A stretch of DNA of 46,012 nucleotides. Source: Deltaproteobacteria bacterium RIFCSPHIGHO2_01_FULL_43_49 (GTDB lineage Bacteria > UBA10199 > SPLOWO2-01-44-7). Shown in pieces: positions 1 through 46,012 of this stretch (positions within the stretch are counted from its first letter, which is position 1; every line of letters starts with the position of its first letter). The DNA is taken from NCBI GenBank assembly GCA_001798075.1, contig MGRG01000001.1, positions 1-46,012 of the forward strand, read 5' to 3'. The notes beneath the pieces are model-generated. The model was given only the letters and a program-made list of their open reading frames with translations, did not search any database and was not told where the DNA came from. The position numbers were made by a program, and so were the translations under genes.

Positions 1-135
1 TCCTTGGGGCTGGTTGAATACCAGACCCCGAGGAGGTTGGCCACTTTCATACCATCTTTCATCACCCTCATCGCCACGCCATCGGAAACAAGTTTCATTC
101 AAGAAATAAGGTGAGTAGCTTAAAGCAATTGGCAT
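1..135 (-). CDS. partial hypothetical protein (N-terminus only)
   Basis: An open frame starts at an ATG at 135 and runs off the left edge of the window without a stop (45 codons seen). A GGAG ribosome-binding sequence lies about 7 bases before the ATG. The visible peptide begins MPIALSYSPY and includes RWRGDEGDERWYESGQ, which has protein-like composition with varied codons. It lies downstream of hemJ on the same strand, separated from it by a palindromic element. No family is recognised. A second minus-strand frame starting at position 98 is also open but has a stop directly before it and a weaker ribosome site, so I prefer the frame from 135. Confidence 0.5.
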   Translation of the reverse strand, partial: MPIALSYSPYFLNETCFRWRGDEGDERWYESGQPPRGLVFNQPQG

Positions 136-448
136 ACAAACGCTCCAAACTAAAGCATTCATTCGAAATGCGTGTGTGTCAGTTGGGAGAGGGGAGGGAG
201 GGGGGTGAGCAAAACAGATGGAAATTGCGCGAGCGAGTGGGGTGAAAAAAGCCTCTCGGAGTCCCGCCGCACCTTATGGGGGTTATGAAATTCGGCGGGA
301 CGAGAGCGGAGGAGGCAATTTGGGGAATCCCCCCAAATTGACCTGCGTCTTTTTGAACCCCATGAGCGAAAGCGATTTCCATCTGTCTGTTTTGAACACC
401 ACACTCCTGACCGAAAGCAATTGGCAAATAAGTCAGAATAAGGGTTTA
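136..448 (-). repeat. stop-codon-proximal palindromic element, copy 1 (nested)
   Basis: A long imperfect hairpin fills the gap between hemJ and the next minus-strand gene. Read on the minus strand it starts at the hemJ stop codon (TAAACCCTT), followed by CCAATTGCTTTCGG and GTGTTCAAAACAG. Outer arms pair roughly 205-225 with 380-400. Inside is a second pair of arms (about 226-250 with 362-388) that resembles the outer ends, as if a second copy were nested in the loop. Smaller hairpins sit in the centre: GTCCCGCCG with CGGCGGGAC, and CAATTTGGGG with CCCCAAATTG. Related copies follow the genes ending at 9635, 12990 and 21602. No convincing ORF lies inside. Confidence 0.7.
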
Positions 449-868
449 GAAAGGTTTGAGAACGACTAGCAACACAATCAAAATCATCAACAAGGTGGGC
501 ACTTCGTTGAGAATCCGCAAGTGAGCTTTTTTGTAGGGGTTAGGTGTTGTGGCCAGTTTTTTCATTAAATAAAATGCGAAGCGATGCATACCCAGAAGCA
601 AAACTACCAGCGCCAATTTTAAATGAAACCATTTTTGAGAAAAATAGTAGGCCAGTTGATAAGTCATCATCATAATGCCGCTGACCACCGATAGAATACC
701 CGCCGGTGTTGTGATGATGTTCAAGAGTTTGCGCTCCATCATTTGAAAGCGCTCTTTGACCACATTTTCTTTTTCTTCATTGTGATAAACGAAAAGCCGG
801 AACAAATAGAGGAGCCCCGCCATCCAGGAAATCACTGCAATAATATGAATCGCCTTCCACCAGAGCAT
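446..868 (-). CDS. hemJ: HemJ-family protoporphyrinogen IX oxidase
   Basis: A 140-aa membrane protein of the HemJ (UPF0093) family. The N-terminus MLWWKAIHIIAVISWMAGL carries the family's conserved His near residue 8 and the ISWMAGLLYL segment. Four hydrophobic helices can be drawn (about 5-25, 52-75, 82-102, 120-138). Known HemJ proteins convert protoporphyrinogen IX to protoporphyrin IX in the inner membrane, the penultimate step of heme synthesis. Length matches the family. Its start touches the stop of the upstream nucleotidyltransferase (both at 868), so the two are likely co-transcribed although functionally unrelated. Its stop codon forms the first bases of the palindromic element downstream. 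Confidence 0.88.
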   Translation of the reverse strand: MLWWKAIHIIAVISWMAGLLYLFRLFVYHNEEKENVVKERFQMMERKLLNIITTPAGILSVVSGIMMMTYQLAYYFSQKWFHLKLALVVLLLGMHRFAFYLMKKLATTPNPYKKAHLRILNEVPTLLMILIVLLVVLKPF

Positions 869-1332
869 TATTTTTTCTGTTTTTCCAGGAACTCTTTTTT
901 ACCCATCAGAAAAAGGAGATCTTTTTTGTCTCTTTCTCGCATTCCCTTTTTGAGTTCGATCATCGTCTCTAGATTTGCAAGAGGCACTGCTACGTCATCG
1001 AGTTTTTCAGTGATAATTTTTGCGTTTGCATAATTAATGTCACCGATCTTTTCAACCAAGTCGATGATAAAATTTTCTCCAACCATTCGCACAACAATGT
1101 TTTGAGTAACATCGTCTCGAGTCAATTCTGCACAAGCTTCTGGTAGAAGATTTTTTAAAGCCTCTTTTATTTTTTGGATATTTTTTTCGGAGGGGTCGAC
1201 AAGAAAATCTATGTCTTTGGTGGCTCTTTCAAGACCGTGTAAGTAAATAGCAAATCCTCCGATCAAAACATATTTTACATTTTTTTCGTTTAAACATCGG
1301 CAAACCTCTTTGAGATTATCGAGAGTTAGCAT
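868..1332 (-). CDS. nucleotidyltransferase-fold protein (AbiEii/DUF6036-like)
   Basis: A 154-aa protein with a nucleotidyltransferase core: YVLIGGFAIYLHG (about 21-33), then RATKDIDFLVD, where the DxD-type acidic pair would bind metal, and a third acidic site in the FIIDLVEKI strand. Such small NTase proteins are often toxin-antitoxin or resistance components, typically encoded as gene pairs. Here the partner is the 84-aa ORF whose stop overlaps this start. The length and the ANLETMIELKKGMRERDKKDLLFL tail region fit the DUF6036/AbiEii-like group. Substrate is unknown; a toxin role is inference from family and gene pairing only. Confidence 0.75.
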   Translation of the reverse strand: MLTLDNLKEVCRCLNEKNVKYVLIGGFAIYLHGLERATKDIDFLVDPSEKNIQKIKEALKNLLPEACAELTRDDVTQNIVVRMVGENFIIDLVEKIGDINYANAKIITEKLDDVAVPLANLETMIELKKGMRERDKKDLLFLMGKKEFLEKQKK

Positions 1333-1562
1333 CCGAGATGTTTTTTAACCGCTTGTTGAATATATTGTTCTAGATCGTATTCATAGGCTTCGGAGAAAGA
1401 CCGAAAGCGATACAAACCCGGCTTGTATGGAACGCCAACGAAATTAGCTAATTGTGATGTTTGCTTTCCCAAATTTTTCTGTTTGTTTGTTGTTCGATAA
1501 GACTCTTCAATGAGGGCATTTGAAGCCTCTTCAAAGCTTTTGAATTTTTTAATGGCTCCCAT
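1326..1562 (-). CDS. small protein paired with the nucleotidyltransferase
   Basis: A short basic protein (about 78 aa from ATG at 1562; a TTG at 1580 in the same frame would give 84 aa). Its end overlaps the start of the nucleotidyltransferase gene by 7 bases, so the two are translationally coupled. The sequence (MGAIKKFKSFEEASNALIEE, later YRFRSFSEAYEYDLEQ) shows amphipathic helices and no recognised domain. By position it could be the antitoxin or partner of the NTase; this is inference. The ribosome-binding site is weak at both candidate starts. Confidence 0.6.
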   Translation of the reverse strand: MGAIKKFKSFEEASNALIEESYRTTNKQKNLGKQTSQLANFVGVPYKPGLYRFRSFSEAYEYDLEQYIQQAVKKHLGC

Positions 1563-1648
1563 ATGTGGCCATCGTAGCAAAATAGAACACCGAAAACAAT
1601 CATTCAGCAGGGGACGTATTCATTGTGGTAATTTGCTGAAAAAAGTAG

Positions 1649-1676
1649 TTGCTTTTGGGAGTTTTTTTGTTAAAAT
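1649..1676 (+). promoter_or_regulatory. candidate sigma-70 promoter for smc
   Basis: TTGCTT (1649-1654), a 16-base spacer and TAAAAT (1671-1676), the latter preceded by TGT as in an extended -10. It lies about 40 bases before the smc start codon in the gap between the divergent NTase operon and smc. The smc ribosome-binding site itself is weak (GAGG-like about 25 bases upstream of the ATG). Confidence 0.45.
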
Positions 1677-1716
1677 CCAAGTGCTTTCAAGAGGTTAGAG
1701 AAATTAGACCCTACAA

Positions 1717-4700
1717 ATGAAGCTTAAGTCATTAGAATTATTCGGTTTTAAGTCGTTTGTCGACAAAACAACCATCCATTTTGAAGAGGGGGTGACCGGT
1801 GTTGTTGGCCCCAATGGCTGTGGAAAATCCAACATTGTCGATGCCATTCGGTGGGCCATGGGAGAACAATCGGCAAAACATTTACGCGGTTCCGAAATGC
1901 AGGATGTCATTTTCAACGGAACCTCTAGCCGAGCGTCGATTGGCATGTCTCAAGTTATTTTGAGTTTTGATTTGACCGATGGAAGAGCTCCCGCCGGTTA
2001 CACAGACTACACAGAAGTACAAGTTGAACGACGTCTTTATCGCTCTGGCGAATCGGAATATTATATTAACAAAGTTCCTTGCAGGTTGCGTGATATCGTT
2101 GATTTATTTTTAGGAACCGGTGTTGGGACCAAAGCCTATTCGATCATCGAACAGGGGCGGATTGGTCACATTTTGGCCTCCAAACCAGAAGAGCGCCGCT
2201 TCATTATTGAAGAAGCCGCCGGCATTTCCAAATTTAAAAATCGCAAAGAAGCGGCTCTCAGACGTATCGAATCGACTGAAACCAATCTGGCGAGACTAAA
2301 CGACATTATTAATGAGCTAAAACGCCAACTCAATGCACTCGATCGCCAAGCTAAAAAAGCAGAGCGTTACAAAAAAATCTATGACGAGCTCAAAGAGCGC
2401 GAATTAAAATTGTCTGCTGTCCGGTATCAACAATGGCGATCCGAAGTTGAAAAACTGGAAACAGAAAATTTTGACCTCACTCAAAATGAAACCTCCTTCG
2501 CGGCCAAACTTTCACAGCTAGAACTCGATAGTGAAAAAGAAAGATTAGGTTTGACGGAGATGGAGCAAAATTTAAGCGGTGTTCAAGAAAAATTTTATAT
2601 CCAACAAAATTCAGTCAAACTCCATGAAGCCTCTTTGGAATTTCAGGCAAGCAAGCTCAAAGATCTGGCTAAGCAGCAAGACACCTACGCTCAAGAAATA
2701 GAGACATTTAAATTAAAACTCAAAAAAGCCGAAGAAGAGATTGGAAAGCTCAATCAAGGCAAAGTCGGCTTTGATGTGCAGGTTGCCCAGGCGACAGAAA
2801 AAATCCGTGAGATTGAGGAGACATTCCGCAGTGCCACTCAAGTTTGCGCCGACTGGCAATTAAAAACGGAAAGCGCCAATCGAGATATTTTAAAGTGTGT
2901 GGGTGTAGTGGCTGAGTCCCAATCAAGATTGGATTACTTGGAAAGGCGCGAGGTTGAGGTAGAAGGCAAAATTGCCAAAGGCCAGGCTGAAGTCGATGCG
3001 ATGGACCGAGTCATCAAGGAACTGGAGCGCAAAGTTAAAAATGTCGATACGGAATTGAGTGACTTAAAACAACTGGGCTTTAAATTGGCTGATGAAGTGG
3101 TGATAGTCAGACAGGATTTGGAACAAAAACGTGCGGCTTTCAACATAGCCCTTCAAAATTTCGAAGATGCAAAAAATGATTTGGCGGTTAAACAATCACG
3201 ACTCAATTCTCTAGAGGAACTTCATCAAAATATGGAGGGCTTTAGGGACGGCGTGAAAAATGTTCTAAAGGCGGCTGGCCAAGGTTTAGAAGGGATTTGC
3301 GGCCCAATCAGTGAAATCATTGATACGGAGCCTCAATTTGAGGCCGCCGTGAGTGCGGCCTTGGGCGACAAACTCCAATATGTTGTCGTCAAGTCGCAAG
3401 AAGAGGGTCTGGAGGCCATTGAGTATCTCAAACAGCAGTCGAAGGGTCGCTCCACTTTTGTTCCCTTAAATATCAAGACAGCACCCCAAGAAAAACAAAC
3501 ATTCAGAGCGCCGGGTATTGTCGGTTCTCTTCTTGAAAATGTCCGTTTTTCCGATGACTACAAACAGATCGCTCAATATCTTTTTGGAGATTGTTTGTTG
3601 GTGGAAAATTTGAAGAAGGCACTCGATTTGTGGAGAGGCGGTACCGACAAGACTTTGGTGACCCTGCAGGGAGAGGTAGTGGATCGTGCTGGAATAGTTT
3701 CTGGTGGCATGAGTCTGGAAGGGGAAGCTCTCCTTGGTTACAAAAGACGTATTGAAGAATTGCAACAAGAAGTCTCTTTAAGCAAGGCTAAGGTTACAGA
3801 GACCGAAAAAGAGGCTTTAACTCTCAAATCGCAAGTCCAATCTTTAGAAGAACGTTTGGAAACTCTCAGTCGCGACAGCCATGGCGAGGAGATTAAGTTG
3901 GTTCATCATGAAAAAGATAGCGCTCGCTTGAGAGAAGAGACGAATCGTTATGGTCACGATAGAGACCGACTCTCCATAGAAATTGCGAATGCCCTCGACG
4001 AGAAAAAGGAAATCGAAAAAGAAAAGGGTGAGGTGGTCAAGCTTTTGGAAGACAGTGTTGTGAAGCAGGAGTCATTGGAAAAAGATTTAACAGAATTTCA
4101 AGTTAAATTGACTACTGCCAGCGGTGAGAAAGATCGTTTGTCACAAAGTTTGGCACAAGCAAAAGCCCAGTTAGAGCAAGTGGAAGAGAGAAACTTGGCA
4201 ATTGATCGTTCCGTTGAACAATGGATTCAGACAAAGCTGGAACTGCAAGAAGGGATTGAAAAAAGGGTGGTGGAGATTAATTCTGGCCAACTGGAAAGTC
4301 AGAATTTATCGCAAGCGCAAGTCTCTGAGAAGGCTGCACTAGAAAAAGCTTTGAAAGAGATGGATGGGCTAGCCCAGAAACAAAAAGAACTCCGCCTTGC
4401 CTATGATTCTCTTTCTGCACGTGTTCGGGAAAAAGAGGTCGACTTGCGTGATATGCGCCGTCGCCATGAAGAATTTGTGAAAGCGATCCATACCAATGAT
4501 TTGAAATTGGCGGAATCAAAAAGGCAACTGCAGTTTTTGGTCGATCAGATTTTGGAGCGCTATAAGATGGACGTTGGCCAATATTCAGTGGAATTATCTG
4601 CGGAAGGGTGGAACGTGGATGAAGAGACACAAATCGTTGCCGACTTGAAAGATAAATTGGAAAAATTGGGTTCCGTTCATGTCGGTGCCATTGAAGAGTA

Positions 4701-5292
4701 TGATGAATTAAAAAATCGCTATGAATTTTTGGTCAAGCAACAAGAAGATTTGACACGCTCTTTGGAAAGCTTGCGCCGAGCGATTCAAAAGATTAACCGT
4801 GTGAGTCGTGAGCGCTTCTTAAAGACCTTTGAACTGGTCAACGAAAAATTCCAAGAAATCTTCCCGCGCCTCTTCAAAGGGGGTAGGGCCAAATTACTTT
4901 TGGTCGACGAAGAAAATTTGTTGGAATCGGGCGTTGAAATTGTAGCGCAGCCCCCTGGAAAAAAGCTCCAATCGATTACCCTTTTGTCGGGTGGAGAAAA
5001 AGCTTTGACTGCCGTTGGCCTGATCTTTTCCATCTTTTTAATCAAACCCTCCCCATTTTGTCTCTTAGATGAAGTGGATGCCCCCTTGGATGATGCCAAT
5101 ATCGACCGCTTCAACGATATGGTTCGTGAAATGACAGCCCACTCTCAATTCATCGTCATCACACACAACAAGAGGACCATGGAGCGAACAGATTGTTTGT
5201 ATGGTGTCACCATGGAAGAGGCCGGTGTTTCCAAAGTTGTCTCTGTCCGCCTCGGTGGTGATGTGAAAGAGCCCCTATCTCAGGTCGCCTGA
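1717..5292 (+). CDS. smc: chromosome segregation ATPase SMC
   Basis: A 1191-aa protein with full bacterial SMC layout. The N-terminal head has Walker A GPNGCGKSNIVDAIRW (about 32-47). Two long coiled coils (about 170-500 and 680-1000) flank a hinge around 515-640 (GLEGICGPISEI, GIVSGGMSLEGE). The C-terminal head has the ABC signature LLSGGEKALTAVG and Walker B FCLLDEVDAPLDD. SMC dimers compact and segregate the chromosome together with ScpA/ScpB, which are not in this window. Length matches the family and nothing is broken. It is transcribed alone, from a promoter in the divergent gap upstream to a hairpin after the stop. Confidence 0.97.
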   Translation: MKLKSLELFGFKSFVDKTTIHFEEGVTGVVGPNGCGKSNIVDAIRWAMGEQSAKHLRGSEMQDVIFNGTSSRASIGMSQVILSFDLTDGRAPAGYTDYTEVQVERRLYRSGESEYYINKVPCRLRDIVDLFLGTGVGTKAYSIIEQGRIGHILASKPEERRFIIEEAAGISKFKNRKEAALRRIESTETNLARLNDIINELKRQLNALDRQAKKAERYKKIYDELKERELKLSAVRYQQWRSEVEKLETENFDLTQNETSFAAKLSQLELDSEKERLGLTEMEQNLSGVQEKFYIQQNSVKLHEASLEFQASKLKDLAKQQDTYAQEIETFKLKLKKAEEEIGKLNQGKVGFDVQVAQATEKIREIEETFRSATQVCADWQLKTESANRDILKCVGVVAESQSRLDYLERREVEVEGKIAKGQAEVDAMDRVIKELERKVKNVDTELSDLKQLGFKLADEVVIVRQDLEQKRAAFNIALQNFEDAKNDLAVKQSRLNSLEELHQNMEGFRDGVKNVLKAAGQGLEGICGPISEIIDTEPQFEAAVSAALGDKLQYVVVKSQEEGLEAIEYLKQQSKGRSTFVPLNIKTAPQEKQTFRAPGIVGSLLENVRFSDDYKQIAQYLFGDCLLVENLKKALDLWRGGTDKTLVTLQGEVVDRAGIVSGGMSLEGEALLGYKRRIEELQQEVSLSKAKVTETEKEALTLKSQVQSLEERLETLSRDSHGEEIKLVHHEKDSARLREETNRYGHDRDRLSIEIANALDEKKEIEKEKGEVVKLLEDSVVKQESLEKDLTEFQVKLTTASGEKDRLSQSLAQAKAQLEQVEERNLAIDRSVEQWIQTKLELQEGIEKRVVEINSGQLESQNLSQAQVSEKAALEKALKEMDGLAQKQKELRLAYDSLSARVREKEVDLRDMRRRHEEFVKAIHTNDLKLAESKRQLQFLVDQILERYKMDVGQYSVELSAEGWNVDEETQIVADLKDKLEKLGSVHVGAIEEYDELKNRYEFLVKQQEDLTRSLESLRRAIQKINRVSRERFLKTFELVNEKFQEIFPRLFKGGRAKLLLVDEENLLESGVEIVAQPPGKKLQSITLLSGGEKALTAVGLIFSIFLIKPSPFCLLDEVDAPLDDANIDRFNDMVREMTAHSQFIVITHNKRTMERTDCLYGVTMEEAGVSKVVSVRLGGDVKEPLSQVA

Positions 5293-5310
5293 AAACCTTC
5301 TAATCAAGAT

Positions 5311-5397
5311 TTTTGGATGACAGGGCCTGCTCGGCTTGCTGCACGCCCTCCCGACAGATCGGGCTGACAGCTTCGCCGACCACCCGTCATCCAAAAA
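5311..5397 (+). terminator. long hairpin downstream of smc
   Basis: TTTTGGATGAC (5311-5321) pairs with GTCATCCAAAAA (5386-5397). Inside are GC-rich complementary stretches (CCCGA / TCGGG and others). The A/T-rich outer arms make it able to act in both directions. Its size is larger than a minimal intrinsic terminator, so it may also be a repeat-family hairpin. Confidence 0.5.
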
Positions 5398-5500
5398 AGA
5401 GGGATAATTTTATAACATATTGAAATTACTTGCTAATTTTTAATGGCTTTCTAAGCAACTTTGGCGTTCTTTTAGCCGAAAACTATGTAAAGGGACTTTT

Positions 5501-7924
5501 ATGAGCCGTGATATCAAATTTACACCAGAGACTCCCAAAGAATTTAAAGCAGCCATTGAGCAGCTTGTTGAACAAAATGGGGTTTCTCCAGAAAATTTGG
5601 ATGGGGTTTTAGATAAAGAAAAAGATGGCCAGATTTCGAAAGAAGAATTTATCCACTTTGTCTACACCAATCCTGATTGGCAAAAATATCTTCAAGCCAT
5701 TGATAAAGCGGGTTTAAGACACCCACTCGATATTCACAGAATTCCAAAACCCATTCTCGATCGGATCAACCAACTCAAAGAAAAAATCGATTCTGAAATT
5801 AATTTAAAACCTCAAGACCCCGGTTATTGCGATGCCTTCGTCCCCAAATTTTATGAGGCAGGACTTTCTCCTTATGTCGAAGGGGGGTTGGCGTTTAGTT
5901 ATCCTTTTAATTATCGTGGGCTAGAAACAAAAGAAATGACCGCTTCAGAGGCTTACAAGGCTGTTCTGAACCCCAACAGTAGAAAACTTGATTTTGGTTC
6001 TTGTACGGAGGCTACTTATAAAATTGTCTCCGCTTTTTTGGCAGCGGGTGTTCCCTGTGAAGTCAAAGCAATAGCAACACAAAACCATCTTTTTGCCCGT
6101 TATAAAAATGAAGACCTCGATCCCTCTGAATTAGGCAAAATTGGCTGGCAAAAAGTGTTGGATGAAAAAAGATTAGCTACAGGTTTTTATGAGCAAGCCA
6201 GGATGAGTGAAGTTGGCCAACAGGCTAAAAAAAAGCTAGAAGACGTTATTTTAGCGATAGATCCTCAAGACTTTTACAACGATTTGCGCAAACTGACAGA
6301 TGCCATCTGGGATGACAATGAAGCAGCTATTTTTGAAGCATCTCAATCAATCGTTTCAAGGAATCCGCACGATATTGGTCAATTGATTGTGCTTTCCAAG
6401 GCACTTATCTTTGTTGAAGATCCCCAAAAAAGAATAGCCATTTTGGATAAAATACTTTCGGCCTTTCCAGACAATGCCTATATTTTATGGGCGGTTTCTA
6501 TTCATTGTACAGTGCACAAATGTTTGCAATCAGAGGGGGACATACAGAATGTTAACAGTCCTTCAAGTGGCAATGCGGAATATCTCTGGGCCCTTGAGCA
6601 AAAGGATCAAGGAAATCTCAAGAAATATGAAGAGTTGCTTGAAAAGGCATTGGGGAAAAATCCAAACAATGCTTTAGCTTTGCAAGCTAAAGCATCCCTT
6701 CTTTTGGCGCGGGGGGAGATTAGTGATGCAGAAAAGTTAATCCAAAAAGCAATAAAAAGTGCTCCGAACTTGCCCGGAAACTATGGTTTGCTTTCCAACA
6801 TTGCAATGGGACGGGGCGACAACGACAAAGTCTATGAATATGCCAAAAAAGAGCATTTGGTTTTTGTTGGCAATAGGGGTTCAGAAATAACACTTGGATT
6901 TGCGGCATTCAGTGCTCGCAAATATGAAGATGCTTGGGCGATAGGGCGATTTTATACGCGGCAATTTCCGCAAAGTCCGGCTGGTTACTTGCTCCTATCG
7001 ATGGCAGAGCAATCGATGGGATACATAGAGCGGGCCGAAGAATATGCCAAGAAAGCTCTGAAAGTTGCCGTGACTCCGGCTTCGAAAGCACGTGTTTTGG
7101 ATCGTTTGGCGGGGATTAGTGCTTTCAAAGGTGACTTTAAAACAGCAGTTGATTTAGCCAAACAGGCAACAGATCTCGACCCACGGGCCCAAATGTCTTT
7201 TGATTTCTTCGCGACACAACGGTTGATTTTTGAAGGACGTTGGGAAGAAGCCAAGAAAGCTGTTGAAAATCTCAAAAAGAAGTACCCAGAACTTGCCGAT
7301 TTTTATGCAATGGCTGCATCTGTAGAACTTATGACGGGGGAGAGCAAGAAAGCGGAGCAAGATGTTGAGAAAGCTATTCGGCTAAACCCCAACAGCTTGT
7401 TAGCGGTTTTCACTCGGTTACAACTTCATCATGAAAAAGGGGAATGGGAAAAGGCTGCAGCCCTTATCGAAAAAATGAACCAATCTTTTAAGGGAGATTC
7501 CGCCTTGCCAAGTGTGAATGCCTATCATTACCTTGTGATTAAGAAGTACGATTTAGCTAAAAAGGAAGGGGTCAAGGCATTGGGGCTAAATCCTTATGAT
7601 TTTGGAAGCAAAGGTTATTTGGCGCTAGTGGCGGTCGAAGAAAAAGATTTCAAAAAGGCCGAAAAATTGGCAAAAGAGATTGAAAAAATAAATCCGGCTA
7701 ATCCAATGCCTCCGTTCATCCGAGCCAAAATCTATATGGCTCAGAAAAAATTGATTCAGGCTGAAACAGAGGCCAGAAAAGCCATTGAAAAATATCCATA
7801 TGACAATGGATATCTCCCACACTTAAGCTCTTATCATGCTTTGATTACGGCCCTTGAAGCTCAAAGCAAAACCGAAGAGGCTAAGGCAGCCCAAGAAGCC
7901 ATGCTAAAAAATCGCCAGGAGTAA
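5501..7924 (+). CDS. EF-hand / TPR protein, possible transglutaminase-like core
   Basis: An 807-aa soluble-looking protein with good ribosome-binding site AAAGGGA. Residues 38-49 (DKEKDGQISKEE) match a canonical EF-hand calcium loop. Around 160-205 the pattern DFGSCTEATYK ... GVPCEVKAI ... QNHLFARY resembles the Cys-His core of a transglutaminase/papain-like fold; this is a weak match. From about residue 280 to the end there are many tetratricopeptide-type helical pairs (for example LWALEQKDQGNLKKYEELL and repeated A-xxx-A-x-P signatures). No signal peptide is visible. TPR arrays mediate protein-protein contacts; the partner and any enzymatic role are unknown. It stands alone between smc and the transporter gene. 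Confidence 0.75.
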   Translation: MSRDIKFTPETPKEFKAAIEQLVEQNGVSPENLDGVLDKEKDGQISKEEFIHFVYTNPDWQKYLQAIDKAGLRHPLDIHRIPKPILDRINQLKEKIDSEINLKPQDPGYCDAFVPKFYEAGLSPYVEGGLAFSYPFNYRGLETKEMTASEAYKAVLNPNSRKLDFGSCTEATYKIVSAFLAAGVPCEVKAIATQNHLFARYKNEDLDPSELGKIGWQKVLDEKRLATGFYEQARMSEVGQQAKKKLEDVILAIDPQDFYNDLRKLTDAIWDDNEAAIFEASQSIVSRNPHDIGQLIVLSKALIFVEDPQKRIAILDKILSAFPDNAYILWAVSIHCTVHKCLQSEGDIQNVNSPSSGNAEYLWALEQKDQGNLKKYEELLEKALGKNPNNALALQAKASLLLARGEISDAEKLIQKAIKSAPNLPGNYGLLSNIAMGRGDNDKVYEYAKKEHLVFVGNRGSEITLGFAAFSARKYEDAWAIGRFYTRQFPQSPAGYLLLSMAEQSMGYIERAEEYAKKALKVAVTPASKARVLDRLAGISAFKGDFKTAVDLAKQATDLDPRAQMSFDFFATQRLIFEGRWEEAKKAVENLKKKYPELADFYAMAASVELMTGESKKAEQDVEKAIRLNPNSLLAVFTRLQLHHEKGEWEKAAALIEKMNQSFKGDSALPSVNAYHYLVIKKYDLAKKEGVKALGLNPYDFGSKGYLALVAVEEKDFKKAEKLAKEIEKINPANPMPPFIRAKIYMAQKKLIQAETEARKAIEKYPYDNGYLPHLSSYHALITALEAQSKTEEAKAAQEAMLKNRQE

Positions 7925-7982
7925 TCAGAAAAAACTGACCCAATCCTTTACACAACCTTTATAATCGCTATACTGCACACCC

Positions 7983-9635
7983 ATGACTGAATTTCGGTGG
8001 GTTATTTTGTTGGGTGGTTTGTCTTTTTTCTTTTTTGGGCTGACCTATGCCCGAAATGCCCTTCAGCTTTTGGCCGGCGACAAGCTCCGCCTTGTCATCA
8101 CAAGGCTTACGGAAAACCGTTTTTTGGCTTTGGGACTGGGGACTTTGATCACCGTTGTCTTGCAAAGCTCTACCGTGACCATTTTGATGCTGATGAGCTT
8201 GGCGGCAACCGGCTTGTTAACCCTTCCTCAGGCCTTCGGTGTCATTTTGGGGGCCGATATCGGGACAACACTGGTCGTGATTTTATTGTCGATCAAGAAA
8301 ATTGCGGATTATGCGCTTTTATTAGTCGTGATTGGTTTTGTTTTAGAGTGGGTAGCCAGAGGTTCCAAACAGATGAAATATGCCGGCCGCATTTTGTTTG
8401 GCTTTGGAATGGTTTTTTATGGAATGCAGCTGATGACTCAAACATCAGGTCCTTTGGCAGCCAGTCCCCACGCACAAACCCTTTTTGGAATTTTGGCGTC
8501 CCACCCTGTTCTGATTTTGATTTCATCGATCTTTTTTACTATTTTGGTTCAGACTTCTGCGGCAACGATCGGAATGGCGATTGCTTTGGGTTTTTCCGGA
8601 TTGTTAACACTTCCGGTTGCCATTCCCATTGTGTTGGGTGCCAATGTGGGGACTTGCTTTAGCGCTATCGTTGTCTCTTGGACCAGCAATACGAATGGTA
8701 AACGGGTTGCCATTGCCCATTTTTTTGTGAAGGCCTCCGGTGTTCTTTTGGCCATGCCCTTCATTGCGCAGATTGCAACTTTAATTGAGAAATGTTCTCA
8801 GCAGGTAACTCATTGGCTACCGATGGTGGAGCCCGGTGTGGCGGGGCATATCGTAGTCGTCCATTTGTTTTTTAATGTCGCACTGGCCGTTCTCTTTTTA
8901 CCCTTTTTGCATTTTGGGGTCTGGATTGTTTCCAAGTTAGTTCCGGAAGTTCAAAAAGAAGAAACGTTCGGCCCCAAATATTTAGACAACACGGCGCTGG
9001 AAACGCCCCCATTGGCTTTTGCGCAGGCCAAGCGCGAAATTTTACGGATCGCCAATCTTGCTTATGATTTATATCGCGATTGTCCCAAAATGTTTGACCC
9101 CAGTTTTGAAATTGACAAAATCTCAGCAGACATTGAAATGAGAGATGATAAAATTGATCTGTTGGATCGAGAGGTCCGTTTTTATTTGGCCAAAATTTCA
9201 CAGGAGGGACTTTCTGAAACACAGGCCGCTCAAGAAATGGCATTGCTTTCTATTACCGCCGATTTAGAGGGAATCGGCGATATCATATCAAAAGAATTGG
9301 CAGGGCTTGCGCGCAAAAAAGTGACAAAGGGTCGTCTTTTTTCACAACAAGGATGGAAAGACATTCAAAAAATTCATCAAGCCGGTATGGATGATTTTTC
9401 TCTGGCCATTTCCGTTTTTGCCTCACCGAATGAAGAGTTGGCGCGCAAGATGATTCGCCAAGGAGAACATTTTGATCATTTAGAACAGCAACTCAGGCAG
9501 TCGCATATCCAAAGGCTTCATGCAGGAAGTCCGGAGGCCTTTGAAACCAGTTCCATCCATCTCGATGTTTTAGGAAACCTGCGCCGCATCAACGCCCATC
9601 TTGTCCACATCGCCCAGTTGTCTTTACAGACTTAA
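7983..9635 (+). CDS. Na+/phosphate cotransporter family protein (NptA/PF02690 type)
   Basis: A 550-aa membrane protein with the two inverted Na/Pi-cotransporter repeats: VVLQSSTVTILMLMSLAATG (about 58-77) and ILVQTSAATIGMAIALGFSG (about 187-206). The QSST/QTSA motifs are those used for sodium and phosphate binding in the family. About nine hydrophobic segments come before residue 325. A cytoplasmic PhoU-like helical domain follows (about 345-545). The family imports phosphate with sodium at the inner membrane; the PhoU tail is presumed regulatory. The stop codon TAA is the start of palindromic element copy 2. Confidence 0.9.
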   Translation: MTEFRWVILLGGLSFFFFGLTYARNALQLLAGDKLRLVITRLTENRFLALGLGTLITVVLQSSTVTILMLMSLAATGLLTLPQAFGVILGADIGTTLVVILLSIKKIADYALLLVVIGFVLEWVARGSKQMKYAGRILFGFGMVFYGMQLMTQTSGPLAASPHAQTLFGILASHPVLILISSIFFTILVQTSAATIGMAIALGFSGLLTLPVAIPIVLGANVGTCFSAIVVSWTSNTNGKRVAIAHFFVKASGVLLAMPFIAQIATLIEKCSQQVTHWLPMVEPGVAGHIVVVHLFFNVALAVLFLPFLHFGVWIVSKLVPEVQKEETFGPKYLDNTALETPPLAFAQAKREILRIANLAYDLYRDCPKMFDPSFEIDKISADIEMRDDKIDLLDREVRFYLAKISQEGLSETQAAQEMALLSITADLEGIGDIISKELAGLARKKVTKGRLFSQQGWKDIQKIHQAGMDDFSLAISVFASPNEELARKMIRQGEHFDHLEQQLRQSHIQRLHAGSPEAFETSSIHLDVLGNLRRINAHLVHIAQLSLQT

Positions 9636-9870
9636 ACTTTTCTTCAGCTTATCCTTCAATGGCGCAGGGCAAGTGGGTGTTCAAAACGGTGCTCCACTTC
9701 AGGCTATCTCGTCAAAAAAATAATTTCGTTTCAAAAGATGCAGATAGTATCTTACCTGCCGTCAGCTCTGTCTGCAGAAACGAATATTATTTTATTTGAC
9801 TCAATACGCCCTCGTTCCCGCACAATGTTTTTCACACCCCCACCTCCTGCCCTCATGCAATTGACACACA
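9636..9870 (+). repeat. stop-codon-proximal palindromic element, copy 2
   Basis: Begins directly after the transporter stop (TAAACTTTTCTTCAGC), then GTGTTCAAAACGGTGCTCC. It ends near CACCTCCTGCCCTCATGCAATTG at about 9840-9863. The interior (about 9680-9840) is nearly identical to the reverse complement of copy 3 at 12770-12945, including GCAGATAGTATCTTACCTGC and GACTCAATACGCCCTCG. No gene inside. The remaining bases to 9928 hold nothing recognisable. Confidence 0.75.
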
Positions 9871-9928
9871 AGCACTCCGCACTGTGAGTTTAAAGTTTGA
9901 GGTTAGTTTTCTGAACAAAAAGCAACGG

Positions 9929-11071
9929 CTATTTATTCCCAGGCAATCTGAGGCTGGGCACCCAAATCTCAATATAATTAAAACCCTTTTCTTTAAGCAC
10001 TCGTTTAATCTCTTCGGCATGTTCGGCACCATAGCTTAAAGAGGCTACTAAAGCGCCATGCCGCTCCATTTGGAGGGTTAAATTACGTGCCATTCCCAAG
10101 CCTCTTTCATAAGCATTGGTGACATCGAGAAGCGGGTTCTGAAATGGTGCTAACTGAGGATTAGGATAGCTTCTTGTAGACAACGAGATCCCTTGATCCA
10201 CTAAATTTCGATCCTCAACGCCAATTGTTAAGATAGCATCGCCTAGTAAGCATTCCATATAAAGATCTGCCGGCAGTGGCTTTTGTTTTTCGTCAAATTT
10301 TCTTAAATAACTTTCGGGATCCTTTGCACAGCCGGCCGCCAATATTTCAATCCTCGTTAGGGGTCGTGTTGGAATATTGATCATACGGGTCTTCGAAGGA
10401 TTCGCTTTATAATCGGCTAAGTAACTCCTTTCCCCGGAAAGTCCTTCAACCCCTTGAAGTCTAAGACCCCTTTCATGAAGTTTGGCAATGTTTTGCCGTA
10501 TTTCTTGCTGGACGACAACCCAATCATGGCGATTGGAAAAGATAACAACCAAATGATTCTTTTTTCCACCATCGTAATAGTCTGTCACCGAACCCAGATA
10601 AAATCCTTGGAAGGCTTCCTCTGGACTTAATAATTTATATTTTCTCATTAATGCGAGCGTTTTTGGGTCTTTGGAATAATCTTTTTTATCTTCCGGACTT
10701 GTTAGACTCATTCTAATTGTCAGACCTTGATCCTTAGACAGGGCAGTTTCGGTCTCCCTCAAAATATGTCGATAAAATTCCAGATGTTTGTCTTCCAGAT
10801 GAAGTCCTTTTTGAAAATGTTTATCTCCCTCAATCTTTCTTAGGGTTTGAACCGACATTTCAAAAAACGCGCGCGTCTCCTCAAGAGTCATCTTCGCTTC
10901 GCCCCGTTCCTGTGTTTGTGCCTGTACCCTTGGAACCGTTTTTCCCAAAACGCTCAAGTTTTTTTCTGATGAACCTTGAAAATGAGTGGTATGCACTCCG
11001 TTGTTCAAGTTTAACAGGGAGACAAAAAACCCCCGCTCTATGTAGCCTTCAATGACTCCATCTACTTTCAT
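9929..11071 (-). CDS. hypothetical protein, 380 aa
   Basis: An intact 380-aa soluble-looking protein with no signal peptide and no membrane segment. I do not recognise the family. Visible features: a charged N-terminal half rich in Glu, Lys and Arg; a central segment HDWVVVQQEIRQNIAKLHER followed by LRLQGVEGLSGE; and a C-terminal segment HGALVASLSYGAEHAEEIKR ending in WVPSLRLP. The pairing of a GVEG-like motif with a late G-x-EHAE-x-I motif faintly recalls TraB/ChaN-like proteins, but this is only a guess. It lies downstream of the NHL gene on the same strand, 73 bases after that gene's stop, inside the segment bracketed by inverted repeats. Confidence 0.65.
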   Translation of the reverse strand: MKVDGVIEGYIERGFFVSLLNLNNGVHTTHFQGSSEKNLSVLGKTVPRVQAQTQERGEAKMTLEETRAFFEMSVQTLRKIEGDKHFQKGLHLEDKHLEFYRHILRETETALSKDQGLTIRMSLTSPEDKKDYSKDPKTLALMRKYKLLSPEEAFQGFYLGSVTDYYDGGKKNHLVVIFSNRHDWVVVQQEIRQNIAKLHERGLRLQGVEGLSGERSYLADYKANPSKTRMINIPTRPLTRIEILAAGCAKDPESYLRKFDEKQKPLPADLYMECLLGDAILTIGVEDRNLVDQGISLSTRSYPNPQLAPFQNPLLDVTNAYERGLGMARNLTLQMERHGALVASLSYGAEHAEEIKRVLKEKGFNYIEIWVPSLRLPGNK

Positions 11072-11144
11072 AATTTCAAAAGCCTTCCTATTTTACTTAT
11101 CGGCAGGGGCAGAAAAAAGTTGCGTCCTTTATAGTCTAATTATC

Positions 11145-12653
11145 TTATTGAGTGCAAGACCCCCCGAGGCTGAGGGCTGTTTTGGAGCACTTTTGACACG
11201 AATGGACTTGCGATTTCAGTTTTCCATTATCACAGTAATATTCTGTTAAATATTTCAAATTTACCTGAGCGGTATTTATTTCGATGCATTGATCTTGAAA
11301 TTTTTGGAAACGACGGTTTCGAGTCGTGATCACCATGCCTCCAATTGCCGGTTTGTTGCCTCCATCAGAATCTAAACATTGTCTGCAGTGTAGGTTTGTG
11401 GAGCACATATTTGGTCCAGCCCCCGGCATTTGGACACAGGCTAATTTGCTACATTCAGCATGGGTGGGGGGTGGTTGACAGTCTGTATTGTTACTGCATT
11501 GATCTGTCCCAGCTCCTTCAATTTGAACACACTGATTGTTTTGACAAGCGAGATGAGAAGAACATACAGTCGCCTTACGGATTCTATCAAGACTATAATC
11601 CGCAATATAGATACCTCCCGCACTATCAACAGCAACTCCTATAGCAGAACCAATTGTCGAAACAGTTCCATCGCCGACAACAGTTTGAATAATACCCCTT
11701 TTATCCACTTTGCGAACTCTCCTATTTCCCAAATCTGCAATGTAAATGTTACCCTGATTGTCAACAGCAAGTCCTTCGGGTGAATCTAATTGAGCGTTGG
11801 TTGCCACTCCGCCATCTCCAGAAAAACCGGCCTGTCCATTTCCTGCGAGGGTATAAATATTTCCCTGGAAATACCCTCTGATTTGGTCATCGACTGCACT
11901 GACCATCCTAATCCTGTTGTTATCCGTGTCCGAGATATAAATATTGCCTTGGTTGTCGACAACAACACCACGAGGATATCCCAGCATTGCATTGACGGCC
12001 GGACCACGGTCGCCAAAAAAACCGACCTGACCATTTCCCGCAACAGTCGTTATGATTCCGCTGGTAGTTATTTTTCGGATTCTGTTGTTAAAAAAAGAAT
12101 CAGCGATGTAGATATTGCCCTGACCATCGAGAGCGATTCCATAAGGAGATATCTTGGCATTTATAGCGAGTCCATTGTCTCCTGAAAAACCCGAATAACC
12201 ATTTCCCGCAATTGTTGTGATGATTCCGTTGGGATCTATTTTCCGAACTCTCTTGTTAAACCAATCCGCAATATAAAAATTACCTTGGCTGTCCGTGACA
12301 ATTTCTCGCGGCTCATTTAACTTTGCATAGATAGCAAACCCACCATCTCCAGCAAAACCCTGTTGGCCATTTCCCGCAACGGTCGTGATGATCCCATTCA
12401 AATCTACCTTGCGAACCCTGTTATTTTCAGTGTCAGCAATATAAATATTGCCCTGATTGTTATTGTTGATGGTGACCCCATAGGGATGCCAGAGCATTGC
12501 GCTAATAGCAGGCCCGCCATCGCCTGAAAAACCCATTTGGCCAGTGCCAGCAACCGTTGTAATAATTGGTTCGCATTGTTGTGCTTGGGCTTTAGAATAG
12601 GGAGGCAAGCCTATTAAATAAGCAAGAGAAAGTATAATAACCCATTGTCGCAT
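11145..12653 (-). CDS. exported NHL-repeat beta-propeller protein with Cys-rich tail
   Basis: About 502 aa from ATG at 12653; a GTG at 12677 is in frame, but the ATG has the AAAGAG ribosome site just upstream and starts a clean signal peptide (MRQWVIILSLAYLIGLPPYS, cut near AQAQQ). Six NHL-type repeats follow, each with ITTVAGNGQ-GFSGDGG-A and V-DNQGNIYIAD-NNRIRK units, predicting a beta-propeller. The C-terminal 150 residues are Cys-rich (CVQMPGAGPNMCSTN repeats, then CLDSDGGNKP and YLTEYYCDNGKL), a disulfide-stabilised extracellular tail. The protein is probably surface-bound or secreted; ligand unknown. Confidence 0.85.
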   Translation of the reverse strand: MRQWVIILSLAYLIGLPPYSKAQAQQCEPIITTVAGTGQMGFSGDGGPAISAMLWHPYGVTINNNNQGNIYIADTENNRVRKVDLNGIITTVAGNGQQGFAGDGGFAIYAKLNEPREIVTDSQGNFYIADWFNKRVRKIDPNGIITTIAGNGYSGFSGDNGLAINAKISPYGIALDGQGNIYIADSFFNNRIRKITTSGIITTVAGNGQVGFFGDRGPAVNAMLGYPRGVVVDNQGNIYISDTDNNRIRMVSAVDDQIRGYFQGNIYTLAGNGQAGFSGDGGVATNAQLDSPEGLAVDNQGNIYIADLGNRRVRKVDKRGIIQTVVGDGTVSTIGSAIGVAVDSAGGIYIADYSLDRIRKATVCSSHLACQNNQCVQIEGAGTDQCSNNTDCQPPPTHAECSKLACVQMPGAGPNMCSTNLHCRQCLDSDGGNKPAIGGMVITTRNRRFQKFQDQCIEINTAQVNLKYLTEYYCDNGKLKSQVHSCQKCSKTALSLGGSCTQ

Positions 12654-12740
12654 AAAGTTCTCTTTTTCGGGGACCACCTAGTAAATTATGCAAGTGCAAT
12701 GCCAAAAACCTTATATTAGAAAATATTACATTTCGGAGTT

Positions 12741-12992
12741 CGAAGCGCTTATGTACCAGTTGCGTGAGGGCAGGAGTGGGGGTGGGCAAAACATCTGTGC
12801 GGGAACGAGGGCGTATTGAGTCAAATAAAATAATATTCGTTTCTGCAGATAGAGCTGACGGCAGGTAAGATACTATCTGCATTTTTTTGAAACGAAATGA
12901 TTTTTTTGACGAGATAGCCCGAAGTGGAGCACCGTTTTGAACACTCCACTCCTGCCCAAAAGCAATTGGTAGATAGGTCGGAGAAGGGTTTA
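12741..12992 (-). repeat. stop-codon-proximal palindromic element, copy 3
   Basis: Fills the gap between the lolA stop and the NHL gene. On the minus strand it starts at the lolA stop (TAAACCCTTCTCCGACC), then CAATTGCTTTTGGGCAGGAG and GTGTTCAAAACGG, and ends near ACTCCTGCCCTCACGCAAC. Its ends form terminal inverted repeats (GGGCAGGAGTG at about 12768 and CACTCCTGCCC at about 12946-12956). The interior matches copy 2 in inverted orientation. An apparent 96-aa frame across it is a by-product of the repeat. Confidence 0.78.
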
Positions 12993-13538
12993 AGGTTGAA
13001 AGAGTTTGGGTGGTAATTTTACGTCGGCTTCGAGGTTAAAGAAACGATACTTTGAAGTATTACCCGAAGTCGTGTGGATGGTGAGTTCTTTGAGATAATT
13101 ATTCTCTCCGAAAATACAGTCTAGTGAACGATAAGTCGATTTTCGCTTGGGTTTCAAAGTCACGACACTATTTTTATCAGTCACTTTAAAATACTGACGC
13201 AGTTGTCCCAATTCTGTCAAAAATTTGAGGGCCTCTTCGGGAAGACCCGATTCTTTCAGCGCAAAGGTCTGTTTTTCTTTGCTCTTAGGGTCGAGGACCC
13301 AAAGAGTAGCCCCATCACTTATATAATGAGTCATTTTGTCGCCGGCATATTCAATTCTTAGTTTTCCACCTTTTTGATAAAAAATACGCCCCGGCCTTGT
13401 GATCGTTTTTTCCAAAAGATCGACATACGTACTTTGGACAAATTCGGCACGGAGTGTCTGAGTATTTGTATAAGTCTGTTCGATGTTTTCGATTGAGGGG
13501 ATCGCAATGGCAGCTGCCAGAAGCAAAATTTTTTTCAC
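12990..13538 (-). CDS. lolA: LolA-family outer membrane lipoprotein carrier protein
   Basis: 182 aa with a hydrophobic N-terminus (MKKILLLAAAIAIPS) for export to the periplasm. The LolA fold is visible in the series TQTLRAEFVQSTYVD, RPGRIFYQKGGKLRIEYAG, SDGATLWVLDPKSKEKQ and LKELTIHTTSGNTSKYRF. LolA carries lipoproteins from the LolCDE complex across the periplasm to the outer membrane. The start overlaps the ftsK stop by 4 bases (ATGA), so translation is coupled. The signal peptide is short and lacks a clear AXA cut site. Confidence 0.85.
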   Translation of the reverse strand: MKKILLLAAAIAIPSIENIEQTYTNTQTLRAEFVQSTYVDLLEKTITRPGRIFYQKGGKLRIEYAGDKMTHYISDGATLWVLDPKSKEKQTFALKESGLPEEALKFLTELGQLRQYFKVTDKNSVVTLKPKRKSTYRSLDCIFGENNYLKELTIHTTSGNTSKYRFFNLEADVKLPPKLFQP

Positions 13539-15883
13539 GAATTCTCCAGATTACCGACCAACACTTGGCGTGGTTTGGCTCCATCAGCAGGGCCGACTAC
13601 TCCTTCCGCTTCCATCCGTTCAATCATTCTGGCCGCTCGGTTATAGCCAATGCGTAAACGTCTCTGGATCATGGAGATAGAGGCCTGCTTTGTTTCAGAA
13701 ACTAATTTAACAGCTTGGTCATAGATAACACCATCTTCTTCATCAAAATCATCAAGTTCTTTTGATTCCTCTTCGGGGGTGGCCAGCAAGCTTGTGTCAT
13801 AAGTTGGGGTTCCTTGCTCTTTGAGAAAACCTACGATGCGCATGATTTCGCCCTCAGAGATCAATGCACCATGAATGCGAGTGAGATTAGAAGAAGAGGG
13901 GGGCATAAAAAGCATATCGCCGGCGCCCAACAAACTTTCCGAACCCATTTGATCCAAAATTGTTCTGGCGTCGTGTTTGGAAAAGACTTTGAAGGAAATT
14001 CTCGCGGGAAAGTTCGCTTTGATGAGCCCTGTGATGACATCCACACTGGGTCTTTGGGTTGCCAAAATCAAATGAATCCCTGCAGCCCTCGCCATTTGTG
14101 CCAGTCTTGTAATCGTTTCTTCAAATTCTTGAGAGGCAATCATCATCATGTCAGCCAGTTCATCAATAACGATAACAAGGTAATAAAGTTTACCGGTGTG
14201 ACAGATGGCATCTTTGTTTTGCTCCAATTTTTCTTTGGCCTCCTCTTCCGAGATGAGTTGGATTTGGCTTTGATCAATTTTTTCATTGTAGTTGGTGATG
14301 TTGCGTGTGTTGGCATCGGCCAGCAATCGGTAGCGTCTCTCCATTTCACGCACGGCCCATTTGAGAGCGGCCACGGCTTGCTTGGGTTGGATCACAACCG
14401 GCAAAAGTAGGTGAGGAATTCCTTCATAAATAGATAGCTCCAATCTTTTGGGATCGACTAAGATAAAGCGAACCTCTTGCGGTGTTGCTTTATAGAGCAT
14501 ACTGACAATCATGCTATTTAAGCCGACACTTTTTCCAGAGCCGGTTGCCCCCGCGATCAAAAGATGAGGCATCTTCGTAAGATCGGTTACCATGGGGCGT
14601 CCTTCAATATCTTTTCCCAGCGCCAGGGTCAATTTCGACTTCGATTTTTGAAAAGCGTTGGCCCCGATAATTTCTTTCAGCCAAACTGTTTCGCGCCCAT
14701 GATTGGGAATTTCAATTCCTAAGGCTGCCTTGCCAGGCAGATGTGGGACAATGCGAATCGCTTTGCCACCCATTGTCAGTGAAAGATCGCTTTCCAGATT
14801 GACAATTTTGTTGACCTTTGTTCCTGCCGCCGGTTCAAATTCATACATGGTAATAACAGGTCCCGGATGAATTTCAGTGACTCTCCCTTGAACATCATAG
14901 TCGGTCAGTTTCATTTCTAAAAGTTGGGCACTCTTTTTTAGAGCCTCTTCGTCAATGGGAGTGCTGGTTTGGTTTTCTGCATCGAGCAGAGAAAGGGGAG
15001 GCGGATTAAATCCAGACCCACTGATCTTTAAAAAGCGGAGTTGATCCTCTGGAAAGGCCTTTTTATCCGTATCAGCCCTTTCAAAGATTTTTGGTTCTTT
15101 TGTTTTGTTTTCCGATTCTGTCATTGCGACAGGCACGAGAGTAACAGGTTGCAGCACAGGTTTTGTTTTGTGGATTTTGACTTCAATCTCCTCTTCTTCG
15201 CCTTCAATCTTTCCAAACATCGATAGGAATTGCCCTTTTAACCAAACCCAAAACAATCCAGACGTTTTTTTGCTTCTTTCAAAACTAACCTGCATCCATT
15301 GAACCCATCTGGCTCCAAAATACTGCAAGAGGCGATAGGTATTAATTGCCAGGGCGCTCACTTTGAGGTGTGTTGCCAACACAAACGAAAGGATGACTCC
15401 TGTGAGGGTTACAATTTCAGCGCCAATGCGGTTGAGATAATGGACAAGAAGTTGGGCAAACAGTCCTCCCAAAATTCCGCCACCTGAAAAGCTTTGGCCG
15501 GCAATTTGAACCCGTGGAAAATGGAGTTGCAAGAGGGTTGATAGAGAAACAAGCAGTAGTGTGTAATACAAAACTTCTTTGAGTTTGAGTTCGAGCGATT
15601 CTCCTTTAAACTTCAAAACAGAAAGCAAAAACAAAACTCCCGCCACGGCATAAGCGCAAAGTCCAAGACTGGTTAAAAGAAGATCGGAGAGATAGGCGCC
15701 AATGATTCCTCCTAAATTTTCAACCGTTTGTGCACTGGAGGTGGCATTGAAGCCGGGGTCGGTCGGGTTGTGAGAAAGGAGACAGAGACTGATGAAAAAA
15801 CCGACGGCGAAAAACAAAATCCCATAGACTTCCTTGCGATAGGGGGGGGGTGGGCTTCGTCGGATACTTTTAGAATAGGCCAT
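13535..15883 (-). CDS. ftsK: DNA translocase FtsK/SpoIIIE
   Basis: 782 aa. Four N-terminal membrane helices (about 22-42, 68-90, 100-130, 140-175) anchor it at the septum. After a linker come the motor domains, with Walker A AGATGSGKSVGLNSM (around 443-457) and Walker B LVIVIDELADMMM. The C-terminal winged helix (gamma domain, about 710-775: SISMIQRRLRIGYNRAARM) is the part that reads KOPS-like polar sequences in known FtsK. It pumps chromosome ends into daughter cells and activates XerCD. lolA overlaps its 3' end. Confidence 0.96.
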   Translation of the reverse strand: MAYSKSIRRSPPPPYRKEVYGILFFAVGFFISLCLLSHNPTDPGFNATSSAQTVENLGGIIGAYLSDLLLTSLGLCAYAVAGVLFLLSVLKFKGESLELKLKEVLYYTLLLVSLSTLLQLHFPRVQIAGQSFSGGGILGGLFAQLLVHYLNRIGAEIVTLTGVILSFVLATHLKVSALAINTYRLLQYFGARWVQWMQVSFERSKKTSGLFWVWLKGQFLSMFGKIEGEEEEIEVKIHKTKPVLQPVTLVPVAMTESENKTKEPKIFERADTDKKAFPEDQLRFLKISGSGFNPPPLSLLDAENQTSTPIDEEALKKSAQLLEMKLTDYDVQGRVTEIHPGPVITMYEFEPAAGTKVNKIVNLESDLSLTMGGKAIRIVPHLPGKAALGIEIPNHGRETVWLKEIIGANAFQKSKSKLTLALGKDIEGRPMVTDLTKMPHLLIAGATGSGKSVGLNSMIVSMLYKATPQEVRFILVDPKRLELSIYEGIPHLLLPVVIQPKQAVAALKWAVREMERRYRLLADANTRNITNYNEKIDQSQIQLISEEEAKEKLEQNKDAICHTGKLYYLVIVIDELADMMMIASQEFEETITRLAQMARAAGIHLILATQRPSVDVITGLIKANFPARISFKVFSKHDARTILDQMGSESLLGAGDMLFMPPSSSNLTRIHGALISEGEIMRIVGFLKEQGTPTYDTSLLATPEEESKELDDFDEEDGVIYDQAVKLVSETKQASISMIQRRLRIGYNRAARMIERMEAEGVVGPADGAKPRQVLVGNLENS

Positions 15884-15935
15884 ATTGGTTAGCTCTCAGC
15901 AATCAGCTTTCAGCGTTTGCTGACGGCTTCTAGAA
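15884..15935. repeat. short CAGC-rich repeat upstream of ftsK
   Basis: TTAGCTCTCAGCAATCAGCT and TTCAGCGTTTGCTGACGG resemble the repeat at 31402-31470 (AGCTTTCAGCGGTCAGC). Such sequences scatter between genes in many genomes. No function seen. Confidence 0.35.
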
Positions 15936-16052
15936 AAACGTCAACAATTTATTATAAATAGCTAGTTTTAAATGGTTTTTGCATTATAAATTTTTTGAAA
16001 GGGGGTGTCAATCAAATTGACATAGAGCCGCAGACATTTGCTTAGAAGATAA

Positions 16053-17576
16053 CTAAAAATTCCCGGCTGCTTTCACTCTTGCAGGAGCGGCGGCATCAGA
16101 GGCTGGCTCGTCGGTGACAGCAGGGCCACCGGCAACAGCAAGAGCTTCCAGCATTTTAGGGTTTGCTACAGGATTTGTGCTTCCACGTTCCAAGGCATTC
16201 ACAACCCCTCTCCACTCTGGATAATCAAATTGGCTAGCATAGTCTGCAATACTCGCTGAAGGAACAGCTGTCGAACCTGTTTCCTGCATAGTCATTCTTT
16301 CTCTTAGCAAACTTAGATGCTTTTTCAGGGCTTTGTTTCTTGAAATCTCACTAAATCTTTCAAGCGTTTTTAAAATCCCGTCAAGGCGCCATGCAGGGAT
16401 CAAACCTTGCATGACGGTTGCATGCTGAACTAAAATTGTAGGGGAAGAGCTAGTGTTCATGTATGGTTCAGCCCGTCTTTGAAAAAACATAATCATCGGA
16501 TAACAGAAACTGCCAGCAGAAAGGAACATCAGTGGTATTGCCCACGAAGGAGGTGGCCCCTCACCCACAGTTGCATACAAGCACCCCACTATACCCAAAC
16601 CGATAGCACCCGCAATTTGAGCACGTCTTGTTTCTTTGTCATATTTTTCTATGTCCTTATTCAGATGATCTTCGTTCCAACTATCTTGCTCATGACAATC
16701 CACAGAAGACCGCCGACTAGCCTTAATAAACAATTTCTCATATTCTTGACTATGATATTTGGCATAGATTTCGACAAGTGACTTGGCTCTTTCATTCAAT
16801 CCTAAAAAAGAACGGGTTTGGCTATCCCATTTGGACTCAAATAAATTTTGAATCGGAAATTTTTCATAAAAAATATCGGGATAATTGTTCGCCAGAATTT
16901 GTATGGCCCCGATGTAGAGCTGCAAAATCATCCCTGCCTGCACTTGCAATGGTGTGATTGGTGCATTTTCTTGGCCTTCAGTCGTCGAAAATGGGATAAA
17001 AGGCAACCATGTCACAGGATCTTTTGGCAACAAACTCATCAGAAAAAAGGCTGATTGCACAATCCGTTCTGTTTGCTGATCAATTGGGGTTTGGTCATCA
17101 ACTCCTTCCAATGCCTTGACAATATCTAATGGAAATTCCCCGCTGACTTGAGAGTCTGCATGAATTTGTCGTGCATCTTTTGTAATCCAATAATCAGACA
17201 AGGCCCTGAAAGTAGCCGAAACCATTTTTTGTGTTTGCAGGGATGCAATTTCTTCCTCGGTTATTCCCTTGACGGTCATTTTAAAAACCGATTCGCTGCG
17301 GGGCATATTTTGAATCTGTTCTCCAGCCTTTACCAGGCAGGCCTGGGCCATGGTCAAATCTCGATTCTTCAGAAAAACCTCGGCTGTCATCAAAAATCTG
17401 TGGGTTTCTGCTTTTGCTGTGGGGTCTACAAAGCGATCAACAAGGACTTGTGTGGCAGCCACCGCAACATTCATCTCAAGCCCAGACATCGGTTCTTGGG
17501 CCATTTGGCCTAATTGCTCAGCCCCCGAATAGAGGGTGGTAAGCACCCCAAAACCATTTTGTAAGCTAGAAACCAT
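16053..17576 (-). CDS. hypothetical membrane-associated protein, 507 aa
   Basis: An intact 507-aa protein of unknown family. The N-terminal half (1-270) is helical and soluble-looking. A charged segment follows (about 285-325: SVDCHEQDSWNEDHLNKD), then two hydrophobic helices (about 330-347 AGAIGLGIVGCLYATVG and 355-375 SWAIPLMFLSAGSFCYPMIM). The tail (380-507) ends in an Ala/Pro-rich stretch (AVTDEPASDAAAPARVK). No signal peptide or catalytic motif is evident. It is monocistronic: 168 bases separate it from ftsK, and the patatin operon diverges upstream. Confidence 0.7.
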   Translation of the reverse strand: MVSSLQNGFGVLTTLYSGAEQLGQMAQEPMSGLEMNVAVAATQVLVDRFVDPTAKAETHRFLMTAEVFLKNRDLTMAQACLVKAGEQIQNMPRSESVFKMTVKGITEEEIASLQTQKMVSATFRALSDYWITKDARQIHADSQVSGEFPLDIVKALEGVDDQTPIDQQTERIVQSAFFLMSLLPKDPVTWLPFIPFSTTEGQENAPITPLQVQAGMILQLYIGAIQILANNYPDIFYEKFPIQNLFESKWDSQTRSFLGLNERAKSLVEIYAKYHSQEYEKLFIKASRRSSVDCHEQDSWNEDHLNKDIEKYDKETRRAQIAGAIGLGIVGCLYATVGEGPPPSWAIPLMFLSAGSFCYPMIMFFQRRAEPYMNTSSSPTILVQHATVMQGLIPAWRLDGILKTLERFSEISRNKALKKHLSLLRERMTMQETGSTAVPSASIADYASQFDYPEWRGVVNALERGSTNPVANPKMLEALAVAGGPAVTDEPASDAAAPARVKAAGNF

Positions 17577-17709
17577 AGTTATTTACCTACTATCTATATT
17601 ATCGGCAATTTTTCAAAAAAGTTGCTTCACTTTTGGCAATGATTTTAAGTACTTATTTTTACTTGTTTTTTTAACATTCCTAAACTATTTTGACCGGTCA
17701 GCGTTTGCT

Positions 17710-17805
17710 GACAAACTGGCGTGGCGAGAGTCGAGCGAATTTTTTGGGTGACCCAAAAAATATCGCGTACTTTCGACATCCGCAGCGCCAGGTAGCCAGT
17801 TTGTC
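17710..17805 (+). repeat. long palindrome directly before the patatin gene
   Basis: GACAAACTGGC (17710-17720) pairs with GCCAGTTTGTC (17795-17805). The centre has a second stem, TTTTTTGGGT with ACCCAAAAAA, with GCGA/TCGC next to it. The structure ends 11 bases before the ATG, and the ribosome site GAGGA follows the last arm immediately. In RNA the hairpin could block or expose translation, or act as a terminator between the divergent genes. Confidence 0.6.
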
Positions 17806-17816
17806 GAGGAAATTCT

Positions 17817-19148
17817 ATGGGAATCACGATTGTTCAAAAGAGTGATTTGAAGAAAAAGAAGCCCAAGGCCAAGAAGGCATTGGTTTTGGCAGGTGGTGCG
17901 CTCACGGGGGCTGCCTTCAAGATTGGCGGACTCAAGGCCTTCAACGATTATCTCACCAATTTCAAACTCAATCAGTTTGATATTTATTTAGGGATCTCCT
18001 CTGGCTCACTTCTGGCCACCTCCTTGATGGGTGGTCTGACCCCTGAAGAGATGCTCAAGAGCTTGGATGGGACTTCCAGAAAGTTTTCAAAATTAGAGCC
18101 TTGGCATTTTTATTGGCCCAACTGGGAGGAGTTTTGGTCGAGACCGATTCGCTATACCGTCAGAGCCTCAACGTGGATTCCCGGTCTTGTGTGGCGGCTC
18201 ATTACCAAACTTCCGACAAAAGGAAATGGGCTTCAAAATCTTTTTTGGGATTTTATCAAACATCCAACCGTATCTCAGTATAATCTTTTGTGGGAGATGG
18301 TTGAAGAATCTGCCCTGGCAGATCATCCTTTTCCATCGTTGTTGGAATGTTTGCCCTCTGGTGTTTTTGATAACAGCCCCTTGGAACGTTATCTCAGAAA
18401 CAACATCAAAAAAAACCACATGACCAACGATTTCAAACTTGCCTCGCGACTTGGTGGCAAAAAACTCTACATTACGGCGATGACATTAGATGGAGCGCAA
18501 GAGGTGGTCTTTGGGCCAGACGAAAGACACGATGTCACCATTTCCAAAGCGGTGCAGGCCTCCTCAGCGATGCCTGGTTTTTACAAGCCGGTAAAAATTG
18601 GAGACGAATATTTTGTGGATGGCGGCGTGAAGCATACAGCCAATCTCGATTTGATGGTTGAAAAAGGGGCCGGGCTCATCATCTGCTACAATCCCTTCAG
18701 ACCTTATGAAAATAAAACATTCGTCGAAGGACTTTCAAAAAGAGGGCAGGTCAAATCAAAGAGTCTTACAGAAGGGGGTCTTTTTTCTGTTTTGAATCAA
18801 TTTTTCAGAACCGTTTTTCATACCCGTTTGCACGCGGCACTGAAACATTTTCAAAAAAGTACGACGTTTGATGGCGACATCATTTTGATTGAACCAAGGG
18901 CAGATGACCAAGCCTTCTTTTCAATGAATCCATTTGCTTTGGGCCATCGTTTGCATGCAGCGCAATTGGGTTTTGAATCGGTTCGCAATTCGATTGAAGA
19001 AAAGTATGAAGAAATTGCGGCAATTCTTTCCACCTATGGCATTAAGATGAGCCGTGCCAATGTGGAACAAGAATATCGCAAGATGCACAAGAAAAAACCA
19101 GATCCTTTTATGTTGCAAAAGATTTTGGAAGAGGGAAAGAAAGTTTGA
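17817..19148 (+). CDS. patatin-like phospholipase
   Basis: 443 aa. The patatin core is seen in order: oxyanion-type glycine motif AGGALTGAAFKIGGL (about 25-39), nucleophile elbow GISSG (59-63, Ser61), and the catalytic Asp in FVDGGVKHTAN (about 267-277). Patatins hydrolyse acyl groups from phospholipids with a Ser-Asp dyad; bacterial members act in lipid turnover, secretion or as toxins. There is no signal peptide: the N-terminus is Lys-rich (KKKKPKAKKA), suggesting a cytosolic or membrane-surface protein. The gene is the first of three with overlapping or near-touching ends (then xseA and the tail-anchored protein). An upstream palindrome could regulate it. Confidence 0.9.
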   Translation: MGITIVQKSDLKKKKPKAKKALVLAGGALTGAAFKIGGLKAFNDYLTNFKLNQFDIYLGISSGSLLATSLMGGLTPEEMLKSLDGTSRKFSKLEPWHFYWPNWEEFWSRPIRYTVRASTWIPGLVWRLITKLPTKGNGLQNLFWDFIKHPTVSQYNLLWEMVEESALADHPFPSLLECLPSGVFDNSPLERYLRNNIKKNHMTNDFKLASRLGGKKLYITAMTLDGAQEVVFGPDERHDVTISKAVQASSAMPGFYKPVKIGDEYFVDGGVKHTANLDLMVEKGAGLIICYNPFRPYENKTFVEGLSKRGQVKSKSLTEGGLFSVLNQFFRTVFHTRLHAALKHFQKSTTFDGDIILIEPRADDQAFFSMNPFALGHRLHAAQLGFESVRNSIEEKYEEIAAILSTYGIKMSRANVEQEYRKMHKKKPDPFMLQKILEEGKKV

Positions 19149-19153
19149 AGACG

Positions 19154-20386
19154 ATGGAGCAACAAGGGTTTGAGTTCGATAGCATTCAGCAATCCCGCCA
19201 GAGGCGAGGCTCGCCAAAGGCGGCAGCGGTCAGCGGTCAGCCTGAAAAACAAGCCACACCAAAAATTTTTACTGTCTCTGAATTGACTCGCAATGTTCGA
19301 GCCCTTTTGGAAGGGCACTTTCCTGAGGTTTGGGTTTCCGGTGAAATTTCCAATTTTCGCTCTCCTTCATCGGGCCATTTTTATTTTACACTCAAAGATG
19401 AACAGGCTCAACTTGCATCGGTAATGTTTCGAGGGGCCAATTCCCAGATCCCCTTCAAATTAGAAGATGGGCTTGAAGTGATTTGCCACGGCCGGATCAC
19501 TGTTTATGAAACAAGGGGTCAATACCAAATCGTTGTCGATCATTGTGAGCCAAAGGGAATTGGGGCGCTGCAGTTGGCTTTTGAACAACTCAAAAAAAAG
19601 TTAAGCGAAGAGGGGTTGTTTGATGCGAAGAATAAAAAACCTTTACCATTTTTGCCTAAAAAAATTGGTGTAGTAACCTCTCCAACCGGTGCTGCCATCC
19701 GAGATATTTTAAAAGTGTTGCATCAACGTTTTGAAAGCACGAATGTTTTATTGATCCCTGTGAGAGTGCAAGGAGAAGGGGCAGCTGAAGAGGTTGCAGA
19801 GGCGATTTTTCTATTAAATAAGCGTGACGATATTGATGTGATGATTGTAGGGCGCGGGGGTGGCTCCATGGAAGATTTGTGGGCCTTCAATGAAGAAGTT
19901 GTGGCGAGGGCTATTTTTGCCTCCAAAATTCCTGTGGTGAGTGCCGTGGGGCACGAAATTGATTTTACGATCGCCGATTTTGTGGCGGATGTGCGGGCTC
20001 CAACACCATCCGCTGCTGCAGAAATAGTTGTTCCAAGAAGAAGAGACTTACTGGAACACATTGAAGAGCTCAAACAACAACTTTTCAAAAGCCCGTTAAG
20101 GCGTTTCCCTGATTTGTTGATGCGCCTTGATGATTTGCGTGGCCGCTTGCAGTTTGGCTGGCAAGTTTTTTGGGATAAGCGTTCTCAGAATCTCAAAAAA
20201 TTGTTGAGCAACCTCGATCATCTCTCCCCCTTACACATTTTATCAAAGGGCTACAGTGTTGTGCGCAAGGTGGGTAGTCCTAAGGCTTTAAAATCGAGCA
20301 AAGGACTCAAAAAGGGGGATGATTTGCAGGTCACCTTCCATGAGGGAGATTGTATTGCCAAAGTAATGGGCCCAAGTGTAAAATGA
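19154..20386 (+). CDS. xseA: exodeoxyribonuclease VII large subunit
   Basis: About 410 aa. A TTG at 19145 overlaps the patatin stop; ATG at 19154 is three codons later and is my choice. An N-terminal OB-fold (about 42-140: FTVSELTRNVRALLEG, PEVWVSGEISNFR, GHFYFTLKDE) is followed by the catalytic domain (PKKIGVVTSPTGAAIRDIL, VGRGGGSMEDLWAFNEE, SAVGHEIDFTIADFVAD). With XseB it degrades single-stranded DNA into oligonucleotides; xseB is not next to it. The C-terminal coiled-coil part is shorter than in E. coli XseA (456 aa). The first 35 residues contain a low-complexity segment with CAGCGGTCAGCGGTCAGC, like the intergenic repeats, as if a repeat had been absorbed into the reading frame. Confidence 0.94.
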   Translation: MEQQGFEFDSIQQSRQRRGSPKAAAVSGQPEKQATPKIFTVSELTRNVRALLEGHFPEVWVSGEISNFRSPSSGHFYFTLKDEQAQLASVMFRGANSQIPFKLEDGLEVICHGRITVYETRGQYQIVVDHCEPKGIGALQLAFEQLKKKLSEEGLFDAKNKKPLPFLPKKIGVVTSPTGAAIRDILKVLHQRFESTNVLLIPVRVQGEGAAEEVAEAIFLLNKRDDIDVMIVGRGGGSMEDLWAFNEEVVARAIFASKIPVVSAVGHEIDFTIADFVADVRAPTPSAAAEIVVPRRRDLLEHIEELKQQLFKSPLRRFPDLLMRLDDLRGRLQFGWQVFWDKRSQNLKKLLSNLDHLSPLHILSKGYSVVRKVGSPKALKSSKGLKKGDDLQVTFHEGDCIAKVMGPSVK

Positions 20387-20390
20387 AGGC

Positions 20391-21602
20391 ATGTCTTTAG
20401 CGGGCGGCAAGGAACCGATAGAATCTACTAAAAAAACCTCCGGAAAAGGGGAATCTTCCAGTCCTCAAAGCGAGATCCGAGATCTTGCCAACAGGGAGCA
20501 GACTCTCAAAAGTGAAGCGGAAAAAAAATCCAAGGACCCCCAAGTCATTCATCAAATTGCGATACAACTTCCCAAGTTAATCCAAAAAACACATCAGATC
20601 ATAGAAGCCAGTCAGGTTTTTCAGACCTTTAAGCTCCCAGGGACCGATTATGTTGTCCACGATCGCCGAGAAGGGGCGCCTACAAAAGACAAGACAAAGA
20701 CAATTGCTGACGAATCCAAAATGCCTTTGGAGGCCCTTTTAGTTCAAAAGGGCAAACTCACTCCCACCAAAGAAAAAGATTACGAAAATTATTTTGCCGA
20801 TCCCACTAAAAAGGGAAAGGTGCCCGAACAAAAAGTGGCTGAAGATCGTTTGATGAAACTCCTCACACGGTTTGAACAGGCTTTACTCAAAAGATTTGAG
20901 GGGGGTGCTAAACTCACGCAGGAATTAGAAAAAGAACATCCCTCTTTTTTCAAAAAGACGGCTGATCAATGGCGAGAGTTTTTTGGAAAGTTTATGAAAC
21001 GGACTGTTAAACGCCATGCCTCTCTCGAACAAGTTAGCGAATGGATTTATCGAGGTTTTGTTCAGAAAAACGCAAAATCGACGGTCATTTCTGATTTAGC
21101 CTTTGCCAATGGTCAACTAGAAAAGTTTGTTCGATTTCGTTTGCCGGGTGGGGCTCAAAATTTGGCAAATCGATTGGCCAATTTGGAACCTGGTGTTCGC
21201 TTATCCGCAGAGGAGTTGCGAGATCATCTGAAAGAAGATTTCGACTATCTAGCCATCAAACAATCGGAAGGAGAGGCTGCTTGGGCCATGGCACCAACGA
21301 AGGGAAAGTTTTTGGGGAGTGCTAAAGCTGAAGAGATGATTTCTAATGAATTAGGTGTTCAATTGGGAGCACAACTCAAAGAAAAAGAAAAAATCTTAAA
21401 AGGCTTGGGCAAGCGCAAAAAAGGAGGGGGTTTGTTTGGAGATTCTGAAGAGGGGCATTCCGAGGAGGGACAAACTCAATTCATTCCCTGGTATCAAGTT
21501 CCTTTGAGCAAGTCTGTTGGAAAACGCCGCGCTTTCCGACTCCTGCCTTATCTCATCGTAATTCTTTTGCTCGCGATTGGCTTTATCTATCTAATTCCTT
21601 AA
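20391..21602 (+). CDS. hypothetical tail-anchored protein, 403 aa
   Basis: Starts 4 bases after xseA, so it belongs to the same operon. The N-terminal 60 residues are Lys/Glu/Ser-rich and likely disordered. The middle is helical and charged, and a single membrane helix lies at the extreme C-terminus (LLPYLIVILLLAIGFIYLIP), leaving the bulk in the cytoplasm. A Gly/Lys patch and an acidic repeat (GDSEEGHSEEGQ) precede the anchor. No family is recognised. The stop codon opens palindromic element copy 4. Confidence 0.7.
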   Translation: MSLAGGKEPIESTKKTSGKGESSSPQSEIRDLANREQTLKSEAEKKSKDPQVIHQIAIQLPKLIQKTHQIIEASQVFQTFKLPGTDYVVHDRREGAPTKDKTKTIADESKMPLEALLVQKGKLTPTKEKDYENYFADPTKKGKVPEQKVAEDRLMKLLTRFEQALLKRFEGGAKLTQELEKEHPSFFKKTADQWREFFGKFMKRTVKRHASLEQVSEWIYRGFVQKNAKSTVISDLAFANGQLEKFVRFRLPGGAQNLANRLANLEPGVRLSAEELRDHLKEDFDYLAIKQSEGEAAWAMAPTKGKFLGSAKAEEMISNELGVQLGAQLKEKEKILKGLGKRKKGGGLFGDSEEGHSEEGQTQFIPWYQVPLSKSVGKRRAFRLLPYLIVILLLAIGFIYLIP

Positions 21603-21850
21603 CATTGGGAATCGCTTCCGCTCGAAGGTAAGGTGTGAGTCGGTGTCTCTCATTGCTGCGCCTTCCTTCCGCCTATTCGTCCCGAAATTTTGGTGGGTTT
21701 CTAGAAATAGACTTATCGATCTTTCCTCCGTCAGCTGATAAGTCTGGGAAACCCATCCAAAATTTACGCTCCTCATACGGCTCCAGTCAATACGGCGCTT
21801 TATGCAATGAGAGACACCGACTCACACCTTCACTCCTGCCCTCGCGCAAT
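21603..21850 (+). repeat. stop-codon-proximal palindromic element, copy 4
   Basis: Arms AAGGTGTGAGTCGGTGTCTC (from 21630) and GAGACACCGACTCACACCTT (ending at 21830) are perfect complements over 27 bases (21630-21656 and 21804-21830). Inner imperfect arms pair AAATTTTGGTGGGTTTC with GAAACCCATCCAAAATTT, and GACTTATC with GATAAGTC. The far end is CACTCCTGCCCTCGCGCAATT, the same end as copies 2 and 3, but the interior is unrelated to theirs. It begins right after a stop codon like the other copies. The gap to 21957 holds nothing else except the ribosome site of the next gene. Confidence 0.75.
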
Positions 21851-21957
21851 TTCTATAAAAATTGAAAATGATAGGACTTGCTAAAGACAGGAATCTTTTG
21901 GTTGAGGCTCAAGATGTTTTATGTTCTAATGTGCTCGATCTTTGAAAGGAGGACAGT

Positions 21958-22197
21958 ATGTCACAAAAAATGACATGGAAAGAGATGAAAAAAGCATTTC
22001 CAGATGAGTGGTTGTTGATTATCGATTATGAGCGTGATCAATTTGGAAATATCTCATCAGGAATTGTGGAGAGGCATTCGCCTAGTAAAGACGAGGTGTA
22101 CAAACTGCCTGCTGTAAAAAAGCCTGCTGCTTTCGAATATACGGGGGAAAGTACTTTCAGGGGATTTAGGGACCATGCCGAACATCACTGTTTTTGA
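21958..22197 (+). CDS. small hypothetical protein paired with retropepsin-like gene
   Basis: 79 aa with a very good ribosome site (AAAGGAGGACAGT before ATG). The sequence MSQKMTWKEMKKAFPDEWLL and DYERDQFGNISSGIVERHS looks like a compact alpha/beta protein with no membrane segment. Its 3' end overlaps the next gene by 23 bases, so the two are coupled. Function unknown. Confidence 0.75.
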   Translation: MSQKMTWKEMKKAFPDEWLLIIDYERDQFGNISSGIVERHSPSKDEVYKLPAVKKPAAFEYTGESTFRGFRDHAEHHCF

Positions 22198-22570
22198 TCC
22201 CAAAGAACACCACATTCGCCTCGTTGGATCGATGAAAACAGCTGACAGCATCGATTACGAATTTCGCGCCATTCTGGACACGGGTGCTCCATGGTCCGAA
22301 TTTTCTGATCAGTTCCTCCTTGCAGTGGGCATGTTCAACAGTCAAAATCCACCCCCTGCTGTGAGACCAAGCCTCCAAACGCAAAAATATGACAAACTGG
22401 TTTTACCCCAAGTTAAAATCTGTGGGCATGTGATTCCAAAAATGCTGGTTTATATCTCCCATTTTGAAAACCATTGGGGTGTCGATGCTCTCATTGGCCT
22501 CGATTTTTTCCGCCGGTTTCGGGTGACGGTGGATTACAAGCCGGGACATCTGTTAACCGATCCGTTATAA
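22175..22570 (+). CDS. retropepsin-like aspartic protease domain protein
   Basis: 131 aa. It carries the aspartic-protease signature AILDTGAPWSEFSD with Asp35-Thr-Gly-Ala. A C-terminal ALIGLDFFRRFRVTVDY segment matches the I-I-G-x-D-x-L region of small clan AA (retropepsin-fold) proteins, which act as dimers with one Asp from each chain. There is no signal peptide, so it is presumably cytoplasmic. It overlaps the 79-aa gene upstream; the pair probably forms one functional unit, with the small protein a possible partner or substrate (inference). No retroelement gag/pol sequence is nearby. Confidence 0.75.
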   Translation: MPNITVFDPKEHHIRLVGSMKTADSIDYEFRAILDTGAPWSEFSDQFLLAVGMFNSQNPPPAVRPSLQTQKYDKLVLPQVKICGHVIPKMLVYISHFENHWGVDALIGLDFFRRFRVTVDYKPGHLLTDPL

Positions 22571-22653
22571 ACCATTGATTTAATTAATGGTTATTCTAAG
22601 AAAAATACGCAACTTTTTTTGATTTATGCCGATGACTTAGGTAGGAGGATTTG

Positions 22654-23511
22654 ATGTCATTGGTCATGGGAGCTCAGTTAGCAGCCGAGATACAGACTGG
22701 ATTGCATGCCATCGAAGCCGGTTTGTTATCTGTTCCAGGCGGTACCTTTACGATGGGAGCAGAAGATCTAGGTATTCCTGAAAGAGAGGTAACAGTCGAT
22801 TCTTTTAAAATGGGCAAATACACTGTGACCAATGAGGAATATGATAGCTGGGTAAAAAGCCTTGGGGCCGAAAGATTTTTTCTTTTGAGATATGATTCCA
22901 AAACGGATTCACCCTCCATTGTTGCCAGGGCCTCCAGCAAAGAAGAAGTATTTGGCAGTGGTGTCTTTCAAATAATTGCAGGGGAGCTAATCCAAAAAGG
23001 GGGATTGGACTTTGCTTTGCAAATCGTTGAGATTGAAGACCACCATTCACCAGAAAATTTTGATCGCCCAAATCAACCAGGAGTGAGTGTCAGTTGGTAT
23101 GACTCTATTACTTATGCGTTAATGCATGGAGCCAGATTGGCTACTGAGGAAGAGTGGGAATATGCAGCGACAGAGGGCGGAAAGAAGAAATATGCCACTC
23201 CCTCTGGAAAATTAACTAACGAAGAAGTTCACTTTAATCAAGATATTGAGAAAGGTACAACCATTGATGTAGATGATCCAAGATACCCCGATGGGCCATT
23301 TGGGATTAGACATCTTACTGGCAACGTATGGGAATGGACAGGTAGTTCTTGGGCGCCAGGTAGCCCTCTTAAAGTTTTGCGCGGCGGTTCCTGGAACGAC
23401 GATATTCTGGACGACTTGCGCGCGGCCTGTCGCAGCTACGGCCGCCCCGAGGTTAGCGACGGCTATTTCGGGTTTCGGTTGGTTGTGCGTCGCCAGGACT
23501 CCAGTAAGTAA
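22654..23511 (+). CDS. FGE/SUMF1-fold protein with DGR-type variable C-terminus
   Basis: 285 aa from ATG at 22654, with AGGAGG-like ribosome site; an in-frame TTG lies one codon upstream. The formylglycine-generating-enzyme fold is seen in VPGGTFTMGAEDLGIPEREV, KYTVTNEEYDSWV, ARLATEEEWEYAA and GNVWEWTGSSW, ending in LRGGSWNDD ... RAACRSYGRPE ... GYFGFRLVVRR. Many such proteins are not sulfatase activators but display scaffolds whose C-terminal loops are diversified by DGRs. The last part is distinctly GC-rich relative to the rest of the gene. No export signal is obvious. A paralogue lies at 27497. Confidence 0.85.
   Translation: MSLVMGAQLAAEIQTGLHAIEAGLLSVPGGTFTMGAEDLGIPEREVTVDSFKMGKYTVTNEEYDSWVKSLGAERFFLLRYDSKTDSPSIVARASSKEEVFGSGVFQIIAGELIQKGGLDFALQIVEIEDHHSPENFDRPNQPGVSVSWYDSITYALMHGARLATEEEWEYAATEGGKKKYATPSGKLTNEEVHFNQDIEKGTTIDVDDPRYPDGPFGIRHLTGNVWEWTGSSWAPGSPLKVLRGGSWNDDILDDLRAACRSYGRPEVSDGYFGFRLVVRRQDSSK
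23380..23502 (+). other. candidate DGR variable region 1
   Basis: From CGCGGCGGTTCCTGGAAC to CGCCAGGACTCC. By my count about 65% G+C over 120 bases, well above the preceding coding sequence. The encoded pattern is fixed scaffold residues (RGGSW, LRAA, GFRL) separated by irregular residues (NDDILDD, C, SY, SDGYF), as expected when a template rich in AAC codons is copied with adenine mutagenesis. No template copy was found in the window. Confidence 0.65.
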
Positions 23512-23519
23512 TGTAATTT

Positions 23520-23861
23520 TCAAGCCATTGGGCCGAGAGGTTTTCCACCAATCAAGTGCCAGTGGACATGAAAGACAACCTGACCTGAATTGCGGTTGGT
23601 ATTGATGAGAGTGCGATAACCGGTTTGATCGACTCCTTTTTCTTTGGCAATCTTTTGAGCCACTCCAAAAATCTTGGAAATGATGGGGAGATCTTGAGAA
23701 GGAATATCATTGAGTGTTGCGTAGTGTTTTTTTGGAATGAAAAGAACGTGGACTGGCCCCTTCGGATTAATATCATCGAAAGCGAAAATGTCTTTGTCTT
23801 CATAAACTTTGTTGCAAGAGATCTCTCCAGAAGCAATTTTGCAAAAGATACAGTCACTCAT
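23520..23861 (-). CDS. HIT-family nucleotide hydrolase (HinT-like)
   Basis: 113 aa, the usual length of HinT-like proteins. It has CIFCKIASGEISCNKVYEDK at the N-terminus (Zn-type Cys pair), HVLFIPKKHYATLND in the middle, and the histidine triad FHVHWHLIGGKPLG near the C-terminus, where the central His is the nucleophile. These enzymes hydrolyse AMP-lysine and related phosphoramidates. It starts 15 bases after the HisA-like gene and is probably co-transcribed with it. It converges with the FGE-fold gene, with only 8 bases between the two stops. Confidence 0.93.
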   Translation of the reverse strand: MSDCIFCKIASGEISCNKVYEDKDIFAFDDINPKGPVHVLFIPKKHYATLNDIPSQDLPIISKIFGVAQKIAKEKGVDQTGYRTLINTNRNSGQVVFHVHWHLIGGKPLGPMA

Positions 23862-23876
23862 ACGACCCCCCCTTCT

Positions 23877-24608
23877 CTATTCAGGTTTTAGTGTGATTTC
23901 TTGGTTCGACATTGCAGCCAAATCGTTCAAAAAGGAAACACAGCTGCGAACATCCAACCGATTTTCATAAAAGGGTTTGCCAATCACCACGCCAGCAAGG
24001 CCCGCACTTTCACATTCGAACAGTTTCGTTAAATCTTGCATGTTTTGAATATCGCACAAGGCAACGACCGGCACTTTTGTCTTCACACAGAAATTTTGGG
24101 TGTCGTTTAAATCCGAGTCGGAATAACAAAGAACGGATACCCCTTGCTCCTCAAACCTTTCAGCATAATCAAGGGCCGTTTTTTTGGTGGGGGCAACAAG
24201 ACCCGGGATCACGACATGTTTATTTTTAACTTCAATCAAAACCGCTATTTTTTGTGGAAACCGCTGTGTCGCTTGTTTAAGCAGGTTGGGATCTTGATAG
24301 GCAATGCCGCCCAAGACAACCTTTTTCATTCCTATTTCAAAATAGAGTTCAATGGCTGCCAGGGAACGGAAATTTCCAGTCACCCATAATTCTAATCCGC
24401 TTTGTTTTGCTGCGGCCTCCAGCATCAAAAAGTTTTCACTTTTTCCCACCAGAGGAACATTGAGATCATTAACATAGAGAGTTGAAGCCCCTTGGCTGAC
24501 AAAATAGCTGCACAATTGGCTCAAATTTTCTTGAAACCAAGCCGGTCTGGAATCGGCTGGATAAACGGCTTTTCCACCTTTAAGATAGATAAGAGGGATG
24601 ATCTGCAT
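23877..24608 (-). CDS. HisA/HisF-like TIM-barrel protein lacking catalytic Asp residues
   Basis: 243 aa that aligns by eye to HisA through MQIIPLIYLKGGKAVYP, GASTLYVNDLNVPLVGKSEN, GNFRSLAAIELYFEIGMKKV and a final phosphate-binding AGVVIGKPFYENRLDV. In HisA the first strand carries the catalytic Asp (IPALDL in E. coli); here that place is Tyr8. The second catalytic Asp, in strand 5, falls in AVLIEVKNKHVVIPGL and is also not evident. So it is either a repurposed isomerase-fold protein or one with altered chemistry. No other his gene is adjacent; it is coupled with a HIT gene. Confidence 0.75.
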   Translation of the reverse strand: MQIIPLIYLKGGKAVYPADSRPAWFQENLSQLCSYFVSQGASTLYVNDLNVPLVGKSENFLMLEAAAKQSGLELWVTGNFRSLAAIELYFEIGMKKVVLGGIAYQDPNLLKQATQRFPQKIAVLIEVKNKHVVIPGLVAPTKKTALDYAERFEEQGVSVLCYSDSDLNDTQNFCVKTKVPVVALCDIQNMQDLTKLFECESAGLAGVVIGKPFYENRLDVRSCVSFLNDLAAMSNQEITLKPE

Positions 24609-24661
24609 CAGCTCTCAATATATCAAATTTTCACACGAGGTGCCAGGAGGCTTTTGAAGGT

Positions 24662-24755
24662 TAAAAAAATGACGGGTGGCCCGGAGTGTTTGTTGTGGGG
24701 TTTAGTTAGGGGCCCCCACAAAAACACGGAGGGACAGGACCCGTCATTTTTTTAA
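24662..24755 (-). terminator. terminator hairpin after murA
   Basis: TTAAAAAAATGACGGGT pairs with ACCCGTCATTTTTTTAA around 24661-24677 and 24739-24755. An inner stem GTGTTTGTTGTGGGG pairs with CCCCACAAAAACAC. The 3' arm overlaps the murA stop codon. Its A and T runs on both sides allow action in either direction; it separates murA from the HisA-like/HIT pair. Confidence 0.75.
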
Positions 24756-26002
24756 TATTGTCTTTTAATTTTAGCGCCCAGCCGGGCTAGTCTCTCTTCT
24801 ATATGCTCATAGCCTCGATCGATATGATAGGCGCGGTCAACAATTGTGGTCCCTTCAGCGGCAAGTCCTGCCAAGATGAGGGAGGCCGAAGCACGAAGGT
24901 CGGTTGCCATGAGGGGAGCGCCTGAGAGTTTTTCAACACCTTTGATGATAGCAGTTCTTCCATCGAGCGTAATATCGGCGCCGAGACGTTTGAGTTCCAA
25001 AGCATGCTGGAAGCGATTTTCAAAAATGGTTTCTGAAATGACACTGGTTCCTTCGGCTAAAGTCATGAGGGCCATAAATTGTGCTTGTAGATCGGTGGCG
25101 AAACCAGGAAAGGGGGAGGTGGTGACATTGACACTCTTTAATCGCTGAGTGATCTTGATGGTGATTTGATGATCAGCAATATCGAAGGTGCAGCCAGCCT
25201 CTTTGAGTCGGTCAATCAAGGCTTCCAAAAACTGTGATGGGCAATTTTTGACGGTGACCTCTCCACCGGTGATAGCACCTGCCATCAAAAAAGTGGCTGC
25301 TTCAATCCGATCGGCGATCACACTGTGTTCGGAAGGTTTTAATTGGGAAACCCCTTGGATGGTGAGGGTGTCGGTTCCGGCCCCTTCGATTTTTGCCCCC
25401 ATTTTGTTGAGGTAGTTTGCCAGGTCTCCAATTTCTGGTTCGCGCGCCGCATTTTTTAAAGTCGTTGCCCCTTCAGCAAGGCTTGCTGCCATCATCAAAT
25501 TTTCAGTCCCAGTTACGGTCACGGTATCAAAAGTGATATGTGCCCCTTTGAGCTTTTCAGCACTGGCTTCAACGTAGCCTTCTTTAATTTCAATGGTTGC
25601 CCCCATCTCTTTGAGCGCTTTTAAGTGGAGGTCGATCGGCCTGGCGCCAATGGCGCAACCACCCGGCAGACTCACACGGGCTTTTCCCCAACGGGCAACA
25701 AGGGGACACAAAACTAAGACAGAAGCGCGCATGGTTTTTACAAGATCATAGGGGGCCTCATGGGATTTGAGTTCGTTTGTTGTGAGTGTCAATGTCCTTC
25801 CTTCTATTTGAGAATCGACACCAAGGTGGGCGAGCAGACGCTGCATTGTGGTGACATCACGAAGTTTTGGGACATTTGTGAAGCGGTGGGTTCCTGGAGT
25901 CAACATAGTGGCAGCCATCAGTGGGAGGACAGAATTTTTTGCCCCACTGACGGTTACCGAGCCACGGAGGGGAAGTCCTCCTTCAATGACTAATTTTTCC
26001 AT
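24752..26002 (-). CDS. murA: UDP-N-acetylglucosamine 1-carboxyvinyltransferase
   Basis: 416 aa, normal length for MurA. Lys22 in [16 protein letters not shown] and the active-site Cys in [15 protein letters not shown] (around 116) are both present; the Cys is the residue attacked by fosfomycin in sensitive enzymes. The C-terminal [19 protein letters not shown] block is intact. It transfers enolpyruvate from PEP to UDP-GlcNAc, the first committed step of peptidoglycan synthesis. Its start lies inside the end of prmC (13-base overlap), making it the last gene of the vapBC-prmC-murA run. Confidence 0.97.
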
Positions 26003-26754
26003 ATTTCAATCTCTGGGCCATTTTCTAAAATGAGCTGACCCCCTGTTTTTAAGAATTTGGGGGCATCCTGCCTGATCCTTCTGACAAAATCAAGGCCGTC
26101 TGAGCCTCCATCGAGCGCTAGCTTTGGCTCAAATTGTGTAATTTCGGGTTCTAATTTTTGAATCGCCTGGGTTGGAATATAGGGGGGGTTAGAAACAATC
26201 AGATCAAATTGACCCTTCACATTTTCAAACAGATCACTTTTTATAAATTGGATACGGCCATTCGCAAATGCTAAATTTTGTCTGGCGACTTCAAGTGCAT
26301 CCTCCGAAATATCTGTGACAACAATTTTTGCGTTGGGTATTTCCTTTGCGAGTGCTGCCGCAATACAACCACTTCCAGTGCATAAATCCAAGATTTCAGG
26401 TCCATGGTCCTTAATCCATAGTCCTTGGTCCAATATTTTTAGCGCTTTCTCCACCACCTCTTCTGTTTCAGGCCTCGGAATTAACACTGCAGGTGTAACC
26501 TTTATCTTGATCGACCAAAATTCTTTGTAGCCGACAATGTAAGCCACCGGCTCCCTCTTCAAACGACGCTCTATGTAGCTTTTAAACACTTCTAATTTAC
26601 CGCCTGGTACCAGGTACCTGGTGGTAGCCGTATAAATCTCATGTCGCTCGCAGCCCAAAACATAAGCGAGTAAAACTTCTGCATCAAGCCGGGGAGTTTC
26701 ACAGCCCACGTCATAAAGTTGTTGTTCGGCTTTCTCAAGAAGCTCTCGGATCAT
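25990..26754 (-). CDS. prmC: release factor glutamine methyltransferase PrmC (short C-terminus)
   Basis: About 254 aa from ATG at 26754 (MIRELLEKAEQQLYDVGCET); upstream in-frame codons read through vapC in another frame and are unlikely to be used. Helical N-domain, then the SAM site LDLCTGSGCIAAALAKEIPN and the glutamine-binding IVSNPPYIPTQAI. It methylates the GGQ glutamine of RF1/RF2 and is encoded near the prfA gene it serves. The C-terminus stops at [14 protein letters not shown], where other PrmC proteins continue about 30 residues beyond an EIG motif; the coding sequence runs straight into murA. It overlaps vapC by 20 bases. Confidence 0.9.
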   Translation of the reverse strand: MIRELLEKAEQQLYDVGCETPRLDAEVLLAYVLGCERHEIYTATTRYLVPGGKLEVFKSYIERRLKREPVAYIVGYKEFWSIKIKVTPAVLIPRPETEEVVEKALKILDQGLWIKDHGPEILDLCTGSGCIAAALAKEIPNAKIVVTDISEDALEVARQNLAFANGRIQFIKSDLFENVKGQFDLIVSNPPYIPTQAIQKLEPEITQFEPKLALDGGSDGLDFVRRIRQDAPKFLKTGGQLILENGPEIEIWKN

Positions 26755-27121
26755 AAAGTTGAGCAATATTTTTTTCAGAAAGTTTTTTAAATATTTTGTC
26801 GAAACTATAAATAGGTGCATTGATGAGGATGGATTCGCCAACCAGAAGCAAATCAACTATACCCGCTGTGAGCCCCGTTCCCTTTATTTTCTGAAGCGTT
26901 TTTTCAACTTGTTCAAAGAGTCTTTCGTGGTGGGGAATTGATATTAACCCTCCAAGAACATATTCCATTTTGTGCAATTCCTCTTTCCTGACTCCTTGCA
27001 AGAGCTCCAGGCGAACGTAGGCAGACAACATAATTTTGTTTTCCATAAGAAGTTCTTTGAAACCAGGTGTGCTCCGGCCACGGAAGAAATCAACAAAAAC
27101 AGATGTATCGACGAGGACCAT
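26735..27121 (-). CDS. vapC: PIN-domain toxin, VapC type
   Basis: 128 aa. PIN-domain acidic residues are present in order: VLVDTSVFVDFFRG (Asp5), SAYVRLELLQGV, GLTAGIVDLLLVGE and YSFDKIFKKL. VapC toxins are Mg-dependent RNases that cut tRNA or rRNA when not bound by antitoxin. The start shares one base with the antitoxin stop (TGATG), the usual coupled arrangement. Its 3' end overlaps prmC, so the toxin pair is fused into an essential-gene operon. Confidence 0.9.
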   Translation of the reverse strand: MVLVDTSVFVDFFRGRSTPGFKELLMENKIMLSAYVRLELLQGVRKEELHKMEYVLGGLISIPHHERLFEQVEKTLQKIKGTGLTAGIVDLLLVGESILINAPIYSFDKIFKKLSEKNIAQLYDPRAS

Positions 27122-27327
27122 CAGACTTTACGCCGTTCACGGGTTTTGCGTGTGTCCAAACGGATGCGAATTTTTCCTTGAAGGAACAGAAGTGCCTCCC
27201 TTTTTTTTCTGGCAATGAGTTCTTTAAGTCCTTCGACAAGGGTTTGCGTTTGGTTCAAACCTGTCAGACGAACGGCTTCTTGTAAAAGCTCGTGAGGAAG
27301 ATTGGTAGCAATTTTTCGAACACTCAT
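27121..27327 (-). CDS. vapB: VapB-type antitoxin
   Basis: 68 aa. The N-terminal ribbon-helix-helix pattern (KIATNLPHELLQEAVRLTGL, then QTQTLVEGLKELIAR) predicts a DNA-binding dimer. The basic tail (RIRLDTRKTRERRKV) would wrap the VapC active site. Such antitoxins repress their own promoter in complex with the toxin. It is the first gene of the vapBC-prmC-murA run, so its autoregulation may reach the downstream genes. Confidence 0.85.
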   Translation of the reverse strand: MSVRKIATNLPHELLQEAVRLTGLNQTQTLVEGLKELIARKKREALLFLQGKIRIRLDTRKTRERRKV

Positions 27328-27440
27328 ATGGATAATCTATTGTAAATGATCTATATTGTCAATTATTATTTTCCATATCAAAATTTTGTTTTTCTGCAAG
27401 CAACATTTTTAGAGGATTGACGATAACCATCATGAGTAAT

Positions 27441-27466
27441 GTCATTGCGAGCGTAGCGAAGCAATC
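27441..27466. repeat. short palindromic intergenic repeat
   Basis: GTCATTGCGAGCGTAGCGAA with GCAATC: ATTGC and GCAAT pair across a GAGCG/CGAAG stem. This GTCATTGCGAGC-type sequence is a widespread intergenic repeat in bacterial genomes. It lies between vapB and the second FGE-fold gene. Confidence 0.6.
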
Positions 27467-27496
27467 CCCCTCGCATCAATTTCAAGGAGAAGATTT

Positions 27497-28390
27497 ATGG
27501 GGGCATTATTGGGAACACAGGCAACAGCGGGTTTAAATGCTGCTGAGATTGGACTTGCATGGGGTCAAACCATTGTCGCCGGCACCTATGAAGTCGGTGC
27601 CCCTGATTTGGAGAACAATCCCGTTCGTAATGAAACCATAGATAGGGCCTATGCATTGGCCGACACACCAACCACGAATGCTCAATTTGCCGCCGGCTTG
27701 CGACAGCTTGAAGGCCGCACAACGGTTTTGATGACCACTCTTCCAAAGAATCGTTGGGCTATTTTGGCAAGGGGGACAGAAGAAGAGATAAGAGAAATTG
27801 ATATGAAGAGGTTGACAGAGATTGTTGTCTCACTTGTTCCTCAACAGCCCTCTTTTATCAAAGTAGGTGATTATTTTGCATCTGGTGCGCTGCGAGCATT
27901 TGATTTGGGTGAAGCGCCGATGATAAGAATTGTACCGGTGACATTGGAAGCCCATTTTCCAGAAGGATTTGATCGCCCCAATCAACCGGCATTGACCAGT
28001 CCTTTTGAGTCTTCTGCTTTTGCAGCCCTTTTTGGTTTGGAATTGCCGACAGGGGTAGAGTGGGAGGTAGCCGCCGCAGATCTGAGAGATGAAAGATATA
28101 GAAATGAAAAGAACTTGCGAAGAGTCGCGCATTTTCATCCAACAAGAGCCACGGCAGATGTAAAGACAAAGGAGCCGAATGAATTAGGTTATTTTGACAT
28201 GCTAGGTAATACTTGGGAGGCAATGGCCAATCCTTATATAGAAGGTGAAGAGAATAGAGAATTTCGCGGCGGTTGCTGGTTCAATCGTCCAGAGCGTGTG
28301 CGTGCTGCGATTCGCTACGGCAGCCATCCGGACGGCTGGGACAACGACAGGGGCTTCCGGTTGTTGCGTTTCCAGGACTCCCCGGGCTAA
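27497..28390 (+). CDS. FGE/SUMF1-fold protein 2 with DGR-type variable C-terminus
   Basis: 297 aa, ribosome site AAGGAG before the ATG. It is a divergent paralogue of the protein at 22654: both open with an Ala-rich stretch (TAGLNAAEIGLAWGQ here), share FDRPNQPA/FDRPNQPG in the middle, an E-EWE/VEWE motif (LPTGVEWEVAAADL) and a C-terminal block FRGGCWFNRPERVRAAIRYG ending GFRLLRFQDS. The N-terminal half has lost many FGE consensus residues. The end is a candidate DGR variable region. No reverse transcriptase gene is adjacent. Confidence 0.8.
   Translation: MGALLGTQATAGLNAAEIGLAWGQTIVAGTYEVGAPDLENNPVRNETIDRAYALADTPTTNAQFAAGLRQLEGRTTVLMTTLPKNRWAILARGTEEEIREIDMKRLTEIVVSLVPQQPSFIKVGDYFASGALRAFDLGEAPMIRIVPVTLEAHFPEGFDRPNQPALTSPFESSAFAALFGLELPTGVEWEVAAADLRDERYRNEKNLRRVAHFHPTRATADVKTKEPNELGYFDMLGNTWEAMANPYIEGEENREFRGGCWFNRPERVRAAIRYGSHPDGWDNDRGFRLLRFQDSPG
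28265..28381 (+). other. candidate DGR variable region 2
   Basis: From CGCGGCGGTTGCTGG to TTCCAGGACTCC. It shares its first ten bases and the final CCAGGACTCC, and the scaffold RGG-W, VRAA-R and GFRL, with candidate region 1, but differs through the middle by substitutions and a one-codon shift. That fits a related but separate template, or an older diversified copy. Confidence 0.55.
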
Positions 28391-28412
28391 TGTAGGTTTT
28401 AATCTTTCCCCT

Positions 28413-29483
28413 TTATCCTTTATCGGATTTTAGGGCTTCGGTTTGAAAATGGGTTCTCAAAGGAGGGATGACCTCTTCCAAATGACCATCCATGATTTTG
28501 TCGAGTTGATAAAGGGTTAATCCAATGCGATGATCGGTCAGACGATTTTGGGGGAAATTATAGGTCCGAATTTTTTCACTCCGGTCTCCGGAGCCGACCA
28601 TCCCTTTTCTGGTTTTGGCCATTACGGCTTGTTGTTCTTGCAACATTTTATCGTACAATCTTACTTTCAAGACTTTCATCGCTCTCGCTTTGTTTTTGTG
28701 TTGCGAACGGTCATCCTGGCAGGTGACGACAAGGTTCGTTGGGATGTGAGTGATGCGTACTGCTGATTGTGTTTTGTTGACATGCTGCCCGCCAGGTCCG
28801 CCGGCGGAATAGGTATCAATCCTCAAATCCTTTTCGTCTATTTGGACTTCCACTTCGTCCGGTTCTGGCAACACAGCCACTGTCACCGCCGAAGTATGAA
28901 CACGCCCTTGCTGTTCTGTTTCGGGAACCCTTTGAACGCGGTGGATTCCACTTTCATATTTCAAGTCACTATAAACCATCTTGCCGTTCACCTGCACGAT
29001 GATTTCTTTGAGACCACCGATACCTGTAGAACTCGAATCAACAATTTCTATCTTCCAACCCAGCGATTCGGCATATTTCGAATACATCCGAAACAAATCG
29101 GAGGCAAAGAGGGCCGCTTCGTCTCCACCGGTTCCCGCTCGGATTTCCAAAAAGACGTTTTTGTCGTCATGGGGGTCTTTGGGAAGTAGCAGAATTTTTA
29201 GTTTTTCCTCCAGTGTTTTGAGATTTGTTTCCAATTCTGGCAATTCTTCTTTGGCCATTTGTTGAATCTCGGCGTCTTTTTCGTGAGCGACCAGCTCTTT
29301 ATTTTGGTGAATATGTTTTTGGATGGATTGATACTGACGATAAGTTTTCACGGGTTCTACCAGATCAGAACTTTCTTTTGAGAGTTTTTGAAACAAAAGG
29401 TTATCCGCAATGACCTTTGGATCGGAAAGCTTCTCATTCAGTTCATTGTATCGTTTTACAAGTTGTTCTAGTCTGTTGAACAT
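28413..29483 (-). CDS. prfA: peptide chain release factor 1
   Basis: 356 aa. GGQ motif in YSAGGPGGQHVNKTQSAVR. The stop-codon-reading tripeptide in HRVQRVPETEQQGRVHTSA is PET, of the PxT type that marks RF1 (UAA/UAG) rather than the SPF of RF2. An N-terminal coiled coil (1-100) is present. It releases the finished peptide on the ribosome, and its GGQ glutamine is the substrate of PrmC encoded nearby. Confidence 0.96.
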   Translation of the reverse strand: MFNRLEQLVKRYNELNEKLSDPKVIADNLLFQKLSKESSDLVEPVKTYRQYQSIQKHIHQNKELVAHEKDAEIQQMAKEELPELETNLKTLEEKLKILLLPKDPHDDKNVFLEIRAGTGGDEAALFASDLFRMYSKYAESLGWKIEIVDSSSTGIGGLKEIIVQVNGKMVYSDLKYESGIHRVQRVPETEQQGRVHTSAVTVAVLPEPDEVEVQIDEKDLRIDTYSAGGPGGQHVNKTQSAVRITHIPTNLVVTCQDDRSQHKNKARAMKVLKVRLYDKMLQEQQAVMAKTRKGMVGSGDRSEKIRTYNFPQNRLTDHRIGLTLYQLDKIMDGHLEEVIPPLRTHFQTEALKSDKG

Positions 29484-29497
29484 ATAAAAATAATTTA

Positions 29498-29562
29498 TGA
29501 AAATGGGTGGATCCTGTGCGCTCGGAGGGGATTATCCCAAAGCTACCACCCACCCATTTTCA
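29498..29562 (-). terminator. hairpin between rpmE and prfA
   Basis: TGAAAATGGGTGG (29498-29510) pairs with CCACCCATTTTCA (about 29550-29562). It lies directly after the rpmE stop on the minus strand. There is no strong T-run, so it may only reduce read-through into prfA. Confidence 0.5.
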
Positions 29563-29565
29563 AAA

Positions 29566-29787
29566 CTAATGTTTTGTTTTTTTCTGAAACTTGGCGTACT
29601 TCTTTTGGAAACGCTCCACGCGGCCTGCTGAATCGATCAGCTTTTGTTTACCCGTAAAATAAGGATGGCAGTGGGAACAGATTTCAATCGTGAAGTTTTT
29701 CCCGATAGTCGATATGGTTTGAATCTGGTGCCCACAGGCACAAGTAATCGTGATCGGGTGTAATTCTGGATGGAGTCCTTCTTTCAT
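29566..29787 (-). CDS. rpmE: 50S ribosomal protein L31 (zinc-binding type)
   Basis: 73 aa. It starts MKEGLHPELHPITITCACG and has the second metal ligand pair in EICSHCHPYFTGKQKL, so it is the Cys-containing (C+) form that binds zinc. SAGRVERFQKKYAKF is the conserved tail. Normal length. It bridges the ribosomal subunits. Followed by a hairpin and prfA on the same strand. Confidence 0.96.
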   Translation of the reverse strand: MKEGLHPELHPITITCACGHQIQTISTIGKNFTIEICSHCHPYFTGKQKLIDSAGRVERFQKKYAKFQKKTKH

Positions 29788-29884
29788 ATTTACTCCGCAA
29801 ATTCTTCGAATTTGCTGCGCGGATTGGCAAATCCAATCCTTGCCGTGGGTGGGTTGCTACCATACGGTTTTTGAAGAAACAAGA

Positions 29885-30271
29885 CTAAATTTGTTTCTTT
29901 TTAGGGACTTTTGTGTCGAGGTGTTTAATAAGGCCGCTCAGATATCCCGTATATTGGTCATTAGAAGGTCTTGAAATTCCTGAACTATGCGCTGTTCCTT
30001 GTTGAACTCGATTAATTTTACTGGTCCTAGCTGCTTCGTAGCGGTCTGCATTATTTGAGAAGTCTTGGATGTGCTTTGACTTTATACTCCCCAAAAAGAA
30101 GTCCTTAATGGCGCCTTGAATGGCTTGCCAGCCCCCCTTTTCTCGGGGGTTTTCAACCCCTTTTTCACGCCGCTCCCCATAGGTATTCCCAACCGTTTCA
30201 GCCGGTTTGCGGTGGTTTAGGGCCCCAAAGCCGGTGGGCATATGAGGCTTTTTATTTGGAATATGGCCCAT
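29885..30271 (-). CDS. hypothetical small basic protein
   Basis: 128 aa, rich in Gly, Lys, Asn and Pro (MGHIPNKKPHMPTGFGALNH, then GVENPREKGGWQAI, ending DTKVPKKKQI). It has no domain that I recognise and is likely partly disordered. The ribosome site is modest (AGAAG). It occupies an otherwise empty stretch upstream of rpmE and is on the same strand, which supports it being real, but composition alone does not prove it. Confidence 0.45.
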   Translation of the reverse strand: MGHIPNKKPHMPTGFGALNHRKPAETVGNTYGERREKGVENPREKGGWQAIQGAIKDFFLGSIKSKHIQDFSNNADRYEAARTSKINRVQQGTAHSSGISRPSNDQYTGYLSGLIKHLDTKVPKKKQI

Positions 30272-30306
30272 CGTTCTTCTGTGAATTGCAAAATAGGGGC
30301 CAAATA

Positions 30307-30407
30307 AGTGCTTAAGTGTCTAAGTGCTTATGTTATTAAGTTTAATAATTTCATACACTTATGTATTTATTCACTCACGCACTCACGCACTCACGCACTC
30401 ACGCACT
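30307..30407. repeat. low-complexity region with 8-bp tandem repeat
   Basis: CACTCACG is repeated four and a half times at about 30372-30407, preceded by AAGTGCTTAAGTGTCTAAGTG. The outer pieces AAATAAGTGC and GCACTTAAATTT are partly complementary. Possibly slippage-prone. No gene inside. Confidence 0.6.
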
Positions 30408-30434
30408 TAAATTTGGGGTCTTTTCTCCTCGATT

Positions 30435-31073
30435 TCAGAGCTTTCTAGCGACAAGACACATCATCCGCCAACGTAGTCCCACGCCAAAAAGGTGAATCTT
30501 TTCGATTTCAAAACCGCATTGGGCCAAGAGGGTTTTGGCTTCGGACGGGTTAAAGACTTTGGCAAAAGCAGGGTCTGCCCAATTCATGTACCAGTTATAT
30601 AATTTGCCTTGCCAAAAATCGCGATTCCAATCGACGATAATAAGATGACCGCTCTTTTTGAGAAGGGAAGCCGCTTTTTGGAACGTCGCCTCAGGTTTAG
30701 AAAAATAGTGGAGATTGGAAAGACTAAAGGCCGCATCAAAAGTATTTTGTGGGAGATCGACGTTTAAAAAATTTCCCTGTTTGAAAATAACGTTGCTACT
30801 CCCCTTTAATTTTTTGCGACCTAATTCCAACATATCCTCTGATAAATCAATACCGATTATTTTAAGTTGTGGATGCTGTTGTACGAGAATTTTTTCTAAA
30901 GAACCGGTGCCGCAACCAATGTCGAGAAGCGATTCTTGACCCTTAAGTTGGATTCCTCCCAATGCGGCACCAATTGTCTTTCGAGTATAGTTAGAGAAAA
31001 TGTGGTCGTAGACTCTGGCAATGACGTTATATTTGCGACGGACCGCCTTCGATTCCTTTTGAGTTTCAGGCAT
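30435..31073 (-). CDS. class I SAM-dependent methyltransferase
   Basis: 212 aa. SAM-binding motif I LLDIGCGTGSLEKIL (about 48-62), acidic loop IIGIDLSEDMLELGRKKL, motif II NTFDAAFSLSNLHYF and motif III KKSGHLIIVDWNRDFWQGK. The substrate is unknown; a small-molecule or quinone/lipid-type substrate is possible given the Trp-rich lid (WYMNWADPAFAKVF). It is the last gene of the SUF transcription unit, 9 bases after the Rieske gene, but no direct role in Fe-S assembly is evident. Confidence 0.88.
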   Translation of the reverse strand: MPETQKESKAVRRKYNVIARVYDHIFSNYTRKTIGAALGGIQLKGQESLLDIGCGTGSLEKILVQQHPQLKIIGIDLSEDMLELGRKKLKGSSNVIFKQGNFLNVDLPQNTFDAAFSLSNLHYFSKPEATFQKAASLLKKSGHLIIVDWNRDFWQGKLYNWYMNWADPAFAKVFNPSEAKTLLAQCGFEIEKIHLFGVGLRWRMMCLVARKL

Positions 31074-31082
31074 CCGTCCTTT

Positions 31083-31391
31083 TTACATCACTATTTTGAT
31101 GGCGTCATCTTCAATTTTTAAATGGTAGGCTTGAACCGGCTCTACAGCTGGCATGCAAAGATTTTTTCCGGTTTTGAGATCAAATTTGGCCCCATGCCAA
31201 GGGCAGGTGACCACCAGATCTTCGACCTCTCCCTCGGAAAGTGAGGCTTGGGCGTGGGTGCAAGTATCGCTGATTGCATAAAACTGGCCACTCACGTTGA
31301 AAATGGCAATGGTCTCTCCGTCCACTTCAACTTGTTTGGCAGATCCGGGTGGGATTTCAGAAACTTTTGCGACTTCAAATTCCTTTGTCAT
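31083..31391 (-). CDS. Rieske [2Fe-2S] ferredoxin-like protein
   Basis: 102 aa single-domain Rieske protein. The ligand pairs are CTHAQASLSEG (Cys-x-His) and TCPWHGAKFDLKTG (Cys-x-x-His). No signal peptide, so it is cytoplasmic, of the NirD/BphF-like small ferredoxin class. It follows sufU in the SUF cluster, where such proteins are often found and may donate electrons or act as early cluster acceptors (inference). A strong AAGGAG site precedes the ATG. Confidence 0.92.
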   Translation of the reverse strand: MTKEFEVAKVSEIPPGSAKQVEVDGETIAIFNVSGQFYAISDTCTHAQASLSEGEVEDLVVTCPWHGAKFDLKTGKNLCMPAVEPVQAYHLKIEDDAIKIVM

Positions 31392-31401
31392 ATTTAACTC
31401 C

Positions 31402-31470
31402 TTAGCTTTCAGCGGTCAGCTATCAGCTGTCAGACAAAAGCTGAATGCCGAAAGCTGATGGCTGATAGCT
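31402..31470. repeat. AGCTTTCAGC/CAGCTATCAGC intergenic repeat
   Basis: AGCTTTCAGCGGTCAGC with CAGCTATCAGCTGTCAG, then the complementary AAAGCTGATGGCTGATAGCT. An imperfect hairpin between sufU and the Rieske gene. Similar motifs occur upstream of ftsK and inside the 5' end of xseA. Confidence 0.5.
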
Positions 31471-31849
31471 ACGTTGGCCACTCTTTGATTCCGTAAATTC
31501 CACCCTTCAAAACTTTTAAACAAAGCAGGGCGCATTTTAACCGAACCGGCCCCAATTCAATCCCTAAGACATCCAAGATATCTTTTTTTGAGAGCTGTTT
31601 GATTTCCTCCAATGACTTTCCTTCAATCATTTCGGTTAACATAGAGGTGGCGGCTTGAGAAATAGCGCATCCCTTTGCCATAAATTTGACTTCATCCACC
31701 CGATTGTCTTTCACATGGAGGTCAATTTGACATTCATCGCCACACAAAGGATTAAAATCTTTATAGGTGATGTCTGGTTTTTCAAGCGTACCTTTGTTTC
31801 TGGGGTATTTGTAATGCTCCAAAATTTCTTCGCGATATAATGTGTCCAT
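31469..31849 (-). CDS. sufU: SufU/IscU-like Fe-S scaffold or sulfur acceptor
   Basis: 126 aa. It has the three IscU/SufU cysteines: NPLCGDECQIDL, KGCAISQAATSM and VRLKCALLCLKVL. The Asp after the first Cys-Gly and the overall spacing fit SufU. SufU accepts sulfur from SufS and passes it to SufBCD. The C-terminal region continues to GGIYGIKEWPT. It begins one base after the sufS stop and is coupled to it. Confidence 0.92.
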   Translation of the reverse strand: MDTLYREEILEHYKYPRNKGTLEKPDITYKDFNPLCGDECQIDLHVKDNRVDEVKFMAKGCAISQAATSMLTEMIEGKSLEEIKQLSKKDILDVLGIELGPVRLKCALLCLKVLKGGIYGIKEWPT

Positions 31850-31850
31850 A

Positions 31851-33077
31851 TTATTTTTTGAAAAAACGGGTGGTCTCTTTAAGAGCGTCGATAAGTAAAT
31901 CGACCTCTTCCTTTGTGTTATAGAGATAATAGCTAGCCCTGACGGAGGCCTCGAGTCCCAATTTGCGGTGAAGGGGCTGTGTGCAATGATGGCCCGCGCG
32001 CACGCAAATGCCGCTACGATCTAACACCGCGGCGACATCGTGCGGATGGATTCCTTGGAGGTTGAAGGCAACAAGCCCGCACCGATCTTTTGGAGGGGGG
32101 CCGTAAAAAGTAAGCTCCTTCATTTCAGAAAATTGCTCCATGGTGTAGCGCGCCAAGGCTTGTTCATGATCATGAATTTTTTCCAGTCCAATCGTTTTTA
32201 AATAATCGATAGCGGCTTTAAGCCCCACCGCCTCCGCAATGCTTTGCGTCCCCGCTTCAAATTTTCCCGGAAGGTCGTTCCAAGTCGAATGATCCCAATG
32301 AACTTCCTTGATCATCTCCCCACCCCCCAAAAAGGGATCCATGGCTTCCAAAATTTTTTCTTTTGCGTAGAGAACCCCAATGCCCGTCGGCCCCAACATT
32401 TTGTGAGAAGAAAAAGCAAGAAAGTCACAATCGAGTTTTTGAACATCGACCGTTAAATGAGGAACCGCTTGTGCTGCATCGAGCAAGACAGGAATTCCTT
32501 TTGCATGCGCTTTTGCAATGACTTTTTCCACTGGGTTGATTGTCCCAAACGTGTTCGAGACAAAATTCATGGCAACCAGTTTTGTTTTATCTGTCAGCAG
32601 GGAATCGAGTTGATCAAGCACAAGCTTGCCTTGTGAATCAAAAGGGATAAATTTTAGTTTCGCCCCTTTTTCTTGCGCGAGCAATTGCCAAGGAACCAAA
32701 TTGGAGTGATGCTCCATCTCGGTAAGCAGAATTTCGTCTCCTGATTGGACATTTTTGCGGCCCCAACTGAATCGGACAAGGTTGATGGCCTCTGTTGTTC
32801 CACGGGTAAAAATAATTTCACGGTGCGTTTTGGTATTGAGAAAGTTGGCAACCGTTTCTCGTGCCTTTTCATACAATTCTGTTGCCTCTTCGGCGATGGT
32901 GTAGACCCCTCGATGAATATTGGCATAGCTGACTTGGTAAAAGGCATTCATTGTTAAGAGGACACTTTGCGGTTTTTGAGAGGAGGCTGCGTTATCTAGG
33001 TAGACCAGGGGTTTGCCGCCGATTTGGCGTTTTAGAATAGGAAAGTCGGCTCTAATTTTTTGCGCTTCGAGCAGCAT
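31851..33077 (-). CDS. sufS: cysteine desulfurase SufS
   Basis: 408 aa. PLP-binding Lys in LAFSSHKMLGPTGIGVLYAK and catalytic Cys in CVRAGHHCTQPLHRKL, with the short active-site loop of group II desulfurases. It frees sulfur from cysteine for cluster building and works with SufU. The start overlaps sufD by 26 bases. Length is normal. Confidence 0.96.
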   Translation of the reverse strand: MLLEAQKIRADFPILKRQIGGKPLVYLDNAASSQKPQSVLLTMNAFYQVSYANIHRGVYTIAEEATELYEKARETVANFLNTKTHREIIFTRGTTEAINLVRFSWGRKNVQSGDEILLTEMEHHSNLVPWQLLAQEKGAKLKFIPFDSQGKLVLDQLDSLLTDKTKLVAMNFVSNTFGTINPVEKVIAKAHAKGIPVLLDAAQAVPHLTVDVQKLDCDFLAFSSHKMLGPTGIGVLYAKEKILEAMDPFLGGGEMIKEVHWDHSTWNDLPGKFEAGTQSIAEAVGLKAAIDYLKTIGLEKIHDHEQALARYTMEQFSEMKELTFYGPPPKDRCGLVAFNLQGIHPHDVAAVLDRSGICVRAGHHCTQPLHRKLGLEASVRASYYLYNTKEEVDLLIDALKETTRFFKK

Positions 33078-34314
33078 TTTGCTTCGCCTCCAAATTCTTG
33101 CGCATCAATTCCCGAATACCCTCCAGAGGAACACGACCAAAAACATCTTCATAGAAGCCTTCAACCAGTAATCTTTCCGCCATTTCGCGATTCAATCCTC
33201 TGGCCCTCAGATAAAAGAGTTGTTCGGCATCGACTTGCCCAATGGTTGCGCCATGCGAGGCCTTCACATCATCGGCTTCAATTTCGAGTCTGGGAATCGA
33301 GTCGGCATGGGCCTTTTCACTCAAGACCAAATTGTTGTTGGCCATGTACGATTCGGTTTGCTGAGCCTCTTTTTCGATTTTGATCATTCCTTGAAAAATT
33401 GTTTTGGCCTGATCCGAGGCGGTTCCCTTGACCAAAATGTCGGCTGTGGTGTGGGGAGCGATATGGTGTGTGAGGGAGTAAAGCTCTAAGTGTTGTTTGC
33501 CAGAACCACAGACAAGCCCCAAAACTTCGGCACAAGCACCTTCCCCGTTGAGTACCGTTTCGATATTTGTCTTTGAAAGTTTAGAACCTTGGATGTCCAT
33601 CACCCATTTGAGTTTGGAATTTCTTCCAACTTCCACTCGTTTGAGCGCTATTTCATATGTCTGATTCGATAACGATTGCAGATCGATCCAGGTGAGATTT
33701 GCCCCTTCTTCGACATAAATTTCCGCAATGCTATTAAGGAAATTGTTGTCTCCATCAGATTCGGAAGTTGCATAATGAACGAGCGTAGCTTGCGCCCCTT
33801 TATCTAGAACAACCAAGAGTCGTGGAAAACCACTCTTTCCGCTGCTTTCGAAATGAGAGGCGATCAATAGTGGAAGTTCCACAGAAACGTTTTTGGGAAT
33901 GTAGCAAAAAGCACCGGTTTGCCAATAGGCTTCATTTTGGGTTGAGAATTTTTCATGGCGATCTTGAAGTCCTTTTCCCAAATATTTTGCAACCAGTTCT
34001 CCATTTTCTTGAATCGCTTGTGCCAAAGAGGTTAGCTTGACCCCATGCTTTAGACAATCGTTATCAAGGGTTGAAGGGGAAGTTTTTTCACCATAGAGAA
34101 ATTCGCCAGAAACCAAAAGTTTAATGGGTAGCTGTGTGCTGGCAGAGCCTTTTAGAGCCCCATTTTGGGAAGCGGGCAGGGGAGAGAAACGCTCCATTTT
34201 GATTTGTTTGAGATTCGTTCTGCGCCAAAACTCCTCTTGAGTAGGGAGAGGCAGTGCCGCGAATTCCTTTGCCGCAGCTTCTCGGCGCTCTTGTAACCAA
34301 CGTGGTTCCACCAT
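33052..34314 (-). CDS. sufD: Fe-S cluster assembly protein SufD
   Basis: 420 aa. The beta-helix core of the SufB/SufD family is followed by the signature HGATIGQVDAEQLFYLRARG and ERLLVEGFYEDVFGRVP. The His in SHGATIG corresponds to the SufD residue implicated in the SufB-SufD cluster site. It starts with the base after the sufB stop. It forms the SufBC2D scaffold with SufB and SufC in the cytoplasm. Confidence 0.94.
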   Translation of the reverse strand: MVEPRWLQERREAAAKEFAALPLPTQEEFWRRTNLKQIKMERFSPLPASQNGALKGSASTQLPIKLLVSGEFLYGEKTSPSTLDNDCLKHGVKLTSLAQAIQENGELVAKYLGKGLQDRHEKFSTQNEAYWQTGAFCYIPKNVSVELPLLIASHFESSGKSGFPRLLVVLDKGAQATLVHYATSESDGDNNFLNSIAEIYVEEGANLTWIDLQSLSNQTYEIALKRVEVGRNSKLKWVMDIQGSKLSKTNIETVLNGEGACAEVLGLVCGSGKQHLELYSLTHHIAPHTTADILVKGTASDQAKTIFQGMIKIEKEAQQTESYMANNNLVLSEKAHADSIPRLEIEADDVKASHGATIGQVDAEQLFYLRARGLNREMAERLLVEGFYEDVFGRVPLEGIRELMRKNLEAKQNAARSAKN

Positions 34315-35721
34315 TTATCCCACCGATCCTTCCATTTGTAGTTGAATCAAACGATTCATCTCAATGGCGTATTCCATCGGGAGTTCTTTAACAATCGGTT
34401 CAATAAATCCAGAAACGATCATCGAAGAGGCCTGCTCTGCGGAGAGTCCCCGACTTCTCAGATAAAAGAGTTGTTCATCGCCAATTTTTGAAACCGTTGC
34501 CTCATGGCCGATGCTGACCTCTTTTTCATCAATTTCCATGTAGGGGTAGGTGTCCGAACGGGAGTCTTTATCCATAATAAGGGCGTCGCAGCAGACATTT
34601 GATTTCACATCTTTGCAGCCGGCGAGGACCTTTACCAATCCACGATAAGAGGAACGCCCACCATGTTGGCTGACCGACTTGGATAAAACATGCGAAGAGG
34701 TATGCGGTGCGCAGTGAACAACTTTTCCACCGGCATCTTGATGTTGAGCCGCTCCTGCAAAAGCAACGGACAAGATATCGCCCTTGGCTCCCGGTTCCAT
34801 TAAATAAATGCTCGGATATTTCATCGTTAGCTTGGAACCTAGATTTGCGTCGACCCACTCCATAGTTGCATCTTTGAAGGCTTGAGCTCGTTTGGTGACC
34901 AAATTGTAAACGTTGGAGGACCAGTTTTGGATTGTTGTGTAGCGAAATCTTGCATTCTTCATCACAACGACTTCTACGACTGCCGAATGCAGTGAGTCAG
35001 TCGAATAAGAAGGTGCAGTGCAACCTTCGACATAATGGGCTTGTGCCCCTTCATCGACAATCAACAAGGTTCTCTCGAACTGCCCCACATTTTTGGCATT
35101 GATTCTGAAATAGGCTTGCAAAGGCAAATCGACATGCACTCCAGGGGGAACATAGAGAAAACTTCCGCCAGACCAGACGGCACTGTTGAGGGCTGCAAAT
35201 TTGTTGTCTGCAGGGGGAACAATTGTCCCAAAAAACCTTTTGAAAAGTTCCGGATGGTCTCTTAAAGCTGAGTCTGTATCCAAAAAGATAACACCCTTGT
35301 CTTCCCATTCTTTTTTCAAATTATGATAAACACTTTCTGATTCATATTGTGCGCCGGCTCCTGCCAGAAATTTTTGTTCCGATTCCGGAATCCCTAGTTT
35401 ATCAAAAGTTCTTTTGATTTCTGGAGGAACATCTTCCCAAGTATCTCCCTTCTGACCTTCCGGTTTCAGGTAGTAGTAAATTTCATTGAAATCGAGATTG
35501 TTAACATTGCCACCCCACTGAGGAAGCGGTTTAGAAAGAAAGATATCAAGGGATTTGTGGCGAAATTCGCGCATCCAATCGGGCTCTCCCTTGTGATCAG
35601 AGATGTCATCGACGACTTGATGATTAAGCCCCCTTTTGGACTTAAAAACCGATTTTTCTTCGTCATGAAAGCCGTATTTTTCTTTATATCCCTCGCGAAT
35701 ATCAAGTGCCTGTTTCGTCAT
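34315..35721 (-). CDS. sufB: Fe-S cluster assembly protein SufB
   Basis: 468 aa, the highly conserved scaffold subunit. Family blocks include [60 protein letters not shown] and [20 protein letters not shown]. No intein or insertion is present (the length is normal for SufB without one). It lies between sufC and sufD with 11 and 0 bases between genes. Confidence 0.96.
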
Positions 35722-35732
35722 AAGTTCCCCCT

Positions 35733-36509
35733 TTAGGCCGTTGGCCTTTGTTCTTCCACAATGCCAAAAGCCTTATACCCCTTGTTTTCCAATTCAAGCG
35801 CCAGTTCCGGCCCCCCGCTGGCAATGATATTTCCCTTCGCCAAAATGTGGACGAAATGAGGTTTCAAATGATTCAAAATTCTTTGATAGTGGGTGATGAC
35901 AACAACGGCTCGTTCCGGATTCAGATAGGCACTCACTCCTTGCGAGACAATTTTCAGAGCATCAATATCGAGGCCCGAATCGGTTTCATCCAAAATGGCC
36001 AGCGTGGGTTGCAAGGTCAACAATTGTAAAATTTCCATCCTCTTTTTTTCGCCCCCTGAAAAACCGTCGTTGAGGTAGCGATTGGCAAAAGAAGGGTCGA
36101 CTTTGAGGAGCTCCATTTTTTCTTTAAATGATTTTCTGAAATTTTTTCGAATCTCTTTGTAACGGCCATTTCCTTTTTCACTGAGTGCTTGGAGTGCTGT
36201 CATCAGGAAACTAGCAACGGTTACGCCCGGAATAGAGACCGGGTATTGGAAACTTAAAAAGAGGCCTTTTTGGGCACGCTCTTCCGGTTCCATTTCAGCG
36301 ACATCTTCTCCTTGAAAGTAAATTTTGCCTTTCGTGATTTCGTAGCCAGGCTTTCCCATCAAAGTGTAGGCCAGTGTGCTTTTGCCGGAGCCGTTGGGCC
36401 CCATGATGGCATGCACCTCGCCTAGTTTAACCTCCAGATTAAGGCCTTTGATAATTTCATTGCCTTCCACAGTGACGTGGAGCTCTTCAATTTTTAATAG
36501 AATCGACAT
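35733..36509 (-). CDS. sufC: Fe-S cluster assembly ATPase SufC
   Basis: 258 aa ABC-type ATPase without membrane domain. Walker [19 protein letters not shown], signature [18 protein letters not shown] and Walker [18 protein letters not shown]. It drives conformational change in the SufBC2D scaffold. The start overlaps the end of the regulator gene by 23 bases, so the regulator and suf genes are one transcript. Confidence 0.96.
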
Positions 36510-36972
36510 CGTTTCTCTCCTTTACTAAGGTCCCCGTTACCATTGGTGACGCTATCGGGCGACTATTTTTTAAATACGAAGTAATATCTTTCAGTGTAAT
36601 ATGTTTTAGGGCTGCGAAAACCAAACTGTGGGTAACCGACCAAAAACGCTGCACATCGCAATGATTTTCTAAAGGGCAAAGCCCTGGATGCTCCACACAA
36701 TCGACAAGTCCCATCGTGTCTTCCATTGCTTCCAAAACAGCGCCGATAGTAATTTCATTCGCGGTTTTTGCCAGTTGGACACCCCCTTTAACCCCGCGAT
36801 GCGAATTTAAAATTCCCGCCTGAACGAGGCGGTGGACAATATTGCTCAAAAAACGATTCGGTACCCCGATTGTTCCAGCAATTTCTCGCACACTCATCCA
36901 TTGATCTCTTGGCAGAGCATCCAGCCTGGCCAACAAGACCAACGCATAATCACTGGCTTTAGACAGCCTCAT
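36487..36972 (-). CDS. Rrf2-family Fe-S responsive regulator
   Basis: 161 aa. The winged-helix N-terminus (MRLSKASDYALVLLARLDAL, VREIAGTIGVPNRFLSNIVH) reads DNA. Three cysteines in VDCVEHPGLCPLENHCDVQ (C-x6-C-x5-C) are the likely ligands of a [2Fe-2S] or [4Fe-4S] cluster, as in IscR/SufR relatives. The family senses cluster supply and adjusts the suf/isc genes. First gene of the suf operon. A palindrome overlapping the promoter lies just upstream, suggesting autoregulation. Confidence 0.92.
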   Translation of the reverse strand: MRLSKASDYALVLLARLDALPRDQWMSVREIAGTIGVPNRFLSNIVHRLVQAGILNSHRGVKGGVQLAKTANEITIGAVLEAMEDTMGLVDCVEHPGLCPLENHCDVQRFWSVTHSLVFAALKHITLKDITSYLKNSRPIASPMVTGTLVKERNDVDSIKN

Positions 36973-36977
36973 TGGTC

Positions 36978-37025
36978 AATTATCACTCCGGCGGTGATAA
37001 TTAGCAATAAGGACAGATTTGTCAA
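36978..37025 (-). promoter_or_regulatory. suf operon promoter with overlapping operator palindrome
   Basis: On the minus strand TTGACA (37025-37020), a 16-base spacer and TAATTA (37003-36998). The perfect palindrome AATTATCAC-N7-GTGATAATT (36978-37002) covers the -10 and the region up to 6 bases before the regulator's ATG. A protein bound here would block transcription start and possibly translation of the leader. Confidence 0.65.
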
Positions 37026-37080
37026 GGAATTTAACAGGTTAGGGTTCTTTAAAATTGTTAAATAATTTCAGAGTGTTAAA

Positions 37081-37686
37081 TCAAACGCCAGGTATTTTTT
37101 TGCTAAAATAGCTATATTTTAGGATGAGAATAATGGCTACCAGGATGACAATTCCAAGTACTACATCTTTGGCCACTTCTAGGTTTTGTCGAACAGCATT
37201 GATTTGATTTCCAAAGGCATAACCGAGCCCCTGTACAACAGAGACATGGATCAAAACAGCAGAGAAGTTTGTTAAAAGGTATTTCCAAAAGGGAAAATCC
37301 ATGGAACCGGCTAAAATATGTGCTGGGCCGCGTAGTCCCGATAAAAATCGGACAATAAAAATTGTTTTGACCCCTGATTTTTTGAAATATTTTTTAACCT
37401 TTTCTTGTCTTTCGAGGTGCCAAAATTTCATGATTTTAGGATTCTTCGCAAGTTTTGTTCCCCATTTTTTACCGATTAAAAATAAAAGGGCATCGCCACA
37501 GACAATGCCAATCACGCAGACAAGCCACATCGCTTTTAATTTTACCTCTCCCTCATAGCTAAGATAACCGGACATCAATAAGGTCAATTCTTCGGGGAGG
37601 GGGATTCCTAAACCGCACAAAAGAAGAATGAAGAAAATGACAAGGTAAGCAATACTTCCAGAAAGCTCTTCAAAAATTCCCATCAT
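37081..37686 (-). CDS. DedA-family membrane protein
   Basis: 201 aa with a DedA/SNARE-associated core: GLGIPLPEELTLLMSGYLSY (re-entrant segment), GDALLFLIGKKWG, then IFIVRFLSGLRGPAHILAGS, the Arg-containing motif of the family, and two or three C-terminal membrane helices. DedA proteins act as lipid flippases or in membrane homeostasis, including undecaprenyl-phosphate or phospholipid recycling. It is 16 bases after radA on the same strand. The helices end with a short basic tail (YSYFSKKIPGV). Confidence 0.9.
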   Translation of the reverse strand: MMGIFEELSGSIAYLVIFFILLLCGLGIPLPEELTLLMSGYLSYEGEVKLKAMWLVCVIGIVCGDALLFLIGKKWGTKLAKNPKIMKFWHLERQEKVKKYFKKSGVKTIFIVRFLSGLRGPAHILAGSMDFPFWKYLLTNFSAVLIHVSVVQGLGYAFGNQINAVRQNLEVAKDVVLGIVILVAIILILKYSYFSKKIPGV

Positions 37687-37702
37687 ATTTATAAGCTAGG
37701 TT

Positions 37703-39061
37703 CTAGAATAATTTATGCAAGAATTCTTCGAGAGATTGAACAGGATAAAGATTCAAATCCCCCACCGTTTGTTTCTTAAAATTGCCTTGTGGAATATAGG
37801 CATCTGTAAATCCCAATTTGGCCGCTTCTTTGAGTCTAACATCAATGAGGCTCACAGGGCGTATCTCACCGGTCAAACCCACTTCTCCGATCAATATTGT
37901 TTTGGGATGAATCGGAAGATTACGAAAACTGGAAAAAATAGCGGCGCTCACACCCAAATCGAGCGCTGGCTCTGTCACTCTTAATCCACCAGCCACATTG
38001 ACAAAGATATCCTGGTTGTGAAGGGTCAATCCAACAATTTTTTCTAACACGGCAACGAGAAGGGCCAAACGTCCTCCATCAATGCCGATCGCTGTCCTTC
38101 TGGGATTGGCAAACCCCGATTGCGTCACCAGTGCTTGGAGTTCCAAAAAGAGAGACCTTGTCCCTTCCAAGCAAGTGGCGACAACTGCACCCGACACCGG
38201 TTTTCCTCTCTCTGATAAAAAAAGAGAAGAAGGGTTTGCAATTTCTTTTAAACCCTTTCCCGTCATTTCAAAAACGCCGATTTCGTTTGTAGCCCCGTAG
38301 CGGTTTTTCACGGCACGTAAGATTCGAAACGCATGTCCCTGATCACTCTCAAAATAAAGAACGCAATCGACCATGTGTTCCAAAACTTTGGGGCCAGCTA
38401 GACTTCCCTCTTTGGTAACATGGCCAACTAAAATGCAGGCCATGCCGGTTGCCTTGGCTTGCATAATGATCTGGCCGGCAGATTCGCGCACCTGGCTGAC
38501 CGTTCCGGGGGCGGAACTTAATGTGTTGGAATAAATGGTTTGAATCGAATCGATGACAATGAGGTCCGGTTTTTGCTCTCGCAAAATTTCCAGGAGATTT
38601 TCCAAACAATTTTCTGTCACGATCCAGAGATTTTTTTCGTTAATGTCGAGTCTGTCAGCTCTTGTTTTGATCTGAGCGGCTGATTCTTCTCCAGAAACAT
38701 ACAAAACTTTTCTTGCAAGTTTTGCGAGATTTCCCAAAGTTTGAAGAACGAGGGTCGATTTTCCAATACCGGGGTCTCCTCCAATGAGGATTGCAGAGCC
38801 GGGGACATAACCGCCACCCAAAACACGATCCAATTCGACTACCTGTGTGGGGATGTGTTCTCCAGTTTCAGCACTTACTTCGGTTAAAAGTTGTGGAAGT
38901 GCAGGGTTGGAATTTTTGCCGGTTGAGCGGGTATTGAGGGATGCACTGTAAGTCTCTTCCACATAACTATTCCATTGATTGCAATCCGGGCATTTCCCTA
39001 ACCATTTGGGAGATTGAGCACCACAATTTTGGCAGGTGTAAATGGTGCGAGGTTTGGCCAC
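37703..39061 (-). CDS. radA: DNA repair protein RadA/Sms
   Basis: About 452 aa from GTG at 39061 (AGAGGC about 7 bases upstream); a TTG at 39097 in frame adds 12 residues that do not resemble RadA. Zinc finger YTCQNCGAQSPKWLGKCPDC, Walker A GGDPGIGKSTL, the RadA motif as RAVKNRYGATNEIGVF (KNRYG variant of KNRFG), and a Lon-like C-terminal domain (PALDLGVSAAIFSSF, GEVGLTGEIRPV). It is a DnaB-like helicase that promotes branch migration in recombination. Confidence 0.95.
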   Translation of the reverse strand: MAKPRTIYTCQNCGAQSPKWLGKCPDCNQWNSYVEETYSASLNTRSTGKNSNPALPQLLTEVSAETGEHIPTQVVELDRVLGGGYVPGSAILIGGDPGIGKSTLVLQTLGNLAKLARKVLYVSGEESAAQIKTRADRLDINEKNLWIVTENCLENLLEILREQKPDLIVIDSIQTIYSNTLSSAPGTVSQVRESAGQIIMQAKATGMACILVGHVTKEGSLAGPKVLEHMVDCVLYFESDQGHAFRILRAVKNRYGATNEIGVFEMTGKGLKEIANPSSLFLSERGKPVSGAVVATCLEGTRSLFLELQALVTQSGFANPRRTAIGIDGGRLALLVAVLEKIVGLTLHNQDIFVNVAGGLRVTEPALDLGVSAAIFSSFRNLPIHPKTILIGEVGLTGEIRPVSLIDVRLKEAAKLGFTDAYIPQGNFKKQTVGDLNLYPVQSLEEFLHKLF

Positions 39062-39138
39062 ACGAAAGCCTCTATCAACAAGGGGCAGTCTTAACAAGTT
39101 TCAAATTCGTAGTCTGAAGTGTCGTCGCTGACAGTTCT

Positions 39139-39681
39139 TTAATTATTTGGTGGGGTGGATTGGCCTTGGTCATTATTTCCCCAGCAGGCCACAGACTCAT
39201 CTCTCTTCACACCGCAGGTGTGGGCATATCCCGCGCTGACTTGGGTGAAGGTTCCCGCTGGAGGAATAGACTGTTCGAAAACGTTAAATCCCCAACAGGC
39301 CACAGACCCATCTGTCTTCACACCGCAGGTGTGCCAATCTCCCGCGCCGACCTGAATCCATTTATCCTCATCCACTGGATCCTTATCTCCACCATCTGGC
39401 ACGCCACCTATCTCCGCCAGGTAAACACAAACTCCATCGTGGCATTCAAGTCCCTTTTTGCAGGGGTTTACAAGATCGCAGGGTTGACCCGGTGCTTTTG
39501 GAGTACACCCAAAAAGAGGAATGGACGAGCCAACAATTTTTGGAAACCAAATAATGTCCCAAACTTTCGTTACGGTCGAGTAGGTATCTTTCGGGCTCGT
39601 CCCTTGAGGGGGTGGGACGTTAATGTATCCCTCTTCGGTACAAATATTGGGCTCAATAGATTGTATGCATGTTATGGACAT
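39139..39681 (-). CDS. short RCC1-repeat protein, probably truncated
   Basis: 180 aa. It has a Cys-containing linker (CDLVNPCKKGLECHDGVC) and then just over one and a half RCC1-type units (GAGDWHTCGVKTDGSVACWG, then SAGYAHTCGVKRDESVACWG), ending in NNDQGQSTPPNN. RCC1 propellers normally have about seven blades, so this protein stops early. The start at 39681 overlaps the end of the collagen-like gene by 10 bases. The frame could be the leftover of a longer surface protein; no signal peptide is seen. Confidence 0.6.
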   Translation of the reverse strand: MSITCIQSIEPNICTEEGYINVPPPQGTSPKDTYSTVTKVWDIIWFPKIVGSSIPLFGCTPKAPGQPCDLVNPCKKGLECHDGVCVYLAEIGGVPDGGDKDPVDEDKWIQVGAGDWHTCGVKTDGSVACWGFNVFEQSIPPAGTFTQVSAGYAHTCGVKRDESVACWGNNDQGQSTPPNN

Positions 39682-41018
39682 CTATAGCAAGCATCCACCC
39701 AATAAATACCACCCAGTACAGCAGCATTTATGTCTTGGTGGGTCCATCCAGAGGGACACGGGTGGTCTTTCCAGTATGTATAAAATACGGGGCACTGCTT
39801 ATCCGTCCTATAGCAAGCAGTTACCCCATTACTACTAGCAGTATATGCAGGCGTATATGCGGTCCATCCAGAGGGACACGTTTGGCCATTGTCTATAAGC
39901 ATGACACTACCACCAACGGCAGCATCAGATCCGGCAGGTCCTTGAGGACCAGTGGCTCCTGTTGCTCCGGTATTTCCTGTTGGTCCTTGAGGTCCCTGTG
40001 GTCCGGTAGCACCAGTTGCTCCGGCAGGTCCTTGCGGACCCGTTGGACCATCGGGACCTGCTGGCCACGATGAGTAACATTGACTTCCGATACAAAGTCC
40101 TGTTCCTTTTACGTATCCCGCCACATCCAATTTTTGAGAAGGACTCGTGGTCCCGATGCCGACGTTGCCGGTGTTCGTGTTGTACATGTCCGCACCGCTC
40201 GCCGCCCAGCCCACCGAGTCGCCCGTGCCGCCAGTCGCTGCAATGGTGATTGTCTGCCCGCTCTCGGAAAGCATCACGTTGGCGCCGGCTGCAAGTCGCA
40301 CATCACCTCGCAGCGTTTGTCCTCCCTCAATGCCAAGAGATTGTACATAACGCTCGTCATGCAGGTGTTCCTCGCGCGCAACGGCATCGAAATCCACGGC
40401 CAGCTCGCCAGAGTTGGTGATGGGGCCGCCTGTGAGTCCCTCACCTGCGGTGACCGAAGTCACTGTTCCCGTGCCCCCACGACCCGGCACCAAATTCAAC
40501 GCGTACACGGCATAAGGTACCACAGCCAGTCTAAGCCTCGGACTCATCTCGCCGTCGCCAGTTACCTCAACTGCCAGCCAGCGGTTTCCAAGAAGAGCCC
40601 CCTCAGGGATGGCTGTTCCACCAGTCCTGGTGTCGCCGAGGACGACGCTGTAAGCACCTTTGTCTAGTATTACTTCCCGAGTCTCCCACCAACTTGCCTG
40701 CTCTTTGCTTAACCTTACCCCACGGTCTGCCGTGTCATAAATCAGGAATGTGATTGTCTTTGCCCCTGTGACAGGGTTGTCGTTTGCATCGAGGAGCCGC
40801 CCTTGATGAGAAATCACCAGGGCAGGCGCACTTGTTGTCTGGGCATGGGCTTCGGGCACAAGGCTGGAAATCCCTTTGAGCATTGCTTGAAATACATCTT
40901 GCACAAGGGTGAACCGATCCTCATTTTCAGGCTGAGTCTTGGATTTACCGGCCTCAAGAAAAAATTGTGTTCGCAGAGGTACGTTGACACTCTGAAAAGA
41001 AATTCTGGGATCACTCAT
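39672..41018 (-). CDS. surface protein with collagen-like repeats
   Basis: 448 aa, start MSDPRISFQ with GGAGG ribosome site. An N-terminal module (about 65-200: APALVISHQGRLLDANDNPV, ITFLIYDTADRG, GNRWLAVEVTGDGEMSPRLR) is shared with the gene upstream. Then comes NVGIGTTSPSQKLDVAGYVK and a Gly-x-y collagen-like stretch (GPDGPTGPQGPAGATGATG and onward, about 16 triplets). The Cys-rich end repeats CPSGWT twice. Probably extracellular and trimeric; no standard signal peptide is evident, so export is unclear. Confidence 0.8.
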   Translation of the reverse strand: MSDPRISFQSVNVPLRTQFFLEAGKSKTQPENEDRFTLVQDVFQAMLKGISSLVPEAHAQTTSAPALVISHQGRLLDANDNPVTGAKTITFLIYDTADRGVRLSKEQASWWETREVILDKGAYSVVLGDTRTGGTAIPEGALLGNRWLAVEVTGDGEMSPRLRLAVVPYAVYALNLVPGRGGTGTVTSVTAGEGLTGGPITNSGELAVDFDAVAREEHLHDERYVQSLGIEGGQTLRGDVRLAAGANVMLSESGQTITIAATGGTGDSVGWAASGADMYNTNTGNVGIGTTSPSQKLDVAGYVKGTGLCIGSQCYSSWPAGPDGPTGPQGPAGATGATGPQGPQGPTGNTGATGATGPQGPAGSDAAVGGSVMLIDNGQTCPSGWTAYTPAYTASSNGVTACYRTDKQCPVFYTYWKDHPCPSGWTHQDINAAVLGGIYWVDACYRCP

Positions 41019-41030
41019 AAATACCTCCTA

Positions 41031-42725
41031 CTACTTTACATAAACCAGTCCCGGCAAGTTGCCCGCCGCGGTACCATTACAACCCGTACCACCGTCATAG
41101 GAGTAGATGACGTAAAAGCAGTTCGCTGTTTGAGTATAGGTGGTTAGGCCAAAGTGATCGGAAGATGGCGTTGCGACGGTCCAGGACCCCGAGGGCGACT
41201 TTGAACACCGCAACATGGCCCCTGCGCCGTCCAGATTGGCAGCGAACACTTTGTTCTCCTGGAAAAACGTGATTTCCGAGCCGCAGTGAAACCGCAGGAG
41301 GCTTGTTGAGTGGTCTCCACGTAGGGTGTTGATAACGGCATCAGAGAGTTTGGCAGTTGACACTTGGGTCGGAGAGCTAAGGGTTCCAACAGCCGCCGCA
41401 TTCCTGTGTGCCTGGTCACTCGAAGTGAGCCGTACGGCGAGCGTCCAACCGCCACCGTCGGTCGTCATGTCGCAATATGCTTGGAACGGTGCGATGGTTG
41501 AGCCGCTCCCGTCGGGATCGATCGTATACAACCCACTCGTGGCCGAAGGCGTACTGGTTTTGATTGTCTTGCATGAGCTGGCATTGGCAGGAGGGAGCGT
41601 GCCAGAGGAGCAGACCCCCTTGAGTTCCAGGGTCCCCGACTCGACAGTGAAACCGGTAAGGAACTGATCCGACGGGCAGGCAAAGCTCTTGATGGTGTTC
41701 AACCGCACGCTCGAAGCTAGATCGGCGTCGAGGTTGGCGACCTTCCCGGTCGCGTTTGCTCCCAGGAGAAAAGGGACGCCCGCTGACGTCGGGTTGAAAA
41801 TAGGCGCCGCGGCGAAGGTCTTGACGCCGGTGAAGTCCTGCGCACCGGCGAGCATCGCGGTGGCGGCCAGGTCGGTCGAGATGGTCGAGTTAGTGATATC
41901 GATACCGTCGCCAGCCGTGTAGGTCGGTCCGTTAGGGCCACCCGTGGCCGCGATGGTCAGCGTCTGGCCCGTTTCGGTGAGCATTACGTTGGCGCCGGCC
42001 GCGAGTTTCACATCACCGCGCAACGTTTGTCCTCCTTCAATGCCAAGAGATTTCACATAACGTTCATCATGCAGGTGATCTTTGTACGCCACCACATCAA
42101 AATCCACGGCTAACTCACCTGACTGTGTGATAGGACCGCCTGTGAGACCTTCACCTGCCGTAACCGAAGTAACGGATCCTGAACCGGCACGACCCGGTGC
42201 CACATTCAACGCGTAGACGGCGTATGGAACGACCGCCAGTCTAAGCCTCGGACTCATCTCGCCGTCGCCAACTACCTCAACAGCCAGCCAGCGGTTTCCA
42301 AACAAGGCAGTCTCAGGGATGGCTGTTCCACCGCTCACGGTGTCACCAAGGATGACATTGTAGGAGCCGTTTGCATCCAGCACGACCTCCCGTGTTTCCC
42401 ACCAACTTGCCTGTTCTTTGCCTAAACTTACCCCACGGTCGGCCGTGTCATAGATCAGAAATGTGATTGTCTTTGCCCCTGTGACAGGATTGTCCGTTGC
42501 ATCCAAAAGCTTTCCTTGATGAGAAATCACCAGGGCCGGTGCACTCGTTGTCTGGGCATGCGCTTCCGGAACCAGACTGGAAACTCCTTTGAGAATTGCC
42601 AGCAGTGCATCTTGTGCAAGAGTTTGATAAACGCTGGATCCCTTGGCATCCTCATCTTTGGGTTTAGCATTGAACGGATTAGATTCAAAAACTGGGTCCG
42701 TTCGGACGGATGCAATTTTATCCAT
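41031..42725 (-). CDS. surface protein with fibrinogen-like C-terminal domain
   Basis: 564 aa. The same N-terminal module as its downstream neighbour (ALVISHQGKLLDATDNPVTG, SLGKEQASWWETREVVLDAN, YAVYALNVAPGR) is followed by a linker and a fibrinogen-related domain: SGLYTIDPDGSGSTIAPFQA, YCDMTTDGGGWTLAVRLTSS, ending CFYVIYSYDGGTGCNGTA. Such domains bind sugars or glycoproteins in animal proteins and in bacterial adhesins. The C-terminal half is visibly more GC-rich than the N-terminal half. Start has GGGAGG. Confidence 0.82.
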   Translation of the reverse strand: MDKIASVRTDPVFESNPFNAKPKDEDAKGSSVYQTLAQDALLAILKGVSSLVPEAHAQTTSAPALVISHQGKLLDATDNPVTGAKTITFLIYDTADRGVSLGKEQASWWETREVVLDANGSYNVILGDTVSGGTAIPETALFGNRWLAVEVVGDGEMSPRLRLAVVPYAVYALNVAPGRAGSGSVTSVTAGEGLTGGPITQSGELAVDFDVVAYKDHLHDERYVKSLGIEGGQTLRGDVKLAAGANVMLTETGQTLTIAATGGPNGPTYTAGDGIDITNSTISTDLAATAMLAGAQDFTGVKTFAAAPIFNPTSAGVPFLLGANATGKVANLDADLASSVRLNTIKSFACPSDQFLTGFTVESGTLELKGVCSSGTLPPANASSCKTIKTSTPSATSGLYTIDPDGSGSTIAPFQAYCDMTTDGGGWTLAVRLTSSDQAHRNAAAVGTLSSPTQVSTAKLSDAVINTLRGDHSTSLLRFHCGSEITFFQENKVFAANLDGAGAMLRCSKSPSGSWTVATPSSDHFGLTTYTQTANCFYVIYSYDGGTGCNGTAAGNLPGLVYVK

Positions 42726-42740
42726 AAAACCTCCCTGCCA

Positions 42741-42780
42741 CGCCGTAGCCCTTCGACATGCTCAGGGCGAAGGCGGGCTT
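42741..42780. repeat. short palindrome between surface-protein genes
   Basis: CGCC...CCCTTCGACATGCTCAGGGCGAAGGCGGG: CCTTCG pairs with CGAAGG across a GACATGCTCAG loop. This CCCTTCGACATGCTCAGGG type of repeat is common between genes. No clear terminator. Confidence 0.5.
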
Positions 42781-42787
42781 AACTTAT

Positions 42788-45115
42788 CTACCTTTGCCTG
42801 AACCACCATCGGTGATTCATGTCGTGAGACGACGAGTGCTGGGCGCCGTTGCAGATGTACAAGTAAGTGTCCGTGTTGCACTCGCTCATGAAGAAGTGGT
42901 GCCAGCCACCATCTGATCTGCTCCCCATATTGATCGAGCAGCCGGCACCTCCCTGGGGGCTGTTGGAGATGACGTCGTAGCAGTTGATCCCCGCCTCGTC
43001 CCTGTTGCCCTGGTCGGTGCAGTTTTGCTTCTTGCCGCACGCGAGGTTCCCGGTCCAGGCAAGCGCGTTATCCGAAATGCGGTACGACTGCATGGTCGTT
43101 GTGGTCGTCGAAGCGGGCGTGGAAGGAACCCAGGACCACCGAGCCGTGTAGTTCCGCACGATCACGTACTCGTAGTTGCCGGATGAATAGGAGGAGTTGT
43201 AACCGTTCTGGTCACCCATAATGTCGAAGTTCTGATTTGGTCCAATGATCGCACGGATCGCGTCGTCTGACAGCTTGTAGATGTTGCCTTTGCGGGTCAG
43301 CGCGTCGGCGATGCTTCCAACCGTACCCGAAGTCCTGTCGCTGCCGTCGCCCATCCGCGAGTACCAACTCTTGACGCCTAAAGTCCACCCGCCCCCGTCG
43401 CGAGTCATGTTACAGACGGCCTGGAAGGCGTCCGAAGTGTTACCTCCGTTTGGGTCGATCCAGTAACTGCCGTCGGTGGCGCTGTTATTGGAGTCCTTAA
43501 TCGCTTTGCAAGAAGGGGCCGCAAGGGCCTGGCTCGATCCATCACCAAAATAAGTAAAAGCATTAGGCAAGACGTAGAAGGCGCCATCGGGATTGCTGAC
43601 CTTCAGGTCCTTAGGTTCAATCGCAGAGCTTTGAGGAGTCTTGGCTGTGATTTGGACTGCGGAGGCGAGAACAATATTGGTGGCAGGAGTATTGCCAACC
43701 AAAACGCTCGCGCCTTGGACGAAATTTGAGCCGTTGATCGTGATCGGCGTTCCACCTGTAATGGATCCGCTGTTCGGAACCACGGAAAAGATGAGGGGTT
43801 GCACAATTTGCAAAGTTCGCCAGCCAGTACCGTCGCAAACCTGGATCGATCCTCCGCTCCAGCGGAGTGCTCCGGCAGTGCCAGTCGCACAATCTTGATC
43901 GTTGGCCGCACCAGGTCGAATGGCTCCTGCAACGTCCAACTTTACAGCGGGGCTTGTTGTTCCAACGCCGACGTTGGTGCCGTTGTCAAAGATAAAGGAA
44001 TTGCCGATGCTGTTTTCCCCTGTGAACTTGGACACATAATTTGAGGTGCCGGAACCCGCAAGTCCCGTATCCGGCGGTGTGGAACAGGCCAAAGCGCCTC
44101 CCACTCCGCTTGCATACTGCCCTGGCGGGCAGGCGGCTGGAAATCCCGTGAGGCTGTCCCAAGGCAAGTTGGTTAGACCGGCACCTGAGCCTGAATATGT
44201 GTTGAGTGCGTTGGGGAATGCAAGTTGTTGTGAGTAGATTCCGGAGAGTCTATCTGATGGGAGTGTGCCGGCGTTCAAGTTGGAGGCGTCTCTATAAAAG
44301 TCCGGCAATTCGCCCGCCAACTTTGCGCTGTTGGCCGCGTTCGCCGCCTGCTCTGCTGTCACCGCGTGCACGTTCGTGAGGGCTGAACCATCTCCTGTGT
44401 ATGTGTTGAGTGCGTTGTCGAAAGCGAGTTGTTGTGAATAGGTTCCAGACAACCTGTCTGATGCCAGTGTACCCGCGTTCAGATTGGAGGCGTCTCTATA
44501 GAAGTCTGGCAGCTCACCGCCCAGCTTCGCCGCATTATTGGCCTGGTCAGCCTTGATTGCCACCGCCGCATAGGGCAAAAGCCCGATGCGAAGCCTTGGC
44601 TCCATCTCTGCCTCACCATCGATTGAGACAGTCAGATAGCGCTCCTCATTCACAGGGAAAAAGCTTGTCGGGAGTGGTTGGCGACCTTCGTCCGTATCGC
44701 CAAGCGTCACTGCGTAAACCCCATTGACGACCTGTACCGTGTACTCCTGCTCCCAAAGTGCTTGCTCGTTTGGAAATTTGACCGGAAAGTCATAGATCCT
44801 GAATTTCATCTGGTGTGCGCCATTCACGGGCGCGTCATTTCCATCAAGAAGTCGACCCTGGTGGGCAAACGCGACATTCTGGGGAGGCACGTCTTCAGCA
44901 GCGTACGCCTCCGACATGAAGAAAGAACCCAAGGCCTTCCATGCATTTTCTGCAAAAGTAATCGCCGAGAAAGGTTTTGGTTTTAGTTGAGAGATTTTTT
45001 TGAAGGGTTCAACGTCTGGATCTGTTTTTCTTGGGGAGGTTTCCGTCGGTGCCGTAGAAAATTTTTCAAAATTGGACCGATTTAAGATCGGCGAGGAAAT
45101 TCGGAGATCACTCAT
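42788..45115 (-). CDS. large surface protein: repeats, TIG domain and fibrinogen-like domain
   Basis: 775 aa from ATG at 45115 (MSDLRISSPILNR), preceded by AAGGAGGTAGCG; 23 more codons upstream are in frame but not likely used. N-terminal module VAFAHQGRLLDGNDAPVNGA; two near-identical repeats with LPDFYRDASNLNAGTL and RLSGTYSQQLAF/RLSGIYSQQLAF; NVGVGTTSPAVKLDVAGAIR; an IPT/TIG immunoglobulin-like domain (FSVVPNSGSITGGTPITING); then a fibrinogen-like domain (YWIDPNGGNTSDAFQAV, CNMTRDGGGWTLGVKSW) with multiple Cys. Probably adhesive and exported, though no classical signal peptide is seen. Confidence 0.82.
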   Translation of the reverse strand: MSDLRISSPILNRSNFEKFSTAPTETSPRKTDPDVEPFKKISQLKPKPFSAITFAENAWKALGSFFMSEAYAAEDVPPQNVAFAHQGRLLDGNDAPVNGAHQMKFRIYDFPVKFPNEQALWEQEYTVQVVNGVYAVTLGDTDEGRQPLPTSFFPVNEERYLTVSIDGEAEMEPRLRIGLLPYAAVAIKADQANNAAKLGGELPDFYRDASNLNAGTLASDRLSGTYSQQLAFDNALNTYTGDGSALTNVHAVTAEQAANAANSAKLAGELPDFYRDASNLNAGTLPSDRLSGIYSQQLAFPNALNTYSGSGAGLTNLPWDSLTGFPAACPPGQYASGVGGALACSTPPDTGLAGSGTSNYVSKFTGENSIGNSFIFDNGTNVGVGTTSPAVKLDVAGAIRPGAANDQDCATGTAGALRWSGGSIQVCDGTGWRTLQIVQPLIFSVVPNSGSITGGTPITINGSNFVQGASVLVGNTPATNIVLASAVQITAKTPQSSAIEPKDLKVSNPDGAFYVLPNAFTYFGDGSSQALAAPSCKAIKDSNNSATDGSYWIDPNGGNTSDAFQAVCNMTRDGGGWTLGVKSWYSRMGDGSDRTSGTVGSIADALTRKGNIYKLSDDAIRAIIGPNQNFDIMGDQNGYNSSYSSGNYEYVIVRNYTARWSWVPSTPASTTTTTMQSYRISDNALAWTGNLACGKKQNCTDQGNRDEAGINCYDVISNSPQGGAGCSINMGSRSDGGWHHFFMSECNTDTYLYICNGAQHSSSHDMNHRWWFRQR

Positions 45116-45310
45116 CGCTACCTCCTTATTGATTGATAACCACCGCCCCCAAAGTTCTTTGTATAGAGTGTTTCCTACTCCCACAATGAAGCCGTTGGCA
45201 AGGGCTTTTTTACCCTAATCATAATCAGCACTTAGAAAAAATGGTTTAAAGTAAGAGGGAATTTGGGTTAAAATATAGCTTGGAAAAGGAAGGAGAAAGA
45301 GTGGTCAAGA

Positions 45311-46012
45311 ATGTCCAAACGTTGGGCTTTATACAGTTTTCGTACAGTCCTCATTCTTATTGCAGTGATCTCAACTCGCTGCGGGGGTATGAACGAATCT
45401 GGGAGTGGGGGGGGTTCTTCCGCATCGATTAATTTAGTGATTCAAAATCCCGATCCCAATGCCTCTGGGAGTGCGAAAGCCATTCCCATTTCTGACGTTT
45501 CCCAAGCCAAAACGTTAACCAGTTCAGATATTGATACTTGCACTTTGACTGTTTCAGCATCAGACATTTCAACCATCACACATGCTTTTTCGGTCGCTTC
45601 AGGAGCATCGGCAGTGACAACGAGTCTAACCGTTCCAGCAGGATCAGGTCGTACGTTTGCTCTCGATTGTTCGGATACCTCCGGGACAACGAATAACATC
45701 ACGGTGGGGTATAAAGGATCGACATCCGTGGATATTGGTCAGGGATCGAACACGATTTCGTTGAGTCCGCAGTTTAAGAATTTGGTTGCTGATGATAGCT
45801 CAGGTGTAAAATTCATGCGACTCAACCAAGAAAACTCGACACAGACAAAACTAGCAATAGGGCTTGGGTCTGTGTTGACCGATGCACAAATGATTGCTCT
45901 GAGATGTGTCATCGAATTTGACCCGTTCGCAAGGAGGACTTCTCTAGGAGTCATTGATGCGAATCAAAGCACTGGATTAACAACTGGTTCCAAATCAGGC
46001 TCTTATATTTTG
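45311..46012 (+). CDS. partial exported or lipoprotein-like protein
   Basis: An open frame from ATG at 45311 to the right edge (234 codons, no stop). An AAGGAGAAAGAG ribosome site is upstream. The hydrophobic N-terminus LYSFRTVLILIAVISTRCGG ends in a Cys that could be a lipobox, though Arg at -1 is unusual; Gly/Ser-rich sequence follows. The rest is a Ser/Thr-rich beta-type extracellular sequence (TCTLTVSASDIST, GSTSVDIGQGSNTISLSP). It is divergent from the surface-protein cluster. The 195-base gap between them (45116-45310) holds both genes' leader regions; I see no clear repeat in it. Confidence 0.75.
   Translation, partial: MSKRWALYSFRTVLILIAVISTRCGGMNESGSGGGSSASINLVIQNPDPNASGSAKAIPISDVSQAKTLTSSDIDTCTLTVSASDISTITHAFSVASGASAVTTSLTVPAGSGRTFALDCSDTSGTTNNITVGYKGSTSVDIGQGSNTISLSPQFKNLVADDSSGVKFMRLNQENSTQTKLAIGLGSVLTDAQMIALRCVIEFDPFARRTSLGVIDANQSTGLTTGSKSGSYIL

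What the first reader, a model, noticed from the sequence alone, without database searches (positions are those of the whole stretch)
23380..23502. DGR-type variable region in FGE-fold protein, with no local RT or template
The C-terminus of the FGE-fold gene has the layout of a diversity-generating retroelement target: GC-rich (about 65% over 120 bases against a lower-GC gene body), scaffold RGGSW-LRAA-GFR, and irregular residues at positions where templates typically carry AAC codons. No reverse transcriptase, Avd-like gene or second near-identical template copy is seen in the 46 kb, so diversification would have to act from elsewhere in the genome.
Basis: partly seen in the sequence, partly recalled or inferred. 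Interest (0 to 1): 0.8.

Follow-up and report, generated by a model that had tools for sequence, protein, structure and literature searches.

The report
Orphaned hypervariable gene pair, mutator lost
Two genes in this window end in hypervariable segments written by a self-mutating system (a diversity-generating retroelement) that the genome no longer carries; in close relatives that still have it, the mutator enzyme's gene contains a short repeat that looks like an on/off switch, which I found described nowhere.

Summary
The variable region (VR) is real. The FGE gene's last ~125 bp are 65% GC (body 44%), carry NNC/NNT codons where relatives' templates (TRs) encode Asn, and end in CCAGGACTC, the VR end mark of this bacterial class (TRs end CAGCACTYC). 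The assembly (98% complete) has no RT, Avd, TR or template-RNA flank. Same-family relatives G002 and G005 carry the nearest FGE targets with Avd and RT directly downstream. Behind VR1 the usual DGR 3' flank (pyrimidine tract, often a hairpin) is missing and a convergent gene ends 8 bp away. Best reading: two frozen targets of lost DGRs, so "acts from elsewhere" is not supported. Orphan targets have precedent (T. denticola). The surprise lies in the relatives: 8 of 10 class DGR RT genes carry a tandem repeat (mostly tetranucleotide) at one site before RT motif 4, and the two halves are out of frame in 7 of 9 readable RTs; 0 of 158 RTs outside the class have such a repeat. This suggests phase-variable DGRs. 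Slippage itself is inferred, not observed.

The parts
22654..23511 (+). FGE1: FGE-fold DGR target gene (ATG start; the ORF list begins at TTG 22651)
   Evidence: PF03781 E=7e-38; tree places it with DGR-linked targets G002_C53, G005_C158, G026_C12
23374..23503 (+). VR1, the variable region
   Evidence: GC island; matches the TR of G005 at 23374-23478, E=3e-7; A-biased mismatches and 12/12 C/T-ending codons
23493..23501 (+). VR end mark (IMH-like) CCAGGACTC
   Evidence: VRs of intact class cassettes end in this or a close variant, TRs in CAGCACTYC
23512..23524 (+). Remnant of the DGR 3' flank (TGTAATTTTC...); pyrimidine tract, hairpin, avd, RT and TR of related cassettes are absent beyond it
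   Evidence: Comparison of post-stop sequences
23520..23861 (-). Convergent HIT-family-like gene that now abuts FGE1
   Evidence: ORF list; HIT naming from its HVHWH motif, my reading
27497..28390 (+). FGE2: second FGE-fold DGR target gene
   Evidence: PF03781 E=2e-24; nearest rows G003_C46, G002_C42, G001_C74, G026_C18 in the tree
28266..28383 (+). VR2, second variable region
   Evidence: 65% GC vs 47% body; 12/12 C/T-ending codons, weaker A bias p 6e-4 to 0.04
28372..28380 (+). VR end mark CCAGGACTC of VR2
28391..28425 (+). Retained pyrimidine-rich DGR 3' flank of VR2 (no strong hairpin)
21961..22570 (+). Upstream pair (small protein + aspartic-protease-like gene) also found directly upstream of the G005 DGR target; a multi-copy pair, so weak evidence of synteny

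Best explanation
VR1 and VR2 are former targets of diversity-generating retroelements. In an ancestor a cassette FGE target - avd - RT - TR wrote A-mutated cDNA copies of a TR into the 3' end of the FGE gene, setting the residues of its presumed ligand-binding surface. The lineage has since lost RT, Avd and TR; at the VR1 locus most simply by a deletion that starts about 13 bp after the target's stop codon. The genes keep the last variants written and now evolve only by ordinary mutation. Shown: VR anatomy, absence of the machinery from the assembly, and related targets with complete cassettes in the same family. Inferred: the deletion and its junction, and that the proteins still bind something. 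In relatives most RT genes carry a frame-breaking tandem repeat, so the wider picture is a DGR lineage that is often off (by repeat slippage, inferred) and repeatedly deleted.
For: VR-type end mark, GC island, C/T-ending codons and A-biased mismatch. True TR/VR pairs in four relatives: 15-21 of ~29 A sites changed, 0 of ~68 others. No RT, Avd, second copy or TR+flank in the own assembly, while the TR+flank query finds 12 relatives. FGE1 groups with targets that have avd and RT directly downstream. The 3' flank is truncated behind VR1. Decay stages in relatives: G019_C70, G005_C133, and TR-flank recombinants G003_C46, G027_C24, G001_C104, G002_C42. Precedent in T. denticola (PMC4891356).
Against: The assembly is a 15-contig draft; a DGR in a gap or on an extrachromosomal element would be missed. 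No occupied site of the same gene order was found downstream of FGE1, so the deletion is inferred. Tree support around FGE1 is moderate (87/71, 94/80). The own TR is gone, so A-specificity could only be tested against foreign TRs.
Confidence: 0.8

Rival explanations
1. VR1 and VR2 are live remote targets of a DGR encoded in DNA missing from the assembly (gap, plasmid or phage) and are still diversified in trans.
For: Remote and trans-diversified targets are reported in other bacteria (PMC10907252); the assembly is a draft; VR1's GC island has not decayed towards the genome mean.
Against: 98% complete with no RT, Avd, TR or flank; two different VR ends would need two templates; the 3' flank of VR1 is truncated; no phage or plasmid match.
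Confidence: 0.12
2. The FGE target genes were acquired by horizontal transfer without the retroelement, so this lineage never had the machinery.
For: No remnant of avd, RT or TR is left in the genome; an alternative of this kind is also named by the T. denticola authors for one gene.
Against: Gene bodies have the host's GC (0.44-0.47); FGE2 has relatives in three other genera of the same family at 55-60% identity; same-family genomes G002 and G005 have complete cassettes; decay stages are frequent in the class.
Confidence: 0.05
3. It is just the ordinary C-terminus of an FGE-fold protein, GC-rich by chance, and was never a DGR target.
For: RGGSW...GFR is conserved in FGE proteins generally, and the positions between are tolerant in any case.
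Against: FGE genes of the class without DGR traits show a 3' GC difference near zero and no end mark; VR1 and VR2 have +0.18, an exact CCAGGACTC beyond the FGE domain, and the DGR-type post-stop sequence.
Confidence: 0.02

Closest known systems
Complete DGR cassettes of the same class (G005:C158, G002:C53+C78, G026:C12; found here)
   Same: FGE-fold target, VR position, GC island, end mark CCAGGACTC or a close variant, post-stop TAATGTA-like sequence, class-type codons
   Different: They have avd, RT and TR directly downstream plus pyrimidine tract and hairpin; the window has none of these behind VR1
Treponema denticola isolates with target genes but without RT and TR (PMC4891356)
   Same: Orphan VR-bearing targets read as leftovers of lost DGRs
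   Different: Different phylum and target family; there several isolates of one species allow comparison, here none is held
Trans-diversified targets of Thiohalocapsa PB-PSB1 (PMC10907252)
   Same: Target loci without a local complete cassette; FGE/C-type-lectin fold
   Different: There RT and TR exist elsewhere in the genome and variation was seen; here neither exists in the assembly
Tetranucleotide contingency loci, e.g. Haemophilus influenzae LOS genes (PMC3938747)
   Same: Coding tetranucleotide repeats that set the reading frame (seen in the relatives' DGR RTs, not in the window)
   Different: The switched gene would be a mutator RT rather than a surface structure; no paper on such a DGR was found

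Membership tests
Complete, active DGR | DGR-type reverse transcriptase in the genome | tested here: not met
   No RVT_1 match in the 98% complete assembly; the control genomes ring
Complete, active DGR | Template repeat near-identical to the VR outside adenines | tested here: not met
   No second copy; of TR+3' flank of G005 only VR1 is matched
Complete, active DGR | Accessory protein Avd | tested here: not met
   bAvd best E=0.35, below cut-off
Complete, active DGR | Ongoing A-specific variation in the population | not testable with these tools
   No reads and no second genome of the genus held
DGR target (VR) as an orphan | VR at the 3' end of a C-type-lectin/FGE-fold gene | tested here: met
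   PF03781 in both genes; FGE/SUMF1 are the nearest solved relatives of FGE1
DGR target (VR) as an orphan | Differences from the template confined to adenines | tested here: inconclusive
   Own template lost; against foreign TRs A sites are enriched (VR1 best p=2e-6; VR2 p 6e-4 to 0.04), and 12/12 codons end in C/T in both
DGR target (VR) as an orphan | IMH-like end mark distinct from the TR's | tested here: met
   CCAGGACTC at 23493 and 28372; class TRs have CAGCACTYC
DGR target (VR) as an orphan | Hairpin/cruciform downstream of the IMH | tested here: not met
   None behind VR1; only a weak 7-bp one behind VR2; 14-15 bp in G002, G005, G026. Fits loss of function
SSR phase-variable gene (relatives' DGR RTs) | Coding tandem repeat of a unit not divisible by three that breaks the frame | tested here: met
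   8 of 10 class RTs have the repeat, 7 of 9 readable RTs are out of frame; 0 of 158 outside the class have the repeat
SSR phase-variable gene (relatives' DGR RTs) | Copy number differs among cells or strains and toggles expression | not testable with these tools
   One genome per species and no reads; only the G002 contig break inside the repeat hints at it

The most novel reading that the evidence does not exclude
The DGRs of this bacterial class are phase-variable. A tandem repeat (AGCC, CATC, AATC, ACTC, CAGA or an 8-mer) at one conserved site of the RT gene, just before RT motif 4, slips to put the catalytic half in or out of frame, so that hypermutation runs only in rare ON cells and written variants are otherwise frozen. 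The window genome is the end point, in which the machinery was lost and two frozen targets remain. The repeats and frame breaks are shown; slippage and switching are inferred.
Probability: 0.6. Interest if true: 0.82.

Novelty: new variant of a known kind. Interest (0 to 1): 0.62.

Why it matters
For the window itself: two naturally frozen outputs of a DGR, in a host without the mutator, show what is kept after diversification stops. For the lineage: how cells keep a targeted mutator from running all the time is an open question as far as I know. A conserved, frame-breaking repeat inside the mutator's own gene would be a simple answer (a contingency locus that controls a mutator), and it can be tested with reads and a reporter. 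Annotation pipelines that demand an intact RT ORF would score such elements as dead or miss them.

Tried and rejected
Trans-acting DGR in the own genome: RT, Avd, second-copy and TR+flank searches negative. Phage or plasmid origin: no DNA match; no viral contig encodes a relative of FGE1. Ordinary FGE C-terminus: rejected by comparison of ~57 class FGE genes. Programmed frameshifting as the reason for the split RTs: +1 and +2 offsets both occur, so no single frameshift rule fits. Gene-order proof of the deletion: failed, because downstream neighbours differ in G002 and the G005 contig ends soon after the TR; the upstream protease pair is multi-copy. Structure prediction of FGE1: pLDDT 36, not used. 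IMH*-like 9-mers on the minus strand at 14959 and 42834 were taken as chance (about 0.35 expected in the window). Wu et al. 2018 NAR was not held. No Rfam family covers the template RNA region.

Full report
OBSERVATION. The 3' end of the FGE-fold gene at 22654-23511 is a 65% GC island in a 44% GC gene. Both genes match PF03781. The protein scaffold RGGSW..GFR is common to FGE proteins and proves nothing alone, so I tested the DNA.

IS IT A DGR VARIABLE REGION? A DNA search of 99 related and control genomes with VR1 hit several relatives, among them G005 of the same family, where two hits flank an RT. Reading those loci gave complete cassettes FGE target - avd - RT - TR. In four of them TR and VR differ at 15-21 of ~29 template A sites and at 0 of ~68 other sites, so the DGR mechanism is beyond doubt in the class. 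VR1 compared with eight foreign TRs is changed at 17-19 of ~29 A sites but at only 10-21 of ~68 other sites (best p = 2e-6), although those TRs come from other genera. At the 12 positions where the TRs carry Asn codons, all 12 codons of VR1 and all 12 of VR2 end in C or T, as A-mutated AAC/AAT must (p about 3e-4 and 1e-4). VR2's A bias is weaker (p 6e-4 to 0.04). VRs of intact class cassettes end in CCAGGACTC or a close variant (G005_C158: CCAGGAC followed by the stop TAA; G005_C133: CAGGGACC), and TRs in CAGCACTYC (G005_C133: GAGCACTCC). This looks like the IMH/IMH* distinction known from the Bordetella phage DGR (my knowledge; the terms are explained in PMC6642488). VR1 and VR2 both carry the VR-type mark (23493, 28372). 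FGE genes of the class without DGR traits have a 3' GC difference near zero and no such mark.

WHERE IS THE MACHINERY? In the own genome (2.23 Mb, 15 contigs, 98.15% complete) there is no RVT_1 match, no Avd (best E = 0.35), no second VR-like copy, and of the 310-bp TR plus conserved 3' flank from G005 only VR1 itself is matched, while the same query finds matches in 12 relatives. Phage and plasmid collections gave nothing. It cannot be excluded for unassembled DNA.

HOW WAS IT LOST? In a tree of FGE gene bodies FGE1 (with a third own FGE gene on C2, whose 3' end looks decayed) sits beside the targets G002_C53, G005_C158 and G026_C12, each with avd and RT directly downstream; support for the joining branches is moderate, 87/71 to 94/80. 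In the window the convergent gene ends 8 bp after the FGE1 stop. Intact cassettes continue after the stop with a pyrimidine tract, and many with a 7-15 bp hairpin; VR1 keeps only TGTAATTTTC, and VR2 keeps the tract but no strong hairpin. The simplest reading is a deletion that removed tract, hairpin, avd, RT and TR behind FGE1. I could not show an occupied site, so the junction is inferred. Relatives show such decay in progress: G019_C70 has an avd start fused to the RT C-terminal half; G005_C133 keeps a TR, an Avd piece and a 29-residue RT end; and in G003_C46, G027_C24, G001_C104 and G002_C42 the target is followed by TR-type flank, as expected if VR and TR, being direct repeats, recombined and dropped avd-RT. 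Orphan VR-type ends also occur in the RT-less genomes G003, G011 and G022. Orphan targets after DGR loss are known from Treponema denticola (PMC4891356).

WHAT THE RELATIVES ADD. In the class, 8 of 10 DGR RT genes carry a tandem repeat at one site just before RT motif 4 (GIPIGNLTSQ): (AGCC)10 in G005, (AGCC)9 in G026, (AGCC)5 or more in G002 where two contigs end in the repeat, (CATC)8 in G019_C36, (AATC)12 in G041_C247, (ACTC)8 in G041_C208, about four copies of CAGA in G027, and four copies of an 8-mer in G016. G020 has only a short relic and G044 has none. The sequence to its left is TTGCA in nearly all, so the site is probably homologous while the unit has changed. The upstream half is out of frame with the catalytic half in seven of the nine RTs where this can be read (G005, G026, G016, G020, G019_C36, G041 twice), with both +1 and +2 offsets. 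Only G027 (N-terminally truncated) and G044 (no repeat) are in frame, and G002 cannot be read. G019_C36 is also internally deleted. Among 78 DGR RTs of other bacteria and 80 on viral contigs none has such a repeat, and nearly all are open through this region; Fisher p = 3e-12. The 19-mer CAGCCAGCCAGCCAGCCAG occurs nowhere else in the 46 class genomes, and in ~0.8 Mb of fetched class DNA all but two such repeats are in these RTs. I infer a contingency switch on the mutator. The alternative is that the repeat is a slippage-prone site in RTs that are dying anyway. Persistence of repeats with several different units in several families argues for selection, but no copy-number variation was seen, because only one genome per species is held. 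Paper searches found no description of a phase-variable DGR RT; most subscription papers are not in that library.

FUNCTION. The FGE proteins have no obvious signal peptide (my reading) and the nearest solved relatives of FGE1 are FGE/SUMF1 enzymes. In DGR targets this fold serves as a ligand-binding scaffold (PMC10907252). What these proteins bind is unknown. The AlphaFold model was too poor to map the VR.

VERDICT. Observation confirmed; interpretation half right. The window holds two frozen DGR targets whose mutator has been lost. The novelty lies in the lineage's RT repeat rather than in the window, and I score it as a new variant of a known kind with that caveat; taken alone, the window's orphan VRs would be new members of a known kind.

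Noticed in passing
L055:803-842 (G005), L060:7756-7791 (G026), L057:10106-10125 (G002), L082:2146 (G019), L084:2087 and L092 near 1565 (G041), L093 upstream of 3115 (G027), L058 upstream of 6334 (G016): Tandem repeats (AGCC, CATC, AATC, ACTC, CAGA, 8-mer) at the same site of the DGR RT gene, just before motif 4, mostly leaving the two RT halves out of frame; absent from 158 DGR RTs outside the class.
   Followed up: yes
window 27497-28390, VR2 at 28266-28383: Second orphan DGR target in the window, with its own VR end mark and a retained pyrimidine tract.
   Followed up: yes
G003:C46 (L257), G027:C24 (L251), G001:C104 (L222), G002:C42 (L372): Orphan target genes followed by TR-type 3' flank, as expected from VR x TR recombination that excises avd and RT.
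   Followed up: partly
L055:1-150 (minus strand) and homologues in G002, G026, G020, G041, G016, G019: About 200 nt downstream of the TR is strongly conserved across the class (74-79% DNA identity), probably part of the template RNA; no Rfam match.
   Followed up: partly
L056:8200-8610 (G005:C133): A TR with only a 29-residue RT end and an Avd fragment near a second VR target: a decayed or satellite cassette that the complete RT of C158 might serve in trans.
   Followed up: no
G000:C12:309891-309915 (L002:1501-1525): A VR-end-like sequence CCAGGACTCC...GTAAT without an FGE gene, possibly the relic of a third target; about 0.1 expected by chance in the genome, my estimate.
   Followed up: partly
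G000:C2:25280-26227 (L266 near 2020-2185): Third own FGE gene, sister of FGE1 in the tree, with a low-GC C-terminus and the end CCTCAGAACTCC: possibly a fully decayed VR.
   Followed up: partly
window 21961-22570; G000:C12:183710, C8:382909, C6:64731: A pair of a small protein and an aspartic-protease-like protein, four copies in this genome and several in relatives, always together: looks like a toxin-antitoxin-type or mobile module of unknown role.
   Followed up: no
window 30372-30403: Repeat (CACTCACG)4 about 100 bp upstream of the 128-aa ORF 29885-30271 (-); the only other long short-unit repeat seen in the window.
   Followed up: no
window 39139-45184 (-): Row of GC-rich large proteins sharing a 'HQGRLLD..VVPYAVYA' region, one with collagen-like G-x-y repeats, others with fibrinogen-like C-termini; probably surface proteins.
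   Followed up: no

What the first reader, a model, noticed from the sequence alone, without database searches (positions are those of the whole stretch)
28265..28381. Second candidate DGR variable region, 5 kb away, in a divergent paralogue
A second FGE-fold gene ends in a related block: same first ten bases CGCGGCGGTT, same CCAGGACTCC end, RGG-W, VRAA-R and GFRL scaffold, but a different middle. Two targets on the same strand separated by housekeeping operons suggest a dispersed target family served in trans by one RT with one or more templates.
Basis: partly seen in the sequence, partly recalled or inferred. Interest (0 to 1): 0.7.

Follow-up and report, generated by a model that had tools for sequence, protein, structure and literature searches.

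The report
Orphaned hypermutation target next to prfA
The end of this gene is a genuine "variable region" of the kind bacteria scramble with a dedicated mutagenic reverse transcriptase, but the reverse transcriptase and its template are absent from this genome; in sister genomes that still have them, the reverse transcriptase is interrupted by a short tandem repeat that looks like an on/off switch.

Summary
In detail: 28265-28381 is a DGR-type variable region (VR2) at the 3' end of an FGE-sulfatase-family gene, with CGCGGCGGTT at its start and a VR-type IMH (CAGGACTCC) at its end. The interpretation (dispersed targets served in trans by one RT) is not supported. The window's own genome (2.23 Mb, 15 contigs, 98% complete) has no detectable RT, Avd or template RNA. 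VR1 and VR2 differ in length (114 vs 108 nt to the IMH) and in non-adenine positions, so two templates would be needed. Relatives in the same phylum carry intact cis cassettes (target-VR-hairpin-avd-RT-TR), with 99 of 99 TR/VR mismatches at template adenines in six pairs. VR2 and three same-family orthologues vary mainly at the predicted adenine positions (0.62 vs 0.27, P=5e-5), and all four lack the machinery. VR2 is therefore an orphaned DGR target, cut off just after the VR, against prfA. Two of the orthologues carry VR-TR fusion scars. The surprise is in the relatives: the DGR RT contains a tetranucleotide (once octanucleotide) tract immediately before GIPIGNLTSQ, mostly off-frame, absent from about 150 other RT loci. 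This suggests a phase-variable hypermutator. Repeat-number polymorphism has not been shown.

The parts
28265..28372 (+). VR2, variable region (peptide RGGCWFNRPERVRAAIRYGSHPDGWDNDRGFRLLRF)
   Evidence: 12/12 predicted AAY codon sites end in C/T (46% in rest of gene); differences from three orthologues concentrated at predicted adenine positions (0.62 vs 0.27, P=5e-5); GC 64% vs 47%
28373..28381 (+). IMH, VR-type (CAGGACTCC)
   Evidence: Six intact cassettes in relatives have CAGGACT in the VR and CAGCACT in the TR at the same offset
27497..28390 (+). FGE-sulfatase-family target gene P2 (297 aa), VR2 at its 3' end
   Evidence: PF03781 E=2e-24; orthologues in G003 60%, G002:C42 57%, G001 56% identity
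28397..28424 (+). Pyrimidine-rich tract downstream of the VR, remnant of the cassette flank; stops where intact cassettes have a hairpin and overlaps the 3' end of prfA
   Evidence: Comparison of post-IMH flanks of 11 VRs
28413..29483 (-). prfA (release factor 1), abutting neighbour; leaves no room for avd-RT-TR
   Evidence: PF03462 and PF00472
23380..23493 (+). VR1, the first variable region, in a divergent paralogue
   Evidence: Same scaffold, IMH at +114; 12/12 predicted AAY sites end in C/T
23494..23502 (+). IMH of VR1 (CAGGACTCC)
22654..23511 (+). FGE-sulfatase-family target gene P1 (285 aa)
   Evidence: PF03781 E=7e-38; 40-43% identical to the cassette targets of G005 and G002
22175..22570 (+). 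Pepsin/retropepsin-like gene upstream of P1; the same gene precedes the complete DGR cassette of G005
   Evidence: 56% identical over 131 aa to L044 3248-2856; weak PF13975

Best explanation
VR2 is the variable region of a former DGR target. It was written by mutagenic retrohoming (adenines of a template randomised, the mutated copy pasted over the VR up to the IMH), and the gene later lost its cis machinery. In intact relatives the order is target-VR-IMH, pyrimidine tract, hairpin, avd, RT, TR, conserved RNA. Here the sequence stops after the pyrimidine tract and prfA begins, so the variant is now fixed. SHOWN: VR architecture, IMH type, adenine-biased divergence from orthologues, absence of RT/Avd/TR/hairpin in this assembly, the complete cassette in same-family genomes. 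INFERRED: past mutagenesis of this very locus, loss by deletion, present inactivity.
For: Complete cassettes in relatives: six TR/VR pairs with 99 of 99 mismatches at template A, including same-family G005 and G002. IMH/IMH* difference CAGGACT/CAGCACT; the window VRs carry the VR type. VR2 against three orthologous VRs: 0.62 differences at predicted A positions, 0.27 elsewhere, 0.09 at other first codon positions, P=5e-5. No RVT_1, no hit to a DGR-RT profile, no Avd, no TR-flank RNA, no DNA relative of either VR. Contig ends searched: nothing. Hairpin present after nearly all relatives' VRs, absent after VR1 and VR2. All four same-family P2 orthologues lack RT next to them; the three whose neighbours were read sit at different loci.
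Against: No template for VR2 itself was found anywhere, so adenine specificity rests on site prediction from relatives' templates plus comparison of diverged orthologues. The placement of one codon gap used knowledge of VR2. The assembly has 15 contigs, many ending in shared repeats, and is 98% complete, so an RT-TR fragment in a gap or an unbinned plasmid is not excluded. One codon (TGC where orthologues have Ser) implies a non-adenine change or a different template base.
Confidence: 0.82

Rival explanations
1. Active remote targets: an RT and one or more templates exist in the cell (in an assembly gap, on a plasmid, or in part of the population) and still diversify VR1 and VR2 in trans.
For: Both ORFs and the VR scaffolds are intact. 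Contig ends run into shared repeats. Trans-served and structurally variable DGR loci are reported in Thiohalocapsa PB-PSB1 (PMC10907252).
Against: No RT, Avd or TR RNA in a 98% complete genome. Two distinct templates would be needed. In G002, G005 and G026 resident TRs do not explain the orphan VRs. The hairpin after the VR is missing.
Confidence: 0.13
2. Ordinary FGE-family C-terminus: the similarity is the conserved SUMF1-like core and there was never a DGR at these loci.
For: RGG-W and GFRL are conserved in FGE-family proteins generally (own knowledge), so the peptide scaffold alone proves nothing.
Against: DNA-level identity of VR start and IMH, GC islands, C/T third bases at all 12 predicted sites, excess divergence at predicted A positions (P=5e-5), same-family orthologues with VR-TR fusion scars. 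The third FGE gene of this genome lacks the signature (L236).
Confidence: 0.04
3. One template explains both VR1 and VR2 by adenine-only changes.
For: Shared first ten bases and IMH.
Against: Different lengths to the IMH (114 vs 108 nt). Constant codons differ at third positions (CGC GCG GCC vs CGT GCT GCG); the relatives' templates do not have A at these positions as a rule.
Confidence: 0.01

Closest known systems
Diversity-generating retroelements with FGE/C-type-lectin-fold targets (e.g. TaqVP of Thermus aquaticus, PMC6328139; TvpA of Treponema denticola, from own knowledge)
   Same: FGE-family target with C-terminal VR, AAY-rich templates, IMH/IMH* difference, Avd, RT with GIPIGNLTSQ and YMDD motifs (in relatives)
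   Different: Here VR and target only: no RT, Avd, TR or hairpin. In the relatives the RT carries a tetranucleotide tract
Degenerate and remote DGR loci of Thiohalocapsa PB-PSB1 (PMC10907252)
   Same: Targets left without their RT/TR; dispersed DGR loci within one genome
   Different: There some orphans match a TR elsewhere and loss is by transposons/MITEs. Here no TR matches, and losses look like truncation after the VR or VR-TR recombination
Tetranucleotide-repeat contingency loci (phase variation, e.g. phase-variable mod methyltransferases of Haemophilus, PMC6828955; the repeat mechanism from own knowledge)
   Same: In-ORF tetranucleotide tract whose copy number sets the frame (in the relatives' RT)
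   Different: The gene is a mutagenic reverse transcriptase, not a surface or modification enzyme; copy-number variation not yet shown

Membership tests
Diversity-generating retroelement (complete, active) | DGR-type reverse transcriptase | tested here: not met
   No RVT_1 or DGR-RT profile hit in this genome; present in 9 of 46 genomes of the phylum
Diversity-generating retroelement (complete, active) | Template repeat matching the VR except at adenines | tested here: not met
   No second copy by BLAST or degenerate pattern and no TR-flank RNA
Diversity-generating retroelement (complete, active) | Accessory protein Avd | tested here: not met
   No hit in G000
DGR target gene with variable region | Variation directed at template-adenine positions | tested here: met
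   Against three orthologous VRs: 0.62 vs 0.27, P=5e-5; sites predicted from relatives' templates, own template missing
DGR target gene with variable region | IMH at VR end distinct from IMH* at TR end | tested here: met
   CAGGACT in VR1/VR2; relatives CAGGACT (VR) vs CAGCACT (TR)
DGR target gene with variable region | C-type-lectin/FGE fold with VR near the C-terminus | tested here: met
   PF03781 over residues 26-291 of 297. Structure prediction failed (pLDDT 39), so by sequence family only
DGR target gene with variable region | Hairpin downstream of the IMH | tested here: not met
   Present after most relatives' VRs, absent after VR1 and VR2
Dispersed targets served in trans | A TR in the genome matching the remote VR at all non-adenine positions | tested here: not met
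   None in G000; in G002, G005, G026 resident TRs need 23-35 non-A changes
Phase-variable gene (relatives' RT) | Repeat unit not a multiple of 3 inside the ORF, frame set by copy number | tested here: met
   CAGC, TCAC, CATC, CAAT, CAGA or CATCACTC tracts; off-frame in G005, G026, G041 (two), G016, G019, on-frame in G027
Phase-variable gene (relatives' RT) | Copy-number variation within a population | not testable with these tools
   One genome per species; the only hint is that the G002 assembly is broken exactly at the tract

The most novel reading that the evidence does not exclude
In this phylum the DGR is gated by phase variation. A slipped-strand tetranucleotide tract immediately before RT motif GIPIGNLTSQ switches the hypermutator on and off, so receptor diversification comes in bursts, and useful variants are then locked by losing the cassette (VR-TR recombination or truncation after the VR). 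The window's two genes would be such locked variants.
Probability: 0.5. Interest if true: 0.85.

Novelty: new variant of a known kind. Interest (0 to 1): 0.6.

Why it matters
It also exposes a lineage where the mutator itself seems to be under a contingency switch, which would explain how a cell avoids permanent self-mutation and would make the regulation of DGRs testable by counting repeats in long reads. In the searches made here of an open-access paper library I found no report of a repeat tract in a DGR RT; subscription papers were not covered.

Tried and rejected
Single shared template for VR1 and VR2: rejected by length and constant codons. Template elsewhere in this genome: BLAST, gapped patterns, RNA model and contig-end search all negative; two weak DNA matches (C7, C12) only share CCAGGACTCC. 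First genome-contig scan with P2 alone found nothing. AlphaFold model of P2 was too poor to use, so no fold search was run. Rfam has no family for the TR-flank RNA. Programmed ribosomal frameshifting over the RT tract was considered: the units differ in sequence with no evident common slippery site, so less likely than slippage, but not excluded. Chance tracts: rejected, because in 1.33 Mb of fetched loci every tetranucleotide run of 4 or more copies lies at this RT site, and 80 viral RT loci (0.54 Mb) have none.

Full report
OBSERVATION. Window 28265-28381 is the 3' end of a 297-codon gene (27497-28390). CGCGGCGGTT occurs twice in the window, 0.05 expected. Both host genes belong to PF03781, are about 30% identical, and both end in CCAGGACTCC. 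The block has 64% GC against 47% in the rest of the gene.

IS IT A DGR VARIABLE REGION? The window is contig C1 of a 2.23 Mb, 15-contig, 98% complete genome. That genome has no RVT_1, no match to a DGR-RT profile built from relatives, no Avd, no copy of the VR and no TR-flank RNA (a 7-sequence covariance model). Relatives of the same phylum supplied the missing system. Same-family G005 has, in one row, an aspartyl-protease-like gene, FGE target with VR, avd, RT and TR; the same protease gene precedes VR1's host in the window (56% identity). Six TR/VR pairs show 16/16, 16/16, 21/21, 15/15, 17/17 and 14/14 mismatches at template adenines. A seventh (G016) contains an apparent indel near its end and was left out. 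VRs end in CAGGACT, TRs in CAGCACT, at the same offset within each of the six pairs; both window VRs have the VR form.

TESTING VR2 WITHOUT ITS TEMPLATE. Adenine sites were predicted from relatives' templates. All 12 predicted AAY codons of VR2 end in C or T (46% in the rest of the gene; chance about 1e-4). Orthologues of the VR2 gene exist in three same-family genomes: G003:C46 60%, G002:C42 57%, G001:C74 56%. Across the four VRs pairwise differences are 0.62 at predicted A positions and 0.27 elsewhere (0.09 at other first codon positions); permutation P=5e-5. Caveat: the gap placement that maps sites onto VR2 was made with VR2 in view.

ONE TEMPLATE OR TWO? VR1 has its IMH at +114, VR2 at +108, and constant codons differ at third bases, so one template cannot explain both. 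In relatives with both an RT cassette and other, orphan targets (G002, G005, G026), the resident TR needs 23-35 non-adenine changes to give the orphan VR, against 0 for its own. So there is no sign of service in trans, unlike some loci of Thiohalocapsa PB-PSB1 (PMC10907252).

HOW WAS THE CASSETTE LOST? In most intact cassettes the IMH is followed by a pyrimidine tract and, 33-60 nt on, a hairpin, then avd. VR2 keeps the pyrimidine tract (28397-28424), which already overlaps the end of prfA (28413-29483), and has no hairpin. VR1 also has none. The orthologues sit at unrelated places: before glpK in G001, inside a nuo operon in G003 (gene names read from the translated neighbours, not searched). 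In G003:C46 and G002:C42 the VR runs straight into TR-type sequence (CAGCACTCCCTAA..., in G002 with the whole TR-flank RNA); G025:C10 looks alike. Inference: recombination between VR and TR deleted everything between them. The window's loci were lost another way, since they keep the VR-type IMH.

THE RT TRACT IN RELATIVES. In DGR RTs outside this phylum the stretch between motif YFPSID and G(I/L)PIGNLTSQ has a near-constant length (mostly 171-180 nt) and is open. In this phylum its second half is replaced by a tandem tract: CAGC x10 (G005), CAGC x9 (G026), TCAC x8 and CAAT x12 (two loci of G041), CATC x8 (G019), CATCACTC x4.6 (G016), CAGA x4 (G027). Frames of the two halves disagree in G005, G026, both G041 loci and G016 and in G019, and agree in G027. 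One in seven on-phase fits random phase (expected one third). Members lacking a tract are G044, G020 (frameshifted) and a second, N-terminally deleted copy in G019. The G002 assembly is broken exactly at its CAGC tract. Every tetranucleotide run of 4 or more copies in 1.33 Mb of fetched loci lies at this site; 80 viral RT loci have none. Slipped-strand phase variation of the RT is the simplest reading. Repeat-number polymorphism was not observed and pseudogenisation of some copies is possible.

VERDICT. VR2 is a real but orphaned DGR variable region; trans service is unsupported. As a window feature alone it would be a new member of a known kind (a degenerate DGR target); the label 'new variant' and the interest score reflect the RT tract and the VR-TR scars in its relatives, which are the more surprising result and deserve their own study.

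Noticed in passing
L044 (G005) 803-842, L048 (G026) 5756-5791, L046 1565-1596, L051 5086-5133, L049 5645-5676, L210 3118-3133, L045: Tetranucleotide (once octanucleotide) tracts inside the DGR RT just before GIPIGNLTSQ, mostly off-frame; unit sequence differs between lineages
   Followed up: partly
L203 (G002:C42), L216 (G003:C46), L201 about 9670-9900 (G025:C10): Target genes whose VR is fused directly to TR-type IMH* and TR-flank sequence, apparently scars of VR-TR recombination
   Followed up: partly
L044 40-175, L048 5019-5148, L051 4356-4484 (minus strands): Conserved RNA of about 130 nt following the TR (GGGAGTCCAGAT...ACCCTGGT...ACCGAAGA), also found without an RT in G025 and G001; no Rfam family
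   Followed up: partly
window 22175-22570: Pepsin/retropepsin-like gene paired with the FGE target both here and in the complete G005 cassette
   Followed up: partly
window 27441-27466: GTCATTGCGAGCGTAGCGAAGCAATC, a REP-like element just upstream of the VR2 gene; core also present on the G002:C42 contig
   Followed up: partly
window 26735-27330: PIN-domain gene with a likely partner just upstream on the same strand (toxin-antitoxin-like) next to the VR2 gene
   Followed up: no
L236 (G000:C2 25217-26248): Third FGE-family gene of this genome, with a degenerate RGNGG start and no IMH
   Followed up: no
L139, L141, L101 and others: Heptanucleotide repeats in cyanobacterial and Chloroflexi DGR neighbourhoods
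   Followed up: no
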